Assembly: GCA_021413845.1 (NCBI GenBank)
Contig: JAIOPP010000026.1
Coordinates: 1-64,000 of the forward strand
Direction: 5' to 3'
DNA length: 64,000 nt
Source: Planctomycetia bacterium
GTDB taxonomy: Bacteria > Planctomycetota > Planctomycetia > Pirellulales > PNKZ01
The position numbers and the translations under genes were made by a program. The notes below the pieces were generated by a model. The model was not told the origin of the DNA. It searched no databases and worked only from the letters and a program-made list of their open reading frames with translations. Positions 1 through 64,000 of the stretch are shown here, piece by piece; position 1 is the first letter of the stretch; each line of letters begins with the position of its first letter.

Positions 1-39
1 AGCTCGTTGGGCTATCGACCCCCGGCACCCGAGGCCGTT

Positions 40-88
40 CAAGCTTGGTCTTTTCGCTACGCTGCGCTCCGCGAAAAGACCAAGCTTG
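40..88. repeat. Perfect inverted repeat (17-bp arms)
   Basis: Arms at 40-56 and 72-88 (left arm caagcttggtcttttcg) are exact reverse complements around a 15-nt loop. The loop, ctacgctgcgctccg, resembles repeat-derived linkers. There is no T-run, so it does not look like a simple terminator. The downstream reading frame runs through it without a stop, which suggests the repeat lies within or was fused onto the 5' part of that frame. Confidence 0.7.
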
Positions 89-580
89 ATTCTTGAAGAA
101 ACTAACGCAACACTTGGTATCACGCGTGGGGGCAGGTCACCACTGCCTGATGGAATCAACCTATATCAAGGCGAAGGAAATCTTGGCATTTCGTTCGGCG
201 AAGGCAAGTCGCTTTATGAATCGCGTTCATGGGACACCGATTCAATTCAGGCGTCATGTAACTTGCTTTCGACGAGCGACAAGCCGCTGATTCAAACGGG
301 GCGGACATTCGGCGTGGTTGCCGACATGGGTCGCATCATCGAAATGAAAGCGAAAACGAATGGGCACAATACTGATTTGTTCGGCGCAAAGAACATGCAC
401 ATTCAACTTGATCCTCGCAAGCGGTTCTTTGAAAATAGCGGTCCCGCACTCATAAATGACAGGTTGCTTGAAGGCGGGGCAGAAGACGACATTCCGATTG
501 CGGCTGTGGATTCTGACTTTGCAATCTTCACGAATGAAGGTTTTATGCGACTAAAACCCGCTGGTGCCGATGACGAGTAG
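86..580 (+). CDS. Hypothetical protein, 5' end uncertain
   Basis: A 164-residue frame that opens at a TTG at 86 inside the right arm of the hairpin. The same frame has no stop back to base 2, so the true start may lie outside the window. There is no convincing ribosome binding site. The composition is that of a soluble protein with acidic and polar stretches and an Asp/Glu-rich C-terminus. No signal peptide, membrane segment or family motif was recognised. It is less GC-rich than the glucan synthase gene further on, which may indicate foreign origin. It could also be a relic, since an overlapping frame is open at 93-290. Function unknown. Confidence 0.35.
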   Translation: MILEETNATLGITRGGRSPLPDGINLYQGEGNLGISFGEGKSLYESRSWDTDSIQASCNLLSTSDKPLIQTGRTFGVVADMGRIIEMKAKTNGHNTDLFGAKNMHIQLDPRKRFFENSGPALINDRLLEGGAEDDIPIAAVDSDFAIFTNEGFMRLKPAGADDE

Positions 581-1607
581 CAGCACTGATGTAGTCAGAA
601 GAGCAGCCGCACTTACATCCCAGGAAGTTCAATCACGAAGGTCGGACCAGTGCGATTCGTTTACGAATGGTGAGTATGATACGAAGCAAGGAAATCCATC
701 TATTAGGCGTGAGACATGCTGCTGAAAGTATTCGAGCCATGCACGGGCCATTCGGAATTCCGACGCTGTTAAAGCGTGCCGATCGATTAGCGGGACGAAA
801 GTCTTGAGAAGAGCTAGAAAACGAACTCACTGGGCCGAGGCCAATAAGGGAGATTGGATGGAACGAAATCTCCAGGGTTCTTCAGAAACTTTGATCCGTT
901 GAAAATTAAGCAAATCATCTCACGATAAGTCGCTCGTAATTCGACGAGCCGTAACGGCGACTTCATCCACCTCATCGTCAACGAGCCGTTCGGCAAACGG
1001 GAGCAATTCGGCCCCTCGCTTGCCGTGACGTTCGGTCAAGCCGAGGCCGATCAGCCTGCATTTGTAGAACGGATCGACCAGACAGAGACGTGCGACTGTA
1101 AAGAGCGCATCGGCGTCGTCGCTCAACCCTTCAACCGCCTCGGCCGCACACCGTTGCAACTCATCGACTTCCGGCGAACCGGCGGATTGCGCCGAGCGAG
1201 CATTATATGAACGCCGGCTACCCGCCTACCCGAAATCGAATCTCGCAAATTTTACCAGCGCGGCCAACTTTTTGGTTCCATGCCGGGGAAATCAGCGTCA
1301 TTCCGTGGTGCATCGGCTCTGGGATGATTCGTCCCACCTTCACCTGCTGCCTGCAAAATCCCTTTACGCAAATTAACACCCGGACTGGTAGCGTCGCTGA
1401 GCGCCTCGTAATTCCCAGGCTCCGAAAAACGCTACGGCACCGTCCCCCCGTCGAGCGCGGCGCGAGATCATCGCGCGGACTTTAAAGTCGCTCGATCTAC
1501 TTATCATGAGATCGGCCGAGTTTGCGATGGGCATGGATGTACTGAAAGCGCTTCGCAAGTGGTCGAGATCAAAACGACAGCATGAATTATTCAATCTTCA
1601 AGGAACG
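581..1607. other. Long stretch without a confident gene
   Basis: About 1 kb with only short overlapping frames. The best is a minus-strand frame at 920-1159 (TTG start, 79 aa) whose helical, Ala/Leu/Asp-rich composition resembles a HEAT-repeat fragment. It has no ribosome binding site and could be a gene relic. No RNA gene, tandem repeat or clear terminator was seen here. Confidence 0.4.
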
Positions 1608-1919
1608 TCAAGCGCCGTTTTGACGTGGTGGATGGAGCGGTCTTCTTTTTTGGGGCAGTCGGCGTTCGAGCCAGATGCGGAGGCGTTCGTAGTATTGACC
1701 TGCCGATTCCGTCTCGATCTTCGTGCACTCGCCGAATGCGCTGATGCGTCGCGCGATCTCGATCTTTCCCGGCGGTTTCTTCTGAATTTGCTCGATCAAC
1801 GATTGCAGTCCGGCGAGCCGTTCCTGCATGAGTTCTTCGGTCATGACGACATCGGCGCGGCTCTTATGTTGCAAGGTCGTTTCGTTTGCTTCGCGCGTCG
1901 CTTTTCGGCTTCGGTCCAT
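1608..1919 (-). CDS. Small hypothetical protein, charged and helical
   Basis: A 103-residue frame from an ATG at 1919. The frame is open further upstream to a GTG at 1985 that overlaps the stop of the glucan synthase gene, so the start is uncertain. The protein is rich in Lys, Arg, Glu and Gln. It has a probable amphipathic helix around residues 25-50 and a basic C-terminus. No signal peptide or membrane segment is present. It lies directly downstream of the glucan synthase gene on the same strand and may be co-transcribed with it. No family was recognised. The opposite strand also has an open frame here, but its composition is less protein-like. Confidence 0.5.
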   Translation of the reverse strand: MDRSRKATREANETTLQHKSRADVVMTEELMQERLAGLQSLIEQIQKKPPGKIEIARRISAFGECTKIETESAGQYYERLRIWLERRLPQKRRPLHPPRQNGA

Positions 1920-1981
1920 TTTGCTCTCCGTTACGTTCGCTCGAAAGTTCGTCGCCGACCGTTCGAACCGATTGTGTCCCG

Positions 1982-4900
1982 TCACCCTAAGGTGACCTGT
2001 ACTGCGTGATCGCGGCGATCATCGACCAGCCGCACTGCGAGCTCGGCTTGATCGACGCCATCAACCGTGAGTTGCTTGACCGTCGCGCCATCGCCGCCGC
2101 CGGCGATCGTGATGTGATACACGGTCTCTCGATAGCGGTAGTGGATCTTGAACGCCGGCCAACTCGCCGGAAGCCGCGGCTCGAAGCGGAGCCGATCCAC
2201 TTCCAGTCGCAGACCGACGAGCGACTCGGTGATGAGCCGGTACATCCATCCGGCCGAGCCGGTGTACCATGTCCAGCCGCCGCGGCCCGTGTGCGGTGCC
2301 ACCGAGTAGACATCGGCGGCGACGACATACGGCTCTACGCGATAGGTCGAGATCTCTTTCGCCGATGAGCCGTGCGCGATTGGGTTGATCATCGAGAAAA
2401 GTTCCCAAGCGCGCTCGGCTTCTCCCATCTTCGCAAACGCCATCACGGTCCAGATCGCCGCGTGAGTGTATTGGCCGCCGTTCTCGCGAACGCCCGGCAC
2501 GTAGCCTTTGATGTAACCGGGATTAAGGGCCGACTTGTCGAACGGCGGGTCAAGCAACTGAATCAACCGCGAATCGCGACGGACGAGTCGGCGCTCGACG
2601 TTCTCCATTCCCTTGTGCGCCCTTTCGAGTATCCCCGCACCGGAAAGCACCGCCCAGCTTTGCGACAACGAATCGATCTGACAGTCGATGTTCGTCGCCG
2701 AACCGAGCGGCTCGCCGTCGTCGAAGTAGGCCCGACGATACCAATCGCCGTCCCAGCCGTGAGCTTCGATGTTGCCGCGCAACCGGCCGGCTTCCAGGTC
2801 GTAGCGGTCGGCACGCGCGATGTCGCTGCGGCTTCTCGCCAACTCGGCGAATTGCGTCAGTACGTCGAACAAGAAGAAGCCGAGCCACACGCTTTCCCCT
2901 TTTCCCTCGGCGCCGACGAGGTTCATTCCGTCGTTCCAATCGCCGCAGCCCATCAACGGCAACCCATGCTCGCCGAAGCGCAAGCCGTTCTCGATCGCAC
3001 GGACGCAATGCTCATACAGCGTGTCGACATCGTCGGAGACTTGCGGCAGATCGTAGAACGCTTCTTCCTCAAGTCGAAGTGTCCGAGCCGTCAAGAACGG
3101 CACGCGTTCTTCGAGCACGCCCGTGTCGCCTGTGCCGGCCACGTAGCGACAAGCCGCGACCGGCAACCAAAGATAGTCGTCGGAGAAATGCGTCCGCACT
3201 CCTCGACCGGCCGGCGGATGCCACCAATGTTGCACGTCTCCTTCGCGGAACTGATGCGCGGCGGCGCGCAGTAAATGCGCTCGCAAAATGCCGGGCTCCG
3301 CATACTGCAGCGCCATCGCATCTTGTAATTGATCTCGAAAACCGAACGCTCCGCCCGACTGGTAGAAGCCGGTTCGGGCCCACATGCGACACGCGAGCGT
3401 TTGATAGACGAGCCAGCCATTCGCGAGAAAGTTGACCGCTGGGTCTGGTGTCTCCAAGTACACCGTGCCGAGCGTGCGACCCCAGTATCGCCATACCGCC
3501 TCGAGCGCGCGTTGCGCATTGCCGACACCGCGGAACCGGTCGATGAGCTGCCGCGCATCGGCCTCGGCGTTCGCTGCCCCGAGAATAAACACGATCTCTT
3601 TTTCGTGTCCGTCTTCAAGCTCCCATTGCACCTGCATCGCCGCGCAAGGATCTAGGCCCGGCCCAACGCGACCGGAAAGCCGCACGCGTCGCAGCGCCGC
3701 GGGATTGGCCGGCGTGCCGTTGCGGCCGAGGAATTCCATTCGGTCGGCGGTTACCGAGCGCATCGTTTCGCTACAGTCGACGAACGCGACTCGCTCGGAG
3801 AATTCGGTGCTGTATGCGTTGCGAGCGAAGAGTGCGCCGGTTGCCGAATCGAGTTCCGTGACGACGTGCATCAGCGTTTTATCTCGCAACTCGCCGAGCA
3901 CCCATTCCCAATAGCCGGTGACGGAGAGCGAGCGAGGCCGGCCCGAGCGATTCGCGATCTTGAGCTTGATGAACTTCACCGGCGCATCGGTCGCGACGAA
4001 CATACAGAGCTCGGTGGCGATGTCGTCTTCCGTGTGTTCGAAGATCGAATAGCCGAATCCGTGCCGTGTGGTGTATGGCTCTTTGCCGCGCGCCGGGAGC
4101 GGGGTCGGCGACCAGAAGCGACCGCTCTGTTCGTCGCGCAAGTAGAATGCCTCGCCGCAGACATCGGTCACCGGGTCGTCGTACCAGGGGGTCAGGCGGA
4201 ACTCGTGGCTGTTCTCGATCCAGGTATAGGCGCTGCCGCTTTCCGAGACGACGGTCCCGAAGTACGGGTTGGCGAGCACGTTCACCCACGGCGCCGGCGT
4301 CGTCCGTTCGGCGTTGAGAATCGTGACGTATTCGCGACCATCGGAAGTGAAGCCGCCGAGGCCGTTGAAGAAGACGAGATCGCTCCGAACGTGCTCGGCC
4401 GTCGAGAGCCGCGGCGCTGCCGGACGCCGCACGGGCTTAAACGGCGACGGAAACAGATCCGACCGGCCGCGACGTTCGATCTGCTCGGCGAATGTTCCTG
4501 CGTCGTCGAACAAAACCATTCGTGCGACGGTTAGGAGCAACGTTCGATCTTCTTCCGAGATCTGTTCGCCGCGCCGAATGAAAATCCCTCCCGGCTTGTC
4601 GAACATCACTCCTTCCGGGCTCGATACGATCAGATCGTGAATCGCATCTTGCAAGGTTTGCCGATACACCGAATCGTCTTCGTTCCAGACGACGAGGTCG
4701 ATCTTCAAACCTTTCAAGCGCCAATAAGCATGTGCTTGCACGGCTTGGCGAACCAACTCCATGTTGGCTTGATCGCGAATACGAACGAGCACGATCGGAA
4801 GGTCGCCGGAGATACCGTAGCCCCATAGGCCGGACTGTCCGCGACGGTTGCTGCCGATCAACGCCGGCTTCGCACGACGCAACGACGACGCGTAAATCAA

Positions 4901-7900
4901 AGAACCGGCCGAGCGCGTGTAGACCTGAGCTTCGGCTTCCGTGGCATTAAGCTGCCGCAAGAGAATCGAACTGTGCGTCCAAGCGAGTTCGAAGACGCGA
5001 TCCGAGAGTCGCGAATCGTGGTATTTGTCCATGATCACGGCGGCAGCATCGCGCGAGACGGCGACGCCCGTCACGAAATCGACGCGAACCGTTTCATTCG
5101 GCGCGATGAGAAGGACGCGGCGAATCGAAACGGAGGGATCGAGTACGGCCCCTTCGCTATCCGAAAGAATCGCTCCGCTATCCATCGCAGCAGGCGACGA
5201 AAGACTGCGCGACCGTCCGACGAAACGCATCCGGTCGGTCTCGAACGACGCTTCACCGACCGTGGTTCCTTGCACGGTCATGAGATGCACCATCCAGGGC
5301 GGAACCTCTTCGGCGGATCGGGCCCGACGCGTGCAGAGAATCGCCTGCCGATTGCGGACGAGTTCCGTTTGTACGAAGAGATTGCTGAACGCAGGATGCG
5401 CAAGGTCGTGGGCCGGAGCAGCGAGCACCACTTCGGCATAGCTCGTCACTTCGATCGTGCGCGGTGTGTCCGAACGGTTCGTGATCGAAATGCGCCGCAG
5501 TTCGACATCGTCTTCCGGTGAAACGGAAATCTCGGTGTACGTTTCGATTCCTTCGTCGCGCCGGCGAAACTCGGCTCGGGCCTGCGTGAAGATCGCTTCG
5601 TATTGCTTCGAGGGTTTTTGCGTCGGGTGGAACGCGGTCGACCAAAAGACGCCGCTCTCCTTATCGCGCAGATAGCAGAACGAGCCCCAGCAATCGCGGG
5701 TCGCGTCTTCGCGCCAGCGCGTGACGGCGAGATCGCCCCAGCGACTATAGCCGCCGCCGGCCGCCGTGATCATCAAGTGATACCGGCCGTTCGAGAGCAG
5801 GTTGATCTCCGGCGTCGGGCCGCTCGGATCGGTGTAGATCCGCATCGCACCCGGCTCGGCGACGGTCTCGATGCGCGTCGCATCGGCCTCGGCGGCGTGT
5901 GGAAAAATCGCGGCGGCTGCTTTCGGAACTCGCTCTTGCAAGAGTAAATCGGTGGCGAGCAGCATCGGATCGGCTTTGAAGCGACGTTGCATCGGCCGGT
6001 CGGCCAGCACGTAATCGATCGCCAGCAAGCTCATCCCTTGATGATGGGCCATAAACTGTCGCACGGCGACGCGTGAAGCACCGCGCGGCAATCGCGATGG
6101 GGTGTAGTCGATGGCTTCGTAGAGACCGTAGGCTCCTTGATGTCCGTCGTCGGCGAGCCGCTGCATGTTGCGACACGCGGCATCCGGCGCGACCATTAGC
6201 GCCAGAGCGCTCGCATAGGGTGCGACCACGAGATCTTCGGCAAGTCCGCGCTTGAGCCCGAGGCCCGGCACGCCGAACGCGCGATACTGGTACGTCAGGT
6301 GAACGTCGACGGTATTGAAGCCCGACTCGGAGATGCCCCACGGCACACCACGCTGCCGGCCGTAGTCGATCTGCCGCCGGACGACGGCGCGGTAGGTTTG
6401 ATCGAGCAGCGTGCTTTCGTACGTCGGCATCACCAAGAGCGGCATCAGATACTCGAACATCGACCCGCTCCAACTAAGCAAGGCCGAGCCGCCGCCGGTC
6501 GTCGTGAGGATCCGGCTGAGCGCAAACCAATGCTCTTGGCTCAGTTTTCCCTGCGCGATGCAGACGAAGCTGGCGAGCCGCGCTTCGGAGGCCAAGAGAT
6601 CGTAGAAGCTTTTGTCAGGCCGGCGTTCGCCGACGTCGTAGCCGATGATGAACAAGCTGTGCTTCTCGTCGAACAAGAACGAGAAATCCATTTCCGCTAA
6701 CGAGCGACATTGCCGAGCTGCAGTGGAGAGTTTTTCCGTGCGGTCGCTTGCGAAGCGAGCAGCACCGTCGACTGCGGTGCGTAGTTGCGTCCCCCAAGCT
6801 GCGATGGCGGCGCAAGCTTCGGGATCGGAGCATGATTTCGCGGGATCGTCTTTCAACAAGTCATCGAGCAGCGGCAGGACGGAACTGCGCAAAGCGGCGA
6901 CACCGCTCAGCGTGGCTACGGCATCAAGCTCGGCTTGGATCTTTTCGAACTGCGCGATCGGAACGGCAAGTGCCGTCTGTCGCAACGGCAACGCCGGCCG
7001 ATTGAGCGACGTCCAGGGAGTAAGACGTCGGAGGTCGGCGCGATGATCGGCGCAGTCGTGAGCGAATGCCCCGACCCATGCGCTCAGTTCGGCGTCGTCC
7101 GTGCTCGCGGCAGAGACTTCCGCTACGAGCGTCGCCAAGCGATCGAAAAATACCCCGGCCGATTTCGGCGAGAATTCGCGCGGCGTCAGTTCACCGACGA
7201 GCCGCTCCAGCATTCTCAGCACGACGACGGCCGACGACGGCAGCCCTGCGGCAGCATCAGCGCGATGGCGCTCATGAGCTGTTTCGAGGGCGACACGCAA
7301 CGTATCGCGCAGTCCGGAGAGAAACCGAGGGGCGACCAGCGGTGCGTCGATCTGTTCGAGCAAGCCCATTCGCAGCACCAGCAGATTGCCGGCGAGATTG
7401 CCGCTGTCGACGGTCGAGACGTAGAGCGGCCTTAGCGGCGCGAGCGAGCGTGTGTCGTACCAGTTATAGAAGTGGCCGCGGTAGCGCTCCATGCGGTCCA
7501 TCGTGCCGAGTGTGCGCTGGGTGCGCTCGAGCAGTCGACCGGCCGAACAATAGCCGAGATCGTAGGCCGCGAGATCGGCCAAGAGGCCCATACCGAGGTT
7601 GGTCGGGCTCGTACGCGAGGCGACCTGCGGGGCCGGGTGTTCTTGGTAGTTATCCGGCGGAAGCCAGTTCTCTTCCTTAGCCGCAAACGTTTCGAAATAG
7701 CGCCACGTGCGCCGTGCGACCGCACCGAGAAACTCTTGCTGTGAGTTCGATAGTCGCACTTGCGGCGGCGCCAACGGTCGGCTGAGCCACCACGCAACGG
7801 CGGGCGAGCACATCCAGAGAATCAAGAACGGTAATGCGACCGGAAGCGCGGCGCTGGAGAACAAGAATAGATACGCGCCGGCGAAGAGCGCGATCGTGGG

Positions 7901-10804
7901 TCCGAACCACATCGTCCTGTAGAAGCCGACCAGATCGGTGCAAGGGCCGCGCTGCGCGTCGCTCGAAGTTTTCCATTCGAGGAGATTGCGTCGGGTCCAA
8001 GCAACGCGAGCGATCGTCCGTGCGATCGCGTCGAGGCCGATGTAGGCGTCGTAGGCCAAGAACAGAATCGTGAACAAGGCGTGTGCAGCGTGCGTTGCCG
8101 CGGCCGACAGCGAAGCCAAAAGATGCGCACGGAGCGGGATTTCGGCTTGCTTGCGAGTCAACTCACGCAGCGTCGACAACAACGGAACCAGCCCGACGGA
8201 GAGCAGGGTCAACGTCGCGGCAATCCATGCCGACGTGGAGCCGTGGGCCCAACTTCCGAGCAAGAGAGCCGTGCCCCCGATCGCCGTGGCGCTGCGACGG
8301 AGATTGTCGAAGATCTTCCACTTCGACAGGATGCTGATCGTATTGCGAATGAGTTTTCCAGCGCGGTCGGGCACGCGAGGCAGAGTCCATGCCGCGATCT
8401 GCCAATCGCCCCGCATCCACCGATGCCGGCGACTGACATCGGCCATATAGCGCGAGGGAAAATCTTCGTATAGCTCGACGTCGCTCAACAGGCCTGAGCG
8501 CGCGTAAGCGCTTTCGAGCAGATCGTGGCTGAGGATCTTGTTCTCCGGAAAGCCGCTACAGGTCTGCTCGAAGGCATCGACGTCGTAGATACCTTTGCCG
8601 ACGAACGAGCCTTCGCCGAAGAGATCTTGATAGACATCGGAGACGACGCGCGTGTAAGGATCGACTCCGACATCGCCGGCAAACAGTCGCACGAACCACG
8701 AACGTCGCGCACTCGGCAAGCTCACGCCGACGCGCGGCTGCATGATCCCGTAGCCTTCGACGACGCGGCGGAGTTGCGAATCGATGACCGGACGATTAAG
8801 CGTATGCGCCATCGCTGCGACCATCTCGCGTGCCGAGTCGCGCGGCAACTGCGTGTCGGTATCGAGCGTGACGACGTAGCGTACTTCGGTCAAACGCCGT
8901 GTATCGCCGACGATCTGCGAGAAGCGTCCGGTGCTGCCGCGGAGCAGGTCGTTCAGTTCCGCGAGCTTGCCGCGCTTCCGCTCGTAGCCCATCCAGACCT
9001 GTTCTTGCTCGTTCCAACGCCGAGGACGATGAAATAGGAAAAAGATGTCGCTGCGCCGTTCATCGTACTTCTTGTTCAATCGTTCAACGCCTTCGGTCGC
9101 GAGCCGGACGAGTTCATCGTCTGCCGGCATGTGCTCTTTCGGCGCGTCTTCGAAGTCAGTCAGCAAACCGAAGTGCAGGTTGTCGTCGGCGTTCGCGAGA
9201 TAACGTACTTCCAAGTCTTCCAGCAGCCCTTCGATCCCCTCCGGCCGCGCGAGCATCGTCGGCACGACGACGATTGCTCGTTCTTCATCAGGTATTCCTT
9301 CTTGAAAGTCCATGCGCGGCAGCATTCTCGGACCGACGAAGAGCATCGCCAGCCAATTGACGACGCCGATCGCCAACTGCGCGGCGGTGATCACGGCGGC
9401 GATCACAAGTAGACTAAGGACGACGTTCGATGTTCCGCTCCGCGCTTCCGCGAGCCACCAAGCGGCCGTGCCGGCGCCGGTGATCGCCGCAACGGAGACG
9501 AGATAGAGAAAGAGCGGATAGCGCCGTCCGAGCTCGTTGAATTCGTCGCGCAACGTCGGCCGAACGCCGGTCGCTTGATCCAGCGCTGCGCGGCCGCGGT
9601 CGATGAGATAGAAGCCGACGTGCGCAGCCCGTTCTTCCTGACCGTGAAGTGCCGCCGCCTCTGCGAGTTGGATCGCACGCCGCGCGACGTCGTATTCCGA
9701 TTGGCGGCTGCGCTTCGAGATTTTCTCGATCTCATGTCGATAACGATCGCGGGTCGCGAAGTCCATGCGCGCGTACACGCAGCCGGGATCGTCGAACAAG
9801 GCCTGCTCGACGACGCTATGGCTCTCCGTGAACTCGCGCCAGTCCGTGAGCCCGAGAAACCGAAGGCTGTTGATGCTGTTGCCGATCGAGATTTGATCGG
9901 CCGCTTGCGATTGCCCTTCGGCGCGCACGAGTTGCTCGATCGTCAGGCCTTGCTCGGAACAGCGTTGCTCCAGCCAAGTGCCGGCAACTGCGAAGTTCGA
10001 ACTCTGTGCTTGGAAGTGTCGCGTGAGCTCGGCGAGGAACGCACCCGATAGAGGAGGACTGGAGCGGGCCATGTCGGCGAGTACGAGGATCAGGTCGCTC
10101 GGATTGGTCTCTGCGACCTTAATCATCCGCGCGGCCCAATCTTCGGCGAGGTCGCGATCGAAACGGCCGGCCGCAATGCGGGCCGCGACTCGGCGCAAGT
10201 TTTCGATCAACGCCAGCCGCAGCATGATCGGCACGGCCCAGAGCTCGCCGAGCTTGAGCGGTTGGATCGTTTGATACGCCGAGATGAAGCCGTCGAGGCC
10301 GGCGGAATCGACCTTGCCATCGACGTGCGAGATCAGCTCCAGCGCAATTCCGTACACGCGCGGATAATGGACCGACGGGCCGGCGGCTAGCCGCGGAAGC
10401 TCGCGGCTGTAAGACCGCGGCAAGTGCCGACGAACCGTGCGGATTTGTTCTTCGATCAGATAGAAGTTATCGATGAGCCATTCGGCTGCCGGCGCATTGC
10501 GGCGATTATTTACGAGCGCCGCGTTGACGAGATCGTGCGCGTGGGCGATGACTCGTTCGTTGTCGTTCAGCCGAGGAAGCAATCGGTCGGCTTCCGCGCC
10601 GGTCGCCAACTGATGCCCGGTCGCCGTGACGAGTGCCTGGTGCCGAAGCTGGTCGAGGCTATAAAGCTCCGCCCTCAGCGGCTGCTCTTTCGCCCCTTGA
10701 TGTAATCGCCGGTCGACGCGCGACGACTTTCGACGCCGAAGGAATTGGGAAAGCCACCCGACCAGCGGAGAAAAATCCACGAACGACTCGCTTGATAAGA
10801 CCAC
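1982..10804 (-). CDS. ndvB: Cyclic beta-1,2-glucan synthase (GT84-GH94)
   Basis: A 2940-residue membrane protein of the NdvB/ChvB/Cgs family, close to the usual length of ~2800-2900. Family members build beta-1,2-glucan from UDP-glucose in the inner membrane, then cyclise it and trim its length. Visible parts are an N-terminal soluble region; hydrophobic segments near residues 425-485; a GT84 glycosyltransferase domain with a DTDTQLP metal/nucleotide motif near residue 646; more membrane segments near 840-1000; a glucoamylase-like domain near 1400-1600; and a C-terminal GH94 phosphorylase-like domain. In the GH94 part, FRDQLQDA near residue 2490 contains the presumed acid Asp and GCGDWNDG lies near 2620. 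The start is GTG. No export transporter (NdvA/ChvB-associated ABC) lies next to it. The symbol follows the rhizobial homologue; chvB or cgs are equivalent. Confidence 0.95.
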   Translation of the reverse strand: MVLSSESFVDFSPLVGWLSQFLRRRKSSRVDRRLHQGAKEQPLRAELYSLDQLRHQALVTATGHQLATGAEADRLLPRLNDNERVIAHAHDLVNAALVNNRRNAPAAEWLIDNFYLIEEQIRTVRRHLPRSYSRELPRLAAGPSVHYPRVYGIALELISHVDGKVDSAGLDGFISAYQTIQPLKLGELWAVPIMLRLALIENLRRVAARIAAGRFDRDLAEDWAARMIKVAETNPSDLILVLADMARSSPPLSGAFLAELTRHFQAQSSNFAVAGTWLEQRCSEQGLTIEQLVRAEGQSQAADQISIGNSINSLRFLGLTDWREFTESHSVVEQALFDDPGCVYARMDFATRDRYRHEIEKISKRSRQSEYDVARRAIQLAEAAALHGQEERAAHVGFYLIDRGRAALDQATGVRPTLRDEFNELGRRYPLFLYLVSVAAITGAGTAAWWLAEARSGTSNVVLSLLVIAAVITAAQLAIGVVNWLAMLFVGPRMLPRMDFQEGIPDEERAIVVVPTMLARPEGIEGLLEDLEVRYLANADDNLHFGLLTDFEDAPKEHMPADDELVRLATEGVERLNKKYDERRSDIFFLFHRPRRWNEQEQVWMGYERKRGKLAELNDLLRGSTGRFSQIVGDTRRLTEVRYVVTLDTDTQLPRDSAREMVAAMAHTLNRPVIDSQLRRVVEGYGIMQPRVGVSLPSARRSWFVRLFAGDVGVDPYTRVVSDVYQDLFGEGSFVGKGIYDVDAFEQTCSGFPENKILSHDLLESAYARSGLLSDVELYEDFPSRYMADVSRRHRWMRGDWQIAAWTLPRVPDRAGKLIRNTISILSKWKIFDNLRRSATAIGGTALLLGSWAHGSTSAWIAATLTLLSVGLVPLLSTLRELTRKQAEIPLRAHLLASLSAAATHAAHALFTILFLAYDAYIGLDAIARTIARVAWTRRNLLEWKTSSDAQRGPCTDLVGFYRTMWFGPTIALFAGAYLFLFSSAALPVALPFLILWMCSPAVAWWLSRPLAPPQVRLSNSQQEFLGAVARRTWRYFETFAAKEENWLPPDNYQEHPAPQVASRTSPTNLGMGLLADLAAYDLGYCSAGRLLERTQRTLGTMDRMERYRGHFYNWYDTRSLAPLRPLYVSTVDSGNLAGNLLVLRMGLLEQIDAPLVAPRFLSGLRDTLRVALETAHERHRADAAAGLPSSAVVVLRMLERLVGELTPREFSPKSAGVFFDRLATLVAEVSAASTDDAELSAWVGAFAHDCADHRADLRRLTPWTSLNRPALPLRQTALAVPIAQFEKIQAELDAVATLSGVAALRSSVLPLLDDLLKDDPAKSCSDPEACAAIAAWGTQLRTAVDGAARFASDRTEKLSTAARQCRSLAEMDFSFLFDEKHSLFIIGYDVGERRPDKSFYDLLASEARLASFVCIAQGKLSQEHWFALSRILTTTGGGSALLSWSGSMFEYLMPLLVMPTYESTLLDQTYRAVVRRQIDYGRQRGVPWGISESGFNTVDVHLTYQYRAFGVPGLGLKRGLAEDLVVAPYASALALMVAPDAACRNMQRLADDGHQGAYGLYEAIDYTPSRLPRGASRVAVRQFMAHHQGMSLLAIDYVLADRPMQRRFKADPMLLATDLLLQERVPKAAAAIFPHAAEADATRIETVAEPGAMRIYTDPSGPTPEINLLSNGRYHLMITAAGGGYSRWGDLAVTRWREDATRDCWGSFCYLRDKESGVFWSTAFHPTQKPSKQYEAIFTQARAEFRRRDEGIETYTEISVSPEDDVELRRISITNRSDTPRTIEVTSYAEVVLAAPAHDLAHPAFSNLFVQTELVRNRQAILCTRRARSAEEVPPWMVHLMTVQGTTVGEASFETDRMRFVGRSRSLSSPAAMDSGAILSDSEGAVLDPSVSIRRVLLIAPNETVRVDFVTGVAVSRDAAAVIMDKYHDSRLSDRVFELAWTHSSILLRQLNATEAEAQVYTRSAGSLIYASSLRRAKPALIGSNRRGQSGLWGYGISGDLPIVLVRIRDQANMELVRQAVQAHAYWRLKGLKIDLVVWNEDDSVYRQTLQDAIHDLIVSSPEGVMFDKPGGIFIRRGEQISEEDRTLLLTVARMVLFDDAGTFAEQIERRGRSDLFPSPFKPVRRPAAPRLSTAEHVRSDLVFFNGLGGFTSDGREYVTILNAERTTPAPWVNVLANPYFGTVVSESGSAYTWIENSHEFRLTPWYDDPVTDVCGEAFYLRDEQSGRFWSPTPLPARGKEPYTTRHGFGYSIFEHTEDDIATELCMFVATDAPVKFIKLKIANRSGRPRSLSVTGYWEWVLGELRDKTLMHVVTELDSATGALFARNAYSTEFSERVAFVDCSETMRSVTADRMEFLGRNGTPANPAALRRVRLSGRVGPGLDPCAAMQVQWELEDGHEKEIVFILGAANAEADARQLIDRFRGVGNAQRALEAVWRYWGRTLGTVYLETPDPAVNFLANGWLVYQTLACRMWARTGFYQSGGAFGFRDQLQDAMALQYAEPGILRAHLLRAAAHQFREGDVQHWWHPPAGRGVRTHFSDDYLWLPVAACRYVAGTGDTGVLEERVPFLTARTLRLEEEAFYDLPQVSDDVDTLYEHCVRAIENGLRFGEHGLPLMGCGDWNDGMNLVGAEGKGESVWLGFFLFDVLTQFAELARSRSDIARADRYDLEAGRLRGNIEAHGWDGDWYRRAYFDDGEPLGSATNIDCQIDSLSQSWAVLSGAGILERAHKGMENVERRLVRRDSRLIQLLDPPFDKSALNPGYIKGYVPGVRENGGQYTHAAIWTVMAFAKMGEAERAWELFSMINPIAHGSSAKEISTYRVEPYVVAADVYSVAPHTGRGGWTWYTGSAGWMYRLITESLVGLRLEVDRLRFEPRLPASWPAFKIHYRYRETVYHITIAGGGDGATVKQLTVDGVDQAELAVRLVDDRRDHAVQVTLG

Positions 10805-11206
10805 AGCGCAGCAACGATCTCCGCGTCTCGATTTGGGTTCGAGAGCAAGATTCGTTAAGAATGCCGGTCGGGATCCATAAGATCCGGAGAAAAACAGCTC
10901 GAAACAAAACTGCGACGCCTAGCAGCCGCAGCGGGAGCGAGAGAATGAGGTCGCGACAACGTCGGAAGACCCGGCAACGCAGACATCGTACCACAATCGA
11001 CGTGCCGGCGGTTCGCTAATCCGACCGAGCTCGCCTATCGTACCGCGGTGTTTAACCTGATGAATTACGCTCGGCACGCGACGCGGCCCTTGACGAAGTC
11101 CCACGGCCGTCGCCTACGCGAGGCCCAGCAGAGTCCGAGGAAGATCTCCTGAGTTGCGCGCTCCGCGAGTTCGAGGAGGAGAACCTTCAACCCCACGCTG
11201 CGCAGC
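10805..11206. other. Intergenic region upstream of the glucan synthase
   Basis: About 400 bp between the start of the glucan synthase gene and the stop of the next minus-strand gene. Frames here are short, Arg-rich and overlap the glucan synthase 5' end, so none is called. It presumably contains the glucan synthase promoter, but no clear -35/-10 pair was identified by eye. Confidence 0.4.
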
Positions 11207-12376
11207 CTATCTTGCCGGGCGGATCGCTGCCGGCTGTCTCTCCTCTACCGCCTTGATCTTCTCCGGGGCCGGCGCCTTGAACTCGCCGTCCCCCACGCGG
11301 ATCTCGACCGGCGGCGTGGCGATCTGGCCGCCCCAGAACGCGCGCGCTCGGTCGACCCCGTCCCCTTGGTATCCATCCGCCTCGTAGTAGCCGGTTACGG
11401 TGTAGATGCCTTTCTGAGATGTGTCGAGTCCGAGATCCTTCAGTGACTTGACGATCACGTCGTTCGCAATGCCGGCGAGCGTCCACGACTTCCCGGGTTG
11501 GATCGTGATCGGCGTGGGCACGTTCTTTCGCCACTCGGCTTGCTCCGGCCGCCGCAGGATGCGGCTCTGTCCGTCCGGCGTGACGACAAGGTAGAAGTCA
11601 GCGCGATAGCCATTCGAGTATTTGTTGTCCCAGACGAGAATGGAGTTGCTGCCGTCCGCGGGCTTCACGTTGCGCAGGCTCATGGTCAGCGAGATGTCGT
11701 CGCCGGGCTTGATCGTGGTCTGCTTCACCTCCAGGCAGGCCTGCAGGCCGTCGGCCACATCGCCCCAGGTGGAGTCGGCGGTCCAGATCTCATCCTTGCC
11801 GGGGCCGGGAACTTCGAGACGTTCGGTGCGGGGGATCCAGGCACAAATGGCCTGCCAGCCGGGTCCGTTTCCACCAGCCGCCATCCGTTTTGTTTCAAGC
11901 CAGAGCCGCAAGTCACCCGCCACCTGTTGAGCGCCGGAGATCCGCAAGTTTTCAGCCTGCATGATGTCGCGCCAACAGACCACTTTTAGGCCTTTGGCAA
12001 AGGTAGGCACAGCTCTGACCTGATAGTCCCACCGCACTGCCTTAGTCTGTTCCAGCCGATCCAGGAACACCTTCTCCTCGGCCGCGTTGCGAATCACTGC
12101 AAAGCCATTGTAACCGAGCATCTGCAGCGCCTTCGCGCGCCCCATAGCGTCGGTCTTGGTGCCCCAAAGAAAGTCGTTGACTTGCACCCTTGCATTACTC
12201 TCCGGCGCGGGCTTGGGCGTCTCCGACTTCGGCTGCGCGTTCGGCGCCGGCGCTGCTCCGCCCGGGTCTGGGGCTGGTTGATCTGGGGCCGGTTGGGTCG
12301 CGGCACCCGCACCGGTCAAAAGCAGGATCGCCGCCGTGACCATCGCCGCCAGTCTCATCTTCGCCATGAACAGCAT
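11207..12376 (-). CDS. Secreted protein of unknown function
   Basis: A 389-residue protein with a hydrophobic signal segment at residues 7-25 followed by a Pro/Ala/Gln-rich linker (about 26-60). The start is supported by AAAGGAG about eight bases before the ATG at 12376. The mature part has a mixed alpha/beta region (about 65-200) and a C-terminal beta-rich region (about 200-370). In the latter, the 'QPGKSWTL' and 'GIYTVTGYYEAD' stretches resemble BsuPI/Ig-like domains of exported proteins. It is likely periplasmic or cell-surface. No catalytic motif was seen. It is a single gene, with cassette-like DNA upstream on the other strand. Confidence 0.75.
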   Translation of the reverse strand: MLFMAKMRLAAMVTAAILLLTGAGAATQPAPDQPAPDPGGAAPAPNAQPKSETPKPAPESNARVQVNDFLWGTKTDAMGRAKALQMLGYNGFAVIRNAAEEKVFLDRLEQTKAVRWDYQVRAVPTFAKGLKVVCWRDIMQAENLRISGAQQVAGDLRLWLETKRMAAGGNGPGWQAICAWIPRTERLEVPGPGKDEIWTADSTWGDVADGLQACLEVKQTTIKPGDDISLTMSLRNVKPADGSNSILVWDNKYSNGYRADFYLVVTPDGQSRILRRPEQAEWRKNVPTPITIQPGKSWTLAGIANDVIVKSLKDLGLDTSQKGIYTVTGYYEADGYQGDGVDRARAFWGGQIATPPVEIRVGDGEFKAPAPEKIKAVEERQPAAIRPAR

Positions 12377-12525
12377 ATGTATCGCTCCTTTACGCGGGCC
12401 AGATCTCCGAAGGCCTGGAACGGGCCGCTCAATAGCCCGTTCCTTCGATCATAACATGTGCCTGCGGCCGTCTCGAAAGGGGCAGCCACGGTTATTTGAT
12501 ACCGCTCGTACGAGAAAAGGCCGCG

Positions 12526-12611
12526 TTGTCGCCAGCCGTTTCGGAAGCTAGAACATCGAGATCGAGTCATCCCTGATCGGCCGCACTTCGGCGGTCTAAT
12601 TCTTGTTAGGC
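12526..12611 (+). repeat. attC-like site, copy 1 of a repeated sequence
   Basis: The right end holds GTTAGGC (12605-12611), which fits the integron consensus GTTRRRY. A start codon follows four bases later. The left part shares ttgtcgcc, gccgtt and aacatcgagatcgag with 34875-34949. The left core site is imperfect, so the call rests mainly on the right core, the duplicate copy and the adjoining cassette-type gene. Confidence 0.5.
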
Positions 12612-12615
12612 GACT

Positions 12616-13086
12616 ATGGATCCACGCTCCGAGATGCGGGAACTAGAGCGTCTCTATGGACGACCGGGCTTGGGCTCATTTACCGACGAGTTCCGTGCCC
12701 TGTGGAACTCTAGCAAGTGGGGAGATCGAATCAGAGAGGACCTGATAGAAGCACTAAAGCAGCACCAAACCGAAGCAATTGAAGACAGCATTTTGTACCT
12801 CGAAGAAAGTCCGCGATATTTTAATTCCGGCTACCGCAAGTGCTCGATCGCGAGCAAGCTCAAGAGTGCGCCCCTAACGTCAGAACAACGGCAACGGTTG
12901 TTGGCTATCATCCTGCGCGACGCAGCGTCTAAACGTATTGGACCTGAGTTCAGTGAATATGCGAGGTTGGCAGCAACTATCGCAACGCCCGCATTCGTGG
13001 ATGACGTCGTCCGCCTTAGGGATAAGTCCGAGGGTTGGGTTCGAGAGCGATGCGAACGGCTCCTGGGGCATTGTCGGCGCGCCTAA
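12616..13086 (+). CDS. Hypothetical cassette-borne protein
   Basis: A 156-residue soluble protein with no signal peptide. It is mostly helical, with Glu/Arg/Leu-rich segments that resemble HEAT-like immunity or repair-associated proteins; that resemblance is only a guess. The ATG lies five bases after the GTTAGGC core of the preceding attC-like site. The stop codon overlaps the left end (GCCTAA) of the next site. This tight packing is characteristic of integron gene cassettes. No recognisable family or catalytic motif. Expression probably depends on a promoter outside the cassette. Confidence 0.65.
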   Translation: MDPRSEMRELERLYGRPGLGSFTDEFRALWNSSKWGDRIREDLIEALKQHQTEAIEDSILYLEESPRYFNSGYRKCSIASKLKSAPLTSEQRQRLLAIILRDAASKRIGPEFSEYARLAATIATPAFVDDVVRLRDKSEGWVRERCERLLGHCRRA

Positions 13087-13203
13087 ACACGCGATCCAGC
13101 CGACCCGCAAGTCACGAAGCCGATTAGCTCGTCGGCTTCGAGTGCGTTAGACTCATGGCGAGCCCGTTTGCTTAGAGCGGGCGGCTAATTATGAGCGTTA
13201 GAC
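13081..13203 (+). repeat. attC-like site with two GTTAGAC cores
   Basis: The site begins with GCCTAAAC overlapping the previous stop codon, and contains GTTAGAC at 13146-13152 and again at 13197-13203. Between them is an imperfect hairpin (gcccgtt...gagcgggc). Most of the sequence, including gcgatccagccgacccgca and gatggcgagcccg-like segments, recurs at 35483-35593. Two right cores in a row suggest a composite or an empty cassette of about 50 bp. Confidence 0.6.
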
Positions 13204-13205
13204 TT

Positions 13206-13685
13206 ATGACCAGACGCTCCAAATTCGTCGTTGCCGCTGTGACGTTGAGCTTGGCAGCGACGTGGGTAATGTGGCCCCCACCGCCCTCGGCCGGGAACGC
13301 GGAGCACATCGCGTATCCACCTGATTACTTGGACGTTGCCGAAGCCGTCTTTCGCCATCAGTTCGATCACAACGCGTCCGGCACACAACGCCGGGTAAAA
13401 TACTTCTTCCTCAGCCTTGAGGCGAACGACCCGCCAAACGCCTTTCTAGCAAGGTTTGCAAATGAATGGTGGCCCTACGTGCGTCCCGCATCTATGGAAG
13501 CGCAGTTACGCGGCCCCAGATTGATCTTCTCCATTTCGTCCGTCAAATGGCTCGATGCCGATACTGCTGAGGTTGAAGGCGGCTATTATCACGATACTTT
13601 GTCGTCCTCCGGCAACCTTTACAGAGTCGAACGGCGGGCTGGCAAATGGTCCGTCACAAAGGATGAGCTAAAATGGATTTCGTAA
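13206..13685 (+). CDS. Hypothetical exported or anchored protein (cassette)
   Basis: A 159-residue protein. The ATG at 13206 is chosen because it lies two bases after the GTTAGAC core; an in-frame ATG at 13191 would lie inside the recombination site. Residues 5-22 form a signal anchor or signal peptide. The rest is a compact domain with many Trp, Tyr and Phe residues and alternating strands near the C-terminus ('YRVERRAGKWSV' type). This resembles small periplasmic domains that sense or bind, such as NTF2-like folds, but no family can be named. It is the second cassette gene and is followed by a clear attC site. Confidence 0.6.
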   Translation: MTRRSKFVVAAVTLSLAATWVMWPPPPSAGNAEHIAYPPDYLDVAEAVFRHQFDHNASGTQRRVKYFFLSLEANDPPNAFLARFANEWWPYVRPASMEAQLRGPRLIFSISSVKWLDADTAEVEGGYYHDTLSSSGNLYRVERRAGKWSVTKDELKWIS

Positions 13686-13718
13686 CCACAGCGGCATAGT
13701 CATGCATGCCCCGAGGCC

Positions 13719-13811
13719 GTCTAACAAGTCGCTCCACCAGACGCGGCAGCGTATACTCGTTTCCCAGATCAACACGCACCTGCCGCCGCGCAGGTGAGCA
13801 AATCGTTAGGC
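13719..13811 (+). repeat. attC recombination site (integron cassette)
   Basis: A 93-bp site bounded by GTCTAAC (13719-13725) and GTTAGGC (13805-13811). The inner part aagtcgctccacc pairs with ggtgagcaaatc, leaving one unpaired base, as in the L boxes of true attC sites. The centre contains a further short inverted repeat (cgcacctg/caggtg). This is the clearest attC in the window. Confidence 0.8.
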
Positions 13812-13827
13812 GTTAAAGGGTGCAGCG

Positions 13828-14250
13828 GTGTCTGGTTTCCACTCAAAACCGTCGCCAAGTACCGCAGCCGATCTTGCCGGGCTCCGTACCTCGTCACTCG
13901 CCGAGTTGCGCGCCGCCCGCATTCGCCGCGTCGCGCCGAAGTGGCTGCTGGTGCTTGCAGAATGGTCGAGAACACTAGCTCGCGCATCGTCTGTGGCCGT
14001 CGTTTTAGTTACGGGCTTCGGTTTCGCTTACTATCCGCGGCCTTGGTGCTCGCATTGGTCACCACGGAAAACGCTCAGTGTCGAAATCGTGGACACCGGT
14101 GCGGGATTCGCCATGCTCTCGCTATGTTGCTGCTTCCTAGCAGCATGTCTGTCGACTAGTTCGTGTACGTTCAAAGAACGCCCTTTGCGGCTGGCCGTTT
14201 GCCTCAATATCGCTGCCGTGCTTATGCGATTGTTTACGCCGGCTTGGTAA
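13828..14250 (+). CDS. Hypothetical membrane protein (cassette)
   Basis: A 140-residue frame starting at a GTG 16 bases after the attC core. It has three hydrophobic stretches (about residues 54-70, 92-110 and 124-137) and a Cys-rich segment around residues 97-112. The N-terminal 40 residues are basic. The composition of small membrane proteins like this is common among cassette genes. No family is recognised. A half attC site follows 20 bases after the stop. The frame could be shorter if translation starts internally; confidence is moderate because another frame overlaps it. Confidence 0.45.
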   Translation: MSGFHSKPSPSTAADLAGLRTSSLAELRAARIRRVAPKWLLVLAEWSRTLARASSVAVVLVTGFGFAYYPRPWCSHWSPRKTLSVEIVDTGAGFAMLSLCCCFLAACLSTSSCTFKERPLRLAVCLNIAAVLMRLFTPAW

Positions 14251-14269
14251 TCGCACGATTTAGCTCAAC

Positions 14270-14300
14270 GTCTAACCACTCGCTCCAGTCGACGCGATCA
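14270..14300 (+). repeat. Truncated attC site (left half only)
   Basis: GTCTAAC at 14270-14276 is followed by cactcgctccagtcgacgc, matching the left half of the site at 13719. No GTTRRRY partner is seen before the next gene ends at 14412. The cassette array therefore appears to have been cut off at this point. Confidence 0.6.
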
Positions 14301-14411
14301 CGGCGGTTCGACGAGCACGTTCCGCAGACGACCACGGATCCGTCGGTGTTGCCGAAAATAGTGTCGAATTGCTCCGGCGGCTAACCCGCTGCGATCCTCG
14401 GGAAGGACCGT

Positions 14412-15704
14412 TCAGCTCGGCAGGCATGCGGCATACACACGGCCGAGGTTATCGGAATAGAGCTTGCGCAACTGCGGTTCATCATAGCCGCGACGCAGGA
14501 GCTCGGCCGTCAACATCGGTAGGTCGCCGATGTGGTTCATCTCGGCGGGCCATTGATCGTCGTCGATGCCGTTGACGTCGGGTCCGAGCCCGACGTGTTC
14601 GATTCCCACGAGCCGGACCAGATAGTCGACGGCATCGGCCAGATGACGCACGTTCGCTCCGCGGATCGTGAGGACAACCGGATCGGCCGGCAGGTTGTGA
14701 TCGTGGTAGAACCGGTCGCGGGCCGCCTGGTCTTCGCGCAGGCGGATGCGCTCGTCGGGGTCGCGGGTTCGGTCGAGCACGTATTGATTGTATTTCCACT
14801 CCCGCCGCGACGCCCCGCGGTTCGCATACTTGGTTCGCCAAGCCTCGCTCGTCAGCATGTGATCGGCGAAATGGACGCCGATCACTCCGCCCGAACGGGC
14901 GATTCGCCGCAGTGTTTCATCGCGCAATCCGCGCGACTGCGGCGACACGTCGCGACTCATCGTGTGGCTGTCGTTGACCGGCTTCACCGAGGCCTCGACC
15001 AGGGCCGTCGCCGTCTCGTCGGAGGCGTGGCCCGTGTCGATTACGATCCCTAGCTTGTTCATGCGCGCTACGACTTCTCGTCCGAAATCGGTCATCACCG
15101 GAGCATTCATGCCGTTGTAACCCGCACACCAGCGATTGTGATACTGCATGGCCGGATGCGTGGCTCGCACGCCGCGGCGGAAAAACAAATCGACGGTGTC
15201 GACGCCGAGCGTGTGATTGTTGCCGATCAGATGCATGATCACGCCGATCGAGTCGTCGTCGGGCCTAGCAGCTAGTTCGCTTGCGCGAGTGATCAGTCGG
15301 GTGCGCGGGCACGCCTCGATCGCGCTGCGAAGCTCGTCGATCCGCTTGAGTTGCCGCTCCAGCAACCATTCATCGGATCCCGCCATCACATAGTTGCGCG
15401 GCCCGATTTGGAAGTACGGTTGATTGGGCCCGCGATAGCCGAAGCCGACGGACGCGATGAAGGTCCGCACGCCGGCCGCAGCGAGTTTTTCCAAATCGCA
15501 TTGGCGGCCGCCGCGCGCTTGAAATTGCTCCGGATGAAACACGCAGTAACCCAGAAACACGGGTATGGCGCGGTGCAATTTCTCGGCTTGTTCCAGCCCC
15601 TCCGGACGAGCGCCGAACGTCCGATCGCGAGACGCGATGAGAGCCGTCGCGGCGGCGGATCGAATCAGCACGTCACGACGCGTAATCGTCGACCTCGAGG
15701 TCAT
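14412..15704 (-). CDS. Membrane dipeptidase-like protein (peptidase M19), Tat signal
   Basis: A 430-residue protein of the renal dipeptidase family, which in active members is a di-zinc amidohydrolase cleaving dipeptides. The start at 15704 gives a twin-arginine signal (TRRDVLIRSAAATALIAS) and has GGAG upstream. Conserved family parts are visible: 'DTGHASDET' near residue 225, 'NDSHTMSRDVSPQSRGL' after it, 'GGVIGVHF', and 'HVGLGPDVNG' near the C-terminus. The usual N-terminal HxD metal motif and the bridging Glu (EGG) are not seen; 'GYCVFHPEQF' and 'IGNNHT' occupy those places. It may bind one metal or be catalytically altered. Exported. Single gene. Confidence 0.85.
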   Translation of the reverse strand: MTSRSTITRRDVLIRSAAATALIASRDRTFGARPEGLEQAEKLHRAIPVFLGYCVFHPEQFQARGGRQCDLEKLAAAGVRTFIASVGFGYRGPNQPYFQIGPRNYVMAGSDEWLLERQLKRIDELRSAIEACPRTRLITRASELAARPDDDSIGVIMHLIGNNHTLGVDTVDLFFRRGVRATHPAMQYHNRWCAGYNGMNAPVMTDFGREVVARMNKLGIVIDTGHASDETATALVEASVKPVNDSHTMSRDVSPQSRGLRDETLRRIARSGGVIGVHFADHMLTSEAWRTKYANRGASRREWKYNQYVLDRTRDPDERIRLREDQAARDRFYHDHNLPADPVVLTIRGANVRHLADAVDYLVRLVGIEHVGLGPDVNGIDDDQWPAEMNHIGDLPMLTAELLRRGYDEPQLRKLYSDNLGRVYAACLPS

Positions 15705-15893
15705 CGTGAATCTCCGGGAATTCGGCTGGTCGCGTTCTCCAACTACAGGATCCATGTCATGCCGCTGCAACTAGGCAGCGTCTATGATGTCCGCACGGAA
15801 GAGAGCGAGTTCGCCTTTCGGCGATTCGCCGACCTCCTTCGCCGAGATGTGCCGAGTCGACTGTGATAATGCCGCCGGTGGCGCAACGTCGGC

Positions 15894-16916
15894 TTACATG
15901 GCAGCTTCACGAGCCGGTTGGAAGGAGATCAGCAACCATTCGTCCGCGGCCGGCGCGGAACGAATGATCAGCTTGACGTCTCCCAATTCTTGCTCGTGGC
16001 TTTCGCGCTTGCCGAGGTACGCTTGATAGGCGGCGGTCGGCGGATCGGGCAACTTCGGAACGGCGGCCCCGTCGACACGAACCGTATTCGGCGCGCCGTG
16101 CTCAAGCTCATTCACCAGATCGCGCGTCGCCGCAGCATGAGCGGCCGGTGTCAATTGAGCGATGAAACTGTCGGCGATGTCGCGGGCAAAAACGTCGGTC
16201 TTAGCATTGTTGACGAACGAGCCGGCGAGCAATAAGTCGGCGGCGACGATTCGCTTGTCGGTGCTTTCGGTGAGCTTCACGAGGACGAGCTCGCGGAACG
16301 GTCCTTGCTTCGGTTGGAACGTCCATTGCGTTCCGGCTTCAAACGCAGCACCTTCGCCGACTCGAACCAGATTGAAAAACCGAAACAGATCGGATTTCTG
16401 CGCCGTAGCGAGCGACTCACCCCAGAGGCTCTTCAACTTCGCGCCTTCGCCGGCAGGAACGGGAGCGACGTTATTCGGAGGCGGTGCATTAGGTCCGGGC
16501 GCCACCGCCGGGCCGGTGCGGGCCGTGATGAATTCGTGCTTTTGCACTTTGCCGTCGCCGTCGGCGTCGAGCCGTTCCCATTTGCCGTCGAGTTCGGTGC
16601 CCGACAGGTAATTGTCTTGATTCCAGTCGAGAACGAGCCACGCTTGCTGCGGGTTCGCAGCCGTTTCGGCGAAGCGTTTGTCGTAGGCACGACCGGCGAC
16701 GAATTCAGTCTGAGTCACTGCGCCGTCCTTATCACCATCGTAGCGTGCCCAAAGGGTACCGCGAATCTCATCGCCGCTCGCGACACCGTCGCGGTTGCGA
16801 TCTACATGCGTGAAGTGTTCCGCGACATCTTCCACCGGTGAGGCGGCAAGCGTTGCTGAAACCAGTAGGAGAGAAAACAGGAACGTAGCAGCGGAGCGGA
16901 ACGGTTTGGTCGTCAT
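15894..16916 (-). CDS. Secreted EF-hand calcium-binding protein
   Basis: A 340-residue protein with a signal peptide (residues about 8-25, cut near ATLAAS). Four EF-hand loops are visible: residues 39-50 (DRNRDGVASGDE), 60-71 (DGDKDGAVTQTE), 97-108 (DWNQDNYLSGTE) and 117-128 (DADGDGKVQKHE). A Pro/Asn-rich linker follows at about 133-160, then an unclassified C-terminal domain of about 180 residues. It most likely binds calcium in the periplasm or at the surface. Such proteins are frequent in planctomycetes. The function of the C-terminal domain is unknown. Confidence 0.85.
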   Translation of the reverse strand: MTTKPFRSAATFLFSLLLVSATLAASPVEDVAEHFTHVDRNRDGVASGDEIRGTLWARYDGDKDGAVTQTEFVAGRAYDKRFAETAANPQQAWLVLDWNQDNYLSGTELDGKWERLDADGDGKVQKHEFITARTGPAVAPGPNAPPPNNVAPVPAGEGAKLKSLWGESLATAQKSDLFRFFNLVRVGEGAAFEAGTQWTFQPKQGPFRELVLVKLTESTDKRIVAADLLLAGSFVNNAKTDVFARDIADSFIAQLTPAAHAAATRDLVNELEHGAPNTVRVDGAAVPKLPDPPTAAYQAYLGKRESHEQELGDVKLIIRSAPAADEWLLISFQPAREAAM

Positions 16917-17256
16917 GGGAGCCCTGCCTATTCACTGGGGAATTAACCGCGAAACCTAGAGCGAATACCGGCCAATCGGCGAGCATTATCCGGCGTCCCG
17001 AGCGACACGACAAGTAGGCTGGAGCAAATACGGAGACGAGATGCCGACCTAACTGGCGGTGAAAGCGGTAAGAGCCGAGCACGGGCGCCGCAACTGGTCC
17101 AAGGTCGGACCGAAGCTCTTGGCGAAGGCGCAGCATCCGGAGCGTCGGGCGAAGATAGCAAAGGGCGGCCAGACCGACGTCACGCATATGCGGAAACACG
17201 ACGAGCGTTCGCAACGGGTGTCGGCGACGATTGGCGTCGGTGATGACCGGCCTCGT
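16917..17256. other. Intergenic region without a confident gene
   Basis: Between the EF-hand gene start and the glycosyltransferase relic. A plus-strand frame at 17059-17325 begins with a Lys/Arg-rich stretch (residues 8-35) but overlaps the relic and has no ribosome binding site, so it is not called. Otherwise nothing is seen. Confidence 0.4.
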
Positions 17257-17730
17257 TTAAGGCAACACATTCAGGCACGCAATCTTGTGGTAGACGGAAT
17301 TCACCGCATCGTAGCTCTCACTTAGAGTTTGGAAGGCTTTCATTCGGCTGTGGAGCGCCTCGTCGCTAAGCAGCCGGCGAAGGTCGGCCGCCACTTGATG
17401 GCTTGTCGGCCGGAGTTTTAAGCCGATACCGCGATCGATGATTCGTGCTGCGTGGTCGTGCTGATAGTAGTCGTGCGGCCAGACGAGCATCGGCACGGCG
17501 TGTTGAATGCACGCGTAGGTAATCCCGGTTCCACCATGAATGATTGCCGCTTGATATTTTTCCAAATGGGGGTCGTACGGCAGGAAGCCGTATTTGTACA
17601 AGTTACCTTGAGCCGTGCGGGTAAGATTGCCAGGCTCGCCAAGCGTAAAGTGGAAGTCGCATTCCGGCATCAGTCGTGCCGTTTCCTCGATCAAGCGCTT
17701 CGCCGGGAACGTGACTGGCAGGCATTCGCC
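17257..17730 (-). pseudogene. Glycosyltransferase (GT1, UGT-like) C-terminal fragment
   Basis: About 158 codons remain of what looks like the C-terminal half of a family 1 glycosyltransferase. The typical sugar-nucleotide-binding signature is visible as 'IIHGGTGITYACIQHAVPML' followed by 'WPHDYYQHDHAARI'. An ordinary GT1 enzyme has about 400 residues. The acceptor-binding N-terminal half is absent, and an in-frame TAA lies at 17731-17733. A first ATG at 17694 would give 145 residues, but it has no good ribosome binding site. I interpret this as a decayed gene. Confidence 0.6.
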
Positions 17731-17908
17731 TTATTTTAGGTAGTGCGTTTCTCAGGCGATCCGAATACGAACAGACCATGGTGCGGAACATTGATACACG
17801 AGCATGCTTTCGGGTCGCGAGCCGGGAAAGAAAGATGCGAAAAACCCGAGATACGCCGGATCTACCTCCAGGGCATGCGCCCTCTTGCTCCCATGATGAG
17901 GCGGCTTA

Positions 17909-19888
17909 CTATTGCCCTCGCTCTTTCTTTAAGAACATGCGATCGGCTTCCGACAGCTTGTCGAGCGGGACTTCGAGGAACTTGCCGTCCGCCAACTTTA
18001 AGACCACCTTCCCTTTGCGCACCTCCACGAATGTCGCTGACACGCTGAAGAGTCCGTCGCTGCTCGTCCATTTCCGAACCTGACCCAGGGGCCCGGCGAT
18101 TGCGGGGGGACGCGCCACTCTGAGACGGAAGTTGTAAAGCAGTTCTTTGCCAGACGTATCACGAATCGCGACAACGACGCTCTGAAACTTCTCACCGGCG
18201 ATAGGCTTCGGCCACGTAAGCAAGCCGGTCGGAGAGACGGTCAAGCCTTCCGGTCCACTTACAAGACTGCATTTAATTTCGCCGCGATTGGAGCGAAGGT
18301 CGAGTTGATGCGACCAGGATGGATTTTCGAGAGCGATCTCGCTCGGCGGCGGCGATGCGACGAAGAGATAGGCTTCTTTCCGCTGCGACAACTCACGCTC
18401 GAAGTCGAAGTCATGAACGATCATGCTGTCGAACTTGTCGGGGATCGTCACGATCACCGATAAGTGAGGAGCGAAGAAGAACCGCTGGCGCAACGGGGGT
18501 GTTTCGTGAGGACCGTCCGCCACCAGTGCATCGATATCGTGGAGCGACAAGATCGGTCGGCTGATGCCCGGCGTGAAGATTTCGACCGGCAACTTTCCAA
18601 ACTCCCGGTCGTTGCTGGAGCGAATGTAGTGCATCGAAGTGAGTGGTCCTCGCATGGCGGGCACGCTCACAGCTCGATCTAAGTTCGGTTGAAGCTCGAA
18701 TTTGCCGAGTTGATCTCCTTGTCGACTAAAAGACCCATAAGGTCCGATCAAGATCTCACCATCCGCGCTCGGTTCCCAGTCTATCTGGGACATTTCATCG
18801 ATCCTCGTCGTCGTCGCAACATCACCGTCGAGGCGCATCACGATCGAAGACTCAATTCCCACGAAACTGCGCCCATTCGCCGAGGCATGCCATGTGGCCG
18901 CCAAGGGAAATCCTCGCTGCGATTCGGCAAACGTCATTTTTCGTAGACGCAAAGTCGTCAAATCGATAAAGGCAAAGCTCGACGCGGCGTGGCCGGGACC
19001 GTCCTTCGGTAGTAAAACGGCGACCAACGGACCTTGCGAATCCGCGCCCGCCGCCAGCGTTGCGATTTGCGCTTCGTTTTCGAACGGCACGGTTTGCTCT
19101 CGTTCGCCGGTCTTTAAGTCGTAACGTGAGAGCAGTTTTTGGGTCGGCAAATAGACGACGAACTTATCGGCGGTGCCGACGATCAACGGAACTTCTTCGA
19201 CGGACAATTCGTGCGCAACTCGGCGCTCGACGACGTCGACCACCACGATTTTCTTCTTTCTGTCTAAGAAACCGATGAGATAACGGCCGGCGCCGGCGGC
19301 GATCACGCGCTGCAACGAACTCTCGAGTTTCACGATCGAGCGATTCCGTTGTACTTGCTGCTCGGCGACCGACGGTTCGATCTCGAACGATTGACTGGTT
19401 TCCGCTCCCATTCCGTCGGAAAGTCGAACTACGACCGATTGCTTGTTCGCGAACGACGCCGGCGCGGTCCAGCGAATGACACCTTCGGGAGAGATTTCCA
19501 TTCCGTCCGGCTTGGTCTCGAGTCGGAACGACGCTTTTCCGCGGCGAGTCTTGACGTCCATTCGATATTCAAAGAGTGTGCCCGGCGCTACGTTCGTCGG
19601 CGGCAACGATGCCGCGAAGAGAAAGTCGCGGGTCGAAGCGGCGAGCAGTTCTTCGATGTTCACTCGATGCACGACGAGACGATCGTTCGACGGCGGAACG
19701 ATCACGATCGCTTCGGCCGAAGGAATAAACGTCAATCGCGCATTTCGAAGCGGATCGCCGATCTTATTTTTCGGGAACTCGGGGGGCGGGATTCGCGAAA
19801 GAAGAACGAGTGGTTCGGAATCGATACCGGCCGACAGCTGCAGAGGATGGAAGCCGCCGGGTGGAGGAGGGAGCCTCGTCCAACTCAC
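17909..19888 (-). CDS. 3' part of a split secreted SHD1/Ig-like protein
   Basis: A 659-residue frame from a GTG at 19888. It has no signal peptide and starts in the middle of a domain. It contains two putative Ig/cadherin-like stretches ('PEGVIRW', residues about 135-170, and 'PTGLLTWP', near 560), a beta-propeller-like middle, and a C-terminal SHD1-like domain (about 600-655: 'KWTSSDGLFSVSATF', 'LPLDKLSEADRMF' type). The frame is open upstream through 'VTASSNEGDYFVSW', which continues the preceding gene's product if one T is added to the TTTT run near 19920. It is therefore probably the second half of one ~1370-residue exported protein. Confidence 0.7.
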   Translation of the reverse strand: MSWTRLPPPPGGFHPLQLSAGIDSEPLVLLSRIPPPEFPKNKIGDPLRNARLTFIPSAEAIVIVPPSNDRLVVHRVNIEELLAASTRDFLFAASLPPTNVAPGTLFEYRMDVKTRRGKASFRLETKPDGMEISPEGVIRWTAPASFANKQSVVVRLSDGMGAETSQSFEIEPSVAEQQVQRNRSIVKLESSLQRVIAAGAGRYLIGFLDRKKKIVVVDVVERRVAHELSVEEVPLIVGTADKFVVYLPTQKLLSRYDLKTGEREQTVPFENEAQIATLAAGADSQGPLVAVLLPKDGPGHAASSFAFIDLTTLRLRKMTFAESQRGFPLAATWHASANGRSFVGIESSIVMRLDGDVATTTRIDEMSQIDWEPSADGEILIGPYGSFSRQGDQLGKFELQPNLDRAVSVPAMRGPLTSMHYIRSSNDREFGKLPVEIFTPGISRPILSLHDIDALVADGPHETPPLRQRFFFAPHLSVIVTIPDKFDSMIVHDFDFERELSQRKEAYLFVASPPPSEIALENPSWSHQLDLRSNRGEIKCSLVSGPEGLTVSPTGLLTWPKPIAGEKFQSVVVAIRDTSGKELLYNFRLRVARPPAIAGPLGQVRKWTSSDGLFSVSATFVEVRKGKVVLKLADGKFLEVPLDKLSEADRMFLKKERGQ

Positions 19889-19917
19889 GAAGTAGTCCCC
19901 TTCGTTACTAGAAGCAG

Positions 19918-22029
19918 TTACAAAACGTCGTCGCCATCGATGCGATAAAGCGGCGCTGTGTTTAAGTCGAGCACCAATCGCTTGCCGTCGTCGGAGAGCG
20001 TCATCCCTCCTTCGCCAAGGCGAAAATCGTTTGAAAATGCGCCGACACCCAGTCGCAGGCGATCACCGTGGATGCGGTGCCGTAAAACGCCGTGCTCGAC
20101 ATCGAAGAGGACCATCAGATCACGACCGATCGCATAACCTCTTGTCGATTGAGCACCGACGGCTAGGTACATCGCGTTCGGCACGGCAAGCTCGAACTTC
20201 AAGTCCAGCGTTTCCGGATCGAGAATCCAAACGATCCCGATTCGTTCGAACAATACGCATAGCCCTTTTTCGCAATACCCCAGATCTCGACACTCGGAAG
20301 GTAACGCGATGGTCCGTCGGTCAACCCACACGGCGGAGTCGATCTTATGCAACACATGCTTGCCGTCCACGACGTAGGCCCATTTGCCGTCACGAGACGC
20401 CGTGACCCGATGGGCTTGAAACCCTTTCACCGGGGCGAGTTTCTCGTCTAGCCGCATCCACGACAATGCGGGCGCTCGCTCGAGCTTCGTGCCCAAAGGT
20501 TTCTCGACGTCGATCGGATTCTCTCGTTTAAGCGTAACCGCGTTCCCAGGAGGGTGATCGACGATCGATTCCTTGCCGGTCACGATGAGTCCGCCTCGCG
20601 GGTGCTTCGCCAGTTGCAGGCGATTTTCAAAGCGAACGCGTGCCAATTCGTCGCTGGAAGTCCAAAAGCTAAATGGTTGTTGTGCCCCCAGAGGTTGATA
20701 TTTACCCTCGGCATCGACGTAAACGCATCGGCAAAAGAATTGCCGAGTGCGTATGTCGATCGGCGTCGGAAACTTTCCTGTCCATGTTTGCAAGTGCGGC
20801 CAATCGCCGAGCGACAGTGAAGAAGCAACTTGCGAATCGGCTGGTGTAGCCGGTCGCAGATCGATTTCGAGCGCACCTTTCGCCGGTCGATTTATCCATG
20901 TTCCATCTTGCAGCGTAATTTGAGCGAGCGTCGGGTTCATACGCTCGACTTCTACGGCCAGTAATCGCAACTTGTCCGAGATGGGCAGGGCCGGAAATTG
21001 AACAAGCTGCAAACTCATGATGACTTCCGCACTGTCGAGTCCGTAAGTCACTCGATTGCGAACGGCAAGAACTTGGGGAACCATCAATTTTCGGAGCGAC
21101 TGCATCGACGTCTGGCGAAGCGAATCGAATGTGTATTTCCGATCCATTCGCGGTGTCGATTCCGGGCCGTTGGATTCAACGATTCTCGAAGCATAAGCCG
21201 GCCCGATTGCAGTTCCATCGTGTGTCACGAGGACGCCGTGCGTCACGTGAGTTCGTTGCGCAAGGTCCGCTAAAAATCCCTGAGGCGTTCCTTGCAGGTC
21301 GCGGTATTGTTCACGGACGAACGCCTCCATGACGATGCGCTCGACGACGGCTTTCTTATTTTCTATGCGGATCTCATAGCCCGAGAACAATAGACCGTCG
21401 CCTCGGCGAAACGTCGGTACTCCGACCGGATCGAACGGCGGAGGAAGCTCTGCCTTGGGTGCCGCTAAAAGAACCAACTTCGATCCTTCGTCGAATGAGA
21501 TTTTTTCAAGTGGCACTCGACGTGTGACGCCGGCCGACTCGATCAAGGCGTGTGCTTGGCCGGTGGAGGAACCGAAGTACGTCACTAAGGAATCGCCGAA
21601 TGAGGTATCGGCCGCGACGTAACGATTGCGGGTATCTTCGGCGAACACCGTTCCACGAACGATTGTGTTGGATCGGAGCTGCGACGATAACTCAACGACG
21701 ATGTGAGAATCGGCTGCGTTGGGAGAAGGAAGAGAAGCCTTCGTCGACTTCGACAGGGCTCTCACAAAGTCTTGATCGGCTGCAGAAAGCCTCTCGATCC
21801 CGACCTCCAAATCGACACCATCGGTTCGGCGCAAGATCACGCGACTTCCGATACGACGCACGAATTCGGCTGAGACTTCAAATGTCGCTTGGCTGTCCTT
21901 CCACACGCGTAAATGGGCTTCGGCTCCGAACGTCGGCGCGAAGTAGAGAGCGTCGTCGATCATGGGGAACCCTATGACCGCAACTACGAACGTCGCGAAC
22001 ATCCACTGGGTCTTCTTCGCGGCAGCCAT
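19918..22029 (-). CDS. 5' part of the split secreted SHD1-domain protein
   Basis: A 703-residue protein with a signal segment (residues about 8-36) and an SHD1-like domain right after it (about 40-90: 'LRVWKDSQATFEVSAEFV', 'IERLSAADQDFV'). A beta-rich region follows (about 100-210) in which a degenerate trypsin-like fold is possible. After that come a long unclassified middle and a propeller-like end. It stops with TAA directly after 'RIDGDDVL'. SHD1-like domains occur in many planctomycete exported proteins; their role is unknown. The stop lies at a TTTT run, and the next frame resumes the sequence, so the gene is probably frameshifted. A sequencing error is equally possible. Confidence 0.75.
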   Translation of the reverse strand: MAAAKKTQWMFATFVVAVIGFPMIDDALYFAPTFGAEAHLRVWKDSQATFEVSAEFVRRIGSRVILRRTDGVDLEVGIERLSAADQDFVRALSKSTKASLPSPNAADSHIVVELSSQLRSNTIVRGTVFAEDTRNRYVAADTSFGDSLVTYFGSSTGQAHALIESAGVTRRVPLEKISFDEGSKLVLLAAPKAELPPPFDPVGVPTFRRGDGLLFSGYEIRIENKKAVVERIVMEAFVREQYRDLQGTPQGFLADLAQRTHVTHGVLVTHDGTAIGPAYASRIVESNGPESTPRMDRKYTFDSLRQTSMQSLRKLMVPQVLAVRNRVTYGLDSAEVIMSLQLVQFPALPISDKLRLLAVEVERMNPTLAQITLQDGTWINRPAKGALEIDLRPATPADSQVASSLSLGDWPHLQTWTGKFPTPIDIRTRQFFCRCVYVDAEGKYQPLGAQQPFSFWTSSDELARVRFENRLQLAKHPRGGLIVTGKESIVDHPPGNAVTLKRENPIDVEKPLGTKLERAPALSWMRLDEKLAPVKGFQAHRVTASRDGKWAYVVDGKHVLHKIDSAVWVDRRTIALPSECRDLGYCEKGLCVLFERIGIVWILDPETLDLKFELAVPNAMYLAVGAQSTRGYAIGRDLMVLFDVEHGVLRHRIHGDRLRLGVGAFSNDFRLGEGGMTLSDDGKRLVLDLNTAPLYRIDGDDVL

Positions 22030-22243
22030 GAATCGACCCCCACAGAATTACTAGATCTTAAAGGGGATTGTAGCCCACCCGTTAGTCAGGTAAATGGTTG
22101 ATCGAAAGTATTAACACGAGAAACCGGTTGCGGTTTCAAAACGGTAAAGAAAATCAAGGCAGAACCAACGCCAGACGGCAGTTTCAGCGTCGGCGAACCG
22201 CGACCGGTACGACGCCAACGGCAATCGGGATAGCTCGGGCTAC

Positions 22244-22543
22244 GTGACCGATGCGCATAACGGGACGCTGGAAGACGCGGAGTTCGTCTACGGTCACTTG
22301 ATCGAGCGCAAAGTCGATACGACGGCCGAGACAGACGGCTCGTTCACGATGGCCGACGCCGACAGGGAACGCTCCATCTACGACCGCAACCGGATCGTGC
22401 TCGCCATGCACGCCTCGGGCGGCTCAGGCATCGACGAGGTCGGCCGCTACCTAAGGGGCTCGCAGGTCAATCAGTTTCTCGCGCAAGAGAAGTCCGCCAC
22501 GCTCATCAACGCCGTAACGGCGCAGCTCTGGCCGAACCGATGA
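22244..22543 (+). CDS. Hypothetical protein or gene fragment
   Basis: A 99-residue frame with an acidic N-terminal half and a helical C-terminal half. No signal peptide, membrane segment or motif is recognised. No convincing ribosome binding site precedes the ATG, and upstream codons in neighbouring frames look protein-like too, so this may be the tail of a decayed gene. A strong terminator-type hairpin lies about 140 bases downstream. Confidence 0.35.
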   Translation: MTDAHNGTLEDAEFVYGHLIERKVDTTAETDGSFTMADADRERSIYDRNRIVLAMHASGGSGIDEVGRYLRGSQVNQFLAQEKSATLINAVTAQLWPNR

Positions 22544-22685
22544 ACCTATTGAAGATGATTCACCGTAAGGAGGGGAAGTCAAAGAAGTAGTTGCATCCAA
22601 TGTCACCCGATATGACGCCCTTAGGCATTGCAAAAGGTCGAATCAGGTGTCAAAGTCGACCACGAAATAAGGGGTTATATCGATC

Positions 22686-22723
22686 AAGGCCTTGTCGCAC
22701 AACAAGTTGCGACAAGGCCTTTT
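22686..22723. terminator. Strong hairpin terminator, probably bidirectional
   Basis: A perfect 13-bp stem (aaggccttgtcgc at 22686-22698 with gcgacaaggcctt at 22709-22721) around a 10-nt loop, followed by TT. It sits about 70 bp past the stop of the sensor kinase gene and most likely ends that operon. Confidence 0.7.
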
Positions 22724-22790
22724 GTCGTTGATGCGTACCCTCTTTCGTTTTGACCCAAGGCGATCGGTGACGAAGCCGCGAGTGCGCCGG

Positions 22791-24785
22791 CTATCCGCGA
22801 TCCTTCCTCGATGTGGTCAAGACCGTGAGTAGATCTTGGAGAGTTTCCAAGCTCACCGGCTTCACGAGGTGATAATCGAAGCCGGCATTCTTGGCTCGCT
22901 CCTTGTCGCTTTCTTGGCCGTAGCCGGTCAACGCTACGAGCGGGATCTTTTCCAGACCCGGTTCGTGGCGCAGACGCTGTGCGAGTTGATAGCCGTCGAT
23001 GTTCGGCATTCCGATGTCGGAGATCACGATTTCAGGCTTCTCCTGACGCGCGATTTCCAGTGCGGTCAAGGCATCGTTCGCGGTGGTGACCCGTTGCCCC
23101 ATTTTCTCGAGTAGCTTTCCCAAAACGTATCCCGCCGACGGCGCGTCGTCGACAATCAAGACTCGGCGACTCGGCAAGACCGGCGAACTACTAGACACAG
23201 GAACTTCTGCCAGTGGTCTTTGCCGCCCATCCGCCGGCAAGGGCAACCGGACTACGAATTCGCTCCCTTGCCCTGGGCCGTCGCTGCGCGCTTCGATGTG
23301 GCCGCCGTGCATTTCCACAAATGTCTTCGTCAACGTCAAACCGATACCGAGGCCCCCTTGGGAACGGCTGATCGAGCTGTCGAGTTGGGCGAACATGTCG
23401 AATACTCGGGGCAACATTTCCGGAGAGATCCCCAGCCCGTTGTCGCGAACTAACAACACCGCTTCGGATCCGTCGATTTGCGCGGTAAACCAAATTTGTC
23501 CGCCGGGCGGAGTGTACTTCGCCGCGTTGTTGAGTAAGTTGCCGATGATTTGCGCTAAGCGAACGGGATCGGCGTCGAGGAAGATCGGCTCCGGCGGAAG
23601 AGCGAGAGCCAACTGGTGCCGAGCAGCCTCGATGAGGGGCCGGTTCGCTTCCACGGCGGTCGCCACGATTGTCGCGAGTTCGACGGATTCCTTCCGCAAC
23701 TCGATCTTGCCGCGGGAGATTCGTGAGACATCGAGCAGGTCGTCGATCAGGCGGACCATGTGGTTGACCTGGCGCTCCATAATATCGCGCACTTGCGTCA
23801 ACGCCGGACTGAGATCACCTGAAAGTCGCAAGAGATGCAGCGAGTTTCGGATCGGGGCCAACGGGTTTCTCAACTCGTGAGCCAACGTCGCGAGAAACTC
23901 GTCTTTGCGTCGGTCGGCGTCTTTCAAAGCTTCTTCGGCTAGCTTACGACTCGTAATGTCATGCGCGGTGCCGTCGAATTGGAGCGGCTTGCCGTGTTCG
24001 TCGTAGGTCGTGCGCCCCGTGGCCCGAATCCAGCGAAAATCTCCTGTGTGAGATACGGTACGGTATTCGATGTCGTAGGGCCGGCCGGCGTAGACGCACG
24101 CTTCGACGGCTTGGCGCGTGGGCTCCCGATCGTCCGGATGGAGGATCGAATAGAAGAGTTCGATATCGACCTCGGCGTCGGGATCGAGCCAGAACATACG
24201 TTTGCAGCGTTCGTTCCAAATAATCTTTCCTAAGGGCATCTCGCAATGAAAGGTTCCGACCTCCGAGGCATTGATTGCGCCCTCCAATTGTCGTCGCAAC
24301 TCATTCGCGGCTTCTTCGGCGCGACGGATCGACTCGATCTGATCGCGGATCTGATATTGCCGCTCGCGACCGCGAATCGCCGTCTGGACGGCACTCACGA
24401 CCGAGCGCACAGGTGCGGGACGCTCTAACAGCGTCACGTTGCTCAGGGCATCGAGCGCCCGTTGGGCTCGGCGCGACAACGGGCTCGGCTGCAACAAGAC
24501 GACGACCGCTAGATCCGACCAAGCGGGCTGATTCGCAAGTATCGTTAGAACTTGCCCGAACTCGAGAGAGGCCAGCGCATCGCCGGTCAGAAGCAGCGCA
24601 TCGGCTCCACGTCCGATCTCGCGCGCCGCATGATCCAAGTCGCGACAAACCAGGCAACCGACTCCCGCTTTCGCTAAGAGTGCGCACGAAACATCGCCGT
24701 CGCGCTTCGTCGGTGCGACGACTAAGATACGTCCCGTGGTATCGAGCGGACGCACGCTATCCGGCATGCTCACCTCGTGCGGCAT
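22791..24785 (-). CDS. Hybrid sensor histidine kinase / response regulator
   Basis: A 664-residue cytoplasmic protein. The order is: an N-terminal receiver-like domain (about 18-140) without an obvious phospho-acceptor Asp; a coiled linker; a PAS/PAC domain (about 175-285: 'FHCEMPLGKIIWNERC', 'DGTAHDITSRKLAEE'); HisKA with phospho-accepting His in 'LATLAHELRNPLAP' (near 302); an ATPase domain ('LLNNAAKYTPPGG', 'DNGLGI', 'GGLGIGLTL'); and a C-terminal receiver with 'VLIVDDAP' and acceptor Asp in 'VISDIGMPNIDG' (near 588). There are no membrane segments, so the signal is intracellular. Its first 29 bases overlap the end of the KaiC-like gene, indicating translational coupling. No output regulator is adjacent. 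Confidence 0.92.
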   Translation of the reverse strand: MPHEVSMPDSVRPLDTTGRILVVAPTKRDGDVSCALLAKAGVGCLVCRDLDHAAREIGRGADALLLTGDALASLEFGQVLTILANQPAWSDLAVVVLLQPSPLSRRAQRALDALSNVTLLERPAPVRSVVSAVQTAIRGRERQYQIRDQIESIRRAEEAANELRRQLEGAINASEVGTFHCEMPLGKIIWNERCKRMFWLDPDAEVDIELFYSILHPDDREPTRQAVEACVYAGRPYDIEYRTVSHTGDFRWIRATGRTTYDEHGKPLQFDGTAHDITSRKLAEEALKDADRRKDEFLATLAHELRNPLAPIRNSLHLLRLSGDLSPALTQVRDIMERQVNHMVRLIDDLLDVSRISRGKIELRKESVELATIVATAVEANRPLIEAARHQLALALPPEPIFLDADPVRLAQIIGNLLNNAAKYTPPGGQIWFTAQIDGSEAVLLVRDNGLGISPEMLPRVFDMFAQLDSSISRSQGGLGIGLTLTKTFVEMHGGHIEARSDGPGQGSEFVVRLPLPADGRQRPLAEVPVSSSSPVLPSRRVLIVDDAPSAGYVLGKLLEKMGQRVTTANDALTALEIARQEKPEIVISDIGMPNIDGYQLAQRLRHEPGLEKIPLVALTGYGQESDKERAKNAGFDYHLVKPVSLETLQDLLTVLTTSRKDRG

Positions 24786-26274
24786 TCTCGATTCGATCCG
24801 AAGCCGGCACCTCGACGGGAACGCCGGTTAGAACGCCCCGCAGTTGCGAGAGCGGTTCGCTGAGGTGGATTCCATGCTCGTCAAAGTGCATTTCTCGGAT
24901 GCTTTCTTCGTGCGCGCCGCTTCGCTTCTTGACGACGGAAATCGCTTTCTTCACTTTCCCGGCATGTTCGAAATAGCGAAAGAGAATCACCGAGTCGGCG
25001 AGGTAGCTGGTGTCGACGGGCGACTGCATATGAGTTCCGACCATGCCGTGCTGGGCGACCACCATCAGCGTCGTCGCGCCCTGACGCCCGAGATACGTGA
25101 GGAGTTCATGCAGTTGAGCCGTCAGGAATCGTTCGTCGGGCATCGCATGCATGTAGCCGTTGAGACTATCGATGACGACGACGCGGGCCTTGTCGTTTTC
25201 CATGGCATCGCGAACCATATAAGCGAACTCGCCGGGCGAAAGCTCGGCCGGGTCGACTTGCCGAATGCGGACATTGCCGGCGGCAGACCCTTTTTTCAAA
25301 GGGATCCCAAGTCCTGCGGTTCGCGCTTCCAGCGTCGCCTCGCTTTCGTCGAACGCGAAGATCACCGCATGTTCGCCTCGTTCGGCCGCCGCGACGGCAT
25401 ATTGAACGGCGACCGTAGACTTTCCGGAGCCGGCCGGTCCCATAAGGAGCGTGCTGGTACCTCGATCCGGTCCGCCGCCCAACAAGGCATCAAGAGCCGT
25501 CACGCCGCTGGTAATTCGTTGCGGTGCGAACGGCTCGCTGTGCTCGATCGCCACGAGTCGCGGAAAGACATTCAACCCGCCGGCACGAATCGCGAAGTCG
25601 TGAAAACCGCCGCGGTAGTCCGTGCCCCGAAATTTGACGATTCTTAGCCGCCGCCGCTCGGCGCCGTAGGCCGGAGAGAGTTGTTCGAGTGAAATCACGC
25701 CATGTGCCAAGCTCTGAAGTTGCAGATCGGAGCCTTCCGAGGTGCGGTCGTCGAGGAGAATGACGGTGCACTTACGACCGATGAAAAATTGCTTCAGCGC
25801 GAGAATTTGCCGCCGATAACGGAGCGAACTCTGCGCGAGTAATCGCATCTCCGATAGGGAATCGAAGATCACGCGGCTCGGATTGAGCCGGTTGACGGCG
25901 TCCAGAATCTTCTTGGTCGTCTCGATCAACTCCACTTCCGACGGTGGATACATCGTGACTTGCGCATCGGCTTCGAGGTCGTCTTCTTCGGCGACCAGTT
26001 CGATGATCTCGACGCCATCGAGCGACCAACCGTGTGATGCGGCGCCGGCGAGTAACTCTTCTTTCGTCTCGGACAAAGTGATGTAGAGACATTTCTCCCC
26101 GAGCCTCACTCCTTCCAGCAGATATTGCAGCGAGAGCGTCGTTTTGCCGGCCCCCGGATCGCCGTCGAGCAAATACAACCGATTGGGAAGGAAACCGCCG
26201 TACAAAATTTCATCGAGGCCCGAGATTCCGGTCTTTGAGCGTACGACCTCGCGATTCCCGCCGATGTTGCTCAT
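24757..26274 (-). CDS. Two-domain KaiC-like ATPase
   Basis: A 505-residue RecA-superfamily ATPase with two KaiC domains. Walker A motifs are GDPGAGKT (residues 38-45) and GPAGSGKS (about 275-283). The length equals cyanobacterial KaiC (~519), and the C-terminal 'KKRSGAHEESIREM' matches the end of the KaiC CII domain. At the position of the KaiC autophosphorylation pair Ser431/Thr432 I read Ser followed by Tyr ('DTSYLADSVI'), so only one site seems kept. No KaiA or KaiB gene is nearby. Its last codons overlap the hybrid kinase start, so it probably works with that kinase, as KaiC works with SasA-type kinases. A role in circadian timing is not implied; stress or signalling roles are known for such non-cyanobacterial homologues. 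Confidence 0.9.
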   Translation of the reverse strand: MSNIGGNREVVRSKTGISGLDEILYGGFLPNRLYLLDGDPGAGKTTLSLQYLLEGVRLGEKCLYITLSETKEELLAGAASHGWSLDGVEIIELVAEEDDLEADAQVTMYPPSEVELIETTKKILDAVNRLNPSRVIFDSLSEMRLLAQSSLRYRRQILALKQFFIGRKCTVILLDDRTSEGSDLQLQSLAHGVISLEQLSPAYGAERRRLRIVKFRGTDYRGGFHDFAIRAGGLNVFPRLVAIEHSEPFAPQRITSGVTALDALLGGGPDRGTSTLLMGPAGSGKSTVAVQYAVAAAERGEHAVIFAFDESEATLEARTAGLGIPLKKGSAAGNVRIRQVDPAELSPGEFAYMVRDAMENDKARVVVIDSLNGYMHAMPDERFLTAQLHELLTYLGRQGATTLMVVAQHGMVGTHMQSPVDTSYLADSVILFRYFEHAGKVKKAISVVKKRSGAHEESIREMHFDEHGIHLSEPLSQLRGVLTGVPVEVPASDRIENAARGEHAG

Positions 26275-26662
26275 TATTTCGTTTCCTATCTCGAAGGATG
26301 CAATGGCGTTTCGAGTTTACGATCGAGCGTTCGCCATATCTAGATTTCGCTCTCAAGGCAAAACCGGTGCCGGACTCTTTATGAATTAACGGAGGACACG
26401 ATACCGCTCAAACGCCGGTCGATATTCGCTCAGCTTGTAAAACGAATAACCAAGTTCGATTCTTCGAAGTGGCGCACAAGACCGAACCACCCCTCAGAAC
26501 TGGTTCTGCCGTCAGCGTATGGGTCGCTGGTGGCCGTCAAGAAAGCCGCAGAAACCGTCGACTGAACGAATAGCCACTGCTTGCTACGGCCCTACCGCCA
26601 TTTCGGCGGCAGAGGGAATCCCAGCCGCATGATGCAACGGTCGCTCTTATCAGGGGTCCCAC
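26275..26662. other. Divergent intergenic region
   Basis: About 390 bp between the KaiC-like gene (minus strand) and the next plus-strand gene. No frame above 40 codons looks protein-like. It should hold the promoter of the kaiC-like/kinase operon; no specific site was identified. Confidence 0.4.
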
Positions 26663-27079
26663 ATGGCGTCGGCAGCCGAGGGCCTGGGAACGATCGCCGT
26701 CTTCGTCGGAGTGGTTTATTACCTCGCGACGTCGCCCACCGGATGCGGAGCGATTCCCGCACTCGACGCGAATGATCTCCGGCCGGTCTCCGCCATCCAA
26801 CTCGACGAACGTGCGGCGAGTAGCCGAACACGGAACGATGGGATCTCCGCTCTGATCGCCGATGGCGTAATTTCCAACGTCGTTATGGTCGGGACGACGC
26901 CCCAAGTATCGACGGGGCCCGCGTGGCACGGCATCTCGTTTGACGACCAACAAAACTGGATGAGCAAGATCGCAACGCAATACGCCGACCCGCACGATGG
27001 CATGGTTCGCCTAACGGATGGGCAAACGGCGAAACCGCTCGGTGCGTATAAGTTCCAGAGCGGTTTAAAGCTTTATTGA
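26663..27079 (+). CDS. Hypothetical protein with N-terminal membrane segment
   Basis: A 138-residue protein with a hydrophobic segment at residues 8-24 and a Cys at 28, suggesting membrane anchoring or export. The C-terminal part has the pattern 'GPAWHGISFDDQQNWMSKIA' followed by 'GLKLY'. I believe I have seen this pattern in small exported proteins of unknown function in several phyla, but no family can be named. The ATG lies in a region with no strong ribosome binding site, so the start may be elsewhere. The small membrane-protein gene follows 86 bases later on the same strand. Confidence 0.6.
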   Translation: MASAAEGLGTIAVFVGVVYYLATSPTGCGAIPALDANDLRPVSAIQLDERAASSRTRNDGISALIADGVISNVVMVGTTPQVSTGPAWHGISFDDQQNWMSKIATQYADPHDGMVRLTDGQTAKPLGAYKFQSGLKLY

Positions 27080-27165
27080 AGCGTTTTGCAATCAACTAGC
27101 CGGCACCGCACACGAAGTGGTTTCGATGGCGAGCGACCCGGATCACCCTAAGGAGCAGGATAATC

Positions 27166-27315
27166 ATGTCTAAGAATTTGGGTATGAAGGTACTCGGCGT
27201 CTATCTGATCGTCGTCGGCCTTATTCCTCTGCTAGGTCTAAGTATCGCAAACATCGGAATTGTCGTAGCAGTGCTCGCCGTAGCGGCAGGTGTGTTGATC
27301 CTGATGGGCCGGTAA
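27166..27315 (+). CDS. Small membrane protein (49 aa)
   Basis: A 49-residue protein that is almost entirely hydrophobic after the first eight residues, with two membrane segments (about 9-24 and 28-46) separated by 'LSIAN'. The ATG is preceded by AAGGAG with ideal spacing (about ten bases), which strongly supports translation. Stop TAA at 27313-27315. It resembles the many two-helix small membrane proteins (DUF3309-like size) found next to stress genes, but no firm family match is possible. It follows the 138-aa membrane-anchored protein and may be co-transcribed with it. Confidence 0.65.
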   Translation: MSKNLGMKVLGVYLIVVGLIPLLGLSIANIGIVVAVLAVAAGVLILMGR

Positions 27316-27319
27316 GCCG

Positions 27320-27463
27320 TCAGCTAAGTAACTCGCGCACCAACTCCCGATCATCCGACAACTACATCGGTCGGCCGTTGTGGTCGGCGATCGTTAGCGC
27401 CGGATCGATCCCGAGATGACGATAGAGCGTCGCCGGAACGTTGGACGGCGCGTACGTTCATCC
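27320..27463 (-). pseudogene. Relic of a DUF1501 gene (C-terminal end)
   Basis: About 47 codons in frame give 'YAPSNVPATLYRHLGIDPA', then 'GRPM', a TAG, then 'LSDDRELVRELLS' and TGA. This is the typical C-terminus of DUF1501 proteins (about 450-480 residues). The TAG sits where family members often have Tyr or another residue. The fragment begins directly after the stop of the SGNH hydrolase gene and has no start. A deletion apparently removed the first 90% of the gene. An intact DUF1501 gene is at 37727-39064. Confidence 0.65.
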
Positions 27464-27466
27464 GCT

Positions 27467-28177
27467 CTATTTGGGGCTCGCTTTCACCTCTCCGCGTTTC
27501 GTCAGGGCTTTGAGTATGCTTTCGCTGACGCGGTCGGCGAGTTGAATATTGCCGGGACCGTTGAAGTGCACCTGATCGCCGGCGAGCCACATGCCGGCGT
27601 TGGGAAGCACGAACTCATAGAGGTCGTTGATGACGACGTCGTGCGAAGCGGCCACTTCGGCGGCTGCGGCGTTCAGTTGCTTGATCGCCTCGAAGCGCTC
27701 CCCTTTGCGGCTCGTGATGGGAGTGGTGCTCGCCCAGATCAGCGTGGCCCCGGTCTTTTGCATCTTCTCGACCAGCTGCGTGAGATTCTTGCGATACTCG
27801 TCGGGCGCGTGTCGCTGCTTGAGTTGGCCTTGTTCGACGGGTTCGGGAAATACGAGGTTCCCACTGGGGCCCAGCAGGTGCGTGTCCCAAATGCCCCAGT
27901 TGAAATGAATGACGTCCCATTTGCCGTCCCCTAACCAAGCGTCGATTTGCTTCAAGCCGTGGGCCGTGTGCTGGCAGTTTTCGTTCGGCCGTAACACATC
28001 GGCCACGGCTTCCAGCTTCTGCTTGACGAGCGACGTATAACCAAGCGAAATCGAATCGCCGATGATCAGCACCCGAGGCCGCGACTTTTCGGGCGCCGCG
28101 CCGCGAGTCGCTACGTTGCCGAAGAAGCTCGCCACGAGCGCCATCGCGATCAGGCGCAGGAAATGGAAGCGCGTCAT
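27467..28177 (-). CDS. Secreted SGNH/GDSL hydrolase
   Basis: A 236-residue esterase/lipase-like protein. The start at 28177 is chosen because AAGGAG lies ahead of the ATG and a signal peptide follows (residues about 5-25). Block I is 'LIIGDSISLGY' with the nucleophile Ser near residue 42. The 'FNWGIWD' stretch matches the GxxN-type block III region. The block V 'DQVHF' supplies Asp and His near residue 205. Such enzymes deacetylate or hydrolyse esters of polysaccharides or lipids; the substrate here is unknown. The protein is predicted to be periplasmic. The DUF1501 relic follows directly. Confidence 0.85.
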   Translation of the reverse strand: MTRFHFLRLIAMALVASFFGNVATRGAAPEKSRPRVLIIGDSISLGYTSLVKQKLEAVADVLRPNENCQHTAHGLKQIDAWLGDGKWDVIHFNWGIWDTHLLGPSGNLVFPEPVEQGQLKQRHAPDEYRKNLTQLVEKMQKTGATLIWASTTPITSRKGERFEAIKQLNAAAAEVAASHDVVINDLYEFVLPNAGMWLAGDQVHFNGPGNIQLADRVSESILKALTKRGEVKASPK

Positions 28178-28428
28178 GAGAAACTCCTTGGGGCTTACGG
28201 GAGTCTCGATCAGATCATCGCTGAGATGCGGCTGCAACAGCGACGGCAACTTTTCCTGATCCGCGAACTTAAGCTCCGGCCGCAACGCTTGGGCGGCGGA
28301 CGGTGTGAATTATCTATCGCAGTTATGATTTATTAATGCATCCGAAGTGAAGTCGGCTAAGATGGCGTCGCTCTACGATGAGCATTCTTACCCCTGCCGC
28401 CGGCCTTTCGACAACGGGCGCAAATACC

Positions 28429-31400
28429 ATGCAGCTAAGACCGACCGCTCTTTTAGTCCTCATCGGACGGTGCTGCACGATCGCCGCTTCGCTCATCGTC
28501 GTCGCTGCACCAAGCCTCGCGCAGGCACAAGCGGCAGACACGGCGCGCGGCGCTGCGGAGTGGGTTATCGAGCAAGGGGGCTCGGTCGGGTGCCGTGTGG
28601 AGCGCGGACAAGTCTTCGTTCGTCAAGGTGTGCCGTTTCCCAACGGTGAGTTCACCATCAACCGAGTAATGCTCAATCGTGCGAACCTCACCGATGACGA
28701 CTTGCGACGCCTGAAACCGCTCGACGATCTTGAGTATCTCTCCCTCGTCGGATCAGCGATCAGCGATGCGGGGCTCGTTCATCTCGCCGGTTTCGACCAA
28801 CTCGGCAGCCTCACGCTCAATGCAACGAAGATCACCGGTGCCGGCATGATCCACCTCACGAAAGTGAAGAAGCTTCGCAGCTTGCAGTCGATCAACACGA
28901 GAATCACCGACGACGGATTGAAGTCGCTCGCCGGCTGTCCGCATCTCACGCAAATCAATGTTTCCGAGACCGACGTCACGGATAAAGGAATCGAGCATCT
29001 CCGAACGCTCCGCTACCTCAGCGAATTGAAGCTCAACGGAACGGCCGTGACCGACGCCTGCCTGCCGTCGCTGGAACGGTTTGAAGTGCTGACCTCGCTC
29101 TCGGTCGACAAGTGCGCGATCACCGATGCGGGGGTGCCGGCGCTGGCGAAGCTTAAGCGGCTGAGAACGTTGAATGTGCGCGAAACGAAACTCTCGGCTG
29201 CCGGGCTTGAGGCGCTGAAGAAGGCATCGCCGCAGCTGGTCATCAATGCAAAAGGAAAAGGGGATACGCTCTTAGCCGGTGCGGACCCGCCTCGCCCCGG
29301 CGCGGTTGCGGTGCCAGGGCGGACTTCGGCGCCAACGCTCAAAGTCACGACAAATTCGTTCGTCAGGGTGGAGCCGATCGACCAAGTGTTCGAAGCGCCT
29401 CTGCCGAAGTTCCTCGAAGGGGCGACCGTGCACGGCCATACCGGCTACACGCCCGGAGCCGATCCGAACGATGGGTTCGTCGACATCGAGGTCGGCAACG
29501 AGACGGCCCTTTATCTGGCCGTGACGTACATCGGAGGCACCAACGAACCAGGGCCGGCCCCTACGACCTACAACCGATTGCTGCGCGACGGTTGGGTCGA
29601 TGTCGGCAATCTGCGGACCCATCCTTCGGATCCCGTGCGGGACCTGCTTTGGAAGAAGGTTGCGGCCGGTGAGAAGTTCCGTTTGCGTACCAGCCGGCAT
29701 TTCATGCCGTTGGTGATCGAGCCGAAGCAGGCCTCATCGAACCCGCTCGACCAAGTGCCGAACGACACGATGACCGCTTCGGCGGCGCAAGAGACGACGC
29801 GCTCGAAAGTCAGGCATTTGCTGCAAGGGCGTAAGTTCGATGAACTGGAGGCGCTCGCGGCGACGCTGAGGCGCGAAAAAAAGTACGACGCCGACGGCGA
29901 AGCACAGCTGGAGATTTTTTACGACGGGTTGATTGCTCGCGGAGAAACCAATGCCGAATGGGAAGACGATCGAAAGCTCTACGAAGCGTGGCTCGCGGCC
30001 AAGCCGACTTCACCGGCCGCGCACTACGCCCTGATTCGCTATTGGACGAAATACGGCTGGTTCGAGCGCAATAAGTTCGAGCGCGATCAAATTCCTTCCC
30101 GCGAGGTCTTCAAGCTCTTCAACGAGCGAGTCAAAGAGTCGCAGAAACTACTTATCAAGACTTCGGAATCCGCCGAACGCGATCCGCACTTTTATGTTCT
30201 GTTGATCGATTTGATACTATACGCCGGAGATAAGCCGGAGCTCCTCGACAAGGCGATCGCGAGTTCGCTGAAATTCGATGCCGACTACCTACCGCCGCTC
30301 GCCAAAGGAATGCGTTACTTTTTGCCCCGTTGGTACGGTGGTGAAGGAGACATGGAGAAATACGGCGCGCGCGTTGCAACGCAAACCAAAGAGCGCCACG
30401 GCGACGCGGTCTATGCGCTCGTCGCGATGCGCGGCGCCGAGTTCGACACGCCCGAGGTTCTCAAGCGGCATCATTTCGACTGGGAGCGCGTAAAACGGGG
30501 CTTCGCCGACCTCCGCAAGCGCTTCCCTAAGTCGTTCGCGTACGACAATTGGAACGTCAAGTTCGCCGCCTTGATGGAAGATCGGACCGAGACGCAGGCC
30601 GCCTTCGCGCGACTCGATGCGTACCCGAAGGCGATGTACAAACTCGACAAAGAGTTAGAGAAGTGGCGGCGCTGGGCGAACACCGACTTCCTCGCAGGCG
30701 ATCAACTCGCCGTCTACGAGACCTTGAAGCATCCGGTTCGCCGACTGGAATGGACGATCGACGACAAGCATTGGGTCGTGTTCGACGACCAAGCCGAGTT
30801 GGCGGTATTCGATGCGGCCGACGGGAAGTTGTCGTCGCGCGTCGCCACCTATGCAGCGGAGCCGCGCTTTGCGTCCGTAGTTCCCTTCGGCAAAACGGCC
30901 GTCGCCGTCGGAGCGGACGGCAAGGTGCGCGCCTACAAGATTCCCTCGGGCGAGGCGCGCGAGCTCGGCGTGCATGAAGGGGGCGTGCGCGATGCGGCCC
31001 TCTCGAGCGACGGCGGCGAATATGCCACGCTCGGCAACGACGGCAAGATCAAGTTCTGGGAGCTCGACTCGAAGGAGGAGGCCGCCTACGAATGGGACCT
31101 TTCGCCGATTCGCATCTCACGCCTCGCCTTCATTCCGAACAGTCGGAGCATCGCGATCGGCGACTCGGATCATCGCGTCGGCTTTTGGAATCGCGACACG
31201 AAGCAGAAGTCGATCGATCTCGCGCCGCGCAATGCGGCCGTGCGAGCGCTCCGCGTCTCTCCCGACGGCACGATGCTCGCCGTACTCGCCGGAAACGAAC
31301 TGACGCTCTGGCGCTTGAAAGAGTGGGAGCTGACGGCGACCGTTTCGGTCGACGGCTATATCGTCCATGAAGGGTTGGCCTTCTCGCGCGACGGCAAGTC

Positions 31401-31659
31401 GTTGGCCGGCGCGGCGACGCGCCGACGGCGCGCCGCGGTTGCGACGGGGCCGGGTACGGAGTCAGGACCGGGGCAGCGGCCCGCGCTCGAACCTTCGCCC
31501 GCGCCCGACATTCTCGTCTGGAACACGGCCGACGGCACGCTCCGCCGGACGTTACGCGGCCACAAGGCGCCGATCCGCTCGCTGAGCTTCAACTCCGACG
31601 GCACCCGACTCGTCAGCGGGAGCGACGACATGACGATTCGCGTTTGGAAGACCGACTGA
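28429..31659 (+). CDS. Secreted LRR - DUF4034-like - WD40 protein
   Basis: A 1076-residue protein starting at ATG 28429, which gives a signal peptide (about 5-34, ending near SLAQAQA). Residues about 85-280 are leucine-rich repeats of the short bacterial kind ('LEYLSLVGSAISDAGL', 'LTQINVSETDVTDKGI'). A domain around 310-430 has no name I can give. Residues about 450-740 resemble DUF4034, a helical region rich in Trp and Tyr. The C-terminal third is a WD40-type beta-propeller whose last blades are clear ('IRSLSFNSDGTRLVSGSDD'). All three modules are protein-interaction scaffolds. No catalytic residues are seen. Single gene; planctomycete-typical architecture. Confidence 0.85.
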   Translation: MQLRPTALLVLIGRCCTIAASLIVVAAPSLAQAQAADTARGAAEWVIEQGGSVGCRVERGQVFVRQGVPFPNGEFTINRVMLNRANLTDDDLRRLKPLDDLEYLSLVGSAISDAGLVHLAGFDQLGSLTLNATKITGAGMIHLTKVKKLRSLQSINTRITDDGLKSLAGCPHLTQINVSETDVTDKGIEHLRTLRYLSELKLNGTAVTDACLPSLERFEVLTSLSVDKCAITDAGVPALAKLKRLRTLNVRETKLSAAGLEALKKASPQLVINAKGKGDTLLAGADPPRPGAVAVPGRTSAPTLKVTTNSFVRVEPIDQVFEAPLPKFLEGATVHGHTGYTPGADPNDGFVDIEVGNETALYLAVTYIGGTNEPGPAPTTYNRLLRDGWVDVGNLRTHPSDPVRDLLWKKVAAGEKFRLRTSRHFMPLVIEPKQASSNPLDQVPNDTMTASAAQETTRSKVRHLLQGRKFDELEALAATLRREKKYDADGEAQLEIFYDGLIARGETNAEWEDDRKLYEAWLAAKPTSPAAHYALIRYWTKYGWFERNKFERDQIPSREVFKLFNERVKESQKLLIKTSESAERDPHFYVLLIDLILYAGDKPELLDKAIASSLKFDADYLPPLAKGMRYFLPRWYGGEGDMEKYGARVATQTKERHGDAVYALVAMRGAEFDTPEVLKRHHFDWERVKRGFADLRKRFPKSFAYDNWNVKFAALMEDRTETQAAFARLDAYPKAMYKLDKELEKWRRWANTDFLAGDQLAVYETLKHPVRRLEWTIDDKHWVVFDDQAELAVFDAADGKLSSRVATYAAEPRFASVVPFGKTAVAVGADGKVRAYKIPSGEARELGVHEGGVRDAALSSDGGEYATLGNDGKIKFWELDSKEEAAYEWDLSPIRISRLAFIPNSRSIAIGDSDHRVGFWNRDTKQKSIDLAPRNAAVRALRVSPDGTMLAVLAGNELTLWRLKEWELTATVSVDGYIVHEGLAFSRDGKSLAGAATRRRRAAVATGPGTESGPGQRPALEPSPAPDILVWNTADGTLRRTLRGHKAPIRSLSFNSDGTRLVSGSDDMTIRVWKTD

Positions 31660-31673
31660 CCGAAAGACGAACG

Positions 31674-32090
31674 CTACTTCTTTCGTTTGTACCGCGTAAT
31701 CCCTTCGCCGGCCGAACGGTCGAATGGTTGCTCGGGCCAGGCCGTCTTCTCGCTGAGGTACATCAAGCCGAGATGGTCACCGTTCAGTTCGACCAACCTC
31801 CGCTCATACTTCTCGCCGACGAAAGAGACCTCGTCCGATTCGGTGCAGTTCAAGGTCAAGGTCGGGGGCAGCGCCTCCCAATTCAGTTTCCAAGTTCCCG
31901 CGAGGCGGTTTCCGCCGGGCGAGTAGCCGCGTCTCTCGAACGTGCCATCGGCCTTGACGATCAGCGTCCCCATGCAGGGCCCGCCGACCCAGGTGCCGTG
32001 CAATTTCGATTCGAGCTGCCCCGGTCCATCGGCAGCGTGAGCGAGTGCCGTCGTCGAGCAGAACGCGATCAGGGCTAAGAGGCGGATCAT
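31674..32090 (-). CDS. Small secreted protein, lipocalin-like
   Basis: A 138-residue protein with a signal peptide ('MIRLLALIAFCSTTALAHA') when started at 32090; longer in-frame starts give an Arg-rich extension that is unlikely to be translated. The mature part reads like a small beta-barrel that senses or binds ('GTWVGGPCMGTLIVKADGTF', then 'LAGTWKLNWEALPPTLTL'). This pattern is common in planctomycete TIGR-type secreted proteins. It is convergent with the WD40 protein gene, whose stop lies only 14 bases away. Function unknown. Confidence 0.7.
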   Translation of the reverse strand: MIRLLALIAFCSTTALAHAADGPGQLESKLHGTWVGGPCMGTLIVKADGTFERRGYSPGGNRLAGTWKLNWEALPPTLTLNCTESDEVSFVGEKYERRLVELNGDHLGLMYLSEKTAWPEQPFDRSAGEGITRYKRKK

Positions 32091-32345
32091 CGCTACTCTC
32101 CGAAGATAGGAACTCCCGTATGTTCTGAGACGATGCAGGTTCACGGAAGGTTCCCGTTCGATAGGAAACGATCCGAAAAGACGGGGCGGCCATGGCGCGA
32201 ATGCCCAACGGCGACGAGCGAACAACCGGACGTTGCGCCTGTAGCGATTGTAACGCCGCCGGCTTCGACGGTCCCGCTTGTGACCTAAGTTTGCAGCGGA
32301 TGCCCGGCTCTTCGTCGTCGGGCCCGATCCTTCTGCGAGCCGGCC

Positions 32346-33488
32346 ATGCATCTCAGCACCTCCGTCGATCTGCGCAGCAAGACGCGCTTAGTCGGCCTCG
32401 ATCTATTGCGCTTGTTCGCCGTCCTCCTCGTCCTCGGACGGCACATTCCGCTTCCCCCGGAGAGCGTTCGAATTCCTCTCCGCGGATTCTTCGAATACTG
32501 GTTCCGCGGCGGTTGGGTCGGCGTCGATCTGTTCTTCGTCCTCAGTGGTTTTCTCGTCGCCGGATTGCTGTTCAACGAGTATCAAGCCTGCGGCACGATT
32601 TCGCCGTGGCGGTTCTACGTGCGCCGCGGCTGGAAGATTTATCCCGCTTTCTACGTGATGATCGGCGTCACGCTCGCGTACTACGCCTACCGCGGAGTGT
32701 ACTTACCCAAGCCGGCTGTTCTTTCGGAACTGCTCTTTCTGCAAAGCTATCTGCCGGGATTGTGGAACCACACCTGGTCGCTGGCCGTCGAGGAACACTT
32801 CTACTTGCTCTTGCCGCTGGTGCTCGTCGGGCTGTTGCGTTGGAACAAGAAGTCAGTCGCTCCGCTGCGATCGATACTGCCGCTGGCAGGCGTCGTCGGC
32901 GCGCTCTGCTTATATTGGCGCATCGCGCGCTGGGAAGCGCATCCCGTTTTCGATAACCAAACCAATCTGTTCCCCACACACTTGCGGCTCGATGGTCTGT
33001 TCTTCGGTGTCGCGCTCTCGTATCTGTATCACTTTCACAAGCCAAGCTTCATTTCGCTGCTCAAGCCTTGGCGCGGTGTACTCCTCATCGCCGGCTTGCT
33101 GCTGTTGGCGCCCGCGTTTTATTGGACTTTTGCGGATCCGATTTTGTTCACCGTCGGCTTCACGATGTTCTACATCGGCGGTGGATTGCTGCTCGTCGGC
33201 GTATTGCTGTGCGATCTGCCGCGCGACGGCTTTGTCGGCGGAGTCTTGAAGCGCCTCGCGAAACTGGGGTCGTACTCTTACTCGATCTATCTCTGGCACA
33301 TGCCGTTCCTGGTATGGGGAGTGCCGCTCGTGCAACGCATGCTCGGCCGCCCGCTCGGTTTCTCCGGCGCCGTCGTTGTGTATTTATCGGGTTCGCTGGT
33401 CTGCGGCGTCGTCATGGCAAAGTGTGTCGAGATGCCGGCGCTTAAGCTTCGCGAGCGCTGGTTTCCGGCGCGCAGCCCCGAGCGATAG
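32346..33488 (+). CDS. Acyltransferase 3 family membrane protein
   Basis: A 380-residue integral membrane protein with about ten hydrophobic helices. The family motif R-X10-H is present at residues about 22-33 ('RLFAVLLVLGRH'). 'VDLFFVLSGFLVAGLLF' (about 59-75) and 'SLAVEEHFYLLLPLVL' are other family hallmarks. Members transfer acetyl or other acyl groups from acyl-CoA to cell-surface polysaccharides or lipids (OafA/NodX/YrhL). The substrate is unknown here; no polysaccharide genes are adjacent. It is transcribed divergently from the small lipocalin-like gene. Confidence 0.92.
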   Translation: MHLSTSVDLRSKTRLVGLDLLRLFAVLLVLGRHIPLPPESVRIPLRGFFEYWFRGGWVGVDLFFVLSGFLVAGLLFNEYQACGTISPWRFYVRRGWKIYPAFYVMIGVTLAYYAYRGVYLPKPAVLSELLFLQSYLPGLWNHTWSLAVEEHFYLLLPLVLVGLLRWNKKSVAPLRSILPLAGVVGALCLYWRIARWEAHPVFDNQTNLFPTHLRLDGLFFGVALSYLYHFHKPSFISLLKPWRGVLLIAGLLLLAPAFYWTFADPILFTVGFTMFYIGGGLLLVGVLLCDLPRDGFVGGVLKRLAKLGSYSYSIYLWHMPFLVWGVPLVQRMLGRPLGFSGAVVVYLSGSLVCGVVMAKCVEMPALKLRERWFPARSPER

Positions 33489-33569
33489 AAAGCGATCGCC
33501 TGTCCGAACTTCGGGACGCGCGAATGGTCAAGCGCGACGCGCTATTAGCGGCTCTCACGCTTGCGGGCG

Positions 33570-34058
33570 CTACCACCATCCCCAACTCGACCAGACGAAC
33601 AGACACATGTTCACCGTGATCGTGAGGCACCAACTAACCGGCCAGACCGGCGCGATTCCGTGACCTCTCGTCAAACGAAACAGAGCCGCGGCCATGATCG
33701 CCACGCTCGCCAAGACGTTTACCGCCGACACCCATATCGGGGCTTGCGATAGACACAGATTGACGATCGCCGCCGGCAGCAGAGCAACGGACCCGATCAG
33801 GCAGATCCGGCCGAGGTCTCCCCAATACACTTGCCGCAGAGCGCCGGCGAGCCCGATGGCCGAGGCGCTGATTTGCACGACCCAAGTAAAACTGGGAACG
33901 AGCATTCCCACAATCAGAACTTCCATAAGGCCGGCGCGCTCCGTCGTCCAAGCCAACGAGCCGGAGAAGATCGCGGTAACCACCGCTCCGGCAGCAAACC
34001 AGCCGGCAGTTTCGAGATAAGAATATCCTCTGGGAATTCGGCTAGAAACTACGTCCAT
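33570..34058 (-). CDS. Hypothetical five-helix membrane protein
   Basis: A 162-residue protein. The ATG at 34058 is preceded by AGGAGGAGC, a near-perfect ribosome binding site, so the longer frame is rejected. Hydrophobic helices lie at about residues 16-36, 46-65, 77-98, 102-123 and 135-155. No motif is recognised. It is convergent with the acyltransferase gene. An inner-membrane location is likely. Confidence 0.7.
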   Translation of the reverse strand: MDVVSSRIPRGYSYLETAGWFAAGAVVTAIFSGSLAWTTERAGLMEVLIVGMLVPSFTWVVQISASAIGLAGALRQVYWGDLGRICLIGSVALLPAAIVNLCLSQAPIWVSAVNVLASVAIMAAALFRLTRGHGIAPVWPVSWCLTITVNMCLFVWSSWGWW

Positions 34059-34293
34059 GAATGCTCCTCCTGTAGTCGAACTAGTTGCTACCAGGGACAG
34101 CCTAACACGTCGCTCCCTCACGGCGTAGCATGCGGACCCTTGCCCGCGGGTGCCGATTTGCCGGGTGGCGACCAAGATTGATCTTGCCCGAATGCATGCC
34201 GACGGCTTGAATGGTCCGCCCGGCTGCGCACCGGCCGAGTTCTCGACAATCGTTTTCTCTGCGCGCTTCCCTCTCCTTCTCAGGTGTACGTGA

Positions 34294-34788
34294 ATGCATA
34301 GTCGATTATCACGCGTGACGAGCGGTGTGTTGGCGTTCGCGGCGGTTGCGTTGACGGCCGCTCCGAGCTGGGCTGTTTACTATGCGCTGGGTCCGTCGAA
34401 GGACGAGTGGGGATTGAAGTACGAGGTCGAGGTGAGTGCCGCGGATCGCGACATGCTGAACGTCGCCTTCACGCTGGCCGACGAAGGGAGACTGAAGCCC
34501 GTTCATTCGTTCACAGTGGTTGCTTTCAGTAAGCCGACCCGTGAAGGGAGCCGGACGTACGACGTGAAGGCGCCGCTCGAATTGAAAACGACCGCCGACG
34601 GCAAACGGGCGGCCCAAGTCCGGATCCCCAAGAAGTTCATCGATCAAGCGATGATTCGGGTCCTCACGCTCTCGGTCGACGGCCGGCGACAAACGGCCGG
34701 CGCAGCCTACTACGACATCCCGCTCGCGAAGTTCCTGAACGCAGCCCCGGCTGTTGCGACACCGCCGACACAGAAGATCATCAAGTAA
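34294..34788 (+). CDS. Secreted protein of unknown function
   Basis: A 164-residue protein with a signal peptide (about 7-27, 'TAAPSWA' before the cut). The mature domain of about 115 residues is rich in charged strands ('KYEVEVSAADRDMLNVAF', 'SFTVVAFSKPTREG', 'RVLTLSVDGRRQ'). This suggests an all-beta fold resembling an Ig or carboxypeptidase-regulatory domain. The C-terminus is a Pro/Ala/Thr tail. No family can be named. Isolated gene; the repeat-rich region follows it. Confidence 0.7.
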   Translation: MHSRLSRVTSGVLAFAAVALTAAPSWAVYYALGPSKDEWGLKYEVEVSAADRDMLNVAFTLADEGRLKPVHSFTVVAFSKPTREGSRTYDVKAPLELKTTADGKRAAQVRIPKKFIDQAMIRVLTLSVDGRRQTAGAAYYDIPLAKFLNAAPAVATPPTQKIIK

Positions 34789-34874
34789 GCAACGGCGCAT
34801 GCGCGACACCGAACACGTCGCCCCCATGATCGATCCGGCGCACCGCTACCGCGACCGATTCAGAAACGACCGAT

Positions 34875-34949
34875 TTGTCGCCGGCCGTTCCGCACGTTAA
34901 AACATCGAGATCGAGCCATCCCCATTCGGCGGCCGAATACCTGTTAAGT
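34875..34949 (+). repeat. attC-like site, copy 2 of the 12526 repeat
   Basis: Shares ttgtcgcc, gccgtt and aacatcgagatcgag with 12526-12611, in the same order. It ends with GTTAAGT (34943-34949), which fits GTTRRRY. A cassette-type membrane-protein gene starts 18 bases later. As in copy 1, the left core is imperfect. Confidence 0.5.
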
Positions 34950-34967
34950 CAGGCATGCGCCATATTC

Positions 34968-35396
34968 ATGAGCGATAACTCAGTGCATCTGGCTTCTCGC
35001 GCGCTAAGGGGAATTTTACTAGCTCTCATGATCGTGAATTTAATTGGATTGTTCTGCCCCGTCGCAGAAAATCTTCATCAAGGAATGTTAGATAAGCCCG
35101 GTGATGAATGGTTCGGCTATGAACTAGTAATCTTTGGTTGCCTAGTGGCGATGGGCCTGCCATTCGCAATTGGATTAGTGTGTGTGATTGTTGCCGTACA
35201 GATGAAAACGATCGAGAGGAATGCCGTTATCGGCTTTTCACTTGCCTGGATCATTTACGCCCCGCCGATCATCTGGGTCTTGCTTACGGATAACGATACC
35301 AAGCGATACGGGTTTTATCTTGTATCCTTCCCTCCGATACTCTTAATCATCCCTGTCTTGATTGCATATAACATTAGAATCGTCCGTGCGCCGTAG
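34968..35396 (+). CDS. Hypothetical four-helix membrane protein
   Basis: A 142-residue protein with four hydrophobic helices (about residues 12-30, 45-70, 80-100 and 112-136) and a short basic tail. The start at 34968 is chosen because it lies after the attC-like core; a longer frame would read through the site. It uses AT-rich codons more than its neighbours, a sign of foreign origin. The last codons (Arg-Ala-Pro and the stop) lie in the 5'-truncated copy of the GGGTGGC repeat, so its natural C-terminus may have been replaced. No family is recognised. Confidence 0.6.
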   Translation: MSDNSVHLASRALRGILLALMIVNLIGLFCPVAENLHQGMLDKPGDEWFGYELVIFGCLVAMGLPFAIGLVCVIVAVQMKTIERNAVIGFSLAWIIYAPPIIWVLLTDNDTKRYGFYLVSFPPILLIIPVLIAYNIRIVRAP

Positions 35397-35484
35397 GCGC
35401 AAGAGGAATCGGGGATGTGGCTCGGCAAATTTGCGCCTCTTGTCGCTCCGCGACCCCGACAACGAGTTGTCGGGGCCACCCTGC
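35382..35484 (+). repeat. GGGTGGC repeat family, copy 1 (5' truncated)
   Basis: From gtccgtgcgccgtaggcgcaa to gccaccctgc. Compared with the other two copies it lacks the first ~20 bp (GGGTGGCACGGACAA). It keeps the inner gaggaatc/gcgcctctt elements and the hairpin ccccgacaac/gttgtcgggg. It supplies the stop codon of the preceding gene. Confidence 0.75.
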
Positions 35485-35593
35485 GATCCAGCCGACCCGC
35501 AGTCGAAGGTTGATTAGATCATCGATTCTGGGCGCGATAGACTGATGGCGAGCCCGCTCACTTCGAGCGGGCGGCTGATCACGATCGTTAGAC
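35483..35593 (+). repeat. attC-like site, copy 2 of the 13081 repeat
   Basis: Matches 13081-13203 over gcgatccagccgacccgca, gatggcgagcccg and gagcgggcggct. It ends with GTTAGAC (35587-35593), followed by an ATG after 16 bases. The hairpin gcccgctc/gagcgggc is perfect here. Confidence 0.55.
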
Positions 35594-35609
35594 GGAATTA
35601 GCTAGACCG

Positions 35610-36023
35610 ATGCACACCGACGTACATCAAGGATGGACCTTCTGTTTTCGTAAGAATGTCCATATGTATTGCCACAGTCTCAAGGCAGAAAAGAGTGGTA
35701 GGCAGTACAAAGTCCCATGCGAGGACACACCGACGGGCTTCGTCGGAATATGGCCGTATGACCTGAAGCTCGACGATTCAACCTATCGAGACCTTGTAGA
35801 AGCGTTACTCGAATGGGCTGCTTCCCTCGGATTGAAGTACAGACTTTACAAGACGCGGGACGAATACGCGGGGTGGCACGGACAACTTTGTTGTCCGTGC
35901 GCCGTAGGCGTAAGAGGAATCGTTTTGCGTCCCGATAACTTTACGCCTCTTGTCGCTGCGCGACCCCGACAACAAGTTGTCGCGGCCACCCTGCTCTTGC
36001 ACCTTCACCGTCGTACGTGTTAA
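35610..36023 (+). CDS. Hypothetical cassette protein, C-terminus from a repeat
   Basis: A 137-residue frame. The first ~86 residues look like a compact soluble domain (Trp, Tyr, Cys and Asp/Glu rich, no signal peptide). From residue 87 the frame enters the GGGTGGC repeat and becomes Cys/Arg/Val-rich low-complexity sequence that also occurs in reading frames of other copies. The native C-terminus is therefore probably lost, and the product may be non-functional. The ATG lies 16 bases after an attC-like core. No family is recognised for the N-terminal domain. Confidence 0.45.
   Translation: MHTDVHQGWTFCFRKNVHMYCHSLKAEKSGRQYKVPCEDTPTGFVGIWPYDLKLDDSTYRDLVEALLEWAASLGLKYRLYKTRDEYAGWHGQLCCPCAVGVRGIVLRPDNFTPLVAARPRQQVVAATLLLHLHRRTC
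35871..35993 (+). repeat. GGGTGGC repeat family, copy 2 (full length)
   Basis: About 123 bp with terminal inverted repeats GGGTGGC and GCCACCC. It contains two hairpins (cggacaac/gttgtccg at the left; ccccgacaac/gttgtcgcgg at the right) and no coding capacity of its own. It is inserted in the 3' part of a small gene. Confidence 0.8.
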
Positions 36024-36065
36024 GGCCATAGTGCGTCGTGTCGTCCGGCACCGAACAACCGGAAT

Positions 36066-36521
36066 TCAAAGAGCAATTTTATCGGTCTCTTTGGAAATCG
36101 CATTACCTAGCGGTGTCGAAAATCGCTCCATAAGATAGAGGCTCACAAAGAATGCGAAGACATGTTCACCCACGATCTGACGATAAGGATAACTGCACAC
36201 TCGAATGGTCACGAATATCCAAGCCATGATACTCGACCAAAAGGTCAATGCAATTAAATAAACGAGGCGATGAACATGCCTCCGTCGTACTTTCTCATAA
36301 ACACCTAAGATAACGGAAAACGGAATACCGATACAAACCGCTCCCACGAATGAAACAAACTGCAGATTAAAAACCACCTGATCCCAACTTAGATCGATAG
36401 GATTCAGTGGTTCAACATAACTCCAGAGACCCATTAGCACTAGCATTTGAATCGCACCGACGAGTCCTACGGTGAACATGCCGTAGACAAGTAAAGCGCC
36501 GATCTTTTTAATCGTCCGCAT
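36066..36521 (-). CDS. Hypothetical four-helix membrane protein
   Basis: A 151-residue protein with hydrophobic helices at about residues 8-32, 52-76, 85-108 and 115-135. It has no recognised motif and opposes its neighbours' direction. Its codon use is AT-richer than the surrounding large genes and similar to the membrane protein at 34968-35396, which fits a shared foreign origin. It lies between two copies of the GGGTGGC repeat. Its start is followed by a normal codon run, but the ribosome binding site is weak. Confidence 0.6.
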   Translation of the reverse strand: MRTIKKIGALLVYGMFTVGLVGAIQMLVLMGLWSYVEPLNPIDLSWDQVVFNLQFVSFVGAVCIGIPFSVILGVYEKVRRRHVHRLVYLIALTFWSSIMAWIFVTIRVCSYPYRQIVGEHVFAFFVSLYLMERFSTPLGNAISKETDKIAL

Positions 36522-36679
36522 GATGAGCTGAGCTTATTGATGTTTGCGCGAATAATGAATCCGTGACGCACAACGAAACCCGATTCCGCGATGCTCCGCC
36601 TTGGCTCAATCGACTCGCCGCCATGAGCCGTGCGAGAATCCCTCGTATCGTATTTTGGCATTGCTTATGCAGCGATGCG

Positions 36680-36796
36680 GGGTGGCACGGACAAATGTCC
36701 GTGCGCCGTAGGCGTAAGAGGAATCGTTTTGTGTCCCGATAACTTTCGCCTCTTGTCGCTGCGCGACCCCGACAACAAGTTGTCGGGGCTACCCTG
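36680..36796 (+). repeat. GGGTGGC repeat family, copy 3 (full length)
   Basis: Same structure as the copy at 35871-35993 with a shortened left hairpin (cggacaaatgtccg) and the right hairpin ccccgacaac/gttgtcgggg. Terminal inverted repeats are GGGTGGC and the variant GCTACCC. It is intergenic here. Confidence 0.8.
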
Positions 36797-36852
36797 CTGA
36801 GCGGCCTGTCTAACGTCTTCTAATCTGCCTCACGTGTGGCGGACGCGTCACG

Positions 36853-37740
36853 CTACGGCACGTCGATCTCATACAGGTCGTGCTTCCCGGAGCGTTCGCT
36901 GACGATGACGAGCCTTCGCCCTGTCGGATGCCAGGCGGCGTAGTCGTCGCGCTCGGGATGGTTCGTGAGCCGGCGCACTTCGGTGCCGTCGAGGTTCATC
37001 ACGTAGATCTCGTAGTTGCCGTCGCGCGCGCTGGTGAATGCGACGCGCTTGCCGTCGGGCGAGAGGCGCGGGCGAATATCTTGGCCCGGCGAGTGGGTGA
37101 GGCGGCGCGCGTTCGAGCCGTCGAGCGCGGCCGCGTACAACTCGAAGTCGGAGTCGCGCGACGAGCCGAAGACCAGTTGCTTGCCGTCGGGCGAAACGTT
37201 GGGCCAGTTGTTTACGCCCGCACTATCGACCGTTCGCTTCGGGTCCTTGCCGTCGAGCCCCACGGTGAAGAGATGCTGCCGCCCTTCGTCGGCCGAGCTA
37301 TAGACGACCGAAGCACCGTCGGGAGTAAACGTCGGTGAGCGCGGGCCGGCGAAACCGGAGCCCACGTTGATGGCGACTTCCTTCTTCGTCGCCGGCTCGC
37401 GGATCACGAGCACCAAGTTCAGGTTGCCCCGATTTTGCACGAACGAAAGCATTCGCCCATCCGGCGAGCAGGCCGGCTCGAACTCGGAGCGGGTCTCATC
37501 GGGATGCACCGGCTCGCTCTTGCCGTCGGCCGGACGGAGCCGCATGAGCCGCATCCGGGTCGGTAAGTCTTCGACGACATACAGCAGCTCGTCGCCCGAG
37601 CGGTCGAGGAACGTCGGCGAGGTTTTCACGAGGCCGTCGTTCGTCAGGCGGCGCGGCTCGGCCGAGGCCGACGGAGCGACAATCGCAAAACAGAGCGCGA
37701 GGAAATAGAGGGAGCAGCGGAGGGGGCTAGAGCAACTCAT
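36853..37740 (-). CDS. Secreted TolB-like beta-propeller protein
   Basis: A 295-residue protein with a signal peptide (about 8-27). It carries five to six PD40/WD40-like blades, each with the pattern 'SPDGKxxxF/V...D...YxxxxDG'. Clear examples are 'PNVSPDGKQLVFGSSRD' and 'PRLSPDGKRVAFTSARDG'. Such propellers bind proteins or sugars in the periplasm; no catalytic residues are seen. The start overlaps the last 14 bases of the DUF1501 gene, so the two are translated together. A partnership with that protein is an inference from the overlap. Confidence 0.85.
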   Translation of the reverse strand: MSCSSPLRCSLYFLALCFAIVAPSASAEPRRLTNDGLVKTSPTFLDRSGDELLYVVEDLPTRMRLMRLRPADGKSEPVHPDETRSEFEPACSPDGRMLSFVQNRGNLNLVLVIREPATKKEVAINVGSGFAGPRSPTFTPDGASVVYSSADEGRQHLFTVGLDGKDPKRTVDSAGVNNWPNVSPDGKQLVFGSSRDSDFELYAAALDGSNARRLTHSPGQDIRPRLSPDGKRVAFTSARDGNYEIYVMNLDGTEVRRLTNHPERDDYAAWHPTGRRLVIVSERSGKHDLYEIDVP

Positions 37741-39064
37741 GGATCACCGTACCGCCGTCGAGCACTTTCATTTCGGCTCGGGCCTGCGTGTCGATGCCGG
37801 CCAACTCGGCGATCGTCGTGCCGACCATGAGCGGCGTGACCGGCTCGGTCGCCGGGTCTTCGCCATGTTTGTCGCTCGCGCCGATGACCCTGCCGCCGCG
37901 CAAGCCGGCGCCGGCCCAAAGCGAAGAATAGCAGCGGGGCCAATGATCGCGCGCGGCGCGGCTCGTGATGCGCGGCGAACGGCCGAACTCTCCCATCGCG
38001 ACGACCAACGTCGTGTCGAGCAGGCCGCGCACGTCGAGATCGTGCAGCAAGGCGGAGAAGGCGCGATCGAAGATCGGGCAATGGCGATCTTGCAGCAACT
38101 CGAAGTTGTAGATGTGCGTGTCCCAACCGAAGTCGCAATTGGGGGTCATCGCCTCGACGTACTGACTCCAATTCAACTGAATATAAGGAACGCCCGCCTC
38201 GACGAGCCGGCGGGCCATCAGGCAGCTTTGGCCGAACGAAGTTTGGCCGTAGGCTTCGCGCGTTTGCTGGGTCTCGCGCGAGAGATCGAGCGCTTCGCGC
38301 GCGGCCGGCTGCGTGAGCAGATCGTAGGCGCGGTCGTGCATGCGAGCCCATTGGCCGCCGGCCAAGTCGTCGACTTCGCGCCGCGCATGGTCGAGCGAGC
38401 GGAGCAAGCTGTGGCGATCTTGCAAGCGATGGGGCGTGAGCTCGGAGAGGAGCGTGAGCGACGGAATCTCGGCTTCCCCTTGCGGCGAGCAAGCGACCAT
38501 GAACGGATCGAAGGTCTTCCCGAGCGACCCGCCGCCGAAGCCTTCGATCGGCCGGACGACATCGCACGGCACGCCGCGCCCGAGGGCCACGAACGGCGGC
38601 AGCTTCGCCGACGAGCCGCGATGCTTACCGACGATCACGCCGAAGTTCGGCTGCAAAGGGCCGGGCCCTTCCGCAAACCCGGTGAGCCCCCAAGTGCCGG
38701 CGTCGGGATGTCCGGAAGAGAATGTCTTGTGCGATTGGATGACGCTGAACAGCCGGCTCGAATCGGCGAGCCGAGGCAACAGCTCGCTGAACCGTAGGCC
38801 GGGAGTGCGCGTGGCGATCGGCGCGAACGGGCCCCGAATGTCGAGCGGAGCATCCGGCTTGGGATCGAACGTATCGAGATGGCTCGGCGCTCCCCAGAGC
38901 CAAACGAAGAGGACGCTCTTGGCCCGCATCGGTACGGCGGAAGGTCGGGCCACGGCGGGCTGCGGTAAGCCGAACGCCAGCGAAGCCGACGCGCTCATCT
39001 GCAAAAACGCACGGCGCGAAAGGCCCGCACAACTCCGGGAGGCAAAGCTACCGACATCCAGCAT
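37727..39064 (-). CDS. DUF1501 (sulfatase-like) protein, Tat signal
   Basis: A 445-residue protein with a twin-arginine signal (SRRAFLQMSASASLAFGL, residues 16-33). Family blocks are visible: 'VLFVWLWGAPSHLDTFDPK' (near 53), 'FSSGHPDAGTWGLTG' (near 115), 'SCLMARRLVEAGVPYIQL' and 'VVAMGEFGRSPRI' (near 360). These place it in the alkaline-phosphatase-like fold. It is predicted to be exported folded, with unknown substrate. In planctomycetes these genes usually follow a cytochrome c (DUF1549/DUF1553) gene; here a TolB-like propeller overlaps its end instead. Confidence 0.95.
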   Translation of the reverse strand: MLDVGSFASRSCAGLSRRAFLQMSASASLAFGLPQPAVARPSAVPMRAKSVLFVWLWGAPSHLDTFDPKPDAPLDIRGPFAPIATRTPGLRFSELLPRLADSSRLFSVIQSHKTFSSGHPDAGTWGLTGFAEGPGPLQPNFGVIVGKHRGSSAKLPPFVALGRGVPCDVVRPIEGFGGGSLGKTFDPFMVACSPQGEAEIPSLTLLSELTPHRLQDRHSLLRSLDHARREVDDLAGGQWARMHDRAYDLLTQPAAREALDLSRETQQTREAYGQTSFGQSCLMARRLVEAGVPYIQLNWSQYVEAMTPNCDFGWDTHIYNFELLQDRHCPIFDRAFSALLHDLDVRGLLDTTLVVAMGEFGRSPRITSRAARDHWPRCYSSLWAGAGLRGGRVIGASDKHGEDPATEPVTPLMVGTTIAELAGIDTQARAEMKVLDGGTVIHELL

Positions 39065-39293
39065 GATGCGGTCTCAAAAAGGAGGGAGGAATCGGGCGGG
39101 GAATACGACCATTCTGACACGGACCCAACCTCGGCGTCTACCTGGCACTTCCCCCCGGCGGCTGATTTTGGGGGAACGAGTGCGAATCGTTTCTTGTGCA
39201 GGATGCCGGCGGTAATTTCGGCTGGTAAGATAACGACACCGGCCCGGCCGCCCACACTCCTGCCCCCTCGCCTCCCCTGGGAATCGTCTTCGC

Positions 39294-42200
39294 ATGTCTC
39301 TCTTTCCTTCGACAGTGCGCGCACTTCTCGCTATGGTCTGCTTGGCTTCTATTTCGCCGGCGGCAAGCTTCGCCGCCGAGCCGCCGAAGAAGGAGGCCGC
39401 GAAGCCGGAGCCGGCGAAGAAAGAGCCACGGGTGCGGCCGACGTTCGAATGCCGTTGGACGGCCGAGCCGATCACGATCGACGGCAAGGCCGACGAAGCG
39501 GCGTGGAAGAACGCGCAAACGCTCGATCGCTTCAAGCAATCGTGGCTCGGCGACGACAAGCTCGCCGCCGCGCCGACCCAAGCGCGGTTGCTGTGGGACG
39601 AGAACGGGATGTACTTCTTCGCCGACATGCAAGACGGCGACCTCTTCGCCGACCTCACCGAGCACGACGACCAGACTTGGTACAACGACGTATTCGAGCT
39701 CTTCTTCAAACCGTCGGAGAAGCAACTCGGCTACTACGAATTGCAAGTGAACGCCGCGAACACGCAGATGGATATCTTCATCGCGGATCGCGAGAAGGGG
39801 TTCTTCGAGCGGTACATCAAGCACGATCCGTTTGCTTGGAAGACGGCCGTCGTGCGCCGCGGCACTCTGAACATGCGCACCGATCGCGACGGCGGCTGGT
39901 CGGTCGAAGGGCGCATTCCTTGGTCCGACATGGTCCATACCGGCGGTCGTCCGGCGATCGACGAGAATTGGTTGTTCGCGCTCTGCCGCTACGACTACGA
40001 CAACCGGCGCGACAAGCCCGAGCTGTCTACGATCGCGCCGCTCACGGCACCCGACTATCATCAGTACGACGAATACGCGTTCTTGAAGTTCGTCGGCCCG
40101 GCCGACGGCGTCGGCCGACCGTTCGGCATCAAAGAGCGCGTGCAGGTGACGACGTCGACCGTCGTCGGTTCGCCCGACCCGCCGCTCCCGTATCGGGTCG
40201 CGCATGCGTATACGGGCCTGCATGTCGATGGCCCGCTCATCATCCGTCGCCAACCGGATACGAACTTGCTGTACGTGCTGAAGAACGACAAGCAGCGGAC
40301 GCCGACGAACTTGGTGCGCTTCGTCGAGCCTGCCCCGGGAGCGAAGCTGGAACCGTTCGTTGCGCCTCCGGTCGACCCGAAAGATAAGGACGCGAAGCCG
40401 GCGACCGATCCGCGCATCGAAACCCTGCACACGTTCGACGGCACGGCCTACGATCTCGTCTTCCATCCGAAGTTCGCCGAAAACGGCTATGTCTACTTCG
40501 GTTGGAACGGCCCGGAAAAGGTCGAAAAAGGCATCAAGAAGCACGGCCGCATCTCGCGCTACCGGATGGACCCGAAGCCGCCGTATCGCTTCGATCCTAA
40601 GAGCGAGAAGCTGATCATCGAATGGGCCTCGAACGGTCACAACGGCCTCGCCGTGGCGTTCGGCAACGACGGCATGCTCTACGTGACGAGCGGCGACGGC
40701 ACGAGCGATAGCGACGACGACGTCGTCGGCCAAGACATGACGACGATCTTAGCGAAGGTGCTGCGCCTCGATGTCGATCACGTCACCCCGGCCGATGCGG
40801 CGGCAGGCCGCGCGTATTCCGTGCCGAAAGATAATCCGTTCGTCGGGCTGGCCGGCGCGCGGCCCGAGACCTGGGCCTACGGGCTGCGCAACCCTTGGCG
40901 GATGGCGGTTGATCCTAAGACGGGCCATCTGTGGGTCACGCAAAACGGTCAGGACTTATTCGAGCAAACCTACTTCGTGCGCCGCGGCGATAACTTCGGT
41001 TGGAGCGTGACGGAAGGAAGTGCGCCGTTCTATCTCGAACGCAAACGCGGGCCGACGCCGATCGTGCTCCCGGCTGCCGAGCACTCGCATGCCGAAGCCC
41101 GCTCGCTCACGGGGGGCGTCGTTTACCACGGTAAGAAGTATCCCGATCTGGCCGGCGCCTATATCTACGGCGATTACGCGACCGGAAAAATTTGGGCGGT
41201 GCGTCACGACGGAACCAAAGTCGTCAAGAATTGGGAGATCGCCGACACGCAGCTTTCGATCACCGGCTTCGGTCTCGACACCGAAGGCGAGCTGCTCATC
41301 TGCGACTATCGCACCGGCGCCGACGGCGGACTCTATCGCCTTGAGCCGATTCCGCCCCCCTCGGCATCCGCCCCGCAGACGAAGTTTCCGCGCACGTTGA
41401 GCGCCAGCGGCTTGTTCGAGCCTGGTCGCGGACATAAGGTGCTGCCCGGCGTGATTCCTTATTCCGTCAACTCGCAGCTCTGGAGCGACGGCACTTACAA
41501 AGAACGTTTCATCGCGCTCCCGGCCGGCACGGAGAAGATCGGCCATTCGCCGCGCCGCAGTTGGGACTTTCCGGAAGGGACCGTGCTGATCAAATCGTTC
41601 GCGCTCGAAAAGACCGCCGGCGATCCGAAGTCGCGGCGCTGGATCGAGACTCGCTTCTTCACGAAGCAGCAGAACGAATGGATCGGCTACTCTTACGAAT
41701 GGAACGACGCACAGACCGACGCGACGCTCGTCGAAGCGAAAGGGGCCGATCGCGAGTTCACGATCGCCGATCCCGCTGCGAAGCCCGATGCGCGAGTGCA
41801 AAAGTGGCACTATCCGAGCCGCGCGGAATGCATGGTTTGCCATAGCCGCGCCGCGAACTACGTGCTCGGCGTCTCTTCCGCGCAGCTCAATTGCGAGCAA
41901 GACTACGGCGGCGTGCGCGATAACCAACTCCGGACCCTCGCGCATCTCGGCCTGATCCCCGCCGACACGCACAACGAGCTGCACGAAGGGGTCGTCGTCG
42001 CGGCGGAAGCGCGAGGGCTCAGCGCCAAAGAAGCCGAAGAGTATTGGGCCCAGGTTCGTCGGGTCGCCGGCAAACAACGGCAACCGACGACGAAGCCTTC
42101 CTTATCGGTCGCGCACGAGATGCTCCCGCGACTCGTCGATCCGGCCGATAAGACCGCCTCGTTCGAGGCGCGGGCCCGATCGTATCTGCACGCCAATTGC

Positions 42201-42512
42201 GCTCATTGCCATGTGAGCGCCGGCGGCGGCAACGCGCAGTTCGAGAGCGCTTATTGGACCCCGGCCGCCGAGACGCGCATGCTCGATGCCAAGCCGGTGC
42301 ATACGACGTTCGGAATTCCCGACGCGCGGCTCATCGCGCCGGGCAGGCCCGAGAGTTCGCTGTTGTTGCATCGGACGGCTCTGCGCGGGCGGGGACAAAT
42401 GCCGCCGATCGCGTCGTCGCAAGTCGATCCCGTCGGCGTCGAAGCGATTCGAGGCTGGATCGCCTCGCTGCCGAAAGTTCAACCGCCGAGAGTGGTCGAC
42501 CCTTCCGAGTAA
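39294..42512 (+). CDS. CBM9-like / PQQ sugar dehydrogenase / cytochrome c fusion
   Basis: A 1072-residue exported protein with a signal peptide (about 5-27). A Lys/Glu/Pro linker follows. Next is a CBM9-like carbohydrate-binding region (about 50-260, with 'DGKADEAAWKNAQTLDRF' and 'YNDVFELFFKPSE'). Then comes a six-bladed glucose/sorbosone dehydrogenase domain (about 300-690, with 'HNGLAVAFGNDGMLYV' and 'GLRNPWRMAVDPKTGHLW'). The C-terminus carries two CxxCH haem sites: CMVCH near residue 846 and CAHCH near 968. Such enzymes oxidise sugars with PQQ and pass electrons to the attached cytochrome. It is divergent from the DUF1501 gene. No partner genes follow. Confidence 0.9.
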   Translation: MSLFPSTVRALLAMVCLASISPAASFAAEPPKKEAAKPEPAKKEPRVRPTFECRWTAEPITIDGKADEAAWKNAQTLDRFKQSWLGDDKLAAAPTQARLLWDENGMYFFADMQDGDLFADLTEHDDQTWYNDVFELFFKPSEKQLGYYELQVNAANTQMDIFIADREKGFFERYIKHDPFAWKTAVVRRGTLNMRTDRDGGWSVEGRIPWSDMVHTGGRPAIDENWLFALCRYDYDNRRDKPELSTIAPLTAPDYHQYDEYAFLKFVGPADGVGRPFGIKERVQVTTSTVVGSPDPPLPYRVAHAYTGLHVDGPLIIRRQPDTNLLYVLKNDKQRTPTNLVRFVEPAPGAKLEPFVAPPVDPKDKDAKPATDPRIETLHTFDGTAYDLVFHPKFAENGYVYFGWNGPEKVEKGIKKHGRISRYRMDPKPPYRFDPKSEKLIIEWASNGHNGLAVAFGNDGMLYVTSGDGTSDSDDDVVGQDMTTILAKVLRLDVDHVTPADAAAGRAYSVPKDNPFVGLAGARPETWAYGLRNPWRMAVDPKTGHLWVTQNGQDLFEQTYFVRRGDNFGWSVTEGSAPFYLERKRGPTPIVLPAAEHSHAEARSLTGGVVYHGKKYPDLAGAYIYGDYATGKIWAVRHDGTKVVKNWEIADTQLSITGFGLDTEGELLICDYRTGADGGLYRLEPIPPPSASAPQTKFPRTLSASGLFEPGRGHKVLPGVIPYSVNSQLWSDGTYKERFIALPAGTEKIGHSPRRSWDFPEGTVLIKSFALEKTAGDPKSRRWIETRFFTKQQNEWIGYSYEWNDAQTDATLVEAKGADREFTIADPAAKPDARVQKWHYPSRAECMVCHSRAANYVLGVSSAQLNCEQDYGGVRDNQLRTLAHLGLIPADTHNELHEGVVVAAEARGLSAKEAEEYWAQVRRVAGKQRQPTTKPSLSVAHEMLPRLVDPADKTASFEARARSYLHANCAHCHVSAGGGNAQFESAYWTPAAETRMLDAKPVHTTFGIPDARLIAPGRPESSLLLHRTALRGRGQMPPIASSQVDPVGVEAIRGWIASLPKVQPPRVVDPSE

Positions 42513-42549
42513 GCGACGAACCATAGCGAGAAATCAGAGCGCATAAAAA

Positions 42550-42581
42550 GAGGCTCGCCGACACGTTTGCCGGCGAGCCTC
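42550..42581 (-). terminator. Rho-independent terminator
   Basis: An 11-bp perfect stem (gaggctcgccg at 42550-42560 with cggcgagcctc at 42571-42581) and a 10-nt loop. Reading on the minus strand, the stem is followed by CTTTTTATG, so it ends the Gfo/Idh/MocA-like gene. It may also stop plus-strand readthrough from the dehydrogenase gene. Confidence 0.8.
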
Positions 42582-42612
42582 GCTCGTTGTCGCGATCCGT
42601 GACGTGCGCCGA

Positions 42613-43710
42613 CTACTTGAGCGCCTTCACCACGCTGCTGGTCTTGATGACCGCCCCGCCCTGTTGTTTGCTCAACTCGGCTGCGTCGAACACGGCGAAC
42701 ATTTCCAGCGTTTCGCTCGCAGGAATCGGGTTCGGTCCTCCTTTGAAGAACTTCGCCATCGCGCGGGCCAGACCTTCGTAGCCGGTGTATTTATCGTTCG
42801 TGGGAACGACCCCCTTCACCGGCACGCCGTGGCCGTAGATGCCCGAGGTAGAGACCCCTTTATCGCCGAAGACGGTCGCACTCCATTTGATCGCCCCTTG
42901 CTTGATGCCGCGATATGTCCCGACGCGCCCATCGCTCCAGACGAGCGTATACGACTCGGAATACGGAGTGGAAACGCACGACACGCTTTCGACTCCCGGG
43001 CCCATGATCGTGTAGATGGTCTCCAAGCTATGCAACGAGCGGGTCGATAAGTCGGCCTCGACGGCCTTCAAGTCGTAGCCGCCGTAGACGTCGCAGCCGA
43101 GGACCTTCCCCACTTCCGGATGATCGCGCATGCCGATGAAGCCTTCGCTGAAGCGATGCTGCGAGCAGCTGAAACACGGGGTCTTCGTCTCCGCGGCCAA
43201 TTGCAAGATCGCGGCGGCATCGGCCGACGTCGTCGCCAACGGCCGGCCGATGACGAGCGGCTTGCGCGCCTTCAAGACCGGCGTCGCGTGTTGCAGATGC
43301 ACGCGCCCGTCGAGCCCCATCATGATCACGGCGTCGCACTTCGCCAGCAGCGCCTCGATCGAGTCGACGACTTCGACCGGATGATAGTCTTTCAAGCCGT
43401 TCTTCTCGGTCGAGCCCAAGCGGGCGAAGGATTGCATCCATTGCGCGGTGAGCTTTTCGCTGTTGGGATACGCCGCGCTGGTCACCGGATACACGGCCGT
43501 GACGCGGAGGCCGGCGAGGTCTCCTTCGGCTTTCGGGCTGTTATAAAACTGCGCGTACTCGAGCGCTTGGTAGTTGTCGACGCCTAAGAGACCGACACGA
43601 ACCGGTGTCGGAGCCGGAACCGAAGCCGGCGTCTGAGCCTGCGCCGACGAACCGAGGGAGAGCAGCAGCGCGCAGGCTGCTGCGAATGTGGATAAACACT
43701 TCCGAATCAT
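42613..43710 (-). CDS. Secreted Gfo/Idh/MocA-like protein
   Basis: A 365-residue protein with a signal peptide (about 5-25) and a Rossmann nucleotide-binding start ('VRVGLLGVDNYQALEYAQF', about 40). It aligns in overall order with the Gfo/Idh/MocA oxidoreductase family, whose members oxidise or reduce sugars and polyols with NAD(P). The usual EKP motif is replaced by 'IGRPLATT' (near residue 152), so the catalytic Lys is missing. Cys and His residues ('CFSCSQHRFSEGF') follow. It may be catalytically inactive or use a different chemistry. Many exported homologues occur in planctomycetes. Confidence 0.75.
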   Translation of the reverse strand: MIRKCLSTFAAACALLLSLGSSAQAQTPASVPAPTPVRVGLLGVDNYQALEYAQFYNSPKAEGDLAGLRVTAVYPVTSAAYPNSEKLTAQWMQSFARLGSTEKNGLKDYHPVEVVDSIEALLAKCDAVIMMGLDGRVHLQHATPVLKARKPLVIGRPLATTSADAAAILQLAAETKTPCFSCSQHRFSEGFIGMRDHPEVGKVLGCDVYGGYDLKAVEADLSTRSLHSLETIYTIMGPGVESVSCVSTPYSESYTLVWSDGRVGTYRGIKQGAIKWSATVFGDKGVSTSGIYGHGVPVKGVVPTNDKYTGYEGLARAMAKFFKGGPNPIPASETLEMFAVFDAAELSKQQGGAVIKTSSVVKALK

Positions 43711-43812
43711 GGGTCGACTCCCGAGGGGCGTGGGCTGTTACGGCTGCAGGAGAAGCCTAACCATCCACGGCGCGCAATGCTAGATTTTGCGCGGCTCGGA
43801 AAGTGGATTCGA

Positions 43813-46800
43813 TTACCAGCGATATTGGAAGCTGCCCGAAACGAGATGGAACGTCGTCTCCGGGTTGAGCAAGGCGTCGTAGTTGGCGGCCAACGCCGTG
43901 TTCTCGCTCGGAGCCCACGTCAGACCGGCACCGAGCACGGTCCAGTTGCGGCCGAAGTTCACGCCGTCGGTCGCAAACGTGGCTCCGCCGACTCCGGCGA
44001 ACGTCGACCGGATCTGCGTGTTGGCGCCAAGGTTCTCATGCATCCAAGCGAACAGAAACTCTCCTTTCAACGGAGCGCCGGCGAGCGTGATAATATCGAT
44101 CGCGGCCCGCGAACCGAGCAAGCTGCGGAGCGAGTTGGAATCGATTCCCGGGATGGCGAGGTTGATCGAATCCGCCCCGCTTTCGACGAAGCTGTTTTGG
44201 CGTAGATACGTGTATTGCAGTGCGACGAACGGTTCGAGATCGAACGGCCACATCTGCTGCTTGCGGCCGATTTCGAAATAGCCGGTCGTTTGCATTCCGT
44301 CGTAGTCGCCGACGGCTTGCCGATTGATCTGGGCGAACGAGATATTACGGTGCGATTGATAGTTGTCGTAACCGATCGAACTGGCGGCGAGAAAATAGGA
44401 AGTGCCGTCGTCGCCGCGAAGGTACGAGCCGAGCTGATAGTCGTCGGAGTTGGCGGATTGCAGAGGTGCCGTCAGGCGTAAGTTCAAGTGGTTGTAAGCA
44501 CCGAACACGCCGACCTTCAAGCCGTCGTCGAGATAGCGATAGGCCGACGTCAACGTGCCGAACGAGCCGAACCTTCCGGCCGCGGCATTGACCCCGTTGC
44601 CGATGTCGTTGGTGAGCGTGCCGTACGAGGTCGACCAAGCGTTCCAAATATGGCGGCGTTGTTTCCGCACGCGCAACACCGGCACGAGTTTCGGCCGTTG
44701 ATCGTCGGTGAAGTTGACGAGTTGAATCGATTCGTCGCCGGCGGAACCTTCGCCGGCGATCCGACCGTCGGCATGCACTTCTTCGGTGCCGATTTCTTCG
44801 TTGCCGCGCGCTCCGCGGCGGAGCATCAGGTACATCAACGACGTCTGCTGAATCCCCATGCGTCCGGCGGTGCCGTAGATCGCGCCGCTCATCTGATCGA
44901 ACGCGGTTTGCGCGCCGCTCGTAGAGAGCGTATTGAGGTTGTTGAGCACCGTGCCGAAATCTCCCATCGCGTTGGCGCTGTTGGCATCGAGATAAGCGGC
45001 GACTTGTTGCTGATTGGCCGTGACGGCGGCGCTTTCATAAGTGGTCGCGTTGCGCGTGAGGGTGAATCCCACGGAGTTCGTGAGATAAAAGAGATCGGCG
45101 CCTAAGAACGCCGAGTCCGTCGTGGCGCCCGTGAAACCCATCGTGGTGATCGGCATGACGCTATTCAAGAAAATATACTGCGTTCCCGGATTGTAGACTC
45201 CGCCGGAAGTCTGCACCTTGACCGTGCCGCCGAGGATGTTGGTGTTGTTGGTGTTGATCACATCGTTGTTGACGCCCTGCGTATTGCCGGTGCTGTTGAT
45301 GGTGATAAACGTTTGGGAGCCGGGCCGGAACGTGACGTTATTCGCCACGGTCGTCGTACCGATGCCGTTCGCGAAGGGATCGAAAATGCCGGTGATATCG
45401 AGATTCACCGGAACCGCATTGCCGATGATCAACGTGCCGCTGGGTCCGACATTGATGTCCGTGCTCGCGATCGTCGTGTCGAGGACCAACGTGCCGTTGT
45501 TGACGTTCGTATCCCCCGTATAGGTAAACGTGCTCCCCGAAGTGTAAACGACCGTACCGCTTCCTAAGAGGGTAACGTCGCCCGAGCCGCTCAGCGCACC
45601 GTTGAAAGCACCGAGGCCCGTCTGCGTGAAGCTGACATGCGAGTTGTTAATGACCGTGCCGACGATGCTGGCGGTCGTGCCGTTAAGCGTGCCGTTGGTC
45701 ACGGTCGTGGTGCCGGCCGTGCTCATAAACGTCGTGCCGAGAAAATTCACCACGGCATTTCCACCTTCGACGCGAACATTGCCGTTGGAGTAGATATCTC
45801 CTAAGACCGAGATGTCCGCTCCGGAAGTATCGAAGACCGCCGTCGAGAGATTGATCGGGTTCGGGTTGAACGTGCCGATGTAAATAGCGCCGCCGAGCCC
45901 GGGCCCTGCCGTGCCGTTATTGGCCGTGGTCGTTCCTGCTCCCGCGGCACCTCCGGTCGCCGTATTGTTGGCTGCGAATACGGTGCCCCCTTGAATCGTC
46001 ACCGTGCTCCCGTTGCCGATGAACAGCGCGCCGCCGAGGCCGTTGCCGCCGTTGCCGCCATGATTGGAAAGCCCACCGCTGCCGCCGCCGTTACCGGTAG
46101 CCACGGTATTTGCGCCGGTGCTTCCGCCGCCGCCGCCGCCGCCGTATCCGCCGGCCGTACCGTTGCCCGTACTGATCGCACCGGCGCCCCCTCCGGTTCC
46201 GGCAGGCGAAGTGTTGTGCGTTGCGGAAGCGTTGGTGTTGTTTTGATTGAAATTGCCGCCGGCGCCGCCGTTGGCGGTCCCGTTGGCGCTCCCTCCTGCA
46301 CCACCGGCTGCAACGTTATTCGTGAAGTTGACGTTCTGAATGCCGATCCCCGCCGTAGCTTGTTGATCGACGTAGATTGCACCGCCGCCGCCGAGACCGC
46401 CGCCGCCGCCGCCGTTGCCGTTGCCGCCGGCTCCGCCTTGCGCCAAGCCTCGGTTGATCGTCAAGTTCTTGAAGTTCACGATATTGATGGAGGAATTGAC
46501 CACGAACGCTTGGTACTGCCCTTGGCCGTCGATCGTGACCCCGCCGCCGTCGATCGTGATCGCTCCCACGTTGGCCGTGATGCCGTACATCGAACCGGTC
46601 AAGGTCACCGTATTGTTCGCAGCGGGAAGCAAATTAAAGGTGATCGTGCCCCCGGTGGCGTTGGCTTGCAAAATCGCATTGCTGAGCGTGCCTGCAGTGT
46701 TCCCCAAGCCGTTGTCGGTGGCTGACGTGACGACGTACTGCGCATCGGCCGCCGCCGACCATCCGAAACAAACCGCGAAGAATACCGCCGCCGTAAGCGT

Positions 46801-46836
46801 CGGAAATCGGCGGCCGATTTTTCGAATCGTGAGCAT
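43813..46836 (-). CDS. Autotransporter with beta-helix passenger (type V secretion)
   Basis: A 1007-residue protein. The start at 46836 is preferred over the longer frame because it gives a signal peptide ('LTAAVFFAVCFGWSAAADA'). The passenger (about 35-700) has Gly/Asn-rich repeats ('GGAGGNGNGGGGG', about 130-300), parallel beta-helix-like strands and an autotransporter-associated strand repeat (near 450). Its last ~270 residues form an autotransporter beta-barrel ending in 'GSFQYRW' with a terminal aromatic residue. It should insert in the outer membrane and display or release the passenger. The passenger has no recognised catalytic motif; adhesion is a likely role. Single gene. Confidence 0.88.
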   Translation of the reverse strand: MLTIRKIGRRFPTLTAAVFFAVCFGWSAAADAQYVVTSATDNGLGNTAGTLSNAILQANATGGTITFNLLPAANNTVTLTGSMYGITANVGAITIDGGGVTIDGQGQYQAFVVNSSINIVNFKNLTINRGLAQGGAGGNGNGGGGGGLGGGGAIYVDQQATAGIGIQNVNFTNNVAAGGAGGSANGTANGGAGGNFNQNNTNASATHNTSPAGTGGGAGAISTGNGTAGGYGGGGGGGSTGANTVATGNGGGSGGLSNHGGNGGNGLGGALFIGNGSTVTIQGGTVFAANNTATGGAAGAGTTTANNGTAGPGLGGAIYIGTFNPNPINLSTAVFDTSGADISVLGDIYSNGNVRVEGGNAVVNFLGTTFMSTAGTTTVTNGTLNGTTASIVGTVINNSHVSFTQTGLGAFNGALSGSGDVTLLGSGTVVYTSGSTFTYTGDTNVNNGTLVLDTTIASTDINVGPSGTLIIGNAVPVNLDITGIFDPFANGIGTTTVANNVTFRPGSQTFITINSTGNTQGVNNDVINTNNTNILGGTVKVQTSGGVYNPGTQYIFLNSVMPITTMGFTGATTDSAFLGADLFYLTNSVGFTLTRNATTYESAAVTANQQQVAAYLDANSANAMGDFGTVLNNLNTLSTSGAQTAFDQMSGAIYGTAGRMGIQQTSLMYLMLRRGARGNEEIGTEEVHADGRIAGEGSAGDESIQLVNFTDDQRPKLVPVLRVRKQRRHIWNAWSTSYGTLTNDIGNGVNAAAGRFGSFGTLTSAYRYLDDGLKVGVFGAYNHLNLRLTAPLQSANSDDYQLGSYLRGDDGTSYFLAASSIGYDNYQSHRNISFAQINRQAVGDYDGMQTTGYFEIGRKQQMWPFDLEPFVALQYTYLRQNSFVESGADSINLAIPGIDSNSLRSLLGSRAAIDIITLAGAPLKGEFLFAWMHENLGANTQIRSTFAGVGGATFATDGVNFGRNWTVLGAGLTWAPSENTALAANYDALLNPETTFHLVSGSFQYRW

Positions 46837-47131
46837 AAGCGGCACTTCCAGGTCTGCGGCGCAAGGACTATGCGACAGCGATCGAACGGAGCGGCGTCGG
46901 GCATACTTTGCCTGGCGACGAGCGCGCACTTCCGACCGGAGCCGTAGGCGCGCATCGGCGCAGTTCTTTCGCTAAGCGTTGTCATCGACACGATCGCTAC
47001 AATAGTTGAGAGCGGTTAAGCTCACCGCAATCGTTAGAGGCCGAACGGCCCGTTGCCGGCAGAAGCGCTGCCGGCAGAGACGGGGCATGCGTAGCCCGCT
47101 AGAAGCGTATCGAGCGGCCGAATTCGGAGCA

Positions 47132-47623
47132 CTACAGGCCCATGCCGAGGAAGCCGCCGCTTTTTTCGATCTCGGCCTGCACCTTGGCGAAGCGCTCTTC
47201 GGTGCGCGAGAGGTCGCCGGCGGCGATGTAGCGGTCGAACTCGATCTTCACGGCCCGACGAACCGTGTCTTGAAACCAAGCGACGACCGGCTCGGTGAGC
47301 CATTCGCAGGTTTCACGCTTGAGCCGCACGTCGAGATGCGCGGCCACGGTCTTGCGGTCGACCTCGTCGGTCATCACGGTCCCTTCGAATTCGAACTCGA
47401 GCATGCCGTCGCTCGGTTCGTTCGTCAGCCGATAGATGCAGATCGCGTTGTGCAGATAGAACGTGTTCAAAGAGCCGTGGCGTTCGATAGCCGCTTTGAT
47501 CCGCTCGCACTTCGCCCGAAATTTGGGCGAAGCGTCGAGCGGAATATCCAGCCGACCGATCGAGCGCAACGGCAGACAGTCGAACGTGATCTCGACGTAG
47601 CGATCCATTATCGGTCGGTCCAT
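47132..47623 (-). CDS. Conserved-looking hypothetical protein
   Basis: A 163-residue soluble protein without signal peptide or membrane segment. It has a mixed alpha/beta composition with a C-terminal helix pair ('EERFAKVQAEIEKSGGF'). An alternative start lies at residue 6 (47608). It is the distal gene of a two-gene unit: its start is 32 bases after the stop of the repeat-rich secreted protein. No family was recognised. Confidence 0.65.
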   Translation of the reverse strand: MDRPIMDRYVEITFDCLPLRSIGRLDIPLDASPKFRAKCERIKAAIERHGSLNTFYLHNAICIYRLTNEPSDGMLEFEFEGTVMTDEVDRKTVAAHLDVRLKRETCEWLTEPVVAWFQDTVRRAVKIEFDRYIAAGDLSRTEERFAKVQAEIEKSGGFLGMGL

Positions 47624-47655
47624 GACTCTCTTACTTCAGGCGACTCGCCGGGTCG

Positions 47656-50199
47656 TTATTCGCCGACGACCGCGAGCGGCGTGCCGCGCGGCAGGCTTAC
47701 GATCTTGCCGCTCTTCGCGTCACGTTGCAAGCCCAAGACGAGCCAATCGCCGTCGGCCTTCACTTGCGAAACGTAGAACGTGCCGAGCTTGGCGAGTTCT
47801 CCCTCGAACTTCGAGCCCTCACGCAAGACTTCCGCCGGGAACAACTGGGTGAACTTCTTCTGCAAGATGTTCTTGAGCACCGTTTGACGCAGGGCGAGCT
47901 TTTCGCCGCTGCCGCGCTTGAAGCCCGGCTGATAGATCTCGAACTCCCCTTGACGAGTCGCCTTCAATCCGTGGCCGGTTCCTTCGAGCTTGTAGTGGCC
48001 CGTGATGTTCATGCCGTCGTAAGCTTTGTCGCCCGACGTGAACGCCTTGCCGCGAACCGTAAAGCTCACGAGGCCGTCCTTAAAGGAGAGACTCACCGGA
48101 TCGGCATCGGCGAACGTGATCGAGAACGGTTCTTCATCCGCCGGGGGCTTCATCCGATCGGGCACGCTTCCCAAGATTCCCTCGGCGAGCAATTGCATCC
48201 GCTGCTGATCGAACTTGCGTCCGGCCAGCGCACCTTGCGCCGAATTCGAAACCACGGATTGATGAAGCCGCAAGCTGACGAGCGATCCGACGGCCGGTTG
48301 AGGAGGGGCGGTCGGAGCACCGAGCCGGCCCGGCGCGGTTTCCAAGGCCCGAATCAAGAGCGCTTCGTTCGTCGACGAATACTCCAAGCGTTCCGGATAT
48401 TGACCGAAGCGCTCGAGCGGCTTGCGGAGGCGCTTGTCGAGTTCGGCGTTCGCGTCGGCCGTGAGCTGCGCGACTTGCGTCCGCATCCGGTTGAGCAAGC
48501 GCTGACGGGCGTGTTGCGAAGCGATAGCTTGCGCTTGTCCTTGCTGCTCCGGAGCCTTCTTGCCGGCGATCTTGATGACGAGCTTGCCGATGATGCCGCG
48601 CTTCGTCGAACCGATGCCGGTGATCCGGCTGTTGACGCGCGCGTCGACGTGGATCGGTCCGCTCAAGAGACCTCGTTCGTCGAGGAACAGCGTCGTGTCG
48701 CCGTGCAATTGCGTGGTGCCGTTGCTGTAGATCAAGGCCGAACGATTGCTCCCGACGGTGCGCGAGCTGTTCACCGCGTCTAAGATCGTGGTGAATTGCG
48801 CTTGCTTCGGGTTCTCGACCAGATCGACGCCGAGCGAGCCGACCGTGCGGCCGGTGCCCGAGATCGAAGTGCCGAGGATGCAGTCGCGGACAGGCTCCGT
48901 TTCGTCGATCGGCTGGCCGATGGAGTCGACCAAGAACGCTTCGGAAACCTCGATCAGCAAGTTCGGTTGCGAATACGTGTTCTTCAGGTCGCTGAACGCC
49001 GGGGACGATTGGCCGTTGCGTTCGAGCCAGGCGATGTCGCCGGAGATTAAAGCCGCTTGCTCGGCCGTCGGGCGACCGGTGCCGACTTGGTCGAGCGCCG
49101 CAGCCAAAGATTCGAGGTGCGTGGCGTAGTCGGCTTGCAGATTAGCGTTCTGAACCGCTTCGGCGCGGCTTACGAACGTCGCCAACGCCGAGCCGACCGC
49201 GGCGAACTCCGGCTCTTCCAAGCCGACGAAGCCGCCGCTGAAACGACGTTGCACTTTCGCCAAGGCGGCGACATCGTAGCCCGAGCTTTTCGCCAACTCG
49301 GCCTCGAGCACCTTCCAACGGAGATAGTCTTTCCATTGCGGACCATACGTCCCCATCTGCGCGAAGTAAGCGTTCAAGCGACCGACCGCTTGCGTTAGGT
49401 CGGCCTTAGCGGCGACGACGCTCGGCTGCGCGACGGGAACGAACTTTTCTTTCGCGCTGAGCACCTTCTTGCCCCATGCGCTCGGCGGAGCTTTGGTGAC
49501 GACGGCCGGCTCCGGGTTCGTTGCAGGCTTCATGTTCGTGGCAGGCTTCGCGGTTGGTTCGGGTTGCACCTTCACGGCGGTCGTCGTAGCCGCCGGCTTC
49601 GCGGTCGCGGAAGGGGTCGCCGTCGGAGTTGCTGCGGGCACGGCGACGACGGTCGACGTCGTCATCGGCTTCGTTGCCGAAGGGGTGGCCGAGGGAACCG
49701 CCACGACCGCGGGCTTGGTTGCCGACGGAGTTGCCGTGGGAGTCGCAACCACTACCGGCTTCGTTGCCGATGGTGTCGCGGAGGGAGTCGCGACGACGGC
49801 CGGCTTCGTGGCCGATGGCGTAGCCGAAGGAGTGGCTACGACGGCAGGCTTGGTCGCGGAAGGAGTCGCTACCGGCTTCGAGACCAACGGCTGTGTGGCG
49901 GAAGGAGTGGCCGACGGCTTCGGCTGCACGACCACCGGCTGCACTTCCACCGGCTTCGACACTACGGGCTTCGATGCTGCCGGAGTAGCAGAAGGAGTCG
50001 CCGCGGGTTTCGATACCAGCGGTTGAAACCGTTGCGTGGCCGAAGGAATTGCGGAAGGTGTTGCCGACGGTATAGCTGTCGGCTTCGTCGCCGAAGGAGT
50101 CGGCTTCGGGACTTGCGCCTGGGCGACGGCGACCGTAACAAGGATCGCCGCAATCCCGAACAGTCGGGCCTTGCGAGATGAACACTGAATGAGGGGCAT
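47656..50199 (-). CDS. Secreted protein with Pro/Ala/Thr-rich tandem repeats
   Basis: An 847-residue protein with a signal peptide (about 8-28) and a good ribosome binding site (AGGAG). Residues about 30-235 are low-complexity, rich in Pro, Ala, Thr, Ser and Val, with several copies of a 15-residue repeat (KPAVVATPSATPSAT). The rest is a globular region of about 600 residues, with a helical part (about 270-400) and a beta-rich part (about 430-847). No motif is recognised. The repeats suggest a flexible, possibly wall-spanning linker. It sits directly upstream of the 163-aa protein and the two are likely co-transcribed. Confidence 0.8.
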   Translation of the reverse strand: MPLIQCSSRKARLFGIAAILVTVAVAQAQVPKPTPSATKPTAIPSATPSAIPSATQRFQPLVSKPAATPSATPAASKPVVSKPVEVQPVVVQPKPSATPSATQPLVSKPVATPSATKPAVVATPSATPSATKPAVVATPSATPSATKPVVVATPTATPSATKPAVVAVPSATPSATKPMTTSTVVAVPAATPTATPSATAKPAATTTAVKVQPEPTAKPATNMKPATNPEPAVVTKAPPSAWGKKVLSAKEKFVPVAQPSVVAAKADLTQAVGRLNAYFAQMGTYGPQWKDYLRWKVLEAELAKSSGYDVAALAKVQRRFSGGFVGLEEPEFAAVGSALATFVSRAEAVQNANLQADYATHLESLAAALDQVGTGRPTAEQAALISGDIAWLERNGQSSPAFSDLKNTYSQPNLLIEVSEAFLVDSIGQPIDETEPVRDCILGTSISGTGRTVGSLGVDLVENPKQAQFTTILDAVNSSRTVGSNRSALIYSNGTTQLHGDTTLFLDERGLLSGPIHVDARVNSRITGIGSTKRGIIGKLVIKIAGKKAPEQQGQAQAIASQHARQRLLNRMRTQVAQLTADANAELDKRLRKPLERFGQYPERLEYSSTNEALLIRALETAPGRLGAPTAPPQPAVGSLVSLRLHQSVVSNSAQGALAGRKFDQQRMQLLAEGILGSVPDRMKPPADEEPFSITFADADPVSLSFKDGLVSFTVRGKAFTSGDKAYDGMNITGHYKLEGTGHGLKATRQGEFEIYQPGFKRGSGEKLALRQTVLKNILQKKFTQLFPAEVLREGSKFEGELAKLGTFYVSQVKADGDWLVLGLQRDAKSGKIVSLPRGTPLAVVGE
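49671..49880 (-). repeat. Tandem 45-bp repeats inside the secreted protein gene
   Basis: Four to five copies of about 45 bp encode the 15-residue unit KPAVVATPSATPSAT with small changes. They are imperfect at the DNA level, which argues for long-term maintenance rather than recent duplication. Regions like this can change copy number by slippage. Confidence 0.7.
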
Positions 50200-50741
50200 C
50201 GAAACGACTCCTATTAAAGTCGCCTTGCGGCGGAGTTAACCTGTCTTGCTTAAACCTACTCTTGATCCACCGACCCAGCTTAGCCAAAGGGCCGCTTTGC
50301 CGGCCTATTCGCGCTATTTTGAACCGTTTGGATTTGAATCCAGGGCCGAGGCATTCTAGCACCTAGACTTCACCGGCAAAGTCGTTAAAGTCGTGCTGCT
50401 AGGAAAAGTCGCGGTATTCTGCGCAGGCACCAAGGATGGCGCTCGCTGAGCCTCATCGTTTGGGTTTGCCTTGGTCGAAACAATCCCGCACGCATTTGCG
50501 GGCCTTCGGCCGTTTTCAGGCCGTATTCGACCTGAAACCTTCGTTTTCGACAACACGATCGTCAGCCGCGCCTCACGGCCCGGCTGCATGGTTGCATTGT
50601 CAAGCCGAGGGGAATTTTCGGACGCGTCCGACGGTTTCGACTCTCCCAGAGAGCGCAATCCGGACCGGTTCGTTACAGCCATGGGGTCGCATTCGGGCTT
50701 TGGGCTCGGTGCCGCCGGAGTAGCACCTGGAGAAAAGAACT
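50200..50741. other. Divergent intergenic region
   Basis: About 540 bp between two divergent secreted-protein genes. Frames on both strands are Arg-rich shadows without ribosome binding sites. It should hold both promoters; no specific site was identified. Confidence 0.4.
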
Positions 50742-51689
50742 ATGAACCGCCTGAACTCAGCTTCGTCGCTCACGCTCGCCTTCGCCCTGCTCGCCGGTTG
50801 CCTCGGCAATGTTGCTCAAAGCGATCAGGCTCGAGCCGACGACGTTCAAGCCGACAAAGCTGCGAAGCAATCCAGCGGCAACTCCGAGTTGCATTGGCTG
50901 ACCGACTACGGAGCCGCGATGAAGCAGGCCGAGGTCAGCCGGAAATTCATGCTGGTCTACTTCTACGAGAACGAGCCTTCGGCCAATCAACTCCGCTTCG
51001 AGAACGAAGCGCTGCACAATGCCGAGGTCGTGTCGAAGCTGCGCAGCGACTACGTGCTGGTGAAAGTGCCGCTCGGTTACGAAGTGAGCGTCGGCGGGAA
51101 GCTCGGGCCGTTGATGAATTTCGAGGCCTTCGACGATCTCAACCGTCGGCCGGGCCTAGCGATGATCGATTACATGCACGAGCACGAAGACATTCACGGC
51201 TACGTCGTCAGCATCTTGCCGTTCGATAACGGAAAGTATTATCGCTTCACGCCCGACTACGTGCGGGTGCTGTTCGATTTGCCGGCCGGCACGCTCACGC
51301 AACGGACGATGATCTTCGCCGTCCGTGTCCATCCCGAGAAGCCGGCCAGCACGCGCGGGCGTCCGAATCTGTCGCTCTTCTCCGAGGCGCGCGAGCATTC
51401 TTTCTTTCAGGCTCGTCTGCACAACCAAGGGCACCACAACTGGGGTTCCCGCTTCCAACGAATCAGCAAACTGCTCGGCGGCGGATTGCGGGCGCAAGAA
51501 GTGGTCGCGGAAAGTTGGCCGGGCGAGAACCTCGTCGATGCGGCGATCGATTGCGTCGATTGCTGGCGCCAGTCGCCGGGCCACTGGGGTGCGGTTCGCT
51601 CGGATCAACCGCAGTTCGGTTACGACATCAAGAAGGGGGAGAACGGCATCTGGTACGCCACCGGCCTCTTCGGCAACCGCCACGACTGA
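50742..51689 (+). CDS. Lipoprotein with thioredoxin-like and CAP domains
   Basis: A 315-residue protein with a lipoprotein signal (FALLAGC, Cys about residue 20). Residues about 45-130 look like a thioredoxin fold ('KFMLVYFYENEPSANQLRF') in which the CxxC pair is replaced, so it would not act as a redox enzyme. Residues about 185-315 resemble a CAP/SCP domain: 'EAREHSFFQARLHNQ', 'GENLVDAAIDCVDCW' and 'SPGHWGAV' follow the family order, and 'GLFGN' ends it. CAP proteins bind lipids or peptidoglycan fragments. The combination is unusual. GGAG precedes the ATG. Located before the inverted-repeat structure. Confidence 0.8.
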   Translation: MNRLNSASSLTLAFALLAGCLGNVAQSDQARADDVQADKAAKQSSGNSELHWLTDYGAAMKQAEVSRKFMLVYFYENEPSANQLRFENEALHNAEVVSKLRSDYVLVKVPLGYEVSVGGKLGPLMNFEAFDDLNRRPGLAMIDYMHEHEDIHGYVVSILPFDNGKYYRFTPDYVRVLFDLPAGTLTQRTMIFAVRVHPEKPASTRGRPNLSLFSEAREHSFFQARLHNQGHHNWGSRFQRISKLLGGGLRAQEVVAESWPGENLVDAAIDCVDCWRQSPGHWGAVRSDQPQFGYDIKKGENGIWYATGLFGNRHD

Positions 51690-51699
51690 GCGGACGAAA

Positions 51700-51994
51700 A
51701 GTAGCAGGCACGTGCCACGTGCCGTAGCCACGTGCGTCGTTCGAGCTGAGCGCAGCATCGCGACGTACGCAGCTCCGTTCACACGCAACTCCGTTCAATA
51801 GCCCCGGATGCATATCCGGGGTCGCACCGCAACGATCGTTCTTTATCGCTCAAGGCAACGGCACGCGGAGCGTGCCTGCAACGTTGTAGGCACGCTCCGC
51901 GTGCCGTAACCTCATGCGTCGTTCTCTAACGAAGCCGCTGTGGTTGTGTGAAGTCCTGTGTGGCGGACGGCACGTGGAACGTGCCTGCTACTTT
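51700..51994. repeat. AGTAGCAGG inverted-repeat element, copy 1
   Basis: Bounded by AGTAGCAGGCACGTGCCACG on the left and its near-complement CGTGCCTGCTACTTT on the right. It contains a 25-bp near-perfect palindrome (51858-51907, acggcacgcggagcgtgcc and complement, one mismatch). Its left 150 bp are an inverted copy of the right end of copy 2. Confidence 0.75.
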
Positions 51995-52565
51995 GGCCCA
52001 ATTCTTCGCGTTGAAGTTCGCCGCGCGTCGTGCGATGTTGAGCCTTGTGAGGAGACACGACTCCGACCTCCGGTAGGTTTCGACGCGTTGCCATAATCGG
52101 CGACGACGAATCGCGATGGGGAATTTTTAGCTTCGGCCGCGCCGCTTGTCGCCGCCGGGGCTGGAAGGAATCGAGCGCTAAGCTCGGTCCCTTGCGACGA
52201 TGGTCGATCGAACGAGAAAGCAAATCGTTCGATGTCTCTTTCCGGCCTGCGGTGCGTGAGCGATCACATATCGCGATCCTCGGTCGTCGTGCGTTCAGGC
52301 GAGACGCACGACGACAACCAACGCGGATCAAAACTTGCACGACGTTCTCTGCGAGGTTGCAACATCGCAAAGAGCGCTTCGCTGCTGTGGGCGTCGTCCG
52401 GTGCGTCGTCGTGCGAGCCAGTCTTTGCTTCCCGCGAAGCAAGCCGGTTCGGGCGGAATGCTCTGCGCAGAGAATCGTTTGACAAGAAGCCCAAGCCCGC
52501 TCGGGCGACGACGCACGAATGTTTTTCAAGTCGCAAGCAAGCGCGATTACGGCCGTGCTTTGTTT
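51995..52565. other. Core between two inverted-repeat elements
   Basis: About 570 bp with no protein-like frame. It contains a 12-bp perfect hairpin (gtcgtcgtgcgt at 52283-52294 with acgcacgacgac at 52304-52315) and other short palindromes. A structured noncoding RNA or the decayed core of a mobile element are both possible. Confidence 0.4.
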
Positions 52566-52755
52566 AAGTAGCAGGCACGTTCCACGTGCCGTCCGCCACA
52601 GTTGATAAGGAACGATCGTTGCGGTGCGGCCCCGCATATGCATCCGGGGCTATTGAACGGAGCTGCGTGTGAACGGAGGCTGCGTGCGTCGCGATGCTGC
52701 ACTCTGCTTTAGCGACGCGTGTGGCGGACGGCACGTGGAACGTGCCTGCTACTTT
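52566..52755. repeat. AGTAGCAGG inverted-repeat element, copy 2
   Basis: About 190 bp starting with AAGTAGCAGGCACGTTCCAC and ending with GCCTGCTACTTT. Its inner part (52602-52755) is a reverse complement of 51700-51849, so the two copies and the core form a nested 1-kb inverted repeat. Confidence 0.75.
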
Positions 52756-52768
52756 AATGCGCGGCGCT

Positions 52769-53827
52769 TTACTCGGCGGCTTGCTTCTTGGCCGGCTTCG
52801 GCTTGGCGGGCTTGGCGGGCTTCTTCACCGGATCGCTCATCTGCCAAGCGGTGAGCCATTCGGTCGACTCGCGCTTCAGGCCGAACTCCTTGATGAGCCG
52901 CTCGTCCATGTCGGCGAGGTGTCCGGCACCGTAGAAGACGCCGATCTTCTTCTTGCCGTCGTTCAACTCCTCGGCCAAGACCTTGAAGGCCGCGATGTTT
53001 CGCTCGGTGATGATCGTCGAGCCTTCTTCTCCTTCGAAGGCCGACATCATCGTTTCCATGTTCTCGAACTGCTTCGCCAAGGCGCGCTTCAGCTTCAACT
53101 CGCGGTTGTCGTCGAAGATGGCGAACAGCATTTCCATCTCCGGGCTGCCGCCTCCTTTGCCGGCGTTGTCTGCTTGCATTGCGATCCCTTGGCCCATCAT
53201 CTTAAACATCATCGACATCCAACTTTCGCCGCGCTCCTCCATCTTGTCGGAGAATTCGTCGGGCGACATATCGGCATGGACGAAGTTCTTCTTCGTGTAG
53301 TCGACCTCTTCCAATTGGTAAGCAAGGCCGAGAACATCGGTCATCCCTTGCTGCATCATGCCGACCGGATGAGCGCTGCCCCCTTTGCCCCCTTTAGGAA
53401 TGCGCGTCCCTTTCGGCGCGAGCAATTCATAGAGCAACGAGTCGTAGCCGGCGAAGAGCTTGTTGAGCTTGCGGTAGTAAGACTTATCGCCGACATGCAC
53501 CGCTCCGATCAGATCGACCGTCGCGCCGGCGTATTTCCCTTCGGTCGCCGTATAGCGGACGACGGCCGTATCGAGCGAAGTCGGCACATCCTTGGCGTCG
53601 CGCAAGACCCGGAGAAATTGCGGCTCGTCTTTCTTCTTGGCCGCGGGCTTCTCTGCGGGCTTCGCTGCTTCTTTAGCGCCAGATTCTTTCGTGGTTGTCG
53701 GCGTCTTCGAGGTCGGCTCGGTCTTCGTCGGAGCATCGGCCGCGACGGCGAGCGTGGCGATGAGCAGCGCACAGGAGATCGTTACACCGGTTCGTGCGAT
53801 TCTCGATGCGATCAGGCGTCGAACCAT
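52769..53827 (-). CDS. TraB/GumN family protein, exported
   Basis: A 352-residue protein with a signal peptide (about 12-30), a Lys/Thr/Ala/Glu-rich linker (about 32-70) and a TraB/GumN domain. Key stretches are 'LIGAVHVGDKSYYRKLN' (near residue 106, with the GxxH motif) and 'IGVFYGAGHLADMDERLI' (near 297). The C-terminus is a Lys/Pro/Ala tail. Members are related to the TIKI metalloprotease fold, but the bacterial role is unclear. The upstream side is the DJ-1/PfpI gene on the same strand. AGGT ahead of the ATG fits a ribosome binding site. Confidence 0.85.
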   Translation of the reverse strand: MVRRLIASRIARTGVTISCALLIATLAVAADAPTKTEPTSKTPTTTKESGAKEAAKPAEKPAAKKKDEPQFLRVLRDAKDVPTSLDTAVVRYTATEGKYAGATVDLIGAVHVGDKSYYRKLNKLFAGYDSLLYELLAPKGTRIPKGGKGGSAHPVGMMQQGMTDVLGLAYQLEEVDYTKKNFVHADMSPDEFSDKMEERGESWMSMMFKMMGQGIAMQADNAGKGGGSPEMEMLFAIFDDNRELKLKRALAKQFENMETMMSAFEGEEGSTIITERNIAAFKVLAEELNDGKKKIGVFYGAGHLADMDERLIKEFGLKRESTEWLTAWQMSDPVKKPAKPAKPKPAKKQAAE

Positions 53828-53941
53828 ATCACGACCTCTTTAGCTGAGAGCGAAACGAGCGGTTGTTCGTCGGTAGCAATGACTTCGCCCGACCGCGAAC
53901 CACATCCGCTCAGCCATTCTAGTCCGCGGCCCGAGTTCGGA

Positions 53942-54511
53942 CTATCCTTGCATGACCTTGAGCATGCGGATAAACGTCCGGAGCAGCGGGGTGTTGTCGT
54001 GCCATGTCCGGCCGCTGACGAGGTTTCCATCGACGACGCACGGCTCGTTGACGTAAATTCCGCCCCCCTGATCGGCGTCGAGCTTGCACTTCGCCACGGT
54101 CGTCACGCGACGCCCTTTCAGCACTCCGGCGGCCGTGAGGATCTCGATGCCGTGGCAAACGCTCGCGACCGGCTTGCCGGCTTCGAAGAAATGCCGCGTA
54201 ATGCGCAGCAGGTCCGGATCGTAGCGCAGGTATTCCGGGGCGCGCCCGCCGGAGAGGAACAGGCCTGCGTATTCTTCGGGGTTCACGTCGCGAAAAGCGA
54301 CCGTTGCTTGAATATGGTACGCGGGACTTTCGCGCGTGATGTCCCAGGGAATCGCAGCATCGGGCGGGATCTCGTGCATGACGGTGTGATACCAGCGCGC
54401 CTCGGGCCCTGCGACCACGCACTCGTAGCCATCTTCCGGAAGTCGAAAGACGGGATAGAAGGTATCGAGCGTCTCGGTAGCATCCCCGATCGGCAATAAG
54501 ACTTTAGGCAT
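53942..54511 (-). CDS. DJ-1/PfpI family protein
   Basis: A 189-residue cytoplasmic protein of the DJ-1/PfpI (glutamine amidotransferase-like) superfamily. The start 'PKVLLPIGDATETLDTFYP' is typical for the family. The nucleophile Cys lies in 'ASVCHG' (near residue 118), preceded by the Glu-bearing region 'LFLSGGRAPEYLRYD' (near 85). Known members act as chaperones, deglycases or proteases. It is followed on the same strand, 114 bases on, by the TraB/GumN gene. Confidence 0.92.
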   Translation of the reverse strand: MPKVLLPIGDATETLDTFYPVFRLPEDGYECVVAGPEARWYHTVMHEIPPDAAIPWDITRESPAYHIQATVAFRDVNPEEYAGLFLSGGRAPEYLRYDPDLLRITRHFFEAGKPVASVCHGIEILTAAGVLKGRRVTTVAKCKLDADQGGGIYVNEPCVVDGNLVSGRTWHDNTPLLRTFIRMLKVMQG

Positions 54512-54949
54512 GAGAAAAGGTCCGGAGAAATTCGAGAGCGATTATGCCGGCGGAGCGGGCTCGATCGCCCTTTGGGAACGCGATGCATGGCTACTCAGCG
54601 TGCATGCTGCCGCAGCAAGGAGAAAGCGACGGCGAGCGACGTTGCGGCTCATAGGCGAGGGGTTTCGAGCCTAAAGTAAGGGCTGCGTCGGCTTAATTGG
54701 CGATGGGCAATCGCCGGTTCGGCGGAGGTTCGGCCGGTCGCGATCGGTACCTAAACCGAATTTAACGCCCCAAAAGCATTGCCGGCCACTACCTAGCCTT
54801 CCCGGCCTGCCTTCGTTACAGCCGTTACGACCGAACGATTCGTTATACGCGGAAAGTTTTACCGTTCTTACTAAACCATCACAAGCAATACGGCCGATAC
54901 ATTCCGCACGGGCATCAGCACGGGCTTTCCATTGTGGAGAGCCTCCCCC
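54512..54949. other. Intergenic region upstream of the BBP7 gene
   Basis: About 440 bp between the DJ-1 gene start and the BBP7 leader. AT-rich patches occur around 54770-54900 (aaaccgaatttaac, cgttatacgcgg), which may hold promoters. No gene is seen. Confidence 0.4.
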
Positions 54950-54979
54950 ATGAAAACTGACACGTCCAAGCCCAGGTGA
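54950..54979 (+). promoter_or_regulatory. Possible 9-codon leader ORF before the BBP7 gene
   Basis: ATG at 54950 gives MKTDTSKPR and TGA at 54977-54979. The TGA overlaps a GTG (54976) that is in frame with the BBP7 gene, and AGGTGA then lies eight bases before the preferred ATG at 54988. Translational coupling is possible; it could also be chance. Confidence 0.3.
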
Positions 54980-54987
54980 CCTTTAAG

Positions 54988-56664
54988 ATGTCTATCCAAC
55001 ATCTCTTCCGCCGGATCACGCTTGCCTTCGGCATTCTGCTCGCCGTCTCCCAGACGGCGACTGCCCAAGGCATCGCCAACTCCGTATCCGAACCGGAATT
55101 CGTCCCGTATGTCGAAGACCTGCAACTCTTCGAACAGCCGGACTTCAGTTCCTACGGTCAGGGCGTGCGAGCGCCGGAAGGCTGGTGGGGGAGCGTGGAG
55201 TATTTGAACTGGACCGTCAGCGCGCCGCACAAGGTGCCGCTCGGCAACCCGAACATCCCGGTTCAAAACGTTTACGGTCAACAGGGCCGGACGGCGCAAA
55301 CCGGCACGGCGCCGCTCGTAACGATCACCCAGACCACGTTCATCACGACCACGGTTCCCGTTACGACCGTGCTTCCTACGATCCCTCCGACGACGACCAT
55401 TTCGTTTACGATTTTGGTGACCTCGTTTACCACCCAAGTACTGCAGAATGGACAAACCCCATCCAACCCTGCGGTGGTTGGCCCAGATAGTGCCGTCTTA
55501 GGCCCGACGGCCGGCGGCTATACTGCCGCTGCGCTAATCAGCCCGATCCGCCAAACCAACTCGATGGATACCGGAATCTTTCAATCCGATTTCACGAGCG
55601 GGGGGCGCTTTGAATTCGGGCGCATCAACGACAATCGCGGTTGGATGGTCAGCTCGTTCAACTTGGGAACCCAAACTCAGACCTCGGATACGACGAATGT
55701 TTCCATCAACTTCGCCAATCAGCCGATCGGCTTCGTCGATATCGCAGGGCCGAACACCACCCCGACGGCCGGAGCGCTCACGAACACGGCATTTCTCGGC
55801 GACGGTTACGACGACGATCTTGACGGTGACACCGTGTACGGACGTAACGGTCGTGACCGCGGCACGCAAGCCGGCCAGAACTTCAACCCTCCGCTGGATG
55901 GCATCCCCGATCGTGAAAACCCGGGCACGCTGCAAATCCCCGTCGACTATGACGACGCTACGACGCTGCCGACCGTCTTCACTTCCATCCATGTCGAAAA
56001 CCGGACGCAGGTCTTTGGAGCGGAAGCGATGCGATTGTGGCGGCTCGACCCGAGCCCACGCGGCGGGATTTGGGAGTTGTACGCCGGTGCTCGCTATCTG
56101 GATGTCGACGACACCTTCAACGTCGAAGGGACCGTCGATAACAGCAACCCACGCTACTATTTGAATCCGCTCGGCGATACGCGATTCAGCACGAACGCGG
56201 CCAACCATATCTTCGGCGGACAAATCGGAAGTCGCTGGTTCCGTCAAACCGATCGGTGGCAGGTCAGCATCGAGACTCGCTTCTTCGCCGCCGCCAACTT
56301 CCAGAACGTGCATCAATCCGGTTCGTTCGGATCGTACAACAACACCGTGGTGCCGGGTACAAACCCCGCGAACACGGTCCCGTTCCGCGACGAAGTCATC
56401 AACATGCAAATTCCGAACACGTTCAACTCGGCGATCAACCAAACGGTCTTCACGCCTGCCGGGGAAATCCGGTTCAACTTGAAGTACCAAGTCTTCCGTA
56501 AGGTCTACCTGCAACTCGGCTACACCGCCTTGTATGCCGACGGCATCGCTCGGGCCAGCAAGATGGTGAGCTATACGCTGCCCGGCCTCGGCATCCGAGC
56601 AGATCAGAACAAGGACGGCTTGTTCATGAACGGTATCAACATCGGCGTGGTGATCAACCGCTAA
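54988..56664 (+). CDS. BBP7-type outer-membrane beta-barrel protein
   Basis: A 558-residue protein with a signal peptide (about 8-27). Its sequence order matches the planctomycete BBP7 family: 'VRAPEGWWGSVEYLNWTV' near residue 60, a Thr-rich loop near 125-150, 'GGRFEFGRINDNRGWMVS' near 205, an Asp-rich loop around 275, 'GAEAMRLWRLDPSPRGGIWE' near 350, and a final strand 'KYQVFRKVYLQLGYTALYAD'. It should form a barrel in the outer membrane; a pore role is likely. An ideal hairpin terminator follows. Single gene. Confidence 0.9.
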   Translation: MSIQHLFRRITLAFGILLAVSQTATAQGIANSVSEPEFVPYVEDLQLFEQPDFSSYGQGVRAPEGWWGSVEYLNWTVSAPHKVPLGNPNIPVQNVYGQQGRTAQTGTAPLVTITQTTFITTTVPVTTVLPTIPPTTTISFTILVTSFTTQVLQNGQTPSNPAVVGPDSAVLGPTAGGYTAAALISPIRQTNSMDTGIFQSDFTSGGRFEFGRINDNRGWMVSSFNLGTQTQTSDTTNVSINFANQPIGFVDIAGPNTTPTAGALTNTAFLGDGYDDDLDGDTVYGRNGRDRGTQAGQNFNPPLDGIPDRENPGTLQIPVDYDDATTLPTVFTSIHVENRTQVFGAEAMRLWRLDPSPRGGIWELYAGARYLDVDDTFNVEGTVDNSNPRYYLNPLGDTRFSTNAANHIFGGQIGSRWFRQTDRWQVSIETRFFAAANFQNVHQSGSFGSYNNTVVPGTNPANTVPFRDEVINMQIPNTFNSAINQTVFTPAGEIRFNLKYQVFRKVYLQLGYTALYADGIARASKMVSYTLPGLGIRADQNKDGLFMNGINIGVVINR

Positions 56665-56698
56665 GCCGCAGTGCTCGTGAACCGCGATTAAAAGAAAC

Positions 56699-56730
56699 GG
56701 ACGGCTCGGAACTTCGGTTCCGAGCCGTCC
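56699..56730 (+). terminator. Rho-independent terminator after BBP7 gene
   Basis: A 14-bp perfect stem (ggacggctcggaac with gttccgagccgtcc) closed by a stable TTCG tetraloop and followed by gtgttttcg. It lies 34 bases after the BBP7 stop. Confidence 0.85.
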
Positions 56731-56801
56731 GTGTTTTCGTTGTGCTAAGATCTACGACGTTCGATTAAGCTCGAGGTCGAGAAGTCCACATGCGAGGCTG
56801 C

Positions 56802-57089
56802 TTACGACTTCAGCTTCGCCGGCGTCTTCTTCTTGGGCTTCGCCTTAACCGCGGTGCCGCTCTTGAGCCGCTTGATCTCTTCGAGCTCGCCGGCGAGGCG
56901 ATGATAGAGCGGGCTCTCGGTACGCAACTCTTCCAAGAGTGCTTCCGCTTTTTCGAATGTTTCCGAAGTAACCTCCACGCCTCCTGCGAACAGTCGATTC
57001 CAGCTTCGGCCAACTTCTTGTTCGGTCAACAAGCGACACCCCTCAAAACGGTTGAAACTTCGGAACGGATGAATCGACGTGACTTTCAT
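56802..57089 (-). CDS. Small hypothetical protein
   Basis: A 95-residue soluble protein from an ATG at 57089; a longer frame adds an Arg-rich leader without support. The middle is a helix pair ('ETFEKAEALLEELRTES', 'LAGELEEIKRLKSG') and the C-terminus is Lys/Pro/Ala-rich, which suggests nucleic-acid or partner binding. No family is recognised. Next to another small gene on the same strand. Confidence 0.6.
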   Translation of the reverse strand: MKVTSIHPFRSFNRFEGCRLLTEQEVGRSWNRLFAGGVEVTSETFEKAEALLEELRTESPLYHRLAGELEEIKRLKSGTAVKAKPKKKTPAKLKS

Positions 57090-57213
57090 TCTAAAGCGCC
57101 TGGAAAGAGACGCAATACGGCCCAAGAATTCCTTCTACGGCGAACTTTTCGCGGCTTCTAAGTCGTGAAGTCTACGTCGTGCCGTTTACTCAATAGGGAT
57201 TTCTCCGGCTTTC

Positions 57214-57441
57214 TCAAGCCCAATCCATGCCGGTCGCTTCGCGAAGCCGGTGCTCATAGTCTCCGAGCAAGCCGCCGATGACGTCCCACCGATCGCTACG
57301 TCGTAACTCGATATCCCCCTGCTGGTTGATGCGCACGACGCTGGTCTCGGTCATGCCGAGTTGCCGCAGTTCGCCGACGTTCAGCGCGTCGATGCCGGAC
57401 ATCTCCAACAACACTTTGCCGGACAATTCAATGAATCGCAT
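57214..57441 (-). CDS. Small hypothetical protein
   Basis: A 75-residue acidic soluble protein with a mixed alpha/beta composition ('NVGELRQLGMTETSVVRIN', then 'GDIELRRSDRWDVIGGLLG'). The C-terminal half is a probable helix. The composition is convincing for a real small protein, and there is no competing frame. It may form a unit with the next small gene (124 bases downstream). No family is recognised. Confidence 0.6.
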   Translation of the reverse strand: MRFIELSGKVLLEMSGIDALNVGELRQLGMTETSVVRINQQGDIELRRSDRWDVIGGLLGDYEHRLREATGMDWA

Positions 57442-57714
57442 GGGAAGCTCAAGGAATGAGGGTCAGGGATCGATCGTCGGCATAAGATTCCGGAGCGGCA
57501 ACTCCAGCCGTTCTTTGCTTACGGGCTGCGCGAGCCTACTTCATCCTAATCATCGTAATCCCGCGCCGGCAGTGCCTTCGCTTCGCGGTTTTGTCGATTA
57601 CAATGACGTCGCGATTCCAAGAACGCCGATTTTCTTTCCGAACCGTCGTTCGAGCCACGTCCTAAGGTCGCTGCCTCGAGCCGTTTTCTTTCCGTCCGCA
57701 GCACGAGCCCTTCC

Positions 57715-58539
57715 ATGCCTGATGCTCCTCTCCGTCTCTTAGTCGTCGTAGCGCATCCCGATGACGCCGAGTTTCATAGCGGCGGCCTGATGACGTTGTA
57801 CCGCTCGCTCGGACACGACGTGAAAATCGTGACCGTCACCAACGGCGACTCGGGCCATCACGAACAAACCGGTCCCGCGCTCACGGCGCGTCGCCGACTC
57901 GAAGCCGCGGCCGCTGCCAAAGTCATCGGCGCGACGAGCGAAGTCTGGGACTTTCCGGACGGCCGCTTGCAGCCGACGCTCGAAGTTCGCTTCCGTCTCA
58001 TCGCCGAGATCCGCAGCTTCCAGCCCGATCTCGTTCTGACGCATCGCAACAACGATTACCATCCCGATCATCGAGCCGTCGGCGACGTCGTGCGCGACGC
58101 TTCGTATATGGTCACCGTTCCGAACATCGTTCCCGACGTTCCGATCGTGCGCAAAGATCCGGTCGTGGCATTCGTCCCGGACCGGTTCACGAAGCCGTAT
58201 CCGTTGCAGGCCGATGTCATCGTCGACGTGACGCGGTGCTTCGAGAAGATCGTCGAGATGCTCGCTTGCCATCGTTCGCAGATGTTCGAGTGGCTGCCGT
58301 ACAACCAAAACGAATTAGCGGAAGTCCCGCTCGGCGAAGCAGGTCGACGCCATTGGCTGCGCGACAAATACGTGGCCCGACTCCGACCGCAACTCGAACG
58401 CTATCGTAGCGAAGTGGTCGCCGCTTACGGTGCCGAGCGCAGCAAGAAGATCGAATGGATCGAGCCGTACGAGATCAGCGAATACGCCGCTCCGCTCACA
58501 CCGGCGCTGCGCAAGAAGCTGTTCCCGTTCGTGCCGTAA
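57715..58539 (+). CDS. PIG-L family zinc-dependent deacetylase
   Basis: A 274-residue cytoplasmic protein of the LmbE/PIG-L family. The AHPDDAEF motif (residues about 13-20) supplies the zinc ligands and the catalytic Asp. The third zinc ligand is in 'HPDH' (near residue 116). Members remove acetyl groups from N-acetylglucosamine conjugates, for example in bacillithiol or teicoplanin pathways. The length matches the family. The gene is convergent with rsmA, 22 bases apart. The substrate here is unknown. Confidence 0.92.
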   Translation: MPDAPLRLLVVVAHPDDAEFHSGGLMTLYRSLGHDVKIVTVTNGDSGHHEQTGPALTARRRLEAAAAAKVIGATSEVWDFPDGRLQPTLEVRFRLIAEIRSFQPDLVLTHRNNDYHPDHRAVGDVVRDASYMVTVPNIVPDVPIVRKDPVVAFVPDRFTKPYPLQADVIVDVTRCFEKIVEMLACHRSQMFEWLPYNQNELAEVPLGEAGRRHWLRDKYVARLRPQLERYRSEVVAAYGAERSKKIEWIEPYEISEYAAPLTPALRKKLFPFVP

Positions 58540-58561
58540 ACGAGACTAAGCAAGTCGTCGC

Positions 58562-59539
58562 TTAGTCGTCATCGCCGTCCGTGCTCGCGTCGCCGTCCGA
58601 GCCATCGCTTGCGGGTTCGCCGATTTGCCCGGTCGACCCGTGCTTGGCTTGCGCCCGCTGAAACGCTTCGGCAAGCCGCAGGATTTGTTCGACCGTCAAC
58701 TCTTCAGCGCGGCTCGTTTCGCCGAAGCCCAGTTCGCGCAGCACCTCGTCGACCTCGGGCTTCGAGAGCGACTCCTTAAACGAGGCGACCAGCGACGAGC
58801 GCAGGAATTTGCGTCGGTGCATGAAGAGCGTGCGCGAGAAGCGATGGAAGTATGCGAGGTCGAAGATCTTCGCCCGTCGCGCTTCGTCGAGCGTGATCTG
58901 CAAGATCGCCGAATCGACTTTCGGCTGCGGCCAAAACACGCTCGGCGCCATGGTGCGCACGACCTCGGCGGTGCACTGGCTTTGCACCCACACGCTCAGT
59001 GCGCCGTAGTCTTTCGTCGAAGGGGCGGCGCAGATCCGTTCGGCGAGTTCTTTTTGAATCGTCACGGTCATCGTCGCCGGCACGAGCGAACCGGCCAACA
59101 GATTCGAGATCAGCGGTGTCGCGATGTTGTACGGCAAGTTCGCCACCAGCTTCAGCCGGCGGCGCGGGTCGACCGCGAGCTTCGCCCGCAATAAGTCGAG
59201 CACGTCTTCATCGACACGGTGCTTGCTCTCCAGCGCATCGCCGAGATGCAGCGTCACGTTCTCGCAATCGATCAACTCCTCGCTCGCCAATTGATGCATC
59301 TGCGGATCGACTTCCACGGTGACCACTTCGGCCACCTGCGGAGCGACGAGCGCCGTGAGTCCGCCGGTTCCCGTGCCGACTTCCAGCACGACATCGGTCG
59401 GCTCCAGCTTCGCGGTCGCGGCGATGATACCGAGCAGATTCAGATCGATAAGAAAGTTTTGCCCATGCTTCGACTTCGGCTTAATGCCGACCTCGGCCAA
59501 GCGTTTCGATAAGTAACTCAGTGTTTGGCGTTGAGACAT
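58562..59539 (-). CDS. rsmA: 16S rRNA dimethyladenosine transferase
   Basis: A 325-residue RsmA/KsgA enzyme that dimethylates the two adjacent adenines in helix 45 of 16S rRNA using S-adenosylmethionine. The SAM-binding motif is 'VLEVGTGTGGLT' (near residue 49) and the catalytic motif is 'NLPYNIATPL' (near 135). 'KHGQNFL' marks the usual N-terminus. A charged Asp/Gly-rich tail (residues about 300-325) extends beyond the family length of ~270. It lies 101 bases downstream of xseA on the same strand, possibly in one operon. Confidence 0.96.
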   Translation of the reverse strand: MSQRQTLSYLSKRLAEVGIKPKSKHGQNFLIDLNLLGIIAATAKLEPTDVVLEVGTGTGGLTALVAPQVAEVVTVEVDPQMHQLASEELIDCENVTLHLGDALESKHRVDEDVLDLLRAKLAVDPRRRLKLVANLPYNIATPLISNLLAGSLVPATMTVTIQKELAERICAAPSTKDYGALSVWVQSQCTAEVVRTMAPSVFWPQPKVDSAILQITLDEARRAKIFDLAYFHRFSRTLFMHRRKFLRSSLVASFKESLSKPEVDEVLRELGFGETSRAEELTVEQILRLAEAFQRAQAKHGSTGQIGEPASDGSDGDASTDGDDD

Positions 59540-59640
59540 GGGGAGAGCAGTGGTCGGTGGTCAGTGGTCAGTAAATGCAAGCCGGTTCAGCCGCGCCGCA
59601 TCGTGATTCGCTTGCGGTTTCGCGGCATCTCCATCGTTCG

Positions 59641-60885
59641 TCAAGTCTCAACCTGCTCCACGCGGCTCAGCAATTCTCCGTCGGCGAGCCGCGTGCGAAT
59701 CAACTCTCCCGGTTGCAGCTGCGCCGCGTCGCGCACCAGCGTCCCGTCAGCGGCGCGCTGCGTCACGCTATAGCCGCGCGCCAACACGCCCAACGGGCTC
59801 AACGATTCGAGCTTCCCTGCCCAACCATCGAGCTTGCCTCGTTGGATCTGGAGTCGGTGTTTCATCGCGCGACCCGAACGGAGTCCGAGCTCATCGAGCC
59901 GTTGTGCCCGATCTCGAATCCATTCCGTCGGCGCGCGAAAGACGCGGCGCTGACTGAGCTGCGTGAGTCGTTGTCGTGCGGCGACCGCTTTGTTTCGGAG
60001 CGCTGCGACGAGCCGCCGCTGCCGTTCATCGACCGCGGCTTGAATCGCTTGTTGCGAGGGAACGACCAGCTCGGCCGCTTCGCTCGGCGTCAGCGCGCGT
60101 ACATCGGCCGCGAGAGCGCCGAGCGTCACGTCGATCTCGTGCCCGACCGCCGAGACGACCGGAATGCGCGAACCGGCCACGGCGCGAACGACCGCTTCTT
60201 CGTTGAAGCACCAGAGATCTTCGAGGCTTCCTCCTCCGCGACCGACGACCAGCACATCGACCCCGAGCGGCAACCGATTCACCTTCGCGATCGCCGCCGC
60301 GATTTCCGCCGCGGCCCCTTCTCCTTGCACACGCGTCGGCACGACGATCACATCGGCACCGTTCCAGCGTCGCCGCAAGACTTCGAGAAAGTCGCGCACC
60401 GCGGCTCCCGTCGGACTCGTCACGAAAGCGATCCGCCGCGGGAACGTCGGCAAAGGTCGCTTCCGTTCGTGGTCGAACAACCCTTCGGCCGCGAGCTTTT
60501 CTTTCAGCTTCCTCAGCGCCAGCTCCAGCGCCCCGATTCCCTTCGGCTCGAGCTTCGAGACGACTAGTTGATACGAGCCGCGCGGAGCATAGACATCGAC
60601 CCCGCCGAAGCAGACGACTTCGAGTCCGTCGTGGAGATCGAATTTGAGTCGGGTCGCCGTCCCGCGCCACATCACCGCCCGAATCTGCGCCTGCTCGTCT
60701 TTCAGGGTGAAGTAGCAATGGCCCGACGACGGCCGCGAGAAGTTCGAGATCTCTCCCGAAACCCAAACGGCCGGAAAGCTCGTCTCGAGCAGGTCCTTCA
60801 AGTGCAGCGTCAATTCCCCGACGCTCCAAACCGCTTCCTGCGTCGGGTCTTCGGCGTCGATCGGTTCTTCGTAGGGCTGCGACAT
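59641..60885 (-). CDS. xseA: Exodeoxyribonuclease VII large subunit
   Basis: A 414-residue protein, the size of other XseA proteins. It degrades single-stranded DNA with the small subunit XseB. The start at 60885 is chosen because earlier codons in this frame come from an upstream repeat element. The N-terminal OB fold is visible ('VWVSGEISNFSRPSSGHCYF', residues about 38-57). The catalytic region has 'VGRGGGSLEDLWCFN' and 'SAVGHEIDVTLGALAADVRA'. No xseB gene is seen in the 101 bases before rsmA. Confidence 0.95.
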   Translation of the reverse strand: MSQPYEEPIDAEDPTQEAVWSVGELTLHLKDLLETSFPAVWVSGEISNFSRPSSGHCYFTLKDEQAQIRAVMWRGTATRLKFDLHDGLEVVCFGGVDVYAPRGSYQLVVSKLEPKGIGALELALRKLKEKLAAEGLFDHERKRPLPTFPRRIAFVTSPTGAAVRDFLEVLRRRWNGADVIVVPTRVQGEGAAAEIAAAIAKVNRLPLGVDVLVVGRGGGSLEDLWCFNEEAVVRAVAGSRIPVVSAVGHEIDVTLGALAADVRALTPSEAAELVVPSQQAIQAAVDERQRRLVAALRNKAVAARQRLTQLSQRRVFRAPTEWIRDRAQRLDELGLRSGRAMKHRLQIQRGKLDGWAGKLESLSPLGVLARGYSVTQRAADGTLVRDAAQLQPGELIRTRLADGELLSRVEQVET

Positions 60886-60916
60886 TCGCTCGATTCTATC
60901 AGTTCGACGGCCTTCT

Positions 60917-61026
60917 AAGTAGCAGGCACGTTCCACGTGCCGTCCGCCACACCGAACTTCGCGAAACGCCGCACGGCTCTTTTGCCGAACGACGCACGTG
61001 GCTACGGCACGTGGAACGTGCGGTAG
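60917..61026. repeat. AGTAGCAGG inverted-repeat element, copy 3
   Basis: About 110 bp from AAGTAGCAGGCACGTTCCAC to GGCACGTGGAACGTGCGG, with complementary ends and no coding capacity. It lies upstream of xseA and produces a false N-terminal extension of that gene in the same frame. Confidence 0.7.
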
Positions 61027-61232
61027 TGTCCTAATTTGATTCCTGCCGCGTGCGGTTGCGCCTGATGATAGCGCGCGGAAAGACGAGCCGCAGGCAAGAG
61101 TTGCGAAAATTTCGCAGTGAAGCGGCATGTAGGTGAGTGAGGGTAAGAGGCCGGAGAAGTGGCGAGGGTTCGGCTTTCGAGATGAGCGAGCGGCATAGAG
61201 TGCTGCTCCTAACTACCTCGGAGGGCTGATCT

Positions 61233-61454
61233 ATGACTGCCAACGTATTGCAGATTGCTGGCGACATTCGCGGGGATCGCGAAGACGTACTACGAGAGAT
61301 TCGCCAAACGGAGTATCCAACTCGCGATCACTGGTTCGGCTTGCTACCGCCAGCAATGCGGGCCGCGTGGAGTGAAATGCCCGAGGAAAGCAAGATCGCG
61401 GCCTACGCCGTGGCCTGTCATGTCATGCCGTGGCTGGATCAGTTTCAGGACTAG
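61233..61454 (+). CDS. Small hypothetical protein
   Basis: A 73-residue protein with a fitting ribosome binding site (CGGAGGG, nine bases before the ATG). It is a compact alpha-helical sequence with several Trp, Met and Glu residues and no signal peptide. Its last four bases overlap the stop of the MltR-like gene on the other strand. No family is recognised. The location at the edge of a mobile-looking island suggests it may be part of it. Confidence 0.55.
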   Translation: MTANVLQIAGDIRGDREDVLREIRQTEYPTRDHWFGLLPPAMRAAWSEMPEESKIAAYAVACHVMPWLDQFQD

Positions 61455-62002
61455 ATCAGATGCGGCAAGTCGAGCGGTTCTTGCGGCTTGATTGCCCAGC
61501 GACTCAACCGAACCAGGAAAATAAGCTCGTCGATACTGCGTAAGAAGAGCCCTCTCGCATCCGTTGGCTTCGTACTCCACTTGCGACCACTTATGACGGC
61601 ATCGACGATCTTGAGTTTCCGGCACAGAGCGTCGATCACAGGGGAAGTGAATTCGATTTTTTTGGCTGGGTCGCCAAGGTCGACGCGGTGTGCGAATTTG
61701 TTTCGGATTTCACCGATGACTCGCAAATCCTTGGCTGTGGCCGAGCCAATTAGCCCTAGAGCCTCGGCAAAAATGATTTTCGTGCCCATTGATTGAAGCG
61801 CCCTAGCGAAGATCGCCTCGGATGAGTCGCCTGAGGCTACGCCGATCTTGGCCTCTAGTAAGCATCGCAACTCGTCATCGAGATCGGCCGTTGCCAATAC
61901 GGCAGCCGCTCGATCACACGACGAATCCACTTCATCCCATACACGATGGGTTCTCGTTATCTCGTCACGTATTTTCTGCAATGCATCGGCTGGATTAGTC
62001 AC
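61451..62002 (-). CDS. MltR-family protein
   Basis: A 183-residue cytoplasmic protein. The GTG at 62002 is chosen because AAGGAGAGG precedes it with ideal spacing; a longer frame lacks such a site. The composition and the segment 'KDLRVIGEIRNKFAHRVDLG' (near residue 105) followed by 'FTSPVIDAL' match the MltR family, named after the E. coli mannitol operon repressor. Many members have other, unknown roles, and no mannitol genes are present here. Likely part of the accessory island starting near 61.2 kb. Confidence 0.7.
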   Translation of the reverse strand: MTNPADALQKIRDEITRTHRVWDEVDSSCDRAAAVLATADLDDELRCLLEAKIGVASGDSSEAIFARALQSMGTKIIFAEALGLIGSATAKDLRVIGEIRNKFAHRVDLGDPAKKIEFTSPVIDALCRKLKIVDAVISGRKWSTKPTDARGLFLRSIDELIFLVRLSRWAIKPQEPLDLPHLI

Positions 62003-62104
62003 GAACCTCTCCTTGGTATCAGCGTCCTGTTGCTGGTGACCATTCTGCCAAACCACCAAACAGACTGCACGGCCGCGCAATTCCTATTTTCGGATTGCGG
62101 CCCG

Positions 62105-62185
62105 CGTCTTGGTGGCGCAGCGGTCTTATAAACCGCCTTAGGACACGGCATTCTGCCGTTGGGTTCGATTCCCCTGCTTTCCGCT
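62105..62185 (+). other. tRNA-like sequence, apparently incomplete
   Basis: Contains ggtggcgcagcggt, gcggtcttataaaccgc (a 5-bp stem and 7-nt loop like an anticodon arm), a hairpin acggcattctgccgt and ggttcgattcc (T-loop type). No matching acceptor stem can be drawn, and the arms overlap. It is best read as a tRNA-gene relic or an integration-site remnant. Confidence 0.3.
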
Positions 62186-62189
62186 CGCC

Positions 62190-62378
62190 CTAATCCGGCT
62201 TAGATTCCCGCCTCGCGGCCCGACTCAATCGGTCGCGCATCCACTCCGCGAGCGGCACGTCAGCCGCATCCGCTGCGTTCTGGTATTCCTCGCGGTCGGC
62301 ATCGGTCAATCGAATTTGAAATACTCGCCCTTTAGCCTCTCCGGCCGGCAGGGGCGGTCTGCCGATTTGCTTTTTCAT
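62190..62378 (-). CDS. Small ribbon-helix-helix-type DNA-binding protein
   Basis: A 62-residue basic protein with the sequence order of small RHH regulators: a strand 'RVFQIRLTDADREEYQ' (residues about 19-34) followed by two helices ('NAADAADVPLAEWMRDRLS'). The start ATG at 62378 has an AT-rich upstream region with a paired palindrome, which fits autoregulation. Similar proteins occur on plasmids and integrative elements, as antitoxins or relaxosome parts. No partner toxin gene is adjacent. DNA binding is an inference. Confidence 0.6.
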   Translation of the reverse strand: MKKQIGRPPLPAGEAKGRVFQIRLTDADREEYQNAADAADVPLAEWMRDRLSRAARRESKPD

Positions 62379-62384
62379 GCTGAA

Positions 62385-62453
62385 ATTGTAATTACATAAA
62401 TCTTTTAAATCAAGCCGATTCCCGATTGACTCGATACTTAATGTAATTACAAT
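62385..62453. promoter_or_regulatory. Paired operator-like palindromes
   Basis: ATTGTAATTACAT (62385-62397) and ATGTAATTACAAT (62441-62453) are exact inverted copies, 43 bases apart. Each contains the 8-bp palindrome GTAATTAC. The region is AT-rich in a GC-rich genome. It sits between the divergent RHH-type gene and the transposase gene, as expected for an operator with the divergent promoters. Confidence 0.6.
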
Positions 62454-62592
62454 AACTCACATAAGAAAAACCCCGTCGAAGCCTTGCAGGGCCGCGGCGG
62501 GGAAAGAACAAGTCCGGCGGCTAGCGCCAGAATGCCCTCGACAACAGCATTCTAGCATCGTTAGCCGCCCTTTCAACAAAGGGTTTCCGTAT

Positions 62593-63501
62593 ATGGCTAA
62601 CGTCCTGAAACGTGAGCGGCAGCTAGCCGTTCTCAATCTCCTGGTCGAAGGTTCGAGCATCCGCGCCGCCGAGCGCATTACCGGCATCCATCGCGATACG
62701 ATCTGCCGGCTCGCCGTGCGGTTCGGTGCGAAATGCCGCGAGTTCCTCGATGATCGCATGCGGAATTTATCGCTGCGGCATATCGAAGTCGACGAGCAAT
62801 GGACGTTCGTCGGCAAGAAGCAATCACGGCTCACGACCGACGAGCGGGCCGAGCGCGGCAACATCGGCGATATGTACCTCTGGATCGGCGTCGACCAAGA
62901 CACGAAGCTCGTGCCGACGTTTGCGCTAGGTAAGCGATCGGCCGACATGGCACGGCGATTCATGGTGGATCTAGCGAGCCGCTTGGTTCCGCACGACAAC
63001 CCACACGCGAGCGATGCGCATGCGTTTAAGCCGGAAGGGTTTCGAGCGGTCACGCAATTGAGCACCGACGGATTCGCGGCCTATCCCGAGGCGGTCGATT
63101 TGGCTTTCGGCCCGTATGTGAAGTTCGGGACGATCGTCAAAGAGTACCGCAACGCGAACATGCACTACACGCCGAGCGAAATGGTCGGCACCGAGCGCCG
63201 AGGGGTATTCGGCATCGACGGCGGATCGGAGGCGAGTATATGCACTTCGCACATCGAGCGGTTCAACGCGACCACTCGATTGTTCTTGAAGCGATTCAAC
63301 CGCCTAACGCTGTGCTTTAGCAAGAAGTTGGACGGCCTCGCGGCAGCCGTGGCGATGTACGTCGCTTATTACAACTTCTGCTGGCGCACACGGAAGCCGG
63401 GAACGACCGGAAAACGGCGACCGACCGCCGCGATGGCTGCGGGGCTGTCCGATCACACTTGGCGGTTTGCCGAGTTGTTCGAGGCTGTGAACGGAAACTG
63501 A
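62593..63501 (+). mobile_element. IS1-type DDE transposase gene
   Basis: A 302-residue protein. The N-terminal helix-turn-helix part is visible ('SSIRAAERITGIHRDTICRL', residues about 22-41). The catalytic core has Asp in 'EVDEQWTFVGKK' (near 67), Asp in 'STDGFAAYP' (near 158) and Glu in 'SHIERFNATTRLFLKRF' (near 221). The sequence 'LTLCFSKKLDGLAAAVAMYV' is typical of IS1-superfamily transposases. It is one unbroken frame with no ribosomal frameshift. Flanking terminal inverted repeats were not found by eye. The neighbouring RHH-type gene and zinc-ribbon gene could belong to a larger element. Confidence 0.8.
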
Positions 63502-63560
63502 CGGTAGTCGCCAGTCGCAAACAGCGAATAGAATGCGACAAACCCCCAAAGGAGGCTGAT

Positions 63561-63833
63561 ATGGTAGAGCATCTGTTTCGCGTCCGGCTGAATGAACTAA
63601 TAACCGTTCGCGTGGTCTGCATGAAATGCCGAGCGGCGATCGAGGTAAGCCCTGAAACGCTAAGCCTTCGAGGCGAGCAATGCCGTGGATGCGGTACCGT
63701 GCTGGTAGAGCAACGCGACAATCGGCTAGTAAACCTCGGCATGGCAATCCGCGAACTGACAAGCCCGCCCAAAGCGGGGCAACCAGAAACCTTTTACGTC
63801 GAATTCGCGGTGCCGATCAAAGACACCGTGTAG
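63561..63833 (+). CDS. Small zinc-ribbon protein
   Basis: A 90-residue protein with a perfect ribosome binding site (AAAGGAGG, eight bases before the ATG at 63561). Two CxxC pairs, 'CMKC' (residues about 21-24) and 'CRGC' (about 42-45), form a zinc-ribbon. The rest is a beta-rich domain ending 'FYVEFAVPIKDTV'. It is similar in kind to small accessory proteins of phages and integrative elements. A terminator follows 17 bases after the stop. It follows the transposase by 59 bases on the same strand. Confidence 0.7.
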   Translation: MVEHLFRVRLNELITVRVVCMKCRAAIEVSPETLSLRGEQCRGCGTVLVEQRDNRLVNLGMAIRELTSPPKAGQPETFYVEFAVPIKDTV

Positions 63834-63850
63834 CGAGACGACTAAACTGA

Positions 63851-63884
63851 AAACCGCCCCGGGGATTACCTCGGGCGGTTTTTT
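63851..63884 (+). terminator. Rho-independent terminator
   Basis: A 9-bp stem (aaaccgccc at 63851-63859 with gggcggttt at 63873-63881) followed by TTTTT. It ends the zinc-ribbon gene. Confidence 0.85.
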
Positions 63885-63907
63885 CATGCGCTAACGCAGG
63901 GGCTTGA

Positions 63908-64000
63908 ATGTCGAATCAAACATGGTGGCGAATCGTAGCGATTACCTGCACAGCTACGGTCTGCTTCACGGCTATTGCTTGCTGCCGGCTACTAAAGACC
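63908..64000 (+). CDS. Partial gene: small membrane or lipoprotein
   Basis: Starting at ATG 63908 the frame gives 31 codons to the window end without a stop. Residues about 5-27 are hydrophobic and several Cys residues follow, so it is a membrane segment or a lipoprotein signal. Nothing more can be said because the rest lies outside the window. The frame starts directly after a terminator. Confidence 0.45.
   Translation, partial: MSNQTWWRIVAITCTATVCFTAIACCRLLKT

Follow-up and report, generated by a model that had tools for sequence, protein, structure and literature searches.

CALINs, which are defined by their attC sites only, occur about as often as complete integrons do (PMC9024848). Off-target insertion, loss of the integrase gene (intI), and rearrangement have been proposed as their origins (PMC8618304). 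An early survey found that about a third of intI genes were pseudogenes, some of them via intragenomic duplication (PMC2426708), and in Xanthomonas integron activity has been lost and CALINs are present at several loci (PMC12444791). The attI sites outside class 1 have been called poorly described (PMC9024848). Pieces of attI within arrays are known from class 1 and class 2 integrons (PMC12901181), and ORF-11 of attI1 spans the crossover point and is translationally coupled to the first cassette (PMC8876359).

We analyzed a stretch of 64,000 nucleotides (the window), which is part of contig C26 of a planctomycete genome (G000; 7.08 Mb, 167 contigs, 99.6% complete), and compared it with three other genomes of the same genus (G001, G002, and G003). 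The window contains a cassette array that an earlier note on this DNA had labeled a CALIN. With two attC sites close together (13081-13203 and 13719-13811) and no integrase in the assembly, the array indeed belongs there and, having no intI gene, is not a complete integron. The label was nevertheless incomplete, since the array starts at an attI-like leader and a second array is found at 34866-35593. We consider that the array is probably a decapitated integron, in which attC-bounded cassettes stand behind their own attI and intI has been lost. The window would thus carry a CALIN headed by an orphan attI at 12522-12611 and a second one at 34866-35593, and there are several such in the genome.

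As in the CALINs described previously (PMC9024848), two full and one half attC sites accompany cassettes, with no intI nearby or in the assembly. In contrast with these, for which attI was not searched, the array has a conserved attI-like leader, present in many copies in the genome. It also resembles integrons with decayed intI genes (PMC2426708; Xanthomonas, PMC12444791), in which intI is truncated or lost while the cassettes stay, intragenomic duplication having been proposed for some. Here, however, intI stubs or nothing at all are found beside many dispersed attI copies, whereas the Xanthomonas platform is mostly one locus. In the open-licence full-text papers that we searched, we found no report of CALINs headed by a conserved attI that is present in many copies per genome.

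attC sites and cassette genes of the first array

The GTTRRRY motif occurred 91 times in the window, as against 77 expected; because the motif alone was uninformative, whole sites were tested. A hand-written R''/R' scanner found both attC sites of the window, but shuffled sequence scored nearly as high, and covariance models were used instead: R1 for type B and R2 for type A attC sites, each built from 12 sites with those of the window excluded. R2 later matched attC sites beside the intI genes of relatives that the first hand-written scanner had missed. Its matches near full-length integron integrases in G053 (contig C3), G076 (C1), and G036 (C17) indicate that it recognizes the attC sites of ordinary integrons. 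A further model, R3, describes the leader and was built without the copy at 12522-12611. The first array comprises the following features.

12522-12611, plus strand: attI-like leader, shortened copy (R3; homology ending at the core; no attC fold)
12526-12554, plus strand: promoter-like pair, TTGTCG - 17 nt - TAGAAC (weak, 8/12 by eye)
12616-13086, plus strand: cassette 1 ORF, 156 aa (ORF call; structure prediction)
13081-13203, plus strand: type A attC of cassette 1 (R2, 96.6 bits, E = 2.3e-24; fold; alignment with relatives)
13191-13685, plus strand: cassette 2 ORF, 164 aa, alternative start at 13207 (ORF call)
13719-13811, plus strand: type B attC of cassette 2 (R1, 79.3 bits, E = 7.8e-22; fold, z = -3.19)
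13828-14250, plus strand: cassette 3 ORF, 140 aa, GTG start (ORF call)
14270-14297, plus strand: left half (R''-L'') of a type B attC, right half lost (pattern search; R1; alignment)

The three ORFs stand head to tail, as previously noted, behind GTTRRRY cores at 12605, 13197, and 13805. In both full attC sites, R''/R' cores are present and the L''/L' arms pair to form a hairpin in the bottom strand. The site at 13719-13811, which had been taken for a true attC, proved to be one, as none of 200 shuffles folded as well. In the case of 13081-13203, z was -2.08 and 6 of 200 shuffles were as good. Of the three sites whose bottom-strand folding the earlier note proposed as a check, these two folded and that at 12526-12611 did not; the attC covariance search proposed there, run with our own models, recovered the same two at the E values listed above. 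The boxes of 13081-13203 are R' GTTAGAC and R'' GCCTAAA, the latter altered with respect to GCCTAAC in relatives, while those of 13719-13811 are R'' GTCTAAC and R' GTTAGGC, its stem carrying additional bases on the R'' side. The window sites had no match in Rfam. A GTTAGAC at 13146 was rejected as an extra core because alignment placed it in the conserved middle of type A attC sites.

That the array ends in a half site at 14270 was borne out by the rarity of its R''-L'' pattern, found at 4 places in the 7.08 Mb of the genome and at 0 in the reversed control. The full R1 model gave only 18.6 bits for this site, and the bottom strand of 14262-14380 folded no better than shuffles. Judged from its sequence, the site is a truncated type B attC.

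A DNA search showed that relatives of both attC sites are dispersed across G000 and the genus. On alignment they formed two types, A (about 123 nt) and B (about 94 nt), each similar from R'' to R' with unrelated flanks, which fits the expectation for exchanged cassettes. Paired changes exceeded those in shuffles for type A; type B sites were too conserved for this to be judged. The two models gave 22 and 21 matches in G003 (40 contigs), some sites being matched by both. Half attC sites were also observed by alignment on contigs C9 and C112 of G000.

None of the three cassettes matched a curated family. Cassette 1 is predicted with high confidence to be all-helical with a HEAT-like fold, its structure matches being weak, and nothing matching it was found in G001, G002, or G003. 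The product of cassette 2 probably has a membrane anchor or signal peptide, as read from its sequence, and its domain is perhaps NTF2-like, again with weak structure matches. Its only relative in these three genomes (49% identity) was in one of them, at a different place. Another relative, in a genome from another family of the order (G113), lies between attC sites 4389-4517 and 5064-5154 of locus L259. The comparison of related genomes suggested in the earlier note thus showed that cassettes 1 and 2 are not conserved in place in the genus and that a relative of cassette 2 is found between attC sites elsewhere in the order. Cassette 3 is probably a small membrane protein, from a reading of its sequence, and had no match in plasmids. 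L259:1-9000 (G113:C285), which includes the relative of cassette 2, is itself a cassette array with several attC sites.

The leader as a candidate attI site

The segment 12526-12611, previously proposed as an attC, could not be retained as such or as a third attC type: it folded no better than shuffles, was without an R'' box, and matched neither R1 nor R2. It is a different conserved element, matched by R3 at 12522-12603 (27.6 bits, E = 1.2e-7) and ending in a recombination core, GTTAGGC, at 12605-12611. Fuller copies of this leader contain two direct repeats TGCGGCATAGCACGG 22-23 nt apart, a stretch GTCGCAACTCGTTT, an inverted repeat, and a tail TTCGGCGGTCGAATACCTGTT; the copy at 12522-12611 is without the inverted repeat. 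No real covariation was found in the consensus structure of the leader.

Leaders stand at the 5' end of arrays, with unrelated cassettes starting at the G|TT core. When aligned across loci, the copies are alike up to the GTT core and unrelated beyond it; they thus share a sharp 3' boundary at the core, whereas their 5' ends are ragged. Insertion of cassettes at the core, with loss of intI from the opposite side, would be expected to leave this pattern. Because it heads arrays, has such ends, and adjoins divergent intI remnants (see below), we propose that an integron family of this order has its attI site, and perhaps a cassette promoter, in this leader, both the attI and the promoter activity being inferred.

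R3 had 8 matches in G000, 8 in G003 (including a few reverse-strand echoes from the inverted repeat), 3 in G002, and 2 in G001, as well as one to three in each of seven further genomes of the order, including G034. The 20-mer TCGGCGGYCGAATACCTGTT was found exactly in 34 stretches among 84,980 genomes, nearly all planctomycete MAGs, with about one expected by chance as estimated from the length of the pattern and the size of the collection. Most of these stretches bear a full leader, the exceptions without one being L188, L216, and L217. TCGGCGGYCGAATACCTGTT can thus serve as a sequence tag to find such arrays without a search for integrase or attC. Among 54 leaders, 27 were followed by an attC on their own strand in the next 1.5 kb, and none by one on the opposite strand; three leaders had an attC upstream, and the window leaders had none within 1.5 kb upstream. 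Some of the leaders with no attC detected downstream (half of the total) are near contig ends; some of their arrays may have decayed, or their attC sites may lie outside our models.

Seven of the eight G000 leaders formed one clade (96/94) in a tree built from 52 leaders, the two window leaders were sisters (99/86), and genome labels clustered beyond all shuffles. This clustering by genome means that copies either multiplied within genomes or were kept alike there; the mode of multiplication is one that we infer. That some leaders travel with cassettes is suggested by leader-gene-leader units in tandem (L192, L205, L206, and L209) and by a leader, L208, with attC sites both upstream and downstream. 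Two or three attI-like leaders were seen in tandem in one contig at L192, L202, L205, L206, and L209, mostly with no attC detected between them.

Most leaders contain an open frame that crosses the presumed crossover, where it reads ...FYRTSAVEYL|L/F. Its ATG lies 19 codons upstream of the core in other genera and 11 codons upstream in this genus. The synonymous share was 0.345 in this frame, compared with 0.23 and 0.25 in the other frames and 0.26 expected, which is only suggestive of coding. First cassettes were not in frame with this ORF clearly more often than one time in three. Like ORF-11 of attI1 (PMC8876359), it is a short ORF that spans the crossover and could couple translation to the first cassette; in contrast to ORF-11, its sequence is unrelated, no Shine-Dalgarno is visible by eye, the coding evidence is weak, and in the leader of the first array the frame is closed by a TAA. 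For the first cassette, the leader may still serve both as a promoter and as a translation leader.

The pair TTGTCG/TAGAAC at 12526-12554 keeps its spacing in the leader copies of G000. It fell under the limit of the promoter scan, and to call it promoter-like is only a suggestion. The shortened leader at 12522-12611 may no longer be a recombination substrate. As for empty sites, on the right side the neighboring gene (peptidase M19) has no counterpart in the other genomes of the genus, and on the left side the flank meets a contig end in G003.

Integrase remnants and the origin of the arrays

The earlier observation that the window contains no integrase extends to the whole genome: with TIGR02249, no integron integrase exceeded the family cut-off anywhere in the G000 assembly, and a protein search gave weak, Xer-like matches only. 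Within the genus, full-length IntI was found only in G002. No intI remnant adjoins the leader at 12522-12611. In relatives, by contrast, the leader is next to truncated, divergent intI genes. In G034 its core lies 207 nt from the start of such a gene, which is recognizable to residue 228 and then gives way to unrelated sequence. Remnants of about 55 and about 44 residues are found at L198 and L201, with core-to-start distances of 240 and 209 nt, respectively, and G025 has two, of about 51 (L167) and about 10 residues (L168). No complete intI adjoining this leader family was found among the leader loci; the attI identity accordingly rests on truncated neighbors.

We also observed stubs of a second, G002-like intI type, of 54 and 21 residues, respectively, at G003:C6:182739-182900 (L063) and G003:C5:168330-168464 (L178). 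They adjoin attC arrays, where the leader model had no match, and there is probably a second attI family in the genus.

In the decapitated integron that we favor, an integron integrase would have inserted the cassettes, each carrying its attC, at the G|TT of the leader core (12605). Copies of the attI-cassette unit would then have reached several places in the genome, intI would have been lost upstream, leaving ragged breakpoints, and the array would have persisted in place without the enzyme; the sites could still be used in trans by an integrase gained later. The origin of CALINs is debated, and a conserved attI head together with intI stubs of varied length in relatives is evidence for the route by loss of intI. 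A broader reading, which we find rather doubtful, is that the order runs a multi-platform integron, with dispersed stand-alone attI-promoter heads multiplied in each genome and served in trans by an occasional integrase, capture and expression being uncoupled from an on-site intI.

The within-genome clade of leaders, the leader-gene-leader tandems, and the attC sites on both sides of L208 would also be accounted for if the leader spread within cassettes, either in a cassette bearing its own attI and promoter or in attI-gene-attI form, in which case the copies would not be remnants of whole integrons. Class 1 and 2 integrons do contain cassettes of the attI type, which can be excised (PMC12901181); there too more than one copy of attI is present, and the attI-ORF-attI arrangement resembles the tandems at L192, L205, L206, and L209. 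In those cassettes, however, pieces of attI (most often 14-18 nt) replace the attC behind a gene, whereas here long leaders precede arrays. Moreover, several copies keep upstream 5' pieces of intI with differing breakpoints, which a cassette would not carry, and the window leaders are without an attC in the 1.5 kb upstream. We regard such a spread as quite improbable.

Off-target insertion by an integrase encoded elsewhere, at a non-attI (attG-type) site, would make the leader an upstream promoter region only. Such an origin of CALINs is possible (PMC8618304), insertion at attG sites is described in literature cited in PMC12901181, and the window leader itself has no intI stub beside it. Off-target sites would, however, have only a few bases around the core in common, whereas the same leader, identical in kind across loci and families, stands in front of arrays at many unrelated loci, ends sharply at the core, and adjoins intI remnants in relatives; this makes an off-target origin very unlikely. 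It is harder still to believe that intI stands beside one or more leaders in the cell and is merely missing from the draft genome. Draft genomes do inflate CALIN counts (PMC9024848), and several IntI genes of relatives are near contig ends, but the window leader lies deep in a long contig, flanked on either side by unrelated genes, and G003, with 40 contigs and 99% completeness, has many leaders and attC sites, yet no complete IntI. The decapitated integron remains the reading that we prefer.

A second array and dispersed repeats in the window

A second integron-like array, consisting of a leader, a cassette ORF, a type A attC, and a further ORF, was observed at 34866-36023.

34866-34949, plus strand: second attI-like leader, sister of the first (R3 matches at 34866-34921 and 34923-34946; tree 99/86)
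34968-35396, plus strand: first cassette ORF, membrane protein, in frame with the short ORF of the leader (ORF and frame reading)
35475-35593, plus strand: type A attC (R2, 92.2 bits, E = 3.7e-23)
35610-36023, plus strand: second ORF (ORF call)

The core of this leader is GTTAAGT (34943-34949). The R'' end of the attC is overwritten by a repeat. Isolated left halves of attC sites, or R''-like cores without a right half, are present at 34100-34116 and 36808-36814 (GCCTAACACGTCGCTCC; GTCTAAC) and resemble the site at 14270.

A repeat of roughly 100 nt with short inverted ends occurs in three copies (35381-35484, 35892-35994, and 36696-36797), and sequence similar to it directly adjoins leaders on contigs C9 and C13; the repeat is possibly a REP- or MITE-like element. 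Two other short repeats of the window are also dispersed in the genome: 11064-11138 has copies about 91% identical on contigs C6 and C15, and 17064-17156 has a copy about 86% identical on contig C102.
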